Of a stretch of DNA of 31,872 nucleotides, positions 1-31,872 are shown piece by piece. The notes below the pieces were generated by a model. It searched no databases and was not told the DNA's origin. It worked only from the letters and a program-made list of their open reading frames with translations. Origin of the DNA: a virus; the IMG/VR virus record IMGVR_UViG_3300033571_010791, positions 1 to 31,872 of that record. One strand, 5' to 3'. Made by a program: the position numbers and the translations under genes. Position 1 is the stretch's first letter; the number at the start of each line of letters is the position of its first letter.

Positions 1-87
1 ATTGGGCGCATTGATTGCAATAACAGAAATTCACCGCCACATTGCGGCGATTATCTGGCCAGCATTAGTTTTTATTTTTGAACAATA
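1..87. repeat. Terminal direct repeat, left copy (circular join)
   Basis: Bases 1-87 are identical to 31786-31872. An exact odd-length end repeat that falls inside a gene is typical of a de Bruijn assembly of a circular molecule. The open frame crossing the join becomes complete when the ends are merged. A genuine short terminal repeat on a linear virion DNA cannot be excluded. Confidence 0.95.
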
Positions 88-88
88 A
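2..88 (+). CDS. Small membrane protein, 3' part of the gene starting at 31745
   Basis: This is the carboxy-terminal part of the 42-residue protein that begins at 31745, in frame from base 2 (TTG GGC GCA) to the TAA at 86-88. It lacks its own start here because the circle was opened inside the gene. The next gene begins 22 bases downstream behind its own Shine-Dalgarno sequence, so the two are probably co-transcribed. Confidence 0.7.
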   Translation: MGALIAITEIHRHIAAIIWPALVFIFEQ

Positions 89-110
89 ACAAAAAAAGAA
101 AGGGACAAAA

Positions 111-431
111 ATGTATTTCACAAGAGCAGAAATCAAATCAGAACTAACAAACAAATATGACGAAATCACAAATTCATACAAAGACATTGATGATGCATTG
201 GCAGAATTTGCCGATTCATTCGTGCCCGTAATGAATTTGGACATAATGCGCGATTGGACACAATTATCGGGCGAAGATTCAGACCAATGGAAAGAAATGG
301 GTTACGATGCCAATCGCAATGAAGGCGGCATTTTGAACTTGATGCAAATGGACTTGATTTTGTATTATTTGAAAATCACCCGTGAAATGTGGGAACAAAT
401 CGAAGAAGAAAAGGAAAATGATGCAAACTGA
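111..431 (+). CDS. Hypothetical small acidic protein (106 aa)
   Basis: The start is ATG 111, preceded by the leader AAGAAAGGGACAAAA, which carries a strong AAAGGGA ribosome site. A TTG at 78 in the same frame lies inside the previous gene and is less likely. The product is acidic and helix-rich, with many Asp/Glu residues and a C-terminal EEEKEND tail, and no cysteines or membrane segment. No family is recognised. It opens a run of small genes that overlap by a few bases, and its leader matches those before 11785, 31164 and 31370, suggesting common translational control. Confidence 0.75.
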   Translation: MYFTRAEIKSELTNKYDEITNSYKDIDDALAEFADSFVPVMNLDIMRDWTQLSGEDSDQWKEMGYDANRNEGGILNLMQMDLILYYLKITREMWEQIEEEKENDAN

Positions 432-636
432 TGGATTACGCGAAGGCATCGAACGCTTGATTGACCAAGTCGAAATGACTGCTTTCAATAATGGGTTTGA
501 ATCTTGTTTGAACGCATTGGATGAATTATCAAATCAATTGAACAATGACCATTTACACGATGAAGCTGAATTGCTTCGTTGGGCAGTAAAAGAATTGAAC
601 GGGGAAAATGATGTTCCAATTTATCAAAGAGATTAA
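421..636 (+). CDS. Hypothetical small protein (71 aa)
   Basis: This gene overlaps the end of the previous one. ATG 421 is chosen because the AAAGG at 409-413 is 7 bases away, while ATG 418 is too close. The product is an acidic helical protein (ERLIDQVEMTAFNNGFESC, then LDELSNQLNNDHLHDEAELL). The pattern FNNGFESCLNALDEL resembles small phage proteins of the 'ykgfesG' type, but no function can be assigned. Tight coupling to both neighbours argues that it is really translated. Confidence 0.7.
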   Translation: MQTDGLREGIERLIDQVEMTAFNNGFESCLNALDELSNQLNNDHLHDEAELLRWAVKELNGENDVPIYQRD

Positions 637-862
637 GTTTCAAATCGCGGACAAAGTATTTTCACGCGAATTAGATGAAACACACGATAGAGCATTTAGG
701 GCTGGCGTGGCGTATGCTGTCCGTAAAATTTCGTTTGATTCAGACATTCAAATCGAAAAAATTCAAATGACAAAAGTGGAACGGAAAGGTTACGAAAAAT
801 GCCAACAAGTGATTCAAGACACACGGAAAACAATTCAACGACAGACAAGGGCGGACGTCTGA
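608..862 (+). CDS. Hypothetical small basic protein (84 aa)
   Basis: The gene starts at ATG 608 or 611 behind GGGGAAA and overlaps the preceding gene by 29 bases. The product is charged. Its middle (THDRAFRAGVAYAVRKI) looks like the repeated 'ayeaGv..avr' helix seen in small phage early proteins, and the C-terminus is basic (RKTIQRQTRADV). The stop TGA overlaps the ATG of the glutaredoxin gene. No catalytic motif, cysteine pattern or membrane segment is visible, and function is unknown. Confidence 0.65.
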   Translation: MMFQFIKEIKFQIADKVFSRELDETHDRAFRAGVAYAVRKISFDSDIQIEKIQMTKVERKGYEKCQQVIQDTRKTIQRQTRADV

Positions 863-1170
863 TGACAATCACGCTCTGGACAAAACCCAATTGCGTTCAA
901 TGTGATACCACCAAACGTCAATTCGAAAAACGTGGGATTATTTTTCAAACACGGCGTTTAGACAAATCACCAAAAGCCGTTGCAAGATTTTTGGAATTGG
1001 GATTGACATCTGCGCCGATTGTGGAAACGGATGACCGCCGTTGGTCGGGTTTTCGTTTGGACAAAATCAATTCATTGGAAAAACATTTGAAAACCGAGCG
1101 TATGCGTGGCATCAATGTGCCATTGGAACCTATCAAACAAATCGCTGATGAGGTGAGCGAAGATGAATGA
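862..1170 (+). CDS. nrdH: NrdH-type glutaredoxin/thioredoxin-like protein
   Basis: This is a small redoxin. The N-terminus is a beta strand (MTITLWTKPNC) followed by the active-site CVQC (about residues 11-14), then helix and strand, and the cis-Pro element TSAPIVETDDRRWSGFR around residue 50. That order is the glutaredoxin/NrdH fold. NrdH proteins reduce class Ib ribonucleotide reductase, and no reductase gene is present here, so the likely partner is the host enzyme. ATG 862 overlaps the previous stop, behind AAGGGCGG. An upstream ATG in the same frame at 799 would add a non-redoxin extension and is rejected. The tail beyond residue 78 is longer than usual for NrdH. Confidence 0.85.
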   Translation: MTITLWTKPNCVQCDTTKRQFEKRGIIFQTRRLDKSPKAVARFLELGLTSAPIVETDDRRWSGFRLDKINSLEKHLKTERMRGINVPLEPIKQIADEVSEDE

Positions 1171-1366
1171 TGAAATCGAAACATTTGAAGAAGCAATGGA
1201 AATCATCACGCGAATGGTTGCCGCGACAGAAAAAGATTCTGAAATGGCAATCGCCGCCACAGCAACAATCGGCAGTTTGATTGAACGCGGTTTTTCAAAT
1301 TTAGCGCTGAATGTTCTACAAACCTACAAACCAGGAAATTACACAAACGAACAGGGGACAAAATGA
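1163..1366 (+). CDS. Hypothetical small protein (67 aa)
   Basis: ATG 1163 overlaps the glutaredoxin gene by 8 bases, behind GGTGAGCGAAG. The product is acidic at the N-terminus (MNDEIETFEEAMEIITRMV) and then has an Ala-rich helix (MAIAATATIGSLIERGF). It looks like a small helical protein and no family is recognised. It ends in ATGAGC, which is the start of the next gene, so translation is coupled at both ends. Confidence 0.65.
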   Translation: MNDEIETFEEAMEIITRMVAATEKDSEMAIAATATIGSLIERGFSNLALNVLQTYKPGNYTNEQGTK

Positions 1367-1608
1367 GCACTATGAATGATGCGATTCATTCCATTTCAGT
1401 TCAAGCATTTGAACAAGGCAAAAAAATCGGCATAAAAGAAGGTCGCGAGGAAGCTTTGCACGAAACTTTTGTGACCTTGGACCGAATTTTGACGGACATC
1501 TGGGAGTATTACTACGAATATCCAGCGCATAAGGAAGCGGTATGCAAAATTCAAGGCGAAGTGGAAGCTCTGCAAGAGCGACTAAATGCCCTACACGCAT
1601 CAAAGTAG
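1363..1608 (+). CDS. Hypothetical coiled-coil protein (81 aa)
   Basis: ATG 1363 overlaps the stop of the previous gene by 4 bases, with CAGGGGACAAA as ribosome site. The product contains the pattern AFEQGKKIGIKEGREEALHE, the repeated 'G..eGreeal' helix common in small phage early proteins, and ends in a coiled-coil-like segment (EVEALQERLNALHASK). There are no enzymatic motifs. The last 67 bases also encode the start of the metalloprotease in another frame. Confidence 0.7.
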   Translation: MSTMNDAIHSISVQAFEQGKKIGIKEGREEALHETFVTLDRILTDIWEYYYEYPAHKEAVCKIQGEVEALQERLNALHASK

Positions 1609-1919
1609 GACCACAAATGTGGGACATTATTCAACATAACGCGAAAAATGACCCATTGCTAACCGAAGGAAATTTTGGTTACACACAAGACAGCAGGAAC
1701 GTCATTGTGATTGATTCGGACTTGAATGAATCAAAAAAGAAAATAACCGTATTTCACGAAGTTATGCACGCCGCACGAATGACATTTGAATTTGAACAAC
1801 CGAAAAAAAATGATTACGAGGGTTGGGAACATTATTTCATCGGGATTTGGGAAAACACTTTGCTGATGATTTTGAGAGATAATCCCGAACTTACAAAATG
1901 GTTATTGGAAGAAAAATGA
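1542..1919 (+). CDS. Small HExxH zinc metalloprotease-like protein
   Basis: The core reads ITVFHEVMHAARM, a zinc-binding HExxH motif (residues about 73-77) preceded by a beta strand, VIVIDSDL. This is the arrangement of minimal gluzincin/ImmA-IrrE-like phage proteases. The third zinc ligand may be a Glu or His in the following helix (YEGWEHYFIGIWENTLL). The length, 125 aa, is short. ATG 1542 has a good AAGGA six bases upstream and keeps the VGPQMWDI strand, so it is preferred despite a 67-base overlap with the previous gene. ATG 1617 behind TAGGA is the alternative. ImmA/IrrE proteases cleave repressors, but no target is visible here, so the substrate is unknown. Confidence 0.75.
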   Translation: MQNSRRSGSSARATKCPTRIKVGPQMWDIIQHNAKNDPLLTEGNFGYTQDSRNVIVIDSDLNESKKKITVFHEVMHAARMTFEFEQPKKNDYEGWEHYFIGIWENTLLMILRDNPELTKWLLEEK

Positions 1920-2134
1920 GGGACAAATTGACAAACAGAACAATTGCTGATTTTAGGCAAGCGGCTGCATTGTTACGAGATAAAAATCTTGTATGGTCAT
2001 CCGATTTGGATTCGATACGAGAAGATTTGTCTTTGTATTTAGAAACAGCCGTGTTGAATGACCAATGGCGAAACACCGCACTCCAAAGGGTAGTGCAAGC
2101 GCTTATTGCCGATGAAAATGATTTGAGCATATGA
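1916..2134 (+). CDS. Hypothetical small protein (72 aa)
   Basis: ATG 1916 overlaps the previous TGA as ATGA, and GGAAGAAAA serves as ribosome site. An earlier in-frame GTG at 1898 lies inside the protease gene and is not needed. The product is a helical protein with an Arg-rich N-terminus (MRDKLTNRTIADFRQ) and an acidic C-terminus (ALIADENDLSI). The Asp-Leu-rich middle gives no recognisable domain and function is unknown. Confidence 0.65.
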   Translation: MRDKLTNRTIADFRQAAALLRDKNLVWSSDLDSIREDLSLYLETAVLNDQWRNTALQRVVQALIADENDLSI

Positions 2135-2388
2135 TGAATGAATTCACGCCAGAAGATTTGTTCAAACAATGGCAATTTCAAGACGCTTTTTCCGAAGTCG
2201 CCATCAATTTAGTTGAATCAGGTGCTCATTTAGGCGCAATAACTTTTGCCCGCAAAGTAATGGCAGCTCAATTCGCCAATGGAAACAGGACACTCCGAAA
2301 CGATGAAATGCTGGAATTGGTCCAAGAGGTGAAGAATGAAGTAAAGCTAGAAACAATAAGGGGACTAAAGGATGCTAGAGAATCTTGA
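2131..2388 (+). CDS. Hypothetical small protein (85 aa)
   Basis: The gene starts at ATG 2131 (or 2134) and overlaps the previous stop as ATGATG. The product is helical with a central AINLVESGAHLGAITFARK segment and acidic and basic flanks. No cysteine pattern, membrane segment or catalytic motif is seen. It overlaps the next gene by 17 bases, which fits the compact early operon. Function is unknown. Confidence 0.65.
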   Translation: MMNEFTPEDLFKQWQFQDAFSEVAINLVESGAHLGAITFARKVMAAQFANGNRTLRNDEMLELVQEVKNEVKLETIRGLKDARES

Positions 2389-2587
2389 ACCAATTGAACC
2401 TAATCGCACCAATCGCGTGGATGAAATTTTGAAACAATTGGATGCCAAAGACCAAAAGATTTTGATTGATGCTTTGAACAATCCAAATTGGACGGCGAAT
2501 GGTTTATCCAATGCATTGCGTTTGCGTGGAATCAAACTAAGTCAATCGACAATCGCTCGTTATCGAACAAATAACAAGGACAAATAA
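2372..2587 (+). CDS. Small helix-turn-helix-like protein (71 aa)
   Basis: The product ends in a compact helical region: KILIDALNNPNW, then TANGLSNALRLRGIKLS, then QSTIARYR. The order helix, 'T..gLs.aLr..G..lS', then 'stIaRyR' is that of a winged or tri-helical DNA-binding domain in which the last helix reads DNA, as in small phage regulators and terminase-like HTH domains. No partner domain is present. Start ATG 2372 sits behind AAAGG. Its first seven residues (MLENLEP) nearly match those of the next protein (MLDNLEP). It may be a regulator of the early or late operon, by inference only. Confidence 0.6.
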   Translation: MLENLEPIEPNRTNRVDEILKQLDAKDQKILIDALNNPNWTANGLSNALRLRGIKLSQSTIARYRTNNKDK

Positions 2588-3733
2588 TTGTTGGATAATT
2601 TAGAACCAGCGCCGAAAATTACGGCACAACCAAATTACCGCGCTGCAATTGAATTCGATGGCACACAAGGCACAGCAACAACACCAGGTTATGCCAATGA
2701 ACCAGAAAATTTTGATGAATTTTTATTGTCAGCGGGTATTGACCCAACGGGAATCGAAATCATTGCCCCAATAAAAACATCAAGGTGGCAACAACGTGAA
2801 GGCGGGGAATGGCTGACATCGTATCGTTTCACGTTTCGAAATAAAAACAATGAAACCGATTTGCCAACGTTATTGTCCGAAGCAAGGAAAAAAGCAAAAG
2901 AAACAAAACCAAACAATCCCGCTGAAAAGGCTTTGATAATAGCCCCAGCCGATTTACAAGTCGGTAAGACTGGGATACGCGGGGGAACGGTTGAATTGAC
3001 CGCCAGATTGTTTAGGTCATTCACACAAATCGAACAACGCATCAAAGCAAATAAATACGAACGAATTTTTATTCTGGATTTGGGCGACATTATTGAATCC
3101 GTGTCCAACGCGGCTCAATACAATCAATTGGAATCAAATGATTTGTCACCAATGCAACAAACGGATTATGCCGCTGCCCTTATGTTTGACCTCATAAAAC
3201 GATGCGCCAAATACGCGCCCGTTACATACGGTTCAGTTGCATCGAATCATTGTCAAAACAGATTCAAAGGTCAGCAGGTCGGACGCCCAGGGTTGGATGA
3301 TTGGGGCATTGTCATTTTGCAACAATTGCGCCGATTGACCACCGAATTACAAATGGACGTTGAATACCTAATCCCACATCCGCACGATGAAGGTTTTGCT
3401 TTTCAATACGGCGTGAATACAATTGGCGCAATACACGGACATCAAGCATCGCGACCCGATGGAATCAAGAAATGGTGGCAACAATCCACATTCGGCAATC
3501 AATGGGTGCAAGCGGTTGATTTGCTTATTACGGCACATTTTCATCACTTGCGTGTTGAGGAATTGGGACAACGATTTGATGGCAATGGTTCAAAGTTCTG
3601 GGTGCAATGCCCCACCGCCGACAACGGTTCGGATTGGTATCGCCGTATCAGCGGGGAAGATAGCACAACTGGCATTTTGACAATTGAATTGGACAAACAT
3701 TTGTCATTTGCAGGTGAAGTCAGGAAAATGTAG
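2588..3733 (+). CDS. Calcineurin-like metallophosphoesterase
   Basis: This is a 381-aa protein with an N-terminal region of about 110 residues lacking clear motifs, then a metallophosphoesterase core. The motifs appear in order: PADLQVGK (first metal site, Gln in place of the usual His), LDLGDIIE (GD motif), GSVASNHCQNR (the GNH-like motif with Asn-His), IGAIHGHQ, and LLITAHFHH (final H-x-H). This is the MRE11/calcineurin-like order found in many phage proteins next to recombination or packaging genes, so a nuclease or phosphoesterase role is likely. The start is TTG 2588 (or TTG 2591) behind AAGGA. The stop overlaps the GTG of the next gene. Confidence 0.8.
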   Translation: MLDNLEPAPKITAQPNYRAAIEFDGTQGTATTPGYANEPENFDEFLLSAGIDPTGIEIIAPIKTSRWQQREGGEWLTSYRFTFRNKNNETDLPTLLSEARKKAKETKPNNPAEKALIIAPADLQVGKTGIRGGTVELTARLFRSFTQIEQRIKANKYERIFILDLGDIIESVSNAAQYNQLESNDLSPMQQTDYAAALMFDLIKRCAKYAPVTYGSVASNHCQNRFKGQQVGRPGLDDWGIVILQQLRRLTTELQMDVEYLIPHPHDEGFAFQYGVNTIGAIHGHQASRPDGIKKWWQQSTFGNQWVQAVDLLITAHFHHLRVEELGQRFDGNGSKFWVQCPTADNGSDWYRRISGEDSTTGILTIELDKHLSFAGEVRKM

Positions 3734-3915
3734 TGCCCAGCTATGACTACAAATGCCGCACGTGTGATGCCGTTGTCAGCATCGTTGCAAGCATAAAAAA
3801 AGACCCAGACATCCCCATTTGTAGCAATTGCCAATTGGAAATGATTCGTCAATTTTCAGCCCCACCAATACGCTTCAATGGCTCAGGCTTTTACTCATCA
3901 GGTAAGAACAGATGA
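3733..3915 (+). CDS. FmdB-type zinc ribbon protein
   Basis: The protein is 60 aa with the FmdB/CxxC regulatory pattern: MPSYDYKCRTC (first CxxC), ICSNCQ (second CxxC), then RFNGSGFY near the C-terminus. Four cysteines form a single zinc ribbon. The family is common in bacteria and actinophages, where the function is unknown, though a DNA- or protein-binding role is likely. GTG 3733 uses the last base of the previous stop (TAGTG), so expression is by translational coupling. It precedes the HNH gene with a 4-base overlap. Confidence 0.85.
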   Translation: MPSYDYKCRTCDAVVSIVASIKKDPDIPICSNCQLEMIRQFSAPPIRFNGSGFYSSGKNR

Positions 3916-4238
3916 AGTTTCCTCGTCCGTGTTTGGAATGCCAAAAGCTACATACGGATTATGGCGATTATTGTGCAGGGTGTAGGCGTGAAGTCCAGCG
4001 CCGTATCAATAACAATCCCAATCGCCGCGCCCGCAAACAAGCTTTGTATTCGTCTGCTTACCGTGCTGCCGCCAAAATAATCAAGCAAAATGCCACGCAT
4101 TGCCACATCTGCAAACAGCCATTTGAATCACGTGCCGACATCACGGCTGACCACATCATTGCGGGTGATGCCAATAGCCCATTGGCACCAGCGCATAAGA
4201 CCTGCAACAGCCGCAGGGGTAACAAGCCTTTAGCTTGA
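3912..4238 (+). CDS. HNH endonuclease
   Basis: The protein is 108 aa. An N-terminal zinc site (CLECQK, CAGCRR) is followed by a basic helix and the HNH core: CHICKQPF, then TADHIIAGD (catalytic His), then PAHKTCNSRRGNKP (Asn-containing finger end). HNH proteins of this kind lie beside terminase genes in many HK97-like phages and are needed for DNA cutting during packaging in several studied cases. Here the terminase genes begin about 1.9 kb downstream, after a non-coding gap and the ParB/ABC-GNAT pair. ATG 3912 overlaps the previous gene by 4 bases. Confidence 0.88.
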   Translation: MKFPRPCLECQKLHTDYGDYCAGCRREVQRRINNNPNRRARKQALYSSAYRAAAKIIKQNATHCHICKQPFESRADITADHIIAGDANSPLAPAHKTCNSRRGNKPLA

Positions 4239-4491
4239 CTTTCAAGGGTAGTTCCAGCGGGTCACAGATTGCCCCCAAAACGGTTAGAAATCGTTTCAGA
4301 TAGATAACTACCCAAATCACCTAAAAACCCGCCAAATCGTCACACAGCCCCCCGCGTAATAGAGAGAGGAGGGGTCAATCTCTAAGAACCATTTGTGCTT
4401 TACACCCCGAGCGAACCCAAACGCACATACTCGCGAAATTATTCGTTTTTTTCTGAGGTAAGGCTAAGCTGGATTTTGAAAGGATTTGCCA
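4239..4491 (+). other. Non-coding gap between early operon and ParB/terminase block
   Basis: These 253 bases hold no convincing gene. A C-run at 4348-4353 is followed by a purine tract at 4361-4374, and TAGAGA (4360-4365) pairs with TCTCTA (4379-4384) around a 13-base loop. The end carries the ribosome site GAAAGGA for the next gene. A clear -35/-10 pair was not found, although the gap must hold either a promoter for the block downstream or transcription must read through. Its place beside the HNH gene also makes it a possible packaging (cos/pac) site, which is inference. Confidence 0.5.
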
Positions 4492-5016
4492 ATGAAAATC
4501 GAAGAAATCAAAATCGGGGATTTGAAGCTCGACCCCGACAACGCCCGCACGCACGACCAAAAAAACCTCGATGCCATCGCGGGCAGCTTGGAACTTTTTG
4601 GGCAACGCAAACCCATTGTCATAACATCCGCCAACGTGATTGTCGCGGGCAACGGAACCGTTCAAGCAGCCAAGATTTTGAAATGGGAAAAAGTTGCTTG
4701 TGTCCGAATTCCCGATGATTGGACCACCGACCAAATCAAGGCTTACGCTTTGGCGGATAATCGCACCGCCGAATTGGCAAAATGGGACGAACAAGTTCTT
4801 GGCATCCAGCTTTTGGAACTATCTGAAAATGATTTTCCAATTGAACAATTTGGTTTTATGCAAGAGGAAAAACCAGACAAAATTACCGATACCGAAGAAA
4901 TGAAATGGGACGAACGTTACGAAGTAGTAATCGAATGTGCCAATGAAATTCAACAGCAAGAATTGCTAGACCGCTTTGTAAAAGAAGGTTTTAAGGTTCG
5001 GGCGATTGTTGTATGA
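4492..5016 (+). CDS. ParB-like nuclease-domain protein
   Basis: The 174-aa protein has a ParB N-terminal fold. LDPDNARTH (about 13-21) and FGQRKPIVI (36-44) are followed by VIVAGNGTVQAAKILKW (49-65), which corresponds to the nucleotide-binding box, then ALADNRTAELAKWD (86-99). The usual Arg of the ParB 'GxxR' box is replaced (AGNGTVQAA). A separate C-terminal segment (ERYEVVIEC through VRAIVV, 141-174) follows. This is the short phage type, often fused or linked to DNA-modifying enzymes, and not a chromosome-partition ParB; no ParA or centromere repeat is present. ATG 4492 behind AAAGGA is preferred over TTG 4486. Its stop overlaps the ABC-GNAT gene (ATGA), so the two probably work together. 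Confidence 0.85.
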   Translation: MKIEEIKIGDLKLDPDNARTHDQKNLDAIAGSLELFGQRKPIVITSANVIVAGNGTVQAAKILKWEKVACVRIPDDWTTDQIKAYALADNRTAELAKWDEQVLGIQLLELSENDFPIEQFGFMQEEKPDKITDTEEMKWDERYEVVIECANEIQQQELLDRFVKEGFKVRAIVV

Positions 5017-6137
5017 AAACCATCAAATTAGAAACCGTCATTGAACGTTCTGCTCGCGTGATGCAATTGGAAGGAATGTTTGATTTGCAACCATCCGAGA
5101 AAGCCATCACCGAAGTTCCGTTGAACATCCCCGATTTGTCCGAACGTGATTGGTCAATCGGTTTGATTGTTGGTCCATCTGGCGCGGGTAAAACAACCAT
5201 CGCCAAACAAATGTTTGCGGATGAAATGAAACATTTGGATAATTTCAAATGGTCAAAAGACAAAGCCGTCATCGATGATTTCCCAAAGGATTTGTCTATT
5301 CGAGAAGTCACCGAATTGCTGTCATCCGTTGGATTTAGTTCACCACCAGCTTGGTTGCGCCCGTTTTACACATTGTCCAATGGAGAACAATTTCGCGTAA
5401 CGATGGCGCGTGTATTGGCTGAAACAGGCAAAGACAAAATTGCCGTTGTCGATGAATTCACATCCGTCATTGACCGAACGGTTGCCAAAATCGGGTCAAA
5501 CGCAATTGCCAAAACCATTCGAAGACGTGGGCAAAAATTTGTCGCTGTTGGTTGTCATTATGACGTTCAAGAATGGTTGCAACCAGATTGGGTTTATGAA
5601 CCACATACGGGTTCTTTTCGATGGGAGTATCTTCGGCAACGACCACCAGTCCAATTACAAATCTTTCGAGCAAATTATGAGGCGTGGAACTCATTCAGTC
5701 GCCACCATTATTTGACCGCTGACCTAAACAAATCGGCTCAAATTTATGTTGCTTGCATCGAAGAACAGCCCGCTGCTTTGATAGCAATTTTGCCATTGGT
5801 CCACGGCGTAGTAAAAAACGCCAAACGAATTTCGCGTATTGTTGTATTGCCTGATTTTCAAGGCATTGGATTGGCTACAAAATTTATGGATGCAATTTGC
5901 GCCGCTTTATTGGCACAAGGTTTTGACACATACATAACCACCAGTCATCCAGCATTGATACGTGCTTTGAACGTGTCCAAAAATTGGTCAGTTCATCGCA
6001 AACCGTCACGTGTTGCCAAAGTCGGACCAAATAGCCAACGTGGATTGGTTTCATCTGGCGCACGCGTAACCGCTGGATTCAAATTTGCTGGAAATGCCGA
6101 TGCAACATTGTTGCCGATACTCGCACCGAGGAATTGA
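5013..6137 (+). CDS. ABC-type ATPase fused to a GNAT acyltransferase (COG2401-like)
   Basis: The 374-aa protein has two domains. The first is an ABC ATPase: Walker A GPSGAGKTT (54-62), signature LSNGEQFRV (121-129), Walker B KIAVVDEFTS (142-151, catalytic Glu148) and H-loop His182. The second, from about 215, is a GNAT acyltransferase: HHYL (231-234) and motif A RIVVLPDFQGIGLATK (275-290) with the acyl-CoA loop Q-G-I-G-L-A. No membrane segment is seen, so it is not a transporter. This fusion is known as COG2401. The phage Mu Mom protein is also a GNAT enzyme that modifies adenine in DNA, so a Mom-like DNA modification role is a reasonable hypothesis. It is coupled to ParB upstream and lies 2 bases before the small terminase. 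Confidence 0.85.
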   Translation: MKTIKLETVIERSARVMQLEGMFDLQPSEKAITEVPLNIPDLSERDWSIGLIVGPSGAGKTTIAKQMFADEMKHLDNFKWSKDKAVIDDFPKDLSIREVTELLSSVGFSSPPAWLRPFYTLSNGEQFRVTMARVLAETGKDKIAVVDEFTSVIDRTVAKIGSNAIAKTIRRRGQKFVAVGCHYDVQEWLQPDWVYEPHTGSFRWEYLRQRPPVQLQIFRANYEAWNSFSRHHYLTADLNKSAQIYVACIEEQPAALIAILPLVHGVVKNAKRISRIVVLPDFQGIGLATKFMDAICAALLAQGFDTYITTSHPALIRALNVSKNWSVHRKPSRVAKVGPNSQRGLVSSGARVTAGFKFAGNADATLLPILAPRN

Positions 6138-6139
6138 TT

Positions 6140-6628
6140 ATGCCCGCAGGAAGACCCACCAAACCCATTGAACAAAAACGGATGCTTGGCAATCCGGGCA
6201 GACGACCATTGCCCGAATCATCGGCTTTGGTGCAATTGAACGGCATCGATGAAATACCCGAACCATCACGCCCATTGTTGAAATACGGACGTGAATTTTG
6301 GGACAAAATTTGGTCAATGGGAAACACTTGGATTAGTTTCAATTCCGATTCTGAATTGTTGTTGATGACGTGCGAAATGATAGACGAACGTTGGAATTTG
6401 AGAATCAAAGTTATGCAAAACGATGAGCCGCGTTTGCGCCGAGGTTTGAGAGAATTGGACAGACAAATAATTTCCAATTTGTCATTGCTCGGATTCACCC
6501 CAAGCGATAGAAGCAGACTCGGTGTTGCCGAAGTAAAAGCAGCATCTAAATTGGAAGAATTGAAGCTTAGAAAGGCGAAAATTGTGGCCACCACAATGGC
6601 TGACCCCAGTTCCACAGAATCAAATTGA
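6140..6628 (+). CDS. terS: Terminase small subunit, P27 family
   Basis: The N-terminus is the family hallmark: MPAGRPTKPIEQ then MLGNPGRRPLPES. The 'GRP..p......GNPG.R.lp' pattern marks P27-type small terminases, which recognise the packaging site and pass DNA to the large subunit. At 162 aa it is of usual size, with a helical middle and an Ala/Lys-rich end. ATG 6140 behind GAGGA is chosen; the TTG at 6134 in frame would add two residues. The gene overlaps the large subunit by 47 bases, which is unusual but supported by that gene's own ribosome site. Confidence 0.88.
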   Translation: MPAGRPTKPIEQKRMLGNPGRRPLPESSALVQLNGIDEIPEPSRPLLKYGREFWDKIWSMGNTWISFNSDSELLLMTCEMIDERWNLRIKVMQNDEPRLRRGLRELDRQIISNLSLLGFTPSDRSRLGVAEVKAASKLEELKLRKAKIVATTMADPSSTESN

Positions 6629-8087
6629 TACAGGGCAAGGCGACCTTGTAATTGATTTTGCTGAGAATTTTGGCGTAGTCACCAAAGATTCAGTTGCTGG
6701 CGTTTCTGGCGACCCATTGCATTTACGTGATTGGCAAAAAGAATTAGTTCGTCACGTATTTGCTGGCGAAGATGGTTTGTATCGTCACGCCATAAATCTG
6801 ATTTTGATGCCAAGAAAAAACGGCAAATCGGCACTTGGTTCTATTTTTGGATTGTATTCATTGATTCTTGGCGTTCGCGGTGCCGAAGTTTATTCTGTCG
6901 CGGCTGAAAAAGAACAGGCGCGAATCGTTTTTCAAGATGCTAAACGAATGATTGAAGCAAATGAAGAACTTAGCAAAGTCACAAAGCTTTATCGCGATGC
7001 AATTGAATTGCCATCCGAAGGTTCCGTTTATCGCGTATTGTCTGCCGAAGCTTATTCCAAAGAAGGCTTGAATCCGTCAGCGGTTATTTTTGATGAGCTG
7101 CACGCCCAGCCCAATCGCGAATTGTTTGATGTTATGTCTTTGGCTATGGGTGCGCGTGGTCGTTTGGCAACGCTAATCGCCATCACAACTCCGGGTGTCA
7201 AAACCGATTCAACGGGACAAGATTCAATCGCTTACAGTCTTTATCAGTATGGGCAAAAAGTCGCTCGCGGAGAAGTGCAAGACAATACTTTTTTTATGGC
7301 TGCTTGGGAAGCACCGATTGAAGCAGACCACCGCGACCCAAAAACTTGGGAAGTTTCCAATCCGGGATTTGGTGACATTTGTTCCGCAGAAGATTTTGCA
7401 TCGGCGGTCAAACGAACACCAGAACCAGAATTCAGAACCAAACGATGTGGTCAATGGGTTTCATCAGCGGTATCTTGGTTGCCAACTGGTGCGTGGGAAG
7501 CCTGTGAATCTGAATTGGATTTGGACGGCAAAGAATACGTCATCGGCTTTGATGGGTCATTTAGCGGCGATTCAACCGTATTGATTGGGGCAACCATTGA
7601 ATCCGAACCACAAGTTTTTATGATTCAAGCTTGGGAAAAAGACGTAACGATTCACGATGATTTGTGGCGAGTGGACATTTTGCAAGTCGAAAACAAAATC
7701 AGGGAATTTGTGGCTGCAAACCCCAACGTCAAAGAAATAGTCTGTGACCCGTATCGATGGCAAAGGTCGATGCAGGTGCTAATGGAAGAAGGTTACCCAA
7801 TTGTTGAATATCCAAGCACCAATGCCCGCAGAATGGTGACCGCGTGCGCTAAATTTTTCGATGCCGTGGTGGAAAAACGGCTAAAACACGATGGCAATCC
7901 GTTATTGGCTAGGCATTTGTCAAATGCGGTAGTCAAACAAGACAATTTGGGAATTCGCATCGTAAAAGAAAATCGGTCATCAACCAGAAAAATAGACGCC
8001 GCTGTTGCCGCTGTTATCGCGGTGGATAGAGCGTTGCAAGTTAGAATAGAACCAGAACAACAAATGCCGGGTGTCTATGTATTCTAA
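6582..8087 (+). CDS. terL: Terminase large subunit
   Basis: The 501-aa packaging motor begins PPQWLTPVPQNQIDTGQGD, as actinophage large terminases do, which supports the TTG start at 6582 (AAAGG six bases upstream). The ATPase domain has LMPRKNGKSALG (Walker A variant, about 81-92) and SAVIFDELHAQP (Walker B with catalytic Glu). The nuclease domain has YVIGFDGSFSGDS, EIVCDPYRW and IDAAVAAVIAVDRA as three acidic clusters that bind metal. The enzyme translocates DNA into the prohead and cuts it. The end overlaps the start of a small membrane protein gene. Confidence 0.95.
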   Translation: MWPPQWLTPVPQNQIDTGQGDLVIDFAENFGVVTKDSVAGVSGDPLHLRDWQKELVRHVFAGEDGLYRHAINLILMPRKNGKSALGSIFGLYSLILGVRGAEVYSVAAEKEQARIVFQDAKRMIEANEELSKVTKLYRDAIELPSEGSVYRVLSAEAYSKEGLNPSAVIFDELHAQPNRELFDVMSLAMGARGRLATLIAITTPGVKTDSTGQDSIAYSLYQYGQKVARGEVQDNTFFMAAWEAPIEADHRDPKTWEVSNPGFGDICSAEDFASAVKRTPEPEFRTKRCGQWVSSAVSWLPTGAWEACESELDLDGKEYVIGFDGSFSGDSTVLIGATIESEPQVFMIQAWEKDVTIHDDLWRVDILQVENKIREFVAANPNVKEIVCDPYRWQRSMQVLMEEGYPIVEYPSTNARRMVTACAKFFDAVVEKRLKHDGNPLLARHLSNAVVKQDNLGIRIVKENRSSTRKIDAAVAAVIAVDRALQVRIEPEQQMPGVYVF

Positions 8088-8220
8088 ATTGGTCGTGGCG
8101 TTACAAGCTATTGGTGCTGTAACGATGAGCGTTGGTATCGGAATGATATTCATACCCGCTGGAATCATTTCCATTGGTTTGTTTGCAATTCTATTTGGAA
8201 TTGCCATTGAGAGGCGATAG
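8077..8220 (+). CDS. Tiny membrane protein between terminase and portal (47 aa)
   Basis: ATG 8077 lies inside the end of the terminase gene and the frame stops at TAG 8218-8220, whose last base is the G of the portal GTG start. The product is almost wholly hydrophobic: LVVALQAIGAVTMSVGIGM, then a short turn (IFIPAG), then IISIGLFAILFGIAI, ending ERR. This predicts two membrane helices with a basic C-terminus inside. Exact fitting between two genes by overlap on both sides supports real translation. Small membrane proteins at this location are seen in some actinophages; function is unknown. Confidence 0.75.
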   Translation: MYSKLVVALQAIGAVTMSVGIGMIFIPAGIISIGLFAILFGIAIERR

Positions 8221-9575
8221 TGCTAAATAATCTTTTTGAACGTAGAGCCGTTACTCCAAATTCATTGTGGGGTGCAGGACTTGATTTTGAATTACAAAAT
8301 AATTCTGGAACATTTATCAATGAAGATAATGTTTATCAATTAGCTGGCGTATCGGCAGCCATTTCGCTAATCGCTGGAACAATTTCCACTTTGCCAATGG
8401 ATGCTTGGGTAAAACGCGAAGGTCAGAAAAACCTTATGCGACCAAAACCAGATTGGGTCAATCGTCCTGACGTTTCGTTTGTAGATAGAACTCCATTCAT
8501 CAGTTCCATCATTGCTTCTTTGATGCTTGATGGAAATGCGTTTATTCGCGTGTTCAGGGATGCCGATGGATTGCCAATCAATCTAACAGTTTTGAATCCA
8601 ACCAAAATCAAAGTGCATCGCAATGGTGTTGGACGTGTGATTTTTGAATATACGGAAGATGGCAAAAAATACACATCAGATGAAATCCTGCACATTTTAG
8701 AATCCGTTATGCGCCCAGGACAAATTCGAGGTGTGTCACGTGTTGAAGAAATGAAAGACGCTTTTGGTTTGGGATTGGCACTTGATTCTTACGCACAAAG
8801 ATTTTTTGGACAAGGTGCATCGGGGAACTACGCATTAGTAACTCCGCAAACACTAACCGAAGAACAAGCAAAAAATTTGGCTAAAACGGTTGATGCACGT
8901 CACGGCGGATGGCGCAGAGCGCACAAAACAATGGTGCTTCATTCAGGCATCGACATCAAAGACATTGGAATAAATCCAGAAGAATCTCAGTTGCTTGATT
9001 CGCGCAGAATGTTCATCGAGGATTTGTGTCGCATTTGGAACATTCCAAGCCATATGATGAATTTGCCAGGAACTGCAACTTATAGCAGCATAGAACAAAC
9101 TTCCATCGAATTTGTAACGCACACATTGCGCCCATACGTGGCAATCATTGAAAACGCACTAAGCACTTTGTTGCAGGTTTATCCAAATGGACAAGGCGCA
9201 TTTATCGAATTCAATATGAATTCATTATTGCGCGGTGATGCTCAATCAAGATTCAGCGCGTATTCGCAAGGAATTCAAGCGGGTATCATTACAACCAATG
9301 ATGCACGTGTTGCAGAAGGTCTTTCCAAAATTGATGGTGGAGACATTTTGCGCGTGCCATTGGCAAACGTCAATATCGATGCTGCCGATTTGTCAGCAAC
9401 AGACCGCCGTGTATTGATGGCGCAACGTTTGATTGTTTCAGGATTTGACCCAGCAGAAACACTTGCCGCGATGGGCTTGCCACCAATTCAACACACTGGT
9501 GTTCCAAGCGTTCAATTGCAAGGTGTAGCACAAATCAATCCAAACGACCCACAATCTGTTTATCCGGAGAACTAA
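8220..9575 (+). CDS. Portal protein, HK97 type
   Basis: The 451-aa protein has the order of HK97-family portals. The N-terminal region contains VSAAISLIAGTISTLPMDAW, then SIIASLMLDGNAFIRVFRD, a beta-rich clip region (INLTVLNPTKIKVH), then YTSDEILHILESVMRPGQI, and the later RMFIEDLCRIWNIPSHMMN and YSSIEQTSIEFVTHTLRPY helices typical of this family. Twelve copies form the channel through which terminase pumps DNA. The start is GTG 8220, using the last base of the previous stop. The C-terminal 70 residues are variable, which is common. Confidence 0.95.
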   Translation: MLNNLFERRAVTPNSLWGAGLDFELQNNSGTFINEDNVYQLAGVSAAISLIAGTISTLPMDAWVKREGQKNLMRPKPDWVNRPDVSFVDRTPFISSIIASLMLDGNAFIRVFRDADGLPINLTVLNPTKIKVHRNGVGRVIFEYTEDGKKYTSDEILHILESVMRPGQIRGVSRVEEMKDAFGLGLALDSYAQRFFGQGASGNYALVTPQTLTEEQAKNLAKTVDARHGGWRRAHKTMVLHSGIDIKDIGINPEESQLLDSRRMFIEDLCRIWNIPSHMMNLPGTATYSSIEQTSIEFVTHTLRPYVAIIENALSTLLQVYPNGQGAFIEFNMNSLLRGDAQSRFSAYSQGIQAGIITTNDARVAEGLSKIDGGDILRVPLANVNIDAADLSATDRRVLMAQRLIVSGFDPAETLAAMGLPPIQHTGVPSVQLQGVAQINPNDPQSVYPEN

Positions 9576-9836
9576 ATGCCAGTTATTGCCACTAATTACA
9601 GCGTAGGCACAGTTGCAGTTTTGATTTGTGCAGCCAATTCAAATCCACAAAATTTACACGTCCATAACAACAGCGAACACACCGTTTATTTGGGCAATGC
9701 AAACGTAACGACTACAACTGGATTGAATTTACCGAAACAAACCACGGAAGAATTTTATGTAGTTCCAGGAGATTCGCTTTATGCCATTTCCGACGGCGCT
9801 GCTCGCGATGTGAGAATTTTGAGCTGGATAAAATAA
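9576..9836 (+). CDS. Small beta-rich virion-type protein (86 aa)
   Basis: ATG 9576 directly follows the portal stop, with TCCGGAGAACTAA as ribosome site. The product is beta-rich with LHVHNNSEHTVYLGNANVT, then GLNLPKQTTEEFYV and VPGDSLYAISDGAARDVRI. This alternation of short strands and turns ('vyLG...tt..G..l......l.pgd.LYAis') is seen in small head- or tail-associated proteins of many phages. It may be a decoration or head accessory protein; that is inference from position and composition. Confidence 0.6.
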   Translation: MPVIATNYSVGTVAVLICAANSNPQNLHVHNNSEHTVYLGNANVTTTTGLNLPKQTTEEFYVVPGDSLYAISDGAARDVRILSWIK

Positions 9837-11365
9837 TGCCGTATTACATAACAAACACAAATCCTGAATGTGATGGTTGGGCTGTCGAAAAAGAAGATGG
9901 CGAAGTAATCGGTTGTCACACGTCCAAAGATTCAGCCATTGACCAAATGGTTGCAGTATCAATCGCGGAAGGCATTGAACCCGCTGGCGAACGCGCTAGA
10001 CCCGAAGATTTAGAAATCGGTGATTATGTGTCTTGGAATTCATCTGGTGGTCGCGCACGTGGCGAAATTGTTGAAATTGAACGTGATGGAACTATAAATG
10101 TCCCAAACGCGGATGTGACAGTCACGGGAACGCCAGATGACCCAGCCGCATTGATTCAGATTTATCAGCGTGTTGGAGATGGTTGGGAAGATACAGATGT
10201 TTTTGTTGCACACAAATTTTCCACGCTAACCAAAATCGACCCATTGCCTGAACCAATGGATGAAGATGATGAAGATTATGAAGATGATGATGAAACACGC
10301 CAAGTCAATTTGACACCGCCAAGTTATATGCGTGCATCTGCAAGACGTGGATTGCAATGGTATTCCGAGGGATTGGGTGGCGATGGTTTGGTAGACCGCA
10401 CCATTCGCGAAGCTCGCGCAATGGCTGAAGGCAATGTATCCGCAGACAAATGGGTAAGAATCGCCGCGTGGATTGCACGTCATCTTTCTGATTTAGATTC
10501 CCCAGATGCTAATCCAGAATCAGATAATTATCCATCAGCTGGAGTTGTCGCTATGGCATTGTGGGGCGGTGGAACAACCAAACGTTCCGCACGTCGGACA
10601 ATGGAATACGCGCAAGGCGTGGTCGCTAGAATAAAAGCCGAAGAAGAACGAGGAACAATGAAGCAAGAAACAAGAAATTTCCACGCGGATTTTGAAATTC
10701 GCGCCGAAGGCGATGGAATGACTTTTGTGGGTTATGCCGCTAAATTCAATTCACGTTCTGAAAACCTTGGTGGATTTGTTGAAACGATTGAACAAGGTGC
10801 ATTTAGTCGCTCATTGCGTTCTCGTAACGATGTGAAATTGCTTGTCAATCACGATTCAGGTCGCGTATTGGCATCATCACGTGCCAAAACGATGCGATTG
10901 TATGAGGACCAAATTGGATTGCGCGTAGAAGCAGATTTACCAAATACCACCGATGGCAGGGATATGGCTGAATTATTGCGCCGTGGTGATTTGAACAAAA
11001 TGAGTTTTGGATTCAGCGTTCAAAAAGATTCTTGGAACAACGATATGACCGAACGCACATTGAAATCGGTGCGTTTGTTCGAGGTTTCGATTGTCAGCTT
11101 CCCAGCGTATCAAGAAACAGAAGCAATGGTGCGTTCATTGGACAAAGTTGCCAAACGAGCCCAAGTTGATGCTGATGAATTGGCAGATGCCGTTATGAAA
11201 TTAGAAGAAGGTTCTGATTTGTCGGATAAAGAAGCCGACCTAATCAAAACGGTAGTAAATTCTCTTGCGCCGAAACAAGCACAAACAGAAACACCAACCG
11301 AAGAACAAGCCAATTTGCTAGAACTAAAGCGAAAGCAGCTTGACCTATTGCTAAAGAAGGACTAA
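9836..11365 (+). CDS. Multidomain capsid maturation (prohead) protease
   Basis: The 509-aa protein has four parts. Residues 1-50 hold a motif with GWAVEKEDGEVIGCHTSK. Residues about 60-132 resemble the small DUF2945/HVA1-type beta domain (GDYVSWNSSGGRARGEIVEI). An acidic linker (about 139-153) leads to a helical segment with YMRASARRGLQWYSEGLGG and YPSAGVVAMALWGGG. From Met275 comes the HK97 protease domain: FVGYAAKFN, KLLVNHDSGRVL (catalytic His) and LNKMSFGFSV (catalytic Ser). It trims the capsid protein during assembly. The protease domain alone is the usual length of this family, so the first 274 residues are an extension. An in-frame ATG at 10658 has a good ribosome site. Confidence 0.9.
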   Translation: MPYYITNTNPECDGWAVEKEDGEVIGCHTSKDSAIDQMVAVSIAEGIEPAGERARPEDLEIGDYVSWNSSGGRARGEIVEIERDGTINVPNADVTVTGTPDDPAALIQIYQRVGDGWEDTDVFVAHKFSTLTKIDPLPEPMDEDDEDYEDDDETRQVNLTPPSYMRASARRGLQWYSEGLGGDGLVDRTIREARAMAEGNVSADKWVRIAAWIARHLSDLDSPDANPESDNYPSAGVVAMALWGGGTTKRSARRTMEYAQGVVARIKAEEERGTMKQETRNFHADFEIRAEGDGMTFVGYAAKFNSRSENLGGFVETIEQGAFSRSLRSRNDVKLLVNHDSGRVLASSRAKTMRLYEDQIGLRVEADLPNTTDGRDMAELLRRGDLNKMSFGFSVQKDSWNNDMTERTLKSVRLFEVSIVSFPAYQETEAMVRSLDKVAKRAQVDADELADAVMKLEEGSDLSDKEADLIKTVVNSLAPKQAQTETPTEEQANLLELKRKQLDLLLKKD

Positions 11366-11583
11366 TGGCTACTAAAGAACAAATCAAAAAAACTATTTTG
11401 GAAATTGCTGATAACCCAACTGTCGGTGAAATTTATTCATTGGCAGACAAGTGGGCAGATGCAATCTGGAAATTAGACAATCCAAATTTCGCTAACAATG
11501 AAGTTGGCGAATCAAACGGCGGTGCATCGGCTTCTGCCGCCACAAGGGAAACTCGCATCATAAAACAAGACGAAACGCGCTAG
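11365..11583 (+). CDS. Hypothetical small protein after the protease (72 aa)
   Basis: ATG 11365 overlaps the protease TAA by one base, behind AAGAAGGAC. The product begins as a helical segment (KEQIKKTILEIADNP, then SLADKWADAIWKL) followed by a low-complexity tail (NGGASASAATRETRI). No family is recognised. It is followed by a strong terminator, so it ends the transcription unit that carries terminase, portal and protease. A scaffold or accessory assembly role is possible, by position only. Confidence 0.65.
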   Translation: MATKEQIKKTILEIADNPTVGEIYSLADKWADAIWKLDNPNFANNEVGESNGGASASAATRETRIIKQDETR

Positions 11584-11614
11584 CCCCTAAGCGCTGTCTA
11601 ATCAGCGAGTTCCG

Positions 11615-11651
11615 CCCCACAGGTTCTTATCCTTTCTGCCTGTGGGGTTTT
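11615..11651 (+). terminator. Hairpin terminator after the protease operon
   Basis: CCCCACAGG (11615-11623) pairs perfectly with CCTGTGGGG (11639-11647), followed by TTTT. This nine-pair GC-rich stem with T-run is a standard intrinsic terminator. It separates the head-protease block from the isolated gene at 11785. Confidence 0.9.
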
Positions 11652-11714
11652 CCCTATCGGGACCATCAATACTGGCTTGATTTTTTTTGTTACAAATTCG
11701 TTATCGAAGCCTAG

Positions 11715-11743
11715 TTGAGATGCGTGTCGCGGCGTCTTACCGT
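11715..11743 (+). promoter_or_regulatory. Promoter, near copy of the one at 31104
   Basis: TTGAGA (11715-11720) and TACCGT (11738-11743) are 17 bases apart. The -10 lies inside GGCGTCTTACCGTATA (11731-11746), which recurs with one change at 31121-31136. Further upstream, both sites share a TTTTTGTxACAA element (near 11688 and 31082). The leader ends in GAAAGGGACAAAA before ATG 11785, as at 111 and 31164. Base conservation at two remote sites supports function. Confidence 0.75.
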
Positions 11744-11784
11744 ATAACTACAAATGAATAATCAATCAATCGAAAGGGACAAAA

Positions 11785-12033
11785 ATGAAAACGCAATTTG
11801 AAAATTACATCCAAAGCGAAATTAACTGGCAAAAACTTGGATTGGACGATGGACCAAGAATCAACAATAAAGATTTCAAAATCATCGAAGCATTTGGCTC
11901 AGTTTCAGACATTGAATTTTTGACTCACGATGCAATCGGACTTTCCATTTATACTGGTTCAACTGGTTGCACTCAATCAATGCAAGATATGGATGGAAAT
12001 GTCACCGCATCCGTGACAGTTAGCCGAATCTAA
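11785..12033 (+). CDS. Isolated small protein with its own promoter and terminator (82 aa)
   Basis: ATG 11785 follows the leader GAAAGGGACAAAA. The product starts with charged, helical sequence (MKTQFENYIQSEINWQKL) and ends in beta-rich sequence with ThrSer repeats (SIYTGSTGCTQSMQDMDGN, then VTASVTVSRI). One cysteine is present. No family is recognised. It is bounded by hairpin terminators on both sides and has a promoter shared with the early-type operon at 31164, so it is expressed independently of the head genes around it, like a moron. Its codon use is the AAA/GAA/TTG type, unlike the capsid gene that follows. Confidence 0.75.
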   Translation: MKTQFENYIQSEINWQKLGLDDGPRINNKDFKIIEAFGSVSDIEFLTHDAIGLSIYTGSTGCTQSMQDMDGNVTASVTVSRI

Positions 12034-12046
12034 AAAAACCAACACG

Positions 12047-12076
12047 ATGCCCTCGCCAAAACGGCGGGGGCATTTT
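12047..12076 (+). terminator. Hairpin terminator before the capsid gene
   Basis: ATGCCCTCGCC (12047-12057) pairs with GGCGGGGGCAT (12063-12073, one T-G wobble), loop AAAAC, followed by TTTTGTTTT. It ends the isolated gene's transcript 14 bases after the stop codon. Confidence 0.9.
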
Positions 12077-12176
12077 GTTTTGCTAAGATAAAACAATGGC
12101 TGAGTGTTAGCACCGCCAGTTTCTAGTTCTGCGTTAGCGCGGCTGGATGTAAATCAATCAATTAGGAGAAATGCTA

Positions 12177-13349
12177 ATGTCACAGTCCTTTATTAAGGCA
12201 CAGGCAGAGGCTCGCTCAAAGGCGTGGGAAGAAGCAAAGGCACTTCTTGACACCGCCGCTACTGAAAAGCGCGACCTAACTTCTGAGGAACAAGAGAAGT
12301 TTGACCGCATCAATTCAGAGCTAGACGAGCGTGCTGCTGCAATCGAAACAATTCGTAAGGTCGAAGAGCGCGAAGCAAAGGCTGCTGCCGCTGCATCGGA
12401 CTTCCGTGTTTCAGATGTAGTCAAGTCCGACTACGACTACGTTCGCGCACTTGCAAAGGGTGAGATTCGTTCTCACAACTTTGAGACTCGCGGAACACTA
12501 ACCCCATCAAACGCATCTGGACTTGAGCCGTCCTCTTTCGTTGCAAGAGTTTATGACCTTGCACGTGAAGTTGGACCAATGCTAGACGTATCTGAGAGAT
12601 TCGAAACTCAGTCTGGTGAGGACCTAAAGATTCCTACACTTACCGCTTACAGCACCGCTTCGCTAGAAGCTGCTGGCGCTGAGATTGACGAATCAGACCC
12701 AACCTTTAGCTCAATTACCTTGGGCGCATATAAATATGCATTTTTGGTTCCCGTCGCCCGAGAGCTCATCGAAGATGGCGGCGTAAATATCGCCGAAGTT
12801 CTTGCACGTCAGGCAGGAAATGCTATTGGTGTTGCAGTTAACCAAGCTCTAACAACTGGTACTGGAAGTTCTCAGCCACGCGGTCTATTCACCGCTGCTG
12901 GCACGGGAGTTTCTGGAACAATTGCTGGCGGTCTATTTACTGCTGACCAGCTCATCGACCTCGTATATTCCGTGGATGGCGCAGTCCGTCGTCTAAACGG
13001 AACCGGATTTATGATGAGCCCAACCGCAATCCGCAACGCTCGCAAGCTCAAGGACAACGATGGACAGTATCTATTCCAGCCATCGCTACAAGCTGGACAG
13101 CCAGACAACCTTCTTGGCTTCCCAGTATTTGAGAACCCTGCCGTTGCTGCTGTTGGTTCAGCTGCTGCATCTGTCGGTTTTGGTTACCTACCGTCATACA
13201 AGGTTCGCCTAGCTGGCGGACTACGTGTGGACAGAAGCGATGACTACAAGTTTGGAAACGACCTAAGCGTTTTCAGATTTATGATTCGCGTGGATGGAAA
13301 CCTTTCCCACCAGGACCACTTCAAGGTATTCAGAGGAAGCGCTGCTTAG
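12177..13349 (+). CDS. Major capsid protein, HK97 fold
   Basis: The 390-aa protein carries an N-terminal helical 'delta' region (about 1-80, Ala/Glu/Lys-rich with LLDTAATEKRDLTSEEQEK and DRINSELDERAAAIETI) that serves as internal scaffold and is trimmed by the protease. The HK97 fold follows: TLTPSNASGLEPSSF, GPMLDVSERFETQSGEDLK, YKYAFLVPVARELIEDG and the C-terminal GYLPSYKVRLAGGLRVDRS. ATG 12177 is eight bases from AGGAG; ATG 12171 is too close. Codon use (AAG, GAG, CTT/CTA) differs sharply from flanking genes, which prefer AAA, GAA and TTG, as expected for the most abundant protein. It has its own terminator. Confidence 0.95.
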   Translation: MSQSFIKAQAEARSKAWEEAKALLDTAATEKRDLTSEEQEKFDRINSELDERAAAIETIRKVEEREAKAAAAASDFRVSDVVKSDYDYVRALAKGEIRSHNFETRGTLTPSNASGLEPSSFVARVYDLAREVGPMLDVSERFETQSGEDLKIPTLTAYSTASLEAAGAEIDESDPTFSSITLGAYKYAFLVPVARELIEDGGVNIAEVLARQAGNAIGVAVNQALTTGTGSSQPRGLFTAAGTGVSGTIAGGLFTADQLIDLVYSVDGAVRRLNGTGFMMSPTAIRNARKLKDNDGQYLFQPSLQAGQPDNLLGFPVFENPAVAAVGSAAASVGFGYLPSYKVRLAGGLRVDRSDDYKFGNDLSVFRFMIRVDGNLSHQDHFKVFRGSAA

Positions 13350-13369
13350 TTCTTCCCGAAATACGGCAA

Positions 13370-13397
13370 AACCCTCACCCAAAAGGTGGGGGTTTTT
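13370..13397 (+). terminator. Hairpin terminator after the capsid gene
   Basis: AACCCTCACC (13370-13379) pairs with GGTGGGGGTT (13385-13394, one T-G wobble), loop CAAAA, then TTT. It lies 20 bases after the capsid stop. It should reduce transcription into the sugar cassette compared with the capsid gene. Confidence 0.9.
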
Positions 13398-13423
13398 GCT
13401 ATTGTGGTATTAGAAAGGAAATT

Positions 13424-14626
13424 ATGAAGCCAGAAAAATTAGACCTGACAATTACGACTTGGTCAAACTCTCCGTATCAGCCGACTGGTTATGGAATGCA
13501 GATTGGCATTTTGTTGGATTATTTAGTCAAGCACGGAGTAAATGCCGCACACGTTTCGAATTGGGGATTGGAGGGCAACAATTCGACATACAAAAGCGCA
13601 TTTGGAGAAATACCTCATTACGCACGTGGCTATGACCCAATGAGCCAAGATGCGTTAGCCGTAGCGCACAAAATACAAACCACCAAATCCGAACACAAAG
13701 ATTACATTTTGACATTGGGCGATGTTTGGACTTTGAAATCTGAAATCTGGCCGTCAAATGAATTTGAACGCATTTTGTCTTGGGTTCCATTGGACCACAT
13801 TTCAATGCCGCCCGCTGTGAAAAGATGGTTGGACAAAGACAACGTGACACCAATTGCAATGGCACCATTTGGCTTACAACAATTGGAAGAAGTCGGCATC
13901 AAAGGACATTACATTCCACATAGCATAGACACAGTTTCAACATTCAAACCGACTGAAAAAATTGGAAAACAAAATGCACGCGAATTCCTTGGCGTTGGCG
14001 ATGACGATTTTCTAATCGTAATGAATTCAGCAAACAAAGCAAACAAATCAATTCACAGAAAAGCTTTTGCGGAAGCATTGATGGCGTTCTCCGCGTTCAA
14101 ACAAAAAGTTCCAAATGCTTATTTATACATTCACACCGAACCAAAAGGCATTTATGGCGGGTTTCATTTGCCGCGATTGGCTGAGGCTTGTGGATTGGAT
14201 ATGAATTCGGTAATTTTTCCTGACCCAGTTGATTATCGCGTGGGCATTGACCCAACCGATTTGGCTGGTTTTTATACAGCGGCAGATGTTTGTTTGCAAT
14301 TGTCATTGGGCGGTGGCTTTGAAATACCCGTTATAGAAGCCCAAGCGTGTGGAACACGGGTCATCGCAACGGATTGGACTGGACCAAAAGACCTAATTGC
14401 AGAAGATGGCTTCCGTGTATCGGGTCAATTGTTCTGGGATGAAGCGCAATCCGCTTGGTGGAAAACACCATCGATTGCTTCTATTATCAAACAATTGGAA
14501 AATGCTTATGACGTTGTAAAAGAAAAAGGCAGACATTCCGAAACTTCAAGAAAGTTCGCGCAACAATTCGATTCCGCTAAAGTGTGGAATCACTATTGGT
14601 TGCCATTCCTAAAAACATTGCAATGA
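13424..14626 (+). CDS. Glycosyltransferase, GT4-like (GT-B fold)
   Basis: The 400-aa protein has an N-terminal half that begins with a Rossmann strand and glycine loop (WSNSPYQPTGYGMQIGI). The C-terminal half has the GT4 donor-binding signature: DVCLQLSLGGGFEIPVIEA followed by QACGTRVIATDWTGPKDLI, the 'GfeiPviEA.acG.pviat' pattern. Such enzymes move sugars from nucleotide donors onto acceptors. ATG 13424 follows AAAGGAAATT and the gene overlaps the next by 4 bases. The donor and acceptor cannot be told from sequence. With the two following genes it forms a sugar cassette set within the head genes; modification of virion proteins is one possible purpose. Confidence 0.88.
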   Translation: MKPEKLDLTITTWSNSPYQPTGYGMQIGILLDYLVKHGVNAAHVSNWGLEGNNSTYKSAFGEIPHYARGYDPMSQDALAVAHKIQTTKSEHKDYILTLGDVWTLKSEIWPSNEFERILSWVPLDHISMPPAVKRWLDKDNVTPIAMAPFGLQQLEEVGIKGHYIPHSIDTVSTFKPTEKIGKQNAREFLGVGDDDFLIVMNSANKANKSIHRKAFAEALMAFSAFKQKVPNAYLYIHTEPKGIYGGFHLPRLAEACGLDMNSVIFPDPVDYRVGIDPTDLAGFYTAADVCLQLSLGGGFEIPVIEAQACGTRVIATDWTGPKDLIAEDGFRVSGQLFWDEAQSAWWKTPSIASIIKQLENAYDVVKEKGRHSETSRKFAQQFDSAKVWNHYWLPFLKTLQ

Positions 14627-15270
14627 TTGAAGTTTTAGGATTCCCAACGCTAAGTCGATTTGATTTAGCCGAACAATTGTTATCTTCAATTGACTACCCC
14701 ATAAAAGATTTGGTTATAGTCAATAATTCAGGCAAACGAAATTGGCAACCTATAAAACCCGATTTGGTTGAAAATTTGTGGCACATAGAAGTTCCATATG
14801 GATTGGGATTGCAAGCCGCTTGGAATTTGGTTATCAAATCCACACCATACGCATCACGTTGGTTATTGGTCAATGATGATTGTCGATTCGAATCTGGCGC
14901 ATTGAAAATCATTGATGAAATGGCAAAACCAAATGCCTTGTCTTTTACCGATTGCGCGCCAGTTTGGTCAGCATTTGTATTGGGCGAAGAAATAGTCAAA
15001 CGTGTTGGGTTATTTGATGAGGCGTTTTATCCGCTTTATTTTTGTGATAACGATTACGAACGGCGAGTTGATAATTTGAACTTGCCAAAAGTCAATTTGC
15101 CAGCCAAAGTGCATCATCATAATTCGGCAACCAAATACGATAACAATACAGAACGCAATGAATACACGTTCAATCGGAATCGGACTTTATACAATTCAAA
15201 AATTGCTCACAATGATTATTCGATTAGTGGATGGTCATTAGACATAAGGCGTAACCATCGATGGGATTGA
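14623..15270 (+). CDS. Glycosyltransferase, GT2-like (GT-A fold)
   Basis: The 215-aa protein shows GT-A features. Near the N-terminus lie a short helix and IKDLVIVNNSGKRNW. YGLGLQAAWNLVIKSTP resembles the 'G...a.N.gi' loop, and WLLVNDDCRFESGALKII supplies the DxD-like metal motif (NDD). A later GLFDEAFYPLYFCDNDYE segment matches the acceptor-side 'lFde.fF..y.eD.d' pattern, followed by HHHNSATKY. ATG 14623 overlaps the previous stop; a GTG at 14584 would lie inside the previous gene. Its coupling to the GT4 gene suggests sequential steps on one glycan. Substrates are unknown. Confidence 0.85.
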   Translation: MIEVLGFPTLSRFDLAEQLLSSIDYPIKDLVIVNNSGKRNWQPIKPDLVENLWHIEVPYGLGLQAAWNLVIKSTPYASRWLLVNDDCRFESGALKIIDEMAKPNALSFTDCAPVWSAFVLGEEIVKRVGLFDEAFYPLYFCDNDYERRVDNLNLPKVNLPAKVHHHNSATKYDNNTERNEYTFNRNRTLYNSKIAHNDYSISGWSLDIRRNHRWD

Positions 15271-15686
15271 TTATTTATACGGGCGGCACATTTGATTTAT
15301 TTCATTCGGGACACGCTAATTTTTTGAAACAATGTTCCGAATTGGGTCGCGTTGTTGTATCCCTAAACACGGACAAATTCATAACCGCATACAAGGGCAA
15401 ATCGCCAATTATGGATTATTTCGAACGCGCATCGGTATTGGAATCTTGCCGTTACGTGGATGAAGTAATTCCCAACGAAGGCGGAACGGATAGCACCATT
15501 GCCATAACCAAAGTCAATCCAGACATAATCGCAATTGGTTCTGATTGGGCGAAACGGGATTACTACAAACAAATGGGATTCACGCAAGATTGGCTGGATG
15601 CAAGAGGTTATTCTTTGCTTTACATTCCATATACATCGGGGATTAGCACCACCAAATTGAAAGCAAGAATTCGAGGGCTAGAATAG
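15261..15686 (+). CDS. Cytidylyltransferase (TagD/RfaE-like nucleotidyltransferase)
   Basis: The 141-aa enzyme has both family signatures: GGTFDLFHSGHANFLKQC with the HxGH nucleotide-binding motif (His15, His18), and SGISTTKLKARI (127-137), the ISTTxxxxRI motif. TagD-type enzymes make CDP-glycerol from CTP and glycerol-3-phosphate, and relatives make CDP- or ADP-activated sugars. The size fits a stand-alone TagD. It overlaps the GT2 gene by 10 bases, so it probably supplies the activated donor used by one of the two transferases. Whether the product is glycerol-phosphate or a sugar is not decidable here. Confidence 0.9.
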   Translation: MGLIIYTGGTFDLFHSGHANFLKQCSELGRVVVSLNTDKFITAYKGKSPIMDYFERASVLESCRYVDEVIPNEGGTDSTIAITKVNPDIIAIGSDWAKRDYYKQMGFTQDWLDARGYSLLYIPYTSGISTTKLKARIRGLE

Positions 15687-15700
15687 ATGCAGGAGAAAAA

Positions 15701-16300
15701 ATGGCAATAACATACGGCTACGCCACATTATCCCAAGTCAAAGCAGCAATCGGCATCGCTAACGCGGACACGGTTGATGATGCGCTTTTGGAAATGGCGG
15801 TTGAATCTGCATCACGTCAAATCGATTCATACACCGAACGGTATTTTTACAATGCTGGAACGGCTGTCAAAATTTTTGCACCATTGGACAATTTCGTATG
15901 TCCAACGGAAGATTTTATTTCACTAAGCAAAGTTGAAACATCGGAAGATGCCGAATCTTGGGACACCGAATGGGCTGCCAAAGATTGGCAAGCTGAGCCG
16001 CTAAATGGTCGCGCTGGCGGTCTGGTGACGTCCTACACGCAAATTAGGGCAGTTGAAGACTATTTGTTCCCTTATCGTCAAGGCGAAGCTACAACGCGAC
16101 TCACGGGCGTTTGGGGATGGGCTAGCGTGCCTATTGCAATCACGCAAGCCACAATCATTCTTGCCAGCAGAATCTTCAAGCGTTTGGATTCACCATTGGG
16201 AATCATTTCGGGCGAATTGGGAAGCATCCGCGTTGGATACAGGCTTGACCCAGACGTTCAGCACCTAATCGAACCATACAGAAAGTTCAGCGCGGCATAA
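15701..16300 (+). CDS. Head-tail connector (gp6-like adaptor)
   Basis: The 199-aa protein opens with AITYGYATLSQVKAAIGI, then DDALLEMAVESASRQIDSYTERYF, the helical N-terminus typical of HK97 gp6/SPP1 gp15-type adaptors. A beta-rich middle holds the W-rich segment TEWAAKDWQAEP, and the last part has RLTGVWGWASVPIAITQAT and a C-terminal helix. It would form the ring under the portal. ATG 15701 is behind AGGAGAAAAA. The gene ends in TAATGG, overlapping the next start. It follows the sugar cassette, which therefore interrupts the usual capsid-connector order. Confidence 0.85.
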   Translation: MAITYGYATLSQVKAAIGIANADTVDDALLEMAVESASRQIDSYTERYFYNAGTAVKIFAPLDNFVCPTEDFISLSKVETSEDAESWDTEWAAKDWQAEPLNGRAGGLVTSYTQIRAVEDYLFPYRQGEATTRLTGVWGWASVPIAITQATIILASRIFKRLDSPLGIISGELGSIRVGYRLDPDVQHLIEPYRKFSAA

Positions 16301-16707
16301 TGGCATCCATTTCAGAATTACGCGATGGCATTGCTGCCAATCTTGCAACGATTACTGGATTGAGAACATCGGCAACAATTCCCGATAACCCGAACCCACC
16401 AATTGCAATTGTGCAATTGAATCGCGTGCAGTATCACCAAGATTTCAAACGTGGAATGACTGAATACAATTTCAGCGTTCAAGTTGTGGTTGGCAAAGTC
16501 GATGAAAGAAGCGCGCAATCCAATTTGGATGCTTATTGTTCTAGCACGGGAAATTCATCAATAATTCTTGCGCTAGAATCAGATAGGTCGCTTGGCGGCA
16601 AGGCCTTTGATGCCATTGTGACCGAAGTATCGAATTACGGTTCGGTGACCATTTCAGACATAAATTATTTGGCTGCCGAGTTCAATGTTCGTGTTTTAGC
16701 TAGCTAA
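16300..16707 (+). CDS. Tail terminator/head-tail joining protein
   Basis: The 135-aa protein starts ISELRDGIAANLATITGLR, then DNPNPPIAIVQLNRVQYHQ, and has a conserved LALESDRSLGGKAFDAIVT segment followed by a C-terminal strand (YLAAEFNVRVLAS). This fits proteins that cap the tail tube at the neck in siphoviruses of Actinobacteria. Position between connector and major tail protein supports the call. ATG 16300 overlaps the previous stop by one base. Confidence 0.7.
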   Translation: MASISELRDGIAANLATITGLRTSATIPDNPNPPIAIVQLNRVQYHQDFKRGMTEYNFSVQVVVGKVDERSAQSNLDAYCSSTGNSSIILALESDRSLGGKAFDAIVTEVSNYGSVTISDINYLAAEFNVRVLAS

Positions 16708-16724
16708 TAAATAGGAGAAAAACA

Positions 16725-17138
16725 ATGCCAAAACAAATCCTGACGGATGTTGTTGTTCAGCTAAATGGAACAGCAATTTCTCAGAATGTCAATAGTGTGG
16801 AACTAACCACAACTTCTGATGCCATAGAAACCACCAGCTTCGGAGATGCTGGCTGGAGAACTTATGCTGGCGGATTGAAGTCTGGTTCTGTAACTTTGTC
16901 GCTTCACAACGACTACGCTGCAACCGCATTAGACAGCATCATCTACAACCTTTTCAACACCGTAGCAACAGTTACAATTTTCCCTGCTGGAACCCCTGCT
17001 GGAACCAGCCGACCAAAGTATGAGTTCGCCGCATTGGTGGACAACGTAGCGCCAGTTTCTGGTGCCGTTGGCGACCTAGCCGTTCAGAACCTAACTTGGA
17101 CAATTACTGGCGCAGTCAATCGCGGAACAACCGCTTAA
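16725..17138 (+). CDS. Major tail protein (tail tube)
   Basis: The 137-aa beta-rich protein contains LTDVVVQLNGTAISQNVNSV, then TTSDAIETTSFGD, WRTYAGGLKSGSVTLSLHNDY and VQNLTWTITGAV. This is the usual tail-tube layout of many small siphoviruses: an N-terminal strand, a long loop (AIETTSFGDAGWRTYAGGL) and a beta sandwich. ATG 16725 follows a strong AGGAGAAAAAC site. Codon choice includes CTA, CTT, AAG and GAG, as in the capsid gene and unlike neighbours, in keeping with high expression. It is followed directly by the tail assembly chaperone. Confidence 0.85.
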   Translation: MPKQILTDVVVQLNGTAISQNVNSVELTTTSDAIETTSFGDAGWRTYAGGLKSGSVTLSLHNDYAATALDSIIYNLFNTVATVTIFPAGTPAGTSRPKYEFAALVDNVAPVSGAVGDLAVQNLTWTITGAVNRGTTA

Positions 17139-17165
17139 ATAACTCAATAAGGAAAGGAAACCAAA

Positions 17166-17423
17166 ATGCGTATGCAACTAGAAGTTGAATTCGAAAACGG
17201 CACCAAACAAGACGTCAAAGTAATAATGACGGATATGGTAAAGTTCGAATCCGAATTCAACATCAGCATTGCCAAGCTTGGGCAGGAAATGAAAGTCACA
17301 CACTTGCTTTGGCTTGCTTGGTCAGCACTAACAAGAGAAAAAGTCGTTACAAATGATTTTGATTCTTGGACTGAAACTGTTGTTTCAATCGGTGCATCAG
17401 ACCCAAAAGCATCCAAGGCTTAG
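17166..17423 (+). CDS. Tail assembly chaperone, short form
   Basis: The 85-aa protein lies between major tail and tape measure genes, the fixed place of lambda gpG-type chaperones. It contains MQLEVEFENGTKQDVKVIM, then FESEFNISIAKLGQEMK and THLLWLAWSALTREKVVT. The C-terminus includes the slip site CCCAAAA (17402-17408) and ends at TAG 17421-17423. The protein helps the tail tube to assemble around the tape measure protein. ATG 17166 follows AAGGAAAGGAAACCAAA. Confidence 0.85.
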   Translation: MRMQLEVEFENGTKQDVKVIMTDMVKFESEFNISIAKLGQEMKVTHLLWLAWSALTREKVVTNDFDSWTETVVSIGASDPKASKA

Positions 17424-17566
17424 GCGACAGTTCCGCCCATTGGTATTTAGTGTCGTTGGCTTATGAATACAAAATAAGCCCAACGGAATTGCTAAAACTG
17501 GATGAGCGTATGCTTTGGACAATGGGACGTTATTTAGTATGGCGAGCCCAAGAACTAAACAAATGA
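17166..17566 (+). CDS. Tail assembly chaperone, -1 frameshift long form
   Basis: The heptamer C CCA AAA at 17402-17408 is in the zero frame of the short chaperone and fits the X XXY YYZ rule for -1 slippage. After the slip the frame reads on from 17408 (AGC ATC CAA GGC TTA) to TGA 17564-17566. This adds about 52 residues, among them SSAHWYLVSLAYEYKIS, PTELLKLDERMLWTM and YLVWRAQEL. The extension has the W/Y-rich helical look of gpT-type domains. A short GGCG/CGCC stem (17423-17426/17434-17437) lies 14 bases after the slip site. The protein would be 133 aa. The extension has no ribosome site or ATG of its own near its beginning. Confidence 0.88.
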
Positions 17567-17568
17567 AG

Positions 17569-17594
17569 ACCGCCTCAAAATCTGGGGCGGTTTT
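17569..17594 (+). terminator. Hairpin terminator after the chaperone
   Basis: ACCGCC (17569-17574) pairs with GGCGGT (17586-17591) followed by TTT, directly after the frameshift product's stop. A TAGAAT hexamer follows at 17603-17608 and may be a -10 for the tape measure unit, though no matching -35 was found. Confidence 0.75.
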
Positions 17595-17624
17595 CGTTTA
17601 GTTAGAATTGATACGAGGTGCAAT

Positions 17625-18278
17625 GTGATAAAACCAATTTATGAATTATCTTCGGCTGACATAAAAGCAATGATAAAAAAATTGGACACAATGGAAGGCG
17701 ATTTAGCCCGTAAGTTTAGGCAACGCGTTCGCGACATCGCCAAACCAATTGAAGCAGAAATCAAACGACTAATTCCCAATGAACCGCCATTGTCGGGTAT
17801 GGGCTACGTAATCAAACGGGAAAATCAAATCAGCGGGTCAATTAGTTATAGCACCAACGAAGGGCGTTTGAATTGGCAAGGGACTGGCAAACACGCTGGT
17901 GGTAGCGGTAAAAACAAAGGACCAAAAGCGACATCAATTAGGACTGGAATTAGAGAATCGCGTTTCAGCCTGACAACATCAATTGCTAAAATTATTCTTG
18001 AAAGCCCAGCGGTGTCAATGGCTGATATGGCAGGGCGCGGTCCAGGTGGTCGCAACGGCAAAAGAACAAATGCCTATCCGTATCGCAAACGCAATGGAGA
18101 AATTATTATGCGCCGCCATATGATAAATGGGCAAGGAACCAACCTAATCAATAAATTGCGGGAACGTTACGGTTCAGCATCGCGTTTTGGATGGCGTGCG
18201 CTGGAAGGCAAAATTGATGAAACCGCCAGAGAAATTGACAAAATCATTCAAGAATACTTAGACAAGGCGTGGAAGTAA
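17625..18278 (+). CDS. HK97 gp10-like minor tail/neck protein
   Basis: The 217-aa basic protein has a helical N-terminus (ADIKAMIKKLDTMEGDLARK, then FRQRVRDIAKPIEAEIKRLI) and a Gly/Arg-rich middle (GKHAGGSGKNKG, GRGPGGRNGKR). It ends with SRFGWRALEGKIDETAREI, matching the '.rFvwp.l......i..i' end of HK97 gp10-type proteins. That family helps join head and tail, but usually lies before the major tail gene, so its place after the chaperone is odd. GTG 17625 has GAGGTG four bases upstream. No ATG in frame is close. Confidence 0.65.
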   Translation: MIKPIYELSSADIKAMIKKLDTMEGDLARKFRQRVRDIAKPIEAEIKRLIPNEPPLSGMGYVIKRENQISGSISYSTNEGRLNWQGTGKHAGGSGKNKGPKATSIRTGIRESRFSLTTSIAKIILESPAVSMADMAGRGPGGRNGKRTNAYPYRKRNGEIIMRRHMINGQGTNLINKLRERYGSASRFGWRALEGKIDETAREIDKIIQEYLDKAWK

Positions 18279-21266
18279 ATGGCAAAAACTAACGTAGTCC
18301 TCAAATCCGTTTGGGACGATAAAGGCATCAAAGCTGCCAAAAAAGAATTTGCCGATTTTGGAAAAAACATTGGCGTTGCATTTGCTGCCGTTGGTGCCGC
18401 CACCGTTGCGGGTGCTGCTGCTTTAGCTCGTTTTGGAGGGGATGCAATTGCTGCTGCTGAAAATGTGCAACAAGCAAACAACCGACTAACGCAGGTCAAT
18501 AAGTCAATGGGTTTGTTTGGCGCGGAAACAGCCAACGTAACCAATCGACTAATCAAATTTGCCGAAGCCAATGAGCTTACAGTTGCGGTTGATGCTGAGG
18601 TAATCAAAGCAACTCAAGCCAAATTACTAACATTCAAAGAATTGGGACAAACAGCCGATGAAGCGGGCGGTGCATTTGACCGCGCCACAATCGCTGCATT
18701 GGACCTAGCAGCCGCTGGATTTGGTTCGGCTGAATCAAATGCCATTCAGCTTGGAAAAGCCCTACAAGACCCCATCAAAGGGCTAACAGCCCTACGTAGG
18801 GCGGGTGTCACATTCACCGAAGCCGAAAAAGAAAAAATCAAGGCGATGGTGGAATCGGGCAACATTTTAGAAGCCCAAAATCTAATCTTGTCAGCCATCG
18901 AAACGCAAGTCGGTGGAACAGCCCAAGCAACCGCCAAAGCATCTGACGTAATGAGATTGGCGTTTGAAAACGTCAGCGAAACAATCGGCGCGGCGTTATT
19001 GCCAACATTCCAAGAATTTGCTGATGAAATTGTCAAACTTACCCCGACATTGGAAGAAACACTTGCACCAGCCGCGGGCGAAATAGCTCAAATTTTCAAA
19101 GACGAAGTTTTACCAGCGATTCAAGATTTCACAAAATGGTTGGCATCGCCTGATGGTGTTGAAACGATTCGTGAATTTGCTCAAGCAATTATTGATTCAA
19201 TCAAAAACCTAATTGATTTCGTTGGTTGGGTTGTCAAGAATCGCGATGCGTTGGGCTTATTGATTACAACAATTGGTATTTTGATTGTTTCATTCAAAAC
19301 GGTTGCAGCAGTCACCGCATTGTATAAAGCAGCATTGGTTCTTTACAACACCCAAGTTATCACGGCAACGGGAACAACCACCGCATTTTCTGCCGCATTG
19401 AAAGCAATTCCTTGGGTAGCGATTATTGGCGGAGCAACGTGGTTCATTTCCACAATGTCCGATTACGCCGATGAGGTTTATGGTTCTCAAATAAATACCG
19501 AAGGTTTGACCGAAGCACAAATTGAACAAGCTCGAAAAGTTGAAGGCTTACAAAAGCTTTTGGAACAATACCGTTATGCATTGGAAAACGGAACCGAAGC
19601 CAATAAAGATTTAGCACGCGATGGAATCACCCGTGTTGAAATTGCGTTGGAAGGCTTAGGACAAACAACAGCAATTACTCGTTCCGAAATTGAACGAATG
19701 AATCGCCTAAAGCTTGATGCTTTGAAAAAAGAAATTGGCGATACTGCTGGCGAAATGAACCGTTTCAGAAACGCTGCCAAAGGATTTTTCCCACAAAACG
19801 CACCGACAACTGATACAACAATTACGACTACAACACCTGGTCCAAGAAATACTGGACCAACAGCTTTTGAACAAACCCAAAAAGTCATTCAAGAAGCGCA
19901 AAAGAAAATTCGTGATGCAACCACGCGTTTCAACGAAGCCGAACTAAGGGCAAACGAACAATACAAAGAAAAAAACGCAGCAATTACCAAACGTTTCAAT
20001 GATGCTGAAATTGAAGCAACAAGTCAAAGAAACGATGCTCTTGCTAAGGCATTAGTAGACCACAATAAAAACGTTTCAAGAATTCAACTTGATTTCGCAA
20101 CAAAACAAGCTGACATTATTCGCACATCAATCAACCGTTTGCGTGATGCATTTGCTGCGACTGTGCGGGTGAATGTTGCTGATTTATTTGGGCAAGAAGA
20201 AATTGGAAAATCGGTAGACAAACTAATTACCAGTTTGCGTGACCGTTTGACGGCATCCCGCCAATTGGTTACAAACGCGGCTGCTTTGGCTTCTAGCGGC
20301 TTTTCACAAACGTTTATAGAACAAATCGTAGGTGCTGGATTAGAAACTGGCAATGAATTATCCAAAGCCATTTTGGAAGCCACGCCTGAAACACAAAAAG
20401 AACTGCAATCATTATTCAGCACTTTGGAATCCGAATCTGAAACTGGAATGGATTCATTGGCGCGAACAATGTTTGAAAAAACAGGGCTTGCCACAACTGA
20501 ACTCAAAAAACTTTTCGAGCAGACAAAAACTGATTTAGCCGAAGCAATAAAACAAGCCCAAGCAGATTACACAAACGCACAAGCAGAAATTCAAACAGCT
20601 TTTACCAATGCGTTAGCAAATGCTAAAAAAACTCGCGATGAAGCTTTTACTGATGCAACAAACGATTTGAACAAAGCTCTAAAAGATGCCAAAGACGCTT
20701 ATGTCAAAACACTAAAAGAAATACGCGAAGCTTTTGATGAACAAATCGCTGCTTTGAAAGGTCAATTGGGCGGTTTGGGCGGAACAATACAAGCGTTATT
20801 GGCTCAATTAGCTAAATTAACTGGTGCAAAAGTTCCTACGGGATTGAATTTGCCAGCGGGTCAAGTTGGCAACATTGAGAATTTGCCAGGATTTGAAGAA
20901 GTAAAAGGCGTAGATGCTGCTGCTAAAAACGTCAAAAATTCTATGGGAATTTTGATTGACAACACAACTGACGTTGCGAAAACATTGGGTTATTTAGACA
21001 CAAGAATTGCCGCCGCTTTGAAATTTGCTGAGAACATTGGCGATTCGAACAAAGCAGCCGCCGAAAGCGCAAGACAAACAGCGTTGCAATTCACAACACA
21101 AAGAACAACTTTGGCTGGGTTGGGTGAATCCGCCGTGGGAACAGTCATCAACATAAATGTCAAAGCAGATTCAACGCAATCACTGGCAATGGTTGGCAAA
21201 ACACTCGGAAACACAATTACTAAATACACTTCAACTGGTGGACAAGTATTAGTGAGCCCTAAATGA
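18279..21266 (+). CDS. Tape measure protein
   Basis: The 995-aa protein is the longest in the window and lies just after the chaperone block, as expected. Ala/Lys-rich N-terminal helices include KKEFADFGKNIGVAFAAVGA. A middle hydrophobic part has ALGLLITTIGILIVSFKTV and ALKAIPWVAIIGGATWFIS, two likely membrane-crossing segments used on DNA entry. A Thr/Pro linker (TDTTITTTTPGPRN) leads to a long coiled-coil region of QKKIRDATTRFNEAELR type. Tail length scales with this protein, so roughly 150 nm is expected. ATG 18279 follows the previous TAA directly, and the end overlaps the next gene by 4 bases. Confidence 0.95.
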   Translation: MAKTNVVLKSVWDDKGIKAAKKEFADFGKNIGVAFAAVGAATVAGAAALARFGGDAIAAAENVQQANNRLTQVNKSMGLFGAETANVTNRLIKFAEANELTVAVDAEVIKATQAKLLTFKELGQTADEAGGAFDRATIAALDLAAAGFGSAESNAIQLGKALQDPIKGLTALRRAGVTFTEAEKEKIKAMVESGNILEAQNLILSAIETQVGGTAQATAKASDVMRLAFENVSETIGAALLPTFQEFADEIVKLTPTLEETLAPAAGEIAQIFKDEVLPAIQDFTKWLASPDGVETIREFAQAIIDSIKNLIDFVGWVVKNRDALGLLITTIGILIVSFKTVAAVTALYKAALVLYNTQVITATGTTTAFSAALKAIPWVAIIGGATWFISTMSDYADEVYGSQINTEGLTEAQIEQARKVEGLQKLLEQYRYALENGTEANKDLARDGITRVEIALEGLGQTTAITRSEIERMNRLKLDALKKEIGDTAGEMNRFRNAAKGFFPQNAPTTDTTITTTTPGPRNTGPTAFEQTQKVIQEAQKKIRDATTRFNEAELRANEQYKEKNAAITKRFNDAEIEATSQRNDALAKALVDHNKNVSRIQLDFATKQADIIRTSINRLRDAFAATVRVNVADLFGQEEIGKSVDKLITSLRDRLTASRQLVTNAAALASSGFSQTFIEQIVGAGLETGNELSKAILEATPETQKELQSLFSTLESESETGMDSLARTMFEKTGLATTELKKLFEQTKTDLAEAIKQAQADYTNAQAEIQTAFTNALANAKKTRDEAFTDATNDLNKALKDAKDAYVKTLKEIREAFDEQIAALKGQLGGLGGTIQALLAQLAKLTGAKVPTGLNLPAGQVGNIENLPGFEEVKGVDAAAKNVKNSMGILIDNTTDVAKTLGYLDTRIAAALKFAENIGDSNKAAAESARQTALQFTTQRTTLAGLGESAVGTVININVKADSTQSLAMVGKTLGNTITKYTSTGGQVLVSPK

Positions 21267-22495
21267 GCCAACCCACTCAAAAAATAGAAATTGGTTTTGA
21301 CCTAACCGATACGGGAACTGGTCCTTATTTTCGTTTGGATGACCCAATTGCAGGCGCATTAGACAACACCGAATTTTTGTTGGGTGGAACATTGTTTTTC
21401 GATGTCACCAGCTTTGTCACTTCGGTTGCAATTAGGCGCGGTAAAAACCGAGAATTGGATTATTACGACCAAGGTTTGGCAAACGTTGTATTCAATAACA
21501 ATGACAGAACATTTGACCCAGAATTTGCTGCCAGTCCTTACGCTGGACAAATCATTCCTAAACGTCAAATCAGAATTTCATCGGGCAACGTAATTCAATT
21601 TTTTGGTTTGGTAGATGATTGGAATCTAAATTACGAAACCAATGGTGATTCAACGGCTGCTGCCGCTTGTTCCGATGCAACGGGTGCTTTTGCTAATCAA
21701 ACATTGTTTGAAAGAACAAACACGCCGCAAAAATCTGGCGAACGCGTAAATGAAATTTTGTCATTGCCAGAAATAAATTGGCCGTTGTCACAAAGACAAG
21801 TTGATACGGGTTTGATGACATTGGGTGCGGACACAATTGCCGATAATACAAATGCTTTGGCGTATTTTAGATTGATTGAACAATCAGAACCAGGGTCATT
21901 TTTCATCGGCAAAAATGGTTCAGTTATTTTCAAAGACCGCACCGCCGCGCCAATTTCAAACGGTGTTACATTGGCAGATGATGGCTCAGGAATTCCCTAT
22001 CAATCAATTAAGGTTCAATACGGTTCTGAATTATTAGCCAATGAAATCGTTTTGGAATCTGCCATCACAAACACGCAGGTGACCCAAACAGACCTTGATT
22101 CCATTGAAGAATACGGCCTTTTCAATTTGACCAGAACGGGACTTTTGATTGGTTCAAATGATGATTTGACCGATTTAGCCGAATTTTATTCCCAAAAGTA
22201 TTCATCGCCCGAATACCGATTTGAATCGGTGGACATTTTGTTGGATGAGCTTACCAACCAACAACAGCAAGATTTACTACAATTGGAAATTGGCGATGTG
22301 GTTGAAATCAAATTTACCCCGAATTTGATTCCGCCAGCGATTAGCAAATACGCTGAAATTATCCGCATTGACCACAGCATTGATTTGACCAACCACGTCT
22401 TATCTTTGGGCTTCTCAACACTTGATTTTGCCGTGTTTGTGTTGGATGATGCCCAATTTGGTAAGCTTGATTCAGGCAACGCGTTAGCCTTCTAG
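21263..22495 (+). CDS. Minor tail protein (tip/baseplate hub type)
   Basis: The 410-aa beta-rich protein includes VTSFVTSVAIRRGKNRELD, a strand-turn pattern found in distal tail and hub proteins, then ANVVFNNNDRTFDPEFA, QIIPKRQIRISSG and FFGLVDDWNLNYE. Its C-terminal third holds EIGDVVEIKFTPN and the repeated strand pattern SLGFSTLDFAVFVLDD. Many actinophages carry such proteins just after the tape measure. It probably forms part of the tail tip. ATG 21263 overlaps the tape measure stop by 4 bases. Confidence 0.8.
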   Translation: MSQPTQKIEIGFDLTDTGTGPYFRLDDPIAGALDNTEFLLGGTLFFDVTSFVTSVAIRRGKNRELDYYDQGLANVVFNNNDRTFDPEFAASPYAGQIIPKRQIRISSGNVIQFFGLVDDWNLNYETNGDSTAAAACSDATGAFANQTLFERTNTPQKSGERVNEILSLPEINWPLSQRQVDTGLMTLGADTIADNTNALAYFRLIEQSEPGSFFIGKNGSVIFKDRTAAPISNGVTLADDGSGIPYQSIKVQYGSELLANEIVLESAITNTQVTQTDLDSIEEYGLFNLTRTGLLIGSNDDLTDLAEFYSQKYSSPEYRFESVDILLDELTNQQQQDLLQLEIGDVVEIKFTPNLIPPAISKYAEIIRIDHSIDLTNHVLSLGFSTLDFAVFVLDDAQFGKLDSGNALAF

Positions 22496-22502
22496 GAGAA
22501 AA

Positions 22503-23261
22503 ATGTCAGGTTTAGGTAGAAAAGTATTCACAGCGGGAGAAGTATTGACCGCGGCAAATGTCCAAGATTATTTGCAAGACCAAACCGTTATGGTATTTTC
22601 TGGCACCGCGGCTCGTGGTTCAGCATTGGGAACTTCTGTTTTGTCAGAAGGAATGGTGACGTATTTAACCGATAGCAACACAATAACCGTTTGGGACGGC
22701 GCATCTTGGGGAACTGTTTTCCCAGTTCAAGGTGACATTTCATCCGTCACCGCGGGAACGGGTTTGGCTGGCGGGGGCGCATCAGGTGATGTAACGCTAA
22801 ATGCTAATTACACCGCAATTTCGTCTGCTTTAGCTGGAACAGCTTTGGCTGCAGCTGGCGGAGTTTTGAATGTCAATTCATCTGCATTAGCAGGAACTGC
22901 TTTGAGCGTTGCGGGTGGCACTTTGAACGTCAATTACGTGAATCTAAATTCGCCAACTGCGACTATAACTGGTGCTTATACAGCCGTTGCTGCTGATAAT
23001 AATGAACTTCTAATCGCTGGCGGTGCATCCGCTTACACAATAACCGTTCCAGATGTTTTGTCTATTGGTGGTCGTCTTGACATTGTGCGTGATTCTTCTG
23101 GAACTGTAACAATTGCAGCGGGAACTGGTGTTACCGATTGGGCTGGTGCGGGAACGGCGGGGGTAGGCGTTACATTCAAAATGGACCAAAGATACAACGC
23201 TGCCACGGTATTCAAAACTGCTGCTGGAACTTATCGAGTAGTTGGAAAGATTATTCCATAA
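22503..23261 (+). CDS. Tail fibre/tip protein with two internal repeats
   Basis: The 252-aa protein begins RKVFTAGEVLTAANVQDYL, then QDQTVMVFSGTAARGSA and GMVTYLTDSNTITVWDG, a pattern common in tail tip proteins of Actinobacteria phages. The middle holds two near-identical repeats of about 18 residues, SALAGTALAAAGGVLNVN and SALAGTALSVAGGTLNVN. The rest is Gly/Ala/Thr-rich beta structure (NELLIAGGASAYTITVPD, RYNAATVFKTAAGTYRVVG). It is probably part of the receptor-binding structure. ATG 22503 is behind TAGGAGAAAA. Confidence 0.8.
   Translation: MSGLGRKVFTAGEVLTAANVQDYLQDQTVMVFSGTAARGSALGTSVLSEGMVTYLTDSNTITVWDGASWGTVFPVQGDISSVTAGTGLAGGGASGDVTLNANYTAISSALAGTALAAAGGVLNVNSSALAGTALSVAGGTLNVNYVNLNSPTATITGAYTAVAADNNELLIAGGASAYTITVPDVLSIGGRLDIVRDSSGTVTIAAGTGVTDWAGAGTAGVGVTFKMDQRYNAATVFKTAAGTYRVVGKIIP
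22828..22938 (+). repeat. Tandem protein repeat inside the fibre gene
   Basis: Two adjoining units encode SALAGTALxxAGGxLNVN. They differ mainly at third codon positions, so the duplication is old or the protein sequence is under selection. Confidence 0.7.
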
Positions 23262-24208
23262 TGCCTATTCCATTGGGCATTCTTGCCGCTTCTGGCGCTG
23301 AAGCTGGAGTGATTTTAGCTGGTTATTTTGCTGCTGGCGCTGGTGGTGGAAATCAATTTAGCAACATTCTAAAATTTGATGGAATTACTAAAACAAATTC
23401 AACTTTTGGCTCTATTTCTGGTGGCACACAATCTGGTGTTGGTTGTATCGCTAATTCTCCAACAGCTGCTTTTTATGCTGGTGGTTCTGGTATCGGCGGA
23501 ACTTTCAACACAATTAGAAAAATGCCGTTTGCAAATGAAAGCACTTCTGATTTAGGTGCAACATTATCTGGTCCGAGAAATCACCCTTACGGATGTGCTA
23601 ATTCTGGAACTGCTGGGTATTGGGCTGGTGGAAACAACACTTCTGGAACAAAACAAAGCGATGCCACTAAAATAGCATTTTCGAATGACACCTCATCAAC
23701 CATAAGCAGTTTTTTTGGAGCTGGTCGAAGTGGTCATACTGCGATGGCTAATTCCGGAACAGCTGGTTATTTTGCGGGTGGTGAAGTTTCTACAAGAGTA
23801 AGCACCGTAACTAAATTGACTTTTAGCAATGACACTAGAGCTGATTTAGCAACTGGTTTGACAGCGGCGACTGAATTTGCAGCTGGTATGGCAGATTCAG
23901 GAACGGCTGGTTACATTGGTGGTGGTGAAGCAACCGGTGTTGGTAGGACTACAACTATAAACAAATTCGCTTTTCCATCAGATACTCGTTCTACATTAGG
24001 AACTGGATTGAGCGTTGCTCGTAATTTCTTAGCAGCAATAGGTTTCAAAGGTGTGGCTGGTTATTTTGTTGGCGGAAATACTAACACCGTTGAATCAACC
24101 GCAATAGACGAATTTGCTTTTCCATCTGACACTAGAACAGTAATTTCACCGTCTTTAGCTGCGGCTAGAACATCATTTTCGGGTTGTGCCAATAGTGGGG
24201 TGTTGTAA
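23261..24208 (+). CDS. Tail fibre protein, six-repeat beta-propeller type (kelch-like)
   Basis: The 315-aa protein has six repeats of about 49 residues, each with an aromatic-glycine core: AGYFAAG, AFYAGG, AGYWAGG, AGYFAGG, AGYIGGG and AGYFVGG. Each core is preceded by ANSGTA-like sequence and followed by a 'tkltFSNDTr..l...l...R' segment. The C-terminus (SFSGCANSGVL) supplies the half-motif missing from the N-terminus (GVILAGYFAAG), as in propellers closed by strand exchange. It is likely to bind a sugar or other receptor on the host. ATG 23261 overlaps the previous TAA; the in-frame ATG at 23138 lies inside the previous gene and is rejected. Confidence 0.8.
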   Translation: MPIPLGILAASGAEAGVILAGYFAAGAGGGNQFSNILKFDGITKTNSTFGSISGGTQSGVGCIANSPTAAFYAGGSGIGGTFNTIRKMPFANESTSDLGATLSGPRNHPYGCANSGTAGYWAGGNNTSGTKQSDATKIAFSNDTSSTISSFFGAGRSGHTAMANSGTAGYFAGGEVSTRVSTVTKLTFSNDTRADLATGLTAATEFAAGMADSGTAGYIGGGEATGVGRTTTINKFAFPSDTRSTLGTGLSVARNFLAAIGFKGVAGYFVGGNTNTVESTAIDEFAFPSDTRTVISPSLAAARTSFSGCANSGVL

Positions 24209-24736
24209 ATGTTTGATGAAATTGAAAAAGCAATAACAGAAGTTCAACAACCAAGGTCTGCATTTCAAATTGAAAAATTTGTTCTTGGACAACACGCTAC
24301 GCCAGAAATGCAGTATTACCAAACTTGTTTAGAATTGCAAGATTTGATTTACAAATATCGCTTAGCCGAAAATAATCTACGGCAGCAAGAAATAAAAATT
24401 GCTAAATTGCGAGCAACTAAAGACGAATTAGACGAACTAAAAGCTCAGGAAAAAGAAATACACCTAGAACAAACTCGTAAGGTTATGCTGGGTGCAAAAA
24501 GAGAAATTGAACATCTAGTTGCTATTTTCGATTCTTTTGAGCATAAATACACACGAGCAGAAATTGAAGAAGCTCAAGCTGATTATTGGCAAAAAAGACT
24601 TACTAATAATGCAAAAGCTATGTTGATTGCAGGAACGACAGTAAATCCAGCTCACATTGAATCTATGCAACAAGCTGGCATTTTAGATGAATTCGTTTTA
24701 GAAATTCAAAGTGCAAAAAGGGAACTTGGTTTATGA
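24209..24736 (+). CDS. Hypothetical coiled-coil protein downstream of fibre (175 aa)
   Basis: The protein is highly helical. QRSAFQIEKF-like N-terminal sequence is followed by a long coiled-coil candidate (YRLAENNLRQQEIKIAKLR, then DELDELKAQEKEIHLEQTR), then IEEAQADYWQKRLTNNAKA and an acidic C-terminus. No family is recognised. It starts at ATG 24209 immediately after the fibre gene, so it may be a fibre assembly factor or a tail component. It overlaps the next gene by 4 bases. Confidence 0.65.
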   Translation: MFDEIEKAITEVQQPRSAFQIEKFVLGQHATPEMQYYQTCLELQDLIYKYRLAENNLRQQEIKIAKLRATKDELDELKAQEKEIHLEQTRKVMLGAKREIEHLVAIFDSFEHKYTRAEIEEAQADYWQKRLTNNAKAMLIAGTTVNPAHIESMQQAGILDEFVLEIQSAKRELGL

Positions 24737-25011
24737 AATACGCTCTATGGAATTTGAAAATTGAAGCTGATAATTATCTGTCTGGACCAGAACAAACAAT
24801 AGTTCAGGCAGGGGCGCAAGTCGAAACAGCTTGGACGGATGGCTTTGTTGAAAATGGCGCAACTATCCTTGGTTATATTTATGGTGATTTTGTTGCTGAT
24901 TTATCCGCTTGGAATTATAAAGAAATAACGCAAAATGAAGCATTAGCATTTTGTCAAGCTTTGGATTCTTCTGCTATGGTAGATGAATTTGGAAAAATCA
25001 TCACACAATAA
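24733..25011 (+). CDS. Hypothetical small protein (92 aa)
   Basis: ATG 24733 overlaps the previous stop as ATGA. The product is acidic and mixed: WNLKIEADNYLSGPEQTI, WTDGFVENGATILGYIYGD and LSAWNYKEITQNEALAFC. Two parts look like a beta hairpin and a helix. It is too small and lacks motifs for a call. Its position between fibre genes and lysis genes fits a tail fibre assembly protein, but this is not shown by sequence. Confidence 0.6.
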   Translation: MKYALWNLKIEADNYLSGPEQTIVQAGAQVETAWTDGFVENGATILGYIYGDFVADLSAWNYKEITQNEALAFCQALDSSAMVDEFGKIITQ

Positions 25012-25020
25012 AAGGTAAGT

Positions 25021-25263
25021 ATGTCAGACGAAACACAATCTGTCCGCATTACTCAAAAGGACATTTACGAAAAGTTGCTTGAACTTCAATCAGTTCAAAT
25101 TGAACTTGTCGCAGACATAAAAAACTTAAAAGATTTACCACAACGAATGAATAACGTTGAACAAAAATTAGCAAAATTTGAATGGATTGAAAAACTCGCG
25201 TTTTCCGCTTTGGGTGCTGGATTGACTGGTTTTATCGCTGCAATGTGGAGTTTATTGAGATGA
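25021..25263 (+). CDS. Coiled-coil protein with C-terminal membrane segment (XhlA-like)
   Basis: The 80-aa protein has a helical N-terminus (ITQKDIYEKLLELQSVQIEL, ADIKNLKDLPQRMNNVEQ) and a single C-terminal membrane helix, FSALGAGLTGFIAAMWSLL. The layout 'coiled coil then tail anchor' is that of XhlA-type lysis proteins. ATG 25021 follows AAAGGTAAGT. The stop overlaps the M23 gene start. It likely works with the endopeptidase and holins. Confidence 0.7.
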   Translation: MSDETQSVRITQKDIYEKLLELQSVQIELVADIKNLKDLPQRMNNVEQKLAKFEWIEKLAFSALGAGLTGFIAAMWSLLR

Positions 25264-25679
25264 AAATCGTAGCCCCGACAGCACACAAATACAAAATTTC
25301 TTCGCCGTTTGGCTGGCGCACTCATCCAATCACGGGAAAAAGACGTTTGCATACAGGCGTTGATTTGGTAACCAAACCGCTGGTTAGCCCAATCATTGCA
25401 CCCGAAGATGGATTGATTATTGAAGCACGCAAATCAACTGCCATTGGTGGCGGTTATGGATGGTTTGTCAAAATGCGTGGCGTTTCTGGTGCTACACACA
25501 TTTTTGCTCACCTTTTAGAAAACAGCATCAAAGTCAAAAAAGGTCAGCGTGTAAAACAAAAAGACCAATTGGGCATTATGGGTTCATCTGGCGCATCTAC
25601 TGGCAAACACTTACATTGGGAAGTTCGTGGCAAAATTCCAGTAGACCCAATTGCGTGGATGGAAAAACAAAATGCCTAG
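25260..25679 (+). CDS. M23 family peptidase (endolysin)
   Basis: The 139-aa protein is a LytM/M23 zinc endopeptidase with almost nothing else. KISSPFGWRTHPITGKRR is followed by HTGVDLVT (first zinc His and Asp, HxxxD), then the HIFAHL segment (catalytic His), and GKHLHWEVRG (HxH second zinc site). Such enzymes cut peptide cross-links in peptidoglycan. There is no signal peptide, so it needs the holins to reach the wall. ATG 25260 overlaps the previous stop by 4 bases. It is the only cell-wall hydrolase seen in the lysis block. Confidence 0.92.
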   Translation: MKIVAPTAHKYKISSPFGWRTHPITGKRRLHTGVDLVTKPLVSPIIAPEDGLIIEARKSTAIGGGYGWFVKMRGVSGATHIFAHLLENSIKVKKGQRVKQKDQLGIMGSSGASTGKHLHWEVRGKIPVDPIAWMEKQNA

Positions 25680-25899
25680 TTGGAAGCACCGCAGAAGGCT
25701 GATTTATTTGTCTTTTTTGCTTGCTTCCTTGATGATTATGTTTGGCGCGGCTACATTTTCATCCGATTCCAGCGTTAGTCGCGAATTGATTATTGGCGGC
25801 GTTGCATTGATTTCAATCATTTTGACCGCTTATACTGCTTTTGCCACATACGAAGATGTGAAAACAAAGAAAGTTGATTATGAAAATTCTGAGCTTTGA
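25672..25899 (+). CDS. Two-span membrane protein (holin-like)
   Basis: The 75-aa protein starts MPSWKHRRRL, then has two membrane helices (LSFLLASLMIMFGAATF and LIIGGVALISIILTAYTAF) and a charged tail (DVKTKKVDYENSEL). Two spans, basic N-terminus and acidic-basic tail fit a holin or antiholin. ATG 25672 is inside the M23 gene end. An earlier TTG at 25651 is less likely. It overlaps the next gene, a second holin candidate. Confidence 0.75.
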   Translation: MPSWKHRRRLIYLSFLLASLMIMFGAATFSSDSSVSRELIIGGVALISIILTAYTAFATYEDVKTKKVDYENSEL

Positions 25900-26074
25900 A
25901 TTTTGGAACTATGCGCTAGAACGCGCCATCAAAACCGTTGCACAAGCTGCCCTTGCCTTTTTGGGCTCGGGTTCAATGGGATTATTCGCCATTGATTGGG
26001 TCGGTTTGGCATCCGTTTCTTTGGGCGCAGGATTTTTGAGCGTTTTGACCAGTATTGCTTTCAAAAAGGACTAG
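25880..26074 (+). CDS. Holin, R1t-like
   Basis: The 64-aa protein begins SFEFWNYALERAIKTVAQAA, then LAFLGSGSMGLFAIDWVGL and ASVSLGAGFLSVLTSIAFK. The 'FW..alERaikTvaQ...' start and the 'idW....s...g.lSvLtsia' end are the R1t-holin pattern known in Gram-positive phages. Two short membrane segments are predicted. ATG 25880 is preferred to TTG 25874. Holins make the hole that lets the endolysin out and set the time of lysis. It ends the late transcript; a strong terminator follows. Confidence 0.85.
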   Translation: MKILSFEFWNYALERAIKTVAQAALAFLGSGSMGLFAIDWVGLASVSLGAGFLSVLTSIAFKKD

Positions 26075-26108
26075 AATTATCTTGTTCATTTTGTCCCCCA
26101 GACAAAAG

Positions 26109-26143
26109 CCCCTCGTGGTCCCTCACTACCACGGGGGGTTTTC
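26109..26143. terminator. Bidirectional hairpin terminator after lysis genes
   Basis: CCCCTCGTGGT (26109-26119) pairs with ACCACGGGGGG (26128-26138, one mismatch/wobble). TTTTC follows on the plus strand, and AAAAG precedes it (26104-26108), giving a T-run on the minus strand. It therefore can stop both the lysis transcript and the WhiB transcript coming from the other side. Confidence 0.9.
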
Positions 26144-26156
26144 TTATAATGACTAA

Positions 26157-26411
26157 ATGAATAAAAACGTTGTTTATAAATGTGTCAATAATCATCGATT
26201 GAATTTTGGACATTCATTGTCTAAACGTGGCAAAGTTTTATCGCCATCACCAACCGTTTGTTTGACGTGTCACACGCCTTTTTTGTCAGCGTTCATTGGG
26301 GGAAGTGCCGCCCCAAATTCCGTATTTTTGTCCAGATTCAACCGCGTATCTAAAACATTCAATTTTGATGGGGCAATCATTGCAAAGTTTTTTGGCAATA
26401 ATCGTTGCTAG
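26157..26411 (+). CDS. Doubtful small Cys/His protein, antisense to WhiB gene
   Basis: An 84-aa frame starts seven bases after TATAAT (26145-26150), so a leaderless transcript is thinkable. Its first part has a Cys/His pattern (YKCVNNHRLNF, then VCLTCHTPF) that looks like a zinc knuckle. The rest is antisense to the WhiB gene (26286-26411), and no ribosome site or -35 box is seen. It may be an accident of the opposite gene. It could be a real leaderless peptide, but confidence is low. Confidence 0.25.
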   Translation: MNKNVVYKCVNNHRLNFGHSLSKRGKVLSPSPTVCLTCHTPFLSAFIGGSAAPNSVFLSRFNRVSKTFNFDGAIIAKFFGNNRC

Positions 26412-26537
26412 TTTGCGCCTCACGGGGTCTGTTATGTCCTCAGGGAAAAACAATTCCGGGTATGGTTCACAAGGACTACCCCCATTTTGGTGAATAGCCC
26501 TTAACAACTTATAGTGTTTCTCGTCAAAGCGTGCCAT
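26286..26537 (-). CDS. WhiB-family iron-sulfur transcription regulator
   Basis: The 83-aa protein has all WhiB features: Cys23 in SPCEPYPELFFPED, then Cys52-x2-Cys55-x5-Cys61 (LCNDCPIKIECFRYAV), and the GIWGG turn (73-77) followed by TSPNER. The cysteines bind a 4Fe-4S cluster, and these proteins act with the sigma factor in Actinobacteria. The family is restricted to this phylum and its phages, so it identifies the host group. It is the only minus-strand gene, and its start faces the exonuclease gene 48 bases away. The usual basic tail after 'ER' is cut off by TGA; an open frame continues 12 codons further. Confidence 0.92.
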   Translation of the reverse strand: MARFDEKHYKLLRAIHQNGGSPCEPYPELFFPEDITDPVRRKLATIIAKKLCNDCPIKIECFRYAVESGQKYGIWGGTSPNER

Positions 26538-26585
26538 CCCAATAGCCTATTGAAAAATGTCGTAGGTGTGTCTAACAATAGCCCT
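26538..26585. promoter_or_regulatory. Divergent promoter/operator between WhiB and exonuclease genes
   Basis: Plus strand: TTGAAA (26550-26555), 17 bases, TAACAA (26573-26578), and ATG 26586 seven bases on, so the mRNA is probably leaderless. Minus strand: TAGGCT (26549-26544) lies 6 bases before the WhiB ATG. CAATAGCCTATTG (26540-26552) is a perfect odd palindrome overlapping the WhiB -10 and the exonuclease -35. A second copy, CAATAGCCCTAT, lies at 26576-26587. This looks like an operator controlling both directions. Confidence 0.6.
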
Positions 26586-27479
26586 ATGTTCGAAATGTAT
26601 GCACCACCTCAAATCAACAACGCGACACTATTGGGGGTTTTCGAATCGGGGACTGATGAATGGCACGCAGCACGCCAAAATTCAATCGGCGGTTCGGAAA
26701 TTTCCTCTATCGTGGGATTGAATCCTTACGAATCCGCTTATTCACTTTGGGCAAAAAAGACTGGCAAAATTCCTAATTTTGTAGAAGAAAATTGGGCGAT
26801 GCGATTCGGAAAAGCATTTGAAGAACCAATCTTGAAATTATGGTCCGAACAACATCCCGAATGGGAAATTTACAAAACGGGAACTTATCAGGATGGTTTG
26901 TTGCCGTATCGTCACGCTAACCCAGATGCTTTGGCACGTCATCGCGAAACTGGCGAATGGATTGTGATTGAAGTCAAAACGGGACGGCAAACGTGGGAAA
27001 CACCACCCGCGGGATACGTTGCACAAATCCAACACTATTTAGACATTTTGGGATTCAATCGCGGCATTTTGGTTGCGGTTGCTGGAATGACTTGGTATGA
27101 CTATTGGATTGACCGCGATGAATTTGAAATTGAAGTCCAAAGACAAAAAACATCCGAGTTCTATCAATGTATGTATGCCGACCAAAAGCCCGCTTGGGAT
27201 GGTTCGGAAGCAACTTACGAAGCCGTAAGACATCAACACCCTGACATAAACGAAACGGAATCAGTTGAAATTGATTCATTGTTCTTGTTAGTCAATGCCC
27301 AAGATGTTTATGATAAAGCAAATGAAGAGTTGCGTTTCATCAAATCGCAAGTTTTGGATGCAATGGGTAAAGCCAAAACTGCATTTATGGAAATCAATGG
27401 GGAAAAAATAAAAATAGCAACACGTCAAGCAAAAAAAGATGGATTGCCTTATTTGGTGGTTCACAAAAGGAAAGGATAA
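26586..27479 (+). CDS. YqaJ-type recombination exonuclease
   Basis: The 297-aa protein carries the YqaJ/lambda-exonuclease core. DEWHAARQNSIGGSEISSIV starts the motif, followed by GLNPYESAYSLWAKKTG, GKAFEEPILKLW, RHANPDALARH (catalytic Asp) and WIVIEVKTGRQTW (E-x-K). Then comes GYVAQIQHYLDILGFNRG with its conserved Gln. The enzyme degrades one strand of DNA from double-strand ends. ATG 26586 follows a promoter with no leader; ATG 26595 is the alternative. It opens the replication/recombination operon and is paired with the next gene in a two-gene recombination system. Confidence 0.92.
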   Translation: MFEMYAPPQINNATLLGVFESGTDEWHAARQNSIGGSEISSIVGLNPYESAYSLWAKKTGKIPNFVEENWAMRFGKAFEEPILKLWSEQHPEWEIYKTGTYQDGLLPYRHANPDALARHRETGEWIVIEVKTGRQTWETPPAGYVAQIQHYLDILGFNRGILVAVAGMTWYDYWIDRDEFEIEVQRQKTSEFYQCMYADQKPAWDGSEATYEAVRHQHPDINETESVEIDSLFLLVNAQDVYDKANEELRFIKSQVLDAMGKAKTAFMEINGEKIKIATRQAKKDGLPYLVVHKRKG

Positions 27480-27482
27480 AAA

Positions 27483-27995
27483 ATGGCAAAATTTGATTTG
27501 TCACAATACGCAACAGTTGAAGAACGATTGAAAACATTTTGGGCTGCTGAAAACAACCAAGATGCTCGAATCGTCACAATCAATCACACAATCGACACCG
27601 ATTTGTGGGTAATCGAAACACGTTTGTATTTGAACGCGCAAGACCAAGAAAAAAACTTGCCCAAAACAACTGGTTGGGCATCGGAAAAAAACACCGATGC
27701 GTTTGCATTGGAACGATGCGAAACGTCCAGCATTGGCAGATGCCTTGCCAATTACATTTATAGCGGGTCAAAAAGACCATCACGAGAAGAAATGACCAAG
27801 GTTGTTGCCGAAGAATGGTTGGAACAAGCTGCTAATGTTTCAACAATAGAACAATTACGCGACTTATACACCCAAGCAAGGGCAAACAATGCACCAGCGG
27901 AAGTTTTGGAAAGGCTAAAGTCTTATGCTGACAAATTTGCGGAAAGCCAAGCTTCGGGAACTGGAAGAAGCGTATCTGTTAGCAAGGATGCGTAA
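27483..27995 (+). CDS. Putative single-strand annealing protein (Erf/Rad52-like)
   Basis: The 170-aa protein sits 3 bases after the exonuclease. It has VEERLKTFWAAENNQDARIV, then NHTIDTDLWVIETRLYLN, GWASEKNTDAFALERCETSS and IGRCLANYIYSG. The 'T.wA.e....d...erCETSsiGRcLan' segment resembles the conserved core of phage annealing proteins (for example 'EtsAiGRALa'). The C-terminal part is helical and charged. Exonuclease plus annealing protein is the standard phage recombination pair. ATG 27483 follows AAAGGATAAAA. Fold is not proven by motif alone. Confidence 0.65.
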   Translation: MAKFDLSQYATVEERLKTFWAAENNQDARIVTINHTIDTDLWVIETRLYLNAQDQEKNLPKTTGWASEKNTDAFALERCETSSIGRCLANYIYSGSKRPSREEMTKVVAEEWLEQAANVSTIEQLRDLYTQARANNAPAEVLERLKSYADKFAESQASGTGRSVSVSKDA

Positions 27996-28110
27996 CCGAA
28001 ATGAAGAAGCCAAATTTTGGAATCTTGAAATTATTCATTTGTTATTGGGAATGTTAGATGATTCAGGAAATTCAGAAACAACTCGCGGAACTGATTCAGG
28101 AAAACAATAA
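27925..28110 (+). CDS. Hypothetical small helical protein (61 aa)
   Basis: This gene overlaps the annealing gene by 71 bases and the next by 53. The product reads KLRELEEAYLLARMRNRNEE, then AKFWNLEIIHLLLGML. The 'lre.e.ayllArmrgd..ea.fw..ei..ll' pattern recurs in small phage proteins of actinobacterial phages and supports real coding despite the long overlaps. ATG 27925 has AAAGG about ten bases upstream; ATG 27988 is an alternative. Function is unknown. Confidence 0.6.
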   Translation: MLTNLRKAKLRELEEAYLLARMRNRNEEAKFWNLEIIHLLLGMLDDSGNSETTRGTDSGKQ

Positions 28111-28381
28111 AGGTTCTACCGCATTGTTTGAAGCGGAAAAAGCATTGGCAGAAGCTGAATACGCATTGGATACAGCCGAATCGTATGCGTTCATCCGTGC
28201 ATCTGGCACCGTTGCAGACCGAACAGCGTTAGCACGTTTGGAATCAGCGGATGCCAGATTGACACGCGACATCAAAAAAGCCGAATTGTCACGCATCAGG
28301 CAAAAAATCAAATCGATTGAAACGGCATCAATGGTTTTAGCCACGCAAGCCAAATTGATGAATCAAGAAAGTCGAATGTGA
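28058..28381 (+). CDS. Hypothetical coiled-coil protein (107 aa)
   Basis: The product is Ala/Glu/Lys-rich and helical throughout: IQKQLAELIQENNKGS, LFEAEKALAEAEYALDTAES and IKKAELSRIRQKIKSIETAS. It resembles the small coiled-coil phage proteins found beside recombination genes ('...v..Ry..Ie.A..va...'). ATG 28058 lies inside the end of the previous gene, with GAATGTTAG upstream. No active-site motif is visible and function is unknown. Confidence 0.65.
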   Translation: MIQEIQKQLAELIQENNKGSTALFEAEKALAEAEYALDTAESYAFIRASGTVADRTALARLESADARLTRDIKKAELSRIRQKIKSIETASMVLATQAKLMNQESRM

Positions 28382-28704
28382 ATCCAAATCAAGCAATTCA
28401 ATTAGCAATCAAAATTCATTGGTATTGCCCGCATTGCGGTGAAACCGATAATCTTCAAACGCATCATCGAAAAAATCGCGGTATGGGTGGGACACCAAAG
28501 CGCTCATTGGATAGATTCGACAATTTGTTGCGTGTGTGTGCTGAATTGAATTTCTTGATGGAATCAAATTCAAACGTTGCAAAACAAGCACGTGAATACG
28601 GTTGGAAATTGCGACAATACGAATCGTTTTCAAAACCTTATTTTGATAATGTCGCACAAAAATGGTTTGAATTGTCATTTGATGGTTCAAGGCGCGTGTT
28701 ATGA
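28378..28704 (+). CDS. HNH-like endonuclease, possibly degenerate
   Basis: The 108-aa protein has the HNH layout: YCPHCGE (zinc CxxC), THHRKNRGMGG (HH motif), then FDNLLRVCAELNFLMESNS and QAREYGWKLRQYES. Compared with typical 'HH..R.mGG......Nll.lC..cH..iE' phage proteins, the Cys-x2-His near 'CAELN' is altered (Asn where His is usual), so activity may be reduced or use another residue. The gene overlaps the previous one by 4 bases with start GTG. It lies in the recombination operon. Confidence 0.75.
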   Translation: MNPNQAIQLAIKIHWYCPHCGETDNLQTHHRKNRGMGGTPKRSLDRFDNLLRVCAELNFLMESNSNVAKQAREYGWKLRQYESFSKPYFDNVAQKWFELSFDGSRRVL

Positions 28705-28752
28705 ATCGCAAAATCAAAATAGCAAGGTAACATAAAAAATAAAGGGGTAGAA

Positions 28753-28962
28753 ATGAACATAGAAACATTGGCTTACAAAATGCGCGAACGCGCTTTGAGT
28801 ATTGAATCAGAACAAATCGCTAAAACCGATGATGCGCGGAAATTGCAATCTTTGAAAATGGAACGTTTCAAAAAATTGTATTTCAACGCTGGTCGATACG
28901 CTGGCGGTGCGCGTGACAAAGTAGCCACAGAAGCGTTTGAACGTGTCAGGTTGCACGGATGA
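28753..28962 (+). CDS. Hypothetical small basic protein (69 aa)
   Basis: After a gap of 48 bases, ATG 28753 is preceded by AGGGGTAGAA. The protein is helical and basic: LAYKMRERALSIESEQIAK, SLKMERFKKLYFNAGRYAGG and DKVATEAFERVRLHG. No family is recognised. The ATGA overlap ties it to the nuclease-like gene that follows. Confidence 0.65.
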   Translation: MNIETLAYKMRERALSIESEQIAKTDDARKLQSLKMERFKKLYFNAGRYAGGARDKVATEAFERVRLHG

Positions 28963-29390
28963 ATGGTTATGAACCGCGTTTCGATTTTGATTTTGAACGC
29001 GGCCGTGTTGGCGAAAATCTGGTTGGGTCATTTTTGCAAGCCCTCGAAGGCAGTCGCATCGAAGTCAAAACCGATTATCGCGTGTCCGAAACGGGAAACG
29101 TTTATGTTGAAACGTGGCAATATCGTTTGGCGGGTGCCATTGATAAAAAACCATCGGGCATCAATACAACCGAGGCTGATTATTGGGTATTCGCATCTCC
29201 ATCGGGTCAAGGTTTCATTTGTATCGAAACCGATGCCCTGAAACAAATCATTCGGGAATTAGACCCGCCCGAAGTGCGCCAGCCTATTAGCAATGAAACA
29301 TCTAACGCATCAATTGGACGCATCATCCCGATTAGGTGCATAATGGACAAATTGCAATTGCGTAAGGGGGAAACAAATGCCACTAATTAG
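28959..29390 (+). CDS. PD-(D/E)XK nuclease-like protein
   Basis: The 143-aa protein has a RGRVGENLVGSFLQAL helix with Glu, then SRIEVKTDYRVSETGNVYVE (the E-x-K strand and a following Glu), then KPSGINTTEADYWVFASPS. This is the order of compact restriction-like PD-(D/E)XK folds found in many actinophage genomes. It may cut DNA or process recombination intermediates. ATG 28959 overlaps the previous stop. The C-terminal 35 residues are basic and variable. Confidence 0.8.
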   Translation: MNGYEPRFDFDFERGRVGENLVGSFLQALEGSRIEVKTDYRVSETGNVYVETWQYRLAGAIDKKPSGINTTEADYWVFASPSGQGFICIETDALKQIIRELDPPEVRQPISNETSNASIGRIIPIRCIMDKLQLRKGETNATN

Positions 29391-30150
29391 GGGACACCAT
29401 CAATTTGATGACCAATTCACCCAAATACCCAATGCTTGGATACGTGACACACGCCTCACGTTCAAAGCTAGGGGCATTTTGGCAATGTTGCTTAGTCACA
29501 TCGAGGGTTGGCAGCTAAACATCGCTAGCTTGGCGTATAACAACATTGAGGGCAAAGACGCCATCAGGTCAGCCATCAAAGAATTGGAAGATTTGGGCTA
29601 CTTACGCAGGGAACAACCAACGCAAAACGGGCGATTCCAAGAAGTTGTTTGGATTACACAAGACCCCGATTTTTCAACGATTTCACCGGTGTCGGGTTTT
29701 CCGACAACGGAAAAACCGTCATCGGATAATCCGCAATATAAGAACACTATTCAAAAAGAAGAACATAATAAAGAAATATCCTTGTTTGATGAATTTTGGA
29801 CGGCATACCCACGCAAAATTGACAAAGCAAAAGCGTTGAAAGCGTTCAAATCAGCATTGAAACGAACGACATTTGAATCGATAATGGCTGGGGTAAAAGC
29901 ATACACAAATGACCCGACACGCAAACCCGAATTCACAAAATACCCCGCATCTTGGCTAAATGCTGATTGTTGGGAAAACGTTGCGACCAGCCCCGAATTA
30001 CGTGCCATTGCCGAAGAACGGCGGGCGCGTGAAAAAGCCGCCAGCGATGCTTATTTGGCTGAAATGCAGCAATTGGCGCAACAAGCGGGCGCGGTTCCAA
30101 AATGCCCTCACGGCGCTAACATCGCGCTATGCCCGAAATGTATAGGCTAA
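29377..30150 (+). CDS. Replication initiator/helix-turn-helix replisome protein
   Basis: The 257-aa protein starts with a winged helix domain: IPNAWIRDTRLTFKARGIL, AMLLSHIEGWQLNIASLAY and GKDAIRSAIKELEDLGYLR, then REQPTQNGRFQ (wing). This 'ArgiLa.Lls...gW......' pattern is typical of phage replication organisers. A linker leads to LFDEFWTAYPRKIDKAKALK, and NADCWENV, a region seen in DnaT/primosome-type proteins. The C-terminus has CPHGANIALCPKC, a zinc knuckle. It likely recognises the origin and recruits the host helicase. The ribosome site AAGGGGG lies before ATG 29377. Confidence 0.85.
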   Translation: MPLIRGHHQFDDQFTQIPNAWIRDTRLTFKARGILAMLLSHIEGWQLNIASLAYNNIEGKDAIRSAIKELEDLGYLRREQPTQNGRFQEVVWITQDPDFSTISPVSGFPTTEKPSSDNPQYKNTIQKEEHNKEISLFDEFWTAYPRKIDKAKALKAFKSALKRTTFESIMAGVKAYTNDPTRKPEFTKYPASWLNADCWENVATSPELRAIAEERRAREKAASDAYLAEMQQLAQQAGAVPKCPHGANIALCPKCIG

Positions 30151-30154
30151 ATGA

Positions 30155-30415
30155 ATGGAAAAACAATGTCCGAGGTGCGGGATACTGTGGGAAGTGACCA
30201 CAACCCGAAAAACACCAGACACGTGCCAATCGTGTCGGACAAAAAAACAAACAAGAATTGGGGATTGCCTAATTTGGCAGGGAAATTATGCCGAAGATTT
30301 GGTCACCCCGATAACAGAAGATGGAGAATCAGTAATCGAAGGAACGCCAATGTGCGGTCATTTGGATTGCGTTCTCCCAGAACATAGAAAGGCAATTGAT
30401 GAAGGTCAAAGCTGA
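30155..30415 (+). CDS. Zinc-ribbon protein (86 aa)
   Basis: The protein has two Cys pairs near the N-terminus (CPRCGILWE, TCQSCRTKK), then CLIWQGNYAEDLVTP and ESVIEGTPMCGHLDCVLPE with HRK. The 'CGH.dCV...H' ending is common in small phage proteins that follow replication initiators. The pattern suggests two zinc sites. ATG 30155 is preferred to ATG 30151, which opens a shadow frame. No function is assigned beyond DNA or RNA binding by inference. Confidence 0.75.
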   Translation: MEKQCPRCGILWEVTTTRKTPDTCQSCRTKKQTRIGDCLIWQGNYAEDLVTPITEDGESVIEGTPMCGHLDCVLPEHRKAIDEGQS

Positions 30416-30671
30416 ATTGGAAGTATCCCGATTGATTCCAAATTATGGATTCAAGGGGGTAGAAAAAAAGAAAACCAAAGACGGAGAAGAATATTCCGTT
30501 TGGGTAACCGTATGGACAAAAGAATCAGTTCGCGAAAACGAAATTGTGGAAGTGACTGGGGATTTGTCGGTGAAACTGGAAGAATTTACTGGGCGCGACA
30601 ACAAGCCCAAGCAAATCGCCGCGATTCACATCAACAACGCTCAAATCAAGAAACCCGATGCACCGTTCTAG
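30399..30671 (+). CDS. SSB-like OB-fold protein (90 aa)
   Basis: The product is a small beta-barrel candidate: KVKAELEVSRLIPNYGF, EEYSVWVTVWTKESVRENE, IVEVTGDLSVKLEEFTGRD and IAAIHINNAQIKKPD. The 'W.tVW......e.v.V.GdlsvK.eef..rdnk.k..a.ihvn.a.i' pattern is that of short SSB-like OB folds, coating single-stranded DNA in replication. There is no acidic SSB tail; the end is KKPDAPF. ATG 30399 has GAAAGG six bases upstream; TTG 30396 is rejected. Confidence 0.75.
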   Translation: MKVKAELEVSRLIPNYGFKGVEKKKTKDGEEYSVWVTVWTKESVRENEIVEVTGDLSVKLEEFTGRDNKPKQIAAIHINNAQIKKPDAPF

Positions 30672-30680
30672 AATTGAGTA

Positions 30681-31076
30681 ATGATTGAATTCGAAGTATT
30701 TGGCAGACCAACGCCACAAGGCTCAAAAAGAGTTTTCAATGGTCGTCTTGTCGAAGCACAATCGGTCAATCTAAAAAAATGGCGTGCAGCCATCGCTGAT
30801 GCTTGTCAGCAAGTCGCACAACAGAACATCCACCTCGGTCCAATCAGACTTGAGGTGGATTTCTATTTGGAACGACCCAAATCAGTTGCACCAAACAAAC
30901 GTGCGTTACCAATCGTTCCGCCAGACCTCGACAAATTGATTAGGGGTGTTGGAGATGGCATAGGGCAATCAGGGGTGATTTGGGGCGATGATTCGCAAAT
31001 CGTTGAATTGGTTGCGCGTAAGTTTTACGCAGACACGCGGGAAACAGGCGCCAGTATTCGCATCTGCGGTTTATAA
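30681..31076 (+). CDS. rusA: RusA-type Holliday junction resolvase
   Basis: The 131-aa protein is a clear RusA: EFEVFGRPTPQGSKRVF at the N-terminus, RLEVDFYLERPKSVAPNK, then PPDLDKLIRGVGDGIGQSG and VIWGDDSQIVELVARKFYA. The Asp residues in DLDKL, GDG and WGDDSQ bind the metals that cut four-way junctions. It resolves recombination or replication branches before packaging. ATG 30681 follows TTGAGTA, with a 9-base gap after the SSB-like gene. It ends the operon before the promoter at 31104. Confidence 0.93.
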   Translation: MIEFEVFGRPTPQGSKRVFNGRLVEAQSVNLKKWRAAIADACQQVAQQNIHLGPIRLEVDFYLERPKSVAPNKRALPIVPPDLDKLIRGVGDGIGQSGVIWGDDSQIVELVARKFYADTRETGASIRICGL

Positions 31077-31103
31077 CGTTTTTGTAACAACGCACGTTTT
31101 GGC

Positions 31104-31133
31104 TTGTCCTGTGTCCCTCAGGCGTCTTACTGT
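31104..31133 (+). promoter_or_regulatory. Promoter of the operon crossing the circular join
   Basis: TTGTCC (31104-31109) and TACTGT (31128-31133) are 18 bases apart. GGCGTCTTACTGTATA (31121-31136) matches the promoter at 11731-11746 in 15 of 16 bases. The leader GAAAGGGACACAA before ATG 31164 also matches. It probably starts a transcript running through the join into the early operon up to 4238. Confidence 0.75.
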
Positions 31134-31163
31134 ATAGAAGTAACAGAAACGAAAGGGACACAA

Positions 31164-31349
31164 ATGCAAATCAACTTCACAGAGAATCAAATCAACCAAA
31201 TGATTTGGGCAATTCAATTGACACTTGCCTCATATGACGGTTACACAAATGCAGAATTGAAAGATTACGGCGTTGCCAACGACATCGCAACACTTCGCCG
31301 TTTGAATGAAAAATTTATGGCGATTCCATCGAACACCAAAGAAAACTAA
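31164..31349 (+). CDS. Hypothetical small protein (61 aa)
   Basis: ATG 31164 follows GAAAGGGACACAA; a GTG at 31116-region upstream in frame lies in the promoter and is rejected. The product is helical (INFTENQINQMIWAIQLTL, ELKDYGVANDIATLRRLNE). It resembles small phage proteins of the type 'lt..ei..l..al......', with no catalytic signature. It is the first gene after the promoter and is followed by a 20-base gap with another GAAAGGGACAAG leader. Confidence 0.7.
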   Translation: MQINFTENQINQMIWAIQLTLASYDGYTNAELKDYGVANDIATLRRLNEKFMAIPSNTKEN

Positions 31350-31369
31350 AACGAAAGGGACAAGACAAA

Positions 31370-31744
31370 ATGACAACATACGAAGCATTTACCCCATCAG
31401 GTAAAAAAATTCAATTTGAAAGCAACAAAGAAATTACCGCCGTTGCCATCATCACCGATGCCGACAAATCAGAAAAAATCGTTTCAAAAACCAGCACAAA
31501 GCAATGGTTGCCAAGTTTCGATGCTTGGTGCCGTCGGATGGAAAACGAATGGTTTTCTTATGGTGTGGTTTGTCACAACGTTAGAAAAGTTGCCGATGCC
31601 AACGCATTTATTGCCGCAATTCAAGAAGGTTCTATTGAATTGGCTAAATTGATTGATTCCCCAGAACAAGCAATGCAACAGCTGAAATCAATTGAATCAG
31701 CAATGAACAAATTGAAAAATGAATTATGGGCGAGGATGGCATAA
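31370..31744 (+). CDS. Hypothetical protein (124 aa)
   Basis: ATG 31370 follows the GAAAGGGACAAGAC leader. The N-terminal third is beta-rich (YEAFTPSGKKIQFESNKEIT, AVAIITDADKSEKIVSK), the rest helical (SFDAWCRRMENEWFSYG, AMQQLKSIESAMNKLKNEL). No family is recognised. Its stop is followed directly by the ATG of the small membrane protein that spans the join. Confidence 0.7.
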   Translation: MTTYEAFTPSGKKIQFESNKEITAVAIITDADKSEKIVSKTSTKQWLPSFDAWCRRMENEWFSYGVVCHNVRKVADANAFIAAIQEGSIELAKLIDSPEQAMQQLKSIESAMNKLKNELWARMA

Positions 31745-31872
31745 ATGACAGCAAAAGGAATCGCTTCAATCGCCGTTGCAATTTCATTGGGCGCATTGAT
31801 TGCAATAACAGAAATTCACCGCCACATTGCGGCGATTATCTGGCCAGCATTAGTTTTTATTTTTGAACAATA
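31745..31872 (+). CDS. Small membrane protein, 5' part; gene continues across the join to base 88
   Basis: An ATG directly after the TAA of the preceding gene opens a frame of 42 codons. Its stop (TAA) is completed only by joining bases 31871-31872 to base 88. The product has an N-terminal MTAKGIASIAVAISLG segment followed by a hydrophobic stretch, then a short polar patch (TEIHRHI), then a second hydrophobic segment (AAIIWPALVFIF). It is probably a two-pass or hairpin membrane peptide. No family is recognised; a role in membrane modification or superinfection exclusion is possible but unproven. The gene is easily missed because the window cuts it. Confidence 0.7.
   Translation, partial: MTAKGIASIAVAISLGALIAITEIHRHIAAIIWPALVFIFEQ
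31786..31872. repeat. Terminal direct repeat, right copy (circular join)
   Basis: This is the right-hand copy of the 87-base repeat that also occupies 1-87. Counting it once gives a circle of 31785 bp. It lies within the reading frame of the small membrane protein that starts at 31745. Confidence 0.95.

Follow-up and report, generated by a model that had tools for sequence, protein, structure and literature searches.

What does a phage do with two overlapping genes, the first for a ParB-like protein and the second for an ABC ATPase joined to a GNAT acyltransferase? Such a pair lies ahead of the terminase genes in the stretch of DNA analysed here, a 31.9 kb virus record (the window). One way to understand it is as a system that modifies bases in phage DNA; taken as a whole this is the best explanation, and we consider it likely to be right. 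That a GNAT domain with an ABC ATPase acylates DNA nucleobases is a prediction which a passage of PMC7824862 attributes to Iyer et al. (2013); to judge from that passage, the core idea has already been published as a prediction. A literature search found no biochemical characterisation of the ABC-GNAT family, and no paper under the name COG2401.

The layout is as the original prediction described it: open reading frame coordinates and family matches place the pair after an HNH gene and ahead of the terminases, and ATGA forms the 4-base overlap of the two frames.

3912..4238, plus strand: HNH endonuclease, a neighbour given for context (PHROG 338, 8.7e-9)
4492..5016, plus strand: parB-like gene, 174 aa; ATG at 4492 behind AAGG, stop at 5014-5016
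5013..6137, plus strand: abc-gnat gene, 374 aa; ATG at 5013, stop at 6135-6137; PHROG 11143
6134..6628, plus strand: TerS, terminase small subunit, given for context (Terminase_7, 2e-6; 69% identical to the TerS of locus L258)
6582..8087, plus strand: TerL, terminase large subunit, given for context (TerL_nuclease, 5.4e-22)

The window TerL is 59% identical to the TerL of the records that hold loci L258 and L259. Promoter and terminator signals around the pair gave nothing useful, their counts being those of shuffled sequence. Elsewhere in the window, the early region encodes a thioredoxin-domain protein (799-1170; PHROG 22, 3e-16), and 9836-11365 encodes a head maturation protease with an N-terminal Hva1_TUDOR-like domain (2.4e-9).

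The second protein gives a full-length profile match to PHROG 11143 (5.4e-111, residues 3-362), a family with no assigned function in PHROG, and has the family's Walker A motif, signature, Walker B glutamate, H-loop and acyl-CoA loop intact. Both of its Pfam domain matches lie above the curated cut-offs.

5100..5612, plus strand: ABC ATPase domain (Pfam ABC_tran, 6.8e-7; Foldseek matches to ABC nucleotide-binding domains)
5172-5195, plus strand: Walker A, GPSGAGKT, a motif in the 37-sequence alignment
5373-5390, plus strand: ABC signature, LSNGEQ, a motif in the same alignment
5445-5456, plus strand: Walker B, VVDE, likewise
5556-5558, plus strand: H-loop histidine (H182), invariant in that alignment
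5646..6092, plus strand: GNAT acyltransferase domain (Pfam Acetyltransf_1, 2.7e-7; GNAT folds are the best structural matches)
5703-5714, plus strand: HHYL motif within the GNAT domain
5850-5870, plus strand: acyl-CoA loop, PDFQGIG, within the GNAT domain

Across 37 diverse relatives the ABC part keeps the Walker A glycines and lysine, L121, S122, G124, D147, E148 and H182 invariant; the GNAT part does the same for H232, Y233, L234, R275, V277, P280, Q283, G284, G286 and W325. These columns bear out the claim that the ABC motifs are complete and accompanied by an acyl-CoA loop. The claim that a membrane segment is absent also holds: the AlphaFold model of the whole protein (pLDDT 89.8, pTM 0.82; 90.3 pLDDT for the GNAT part alone) is of a soluble alpha/beta protein in which no such segment is evident.

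The original case for DNA modification leaned on kinship between this GNAT domain and Mom of phage Mu, and on this point it is not supported. The Mom family of Pfam (PF25680) does not match the window protein at E 0.1; hhalign against Mom is insignificant (probability 0.8%, E 0.068), although it aligns HHYL with the KHYS of Mom; and Foldseek with the GNAT model against the PDB returns generic GNATs first, RimI included, with Mom (8bv8) absent from the top 50 matches. Against a viral library Foldseek finds one Mom, at rank 38. Pfam, profile comparison and Foldseek give no support for a Mom relative: the domain is a generic GNAT fold and not a member of the Mom family. Resemblance to protein acetyltransferases instead of Mom had been named beforehand as an outcome that would count against modification of DNA, and for the fold that is what was found; the fold, however, is silent on substrate, and context points to DNA. 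The reading of DNA modification survives, then, by enzyme swaps, com linkage and ParB pairing, and has lost its Mom-like GNAT; it is well supported, though from context and not from the GNAT fold.

The first protein is recognizable by family profiles in two parts.

4492..4860, plus strand: ParB-like (ParB/sulfiredoxin-type) N-terminal domain (PHROG 620, 3.1e-40)
4912..5013, plus strand: C-terminal tail of the ParB-like protein (ERYEVVIECANEIQQQELLDRFVKEGFKVRAIVV), about 34-38 aa, an adapter specific to ABC-GNAT

The N-terminal domain belongs with the ParB-like proteins of PHROG 620, and is matched also by PHROG 498, a family of ParB-DNA methyltransferase fusions (4.8e-36), and by PADLOC MTase_II (2.1e-18); Pfam ParB_N falls below its cut-off (0.0025). 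ParB partition proteins have a GERR-type motif as their canonical CTP-binding motif. GNGTVQAA replaces it in the window protein, and no ParA was found among the flanking genes scanned. The arginine of 'GxxR', said at the outset to be missing, is indeed missing here; as a description of the family this does not hold, as relatives with GHGR exist.

The tail (residues 140-176) is matched by PHROG 28816, which also matches stand-alone peptides of 40-60 aa from Mu-like phages (1.1e-21 and 5.8e-9); tail and peptide are homologous. Iterative searches started from the tail and from the peptide converge, yielding sets of the same size, 168 loci. In a survey of 85 loci, described below, the tail was present in all five ABC-GNAT-linked ParBs and in none of the 80 others. 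As the tail occurs only with ABC-GNAT-linked ParBs, the ParB domain seems to serve as the general module facing DNA, and the tail as a docking piece, which would sit on the ABC-GNAT protein. A small gene of Porphyromonas phage008a annotated 'acr candidate' (32675-32803; L086 3364-3492) is another homolog of the tail in PHROG 28816, and an anti-CRISPR role for it is therefore doubtful.

The pairing of the two genes is a real unit and not chance. Each of three queries, scanned against viral contigs, matched between 250 and 366 of them. Of the 366 ABC-GNAT relatives found in viral contigs, 77 of the best 80 are immediately preceded, usually with overlap, by a ParB gene or its tail; of the other three, two begin where the contig does and the third lies 616 bases downstream of a ParB. 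A scan of genome contigs gave at least four loci. The ABC-GNAT family is widespread among phages, and phages with names that carry it infect Gordonia (Mariokart and BiggityBass, of the ParB type, on G. terrae), Lactococcus (P335), Streptococcus, Leptospira (LE4, on L. biflexa), Pseudomonas (Komp_PAO1_1) and Porphyromonas; matches in phage-plasmids of E. coli, Salmonella and Klebsiella cover the ABC part only. Klebsiella phages KP15 and KP27, which carry a DNA modification of unknown kind (PMC5219037), were dropped as a lead, an ABC-GNAT match to either being absent among the matches listed.

Some phages of Lactococcus, Oenococcus and Streptococcus have the split form, with separate adjacent ABC and GNAT genes behind the ParB gene; such neighbours indicate that the two domains act together, fused or not. 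Annotation can conceal the split form: the 'DNA polymerase' of Enterococcus phage 9184 (L097 4025-4855) is the GNAT half of one. In Gordonia/Rhodococcus phage Jace, gp87 (L084 4598-5023), directly after the ABC-GNAT gene, is an aspartate decarboxylase (Asp_decarbox, 2e-33), an enzyme whose product, beta-alanine, is a CoA precursor.

The surroundings of the pair vary: its relatives lie next to the terminase in some phages, close to replication genes in others, and in others again at the ends of the genome. A survey had been proposed of whether ParB, ABC-GNAT and terminase co-occur across phages; they do not do so generally, and terminase linkage as a rule is rejected. Nor is the partner universal, as a class of large phages of the PX29 type (L178-L257) has ABC-GNATs without ParB, tail or Com.

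The context that speaks for DNA begins with the other partners of the ParB-like domain. Scans with the ParB sequence and then with an alignment of ParBs gave the 85 phage loci with the closest ParB domains; these loci are not fully independent, some being near-duplicates, and in 80 of them the ParB domain has a modification enzyme or an associated gene as its partner, fused or near downstream. The partners are N6/N4 DNA methyltransferases (36 fused, three adjacent), Mom (17), TET-associated glycosyltransferase or TAGT (10), another methyltransferase and/or a C5-methyltransferase adjacent (six), ABC-GNAT (five), and one each of D12 methyltransferase, TET/JBP oxygenase and GTP cyclohydrolase I; representatives of the families were confirmed by Pfam and the others counted by profile searches. 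Five loci, one of them truncated, have no recognised partner. ParB-like genes adjoin the TET-associated glycosyltransferases at L301, L306, L312, L331 and L349, among others, and have as neighbours TET/JBP at L339 and GTP cyclohydrolase I at L327.

For a background rate, these detectors were applied to the DNA within 1.5 kb of ABC-GNAT genes: among the loci of three classes, 1/80, 0/80 and 13/80 have such an enzyme there. The 13 belong to the PX29-type class (class C), where the enzyme is Mom or a methyltransferase, and phage PX29 itself encodes Mom besides its ABC-GNAT; the enzymes are therefore not strictly alternatives.

Two loci, L258 and L259, stand close to the window. Their ParB domains share 65% identity with that of the window, more than most ParBs linked to ABC-GNAT do. 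Each has an N6/N4 DNA methyltransferase fused to it, with homologous TerS and TerL genes following directly, and both ParB domains fall in the window's own supported ParB clade. In the same tree the Mom-linked ParB of Microbacterium phage Appa is nested among the actinophage ABC-GNAT-linked ParBs; the columns are too few to settle the fine branching. ParB seems to be a general partner of phage DNA hypermodification.

The second line of context comes from Mu-like phages. Com, the activator of mom translation in Mu (PMC6483171), is encoded ahead of mom there; in Pseudomonas phage Komp_PAO1_1, com (PF10122, 1.8e-21) is followed in turn by a 49-aa peptide, ABC-GNAT and a formyltransferase (Formyl_trans_N, 3.2e-17). 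Among 80 related viral loci the peptide is present in all, Com lies upstream of the ABC-GNAT in 69-70, and the formyltransferase occurs in 54 of the 58 with room for it. A direct swap is seen in Porphyromonas: phage008a and phage012a are collinear up to position 32468/33291, and the identity of their aligned DNA is 88-95% in almost every block (about 95% in one of 20 kb), falling to 76% in a single block near the left end; the last slot then holds Mom (PF25680, 5.9e-56) in phage012a and peptide, ABC-GNAT and formyltransferase in phage008a. The mom slot and com linkage are features of the clade B relatives, not of the window itself. ABC-GNAT does its work where Mom would otherwise sit, yet is not a Mom; as it occupies the place of known DNA-modifying enzymes in other phages, it very probably adds a chemical group to phage DNA. 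The swap in two such close phages makes this question directly testable.

A second perspective takes the target of acylation to be a protein of the host or the phage, such as RNA polymerase, a nuclease or a defence protein, with ParB merely positioning ABC-GNAT on DNA. Phage Rac, which acetylates RNA polymerase, would be the analogue. The closest folds are indeed those of generic GNATs, the protein acetyltransferase RimI included, and some phage GNATs are known to have host proteins as substrates (PMC7824862). Acylation of a protein leaves unexplained, however, why DNA methyltransferase, Mom, TAGT and TET should repeatedly take the place of the enzyme beside the same ParB domain or in the same slot, and why there is a linkage to com; we regard it as improbable. 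A target in tRNA, rRNA or mRNA, modified at cytidine or adenosine by a TmcA-like enzyme, is more improbable still: TmcA (2zpa) does appear among the Foldseek matches of the full model and has the ATPase-GNAT architecture in common, but it aligns poorly (TM-score 0.28 by query length), and the enzymes found as genomic partners act on DNA. Least probable of all is a defence or exclusion module, the ABC ATPase a sensor and the acyltransferase an effector, for although the pair occupies variable accessory slots and the ABC domain has weak PADLOC matches to mad3 (9e-11) and mad8, those matches span short ATPase stretches only, a conserved toxin or nuclease partner is absent, and the fact that Mom and methyltransferases, standing alone, can replace the pair speaks for self-modification.

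If the pair does modify phage DNA, its parts might work as follows. The ParB-like domain would carry the complex to DNA, its C-terminal tail docking on the ABC-GNAT protein; the ABC ATPase would form a dimer on the DNA and use ATP to engage, distort or scan the duplex; and the GNAT domain would transfer an acyl group from acyl-CoA to the exocyclic amine of bases. Modification would take place before packaging. The modified DNA would resist host nucleases, as with Mom, and evasion of restriction is a plausible result. The product would probably be a new base, installed by an ATP-coupled route, with a bearing on restriction evasion, phage engineering and nanopore base calling.

In one clade the modification may have a further step. 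The formyltransferase is restricted to a single, fully supported clade of ABC-GNATs, which spans Mu-like phages (with Com), Gordonia phages (with ParB) and Porphyromonas phages (with the peptide only); it thus tracks the enzyme clade and not the type of phage, which suggests a part in the chemistry. The usual formyltransferase active site is an Asn-His-Asp triad; here the histidine and aspartate are conserved and the asparagine is replaced. The formyltransferase would probably complete the modification: an aminoacyl (glycyl-like) group might, for example, be placed on the exocyclic amine and then N-formylated, as PurN-type enzymes N-formylate glycinamide ribonucleotide. Gordonia phage BiggityBass belongs to the ParB-ABC-GNAT-formyltransferase set by its gp3 (L094 1823-2473), which is annotated as a tRNA-methyltransferase and matches Pfam Formyl_trans_N (7.1e-10). 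The most inclusive account would have many DNA-modifying enzymes targeted by a common platform of phage ParB-like domains, an ATP-driven ABC-GNAT docked to it through a dedicated tail and making a new base, and a two-step hypermodification in the formyltransferase clade; that all of these should hold together is a tentative proposal, and we would not expect it to prove correct in full.

Among known systems, TmcA, the tRNA(Met) cytidine acetyltransferase (2zpa), is alike in joining an ATPase and a GNAT to act on a nucleic-acid base, and its presence among the structural matches also speaks for base modification; it differs in its ATPase, which is not of the ABC type, in its RNA substrate and in having no ParB. 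Tenacibaculum phage pT24, in which PMC7824862 names a GNAT-ABC ATPase homolog, is nearer. Its homolog is 39.7% identical to the window protein and has the same predicted role, whereas its ABC and GNAT genes are separate and a ParB was not detected within about 3.5 kb; the window has a tailed ParB. The ParB-DNA methyltransferase fusions of PHROG 498 share the ParB-like domain (65% identical) and the position upstream of the same TerS, but their catalytic part is a SAM-dependent N6/N4 methyltransferase and they are without the tail adapter. Mom of Mu is alike in its GNAT superfamily and similarly placed HY dyad, in occupying the same genome slot with com linkage in Mu-like phages, and in pairing with the same ParB-like domains; ABC-GNAT, for its part, has a canonical acyl-CoA loop of the QxxG type where that of Mom is divergent, and adds an ABC ATPase and a tail adapter.
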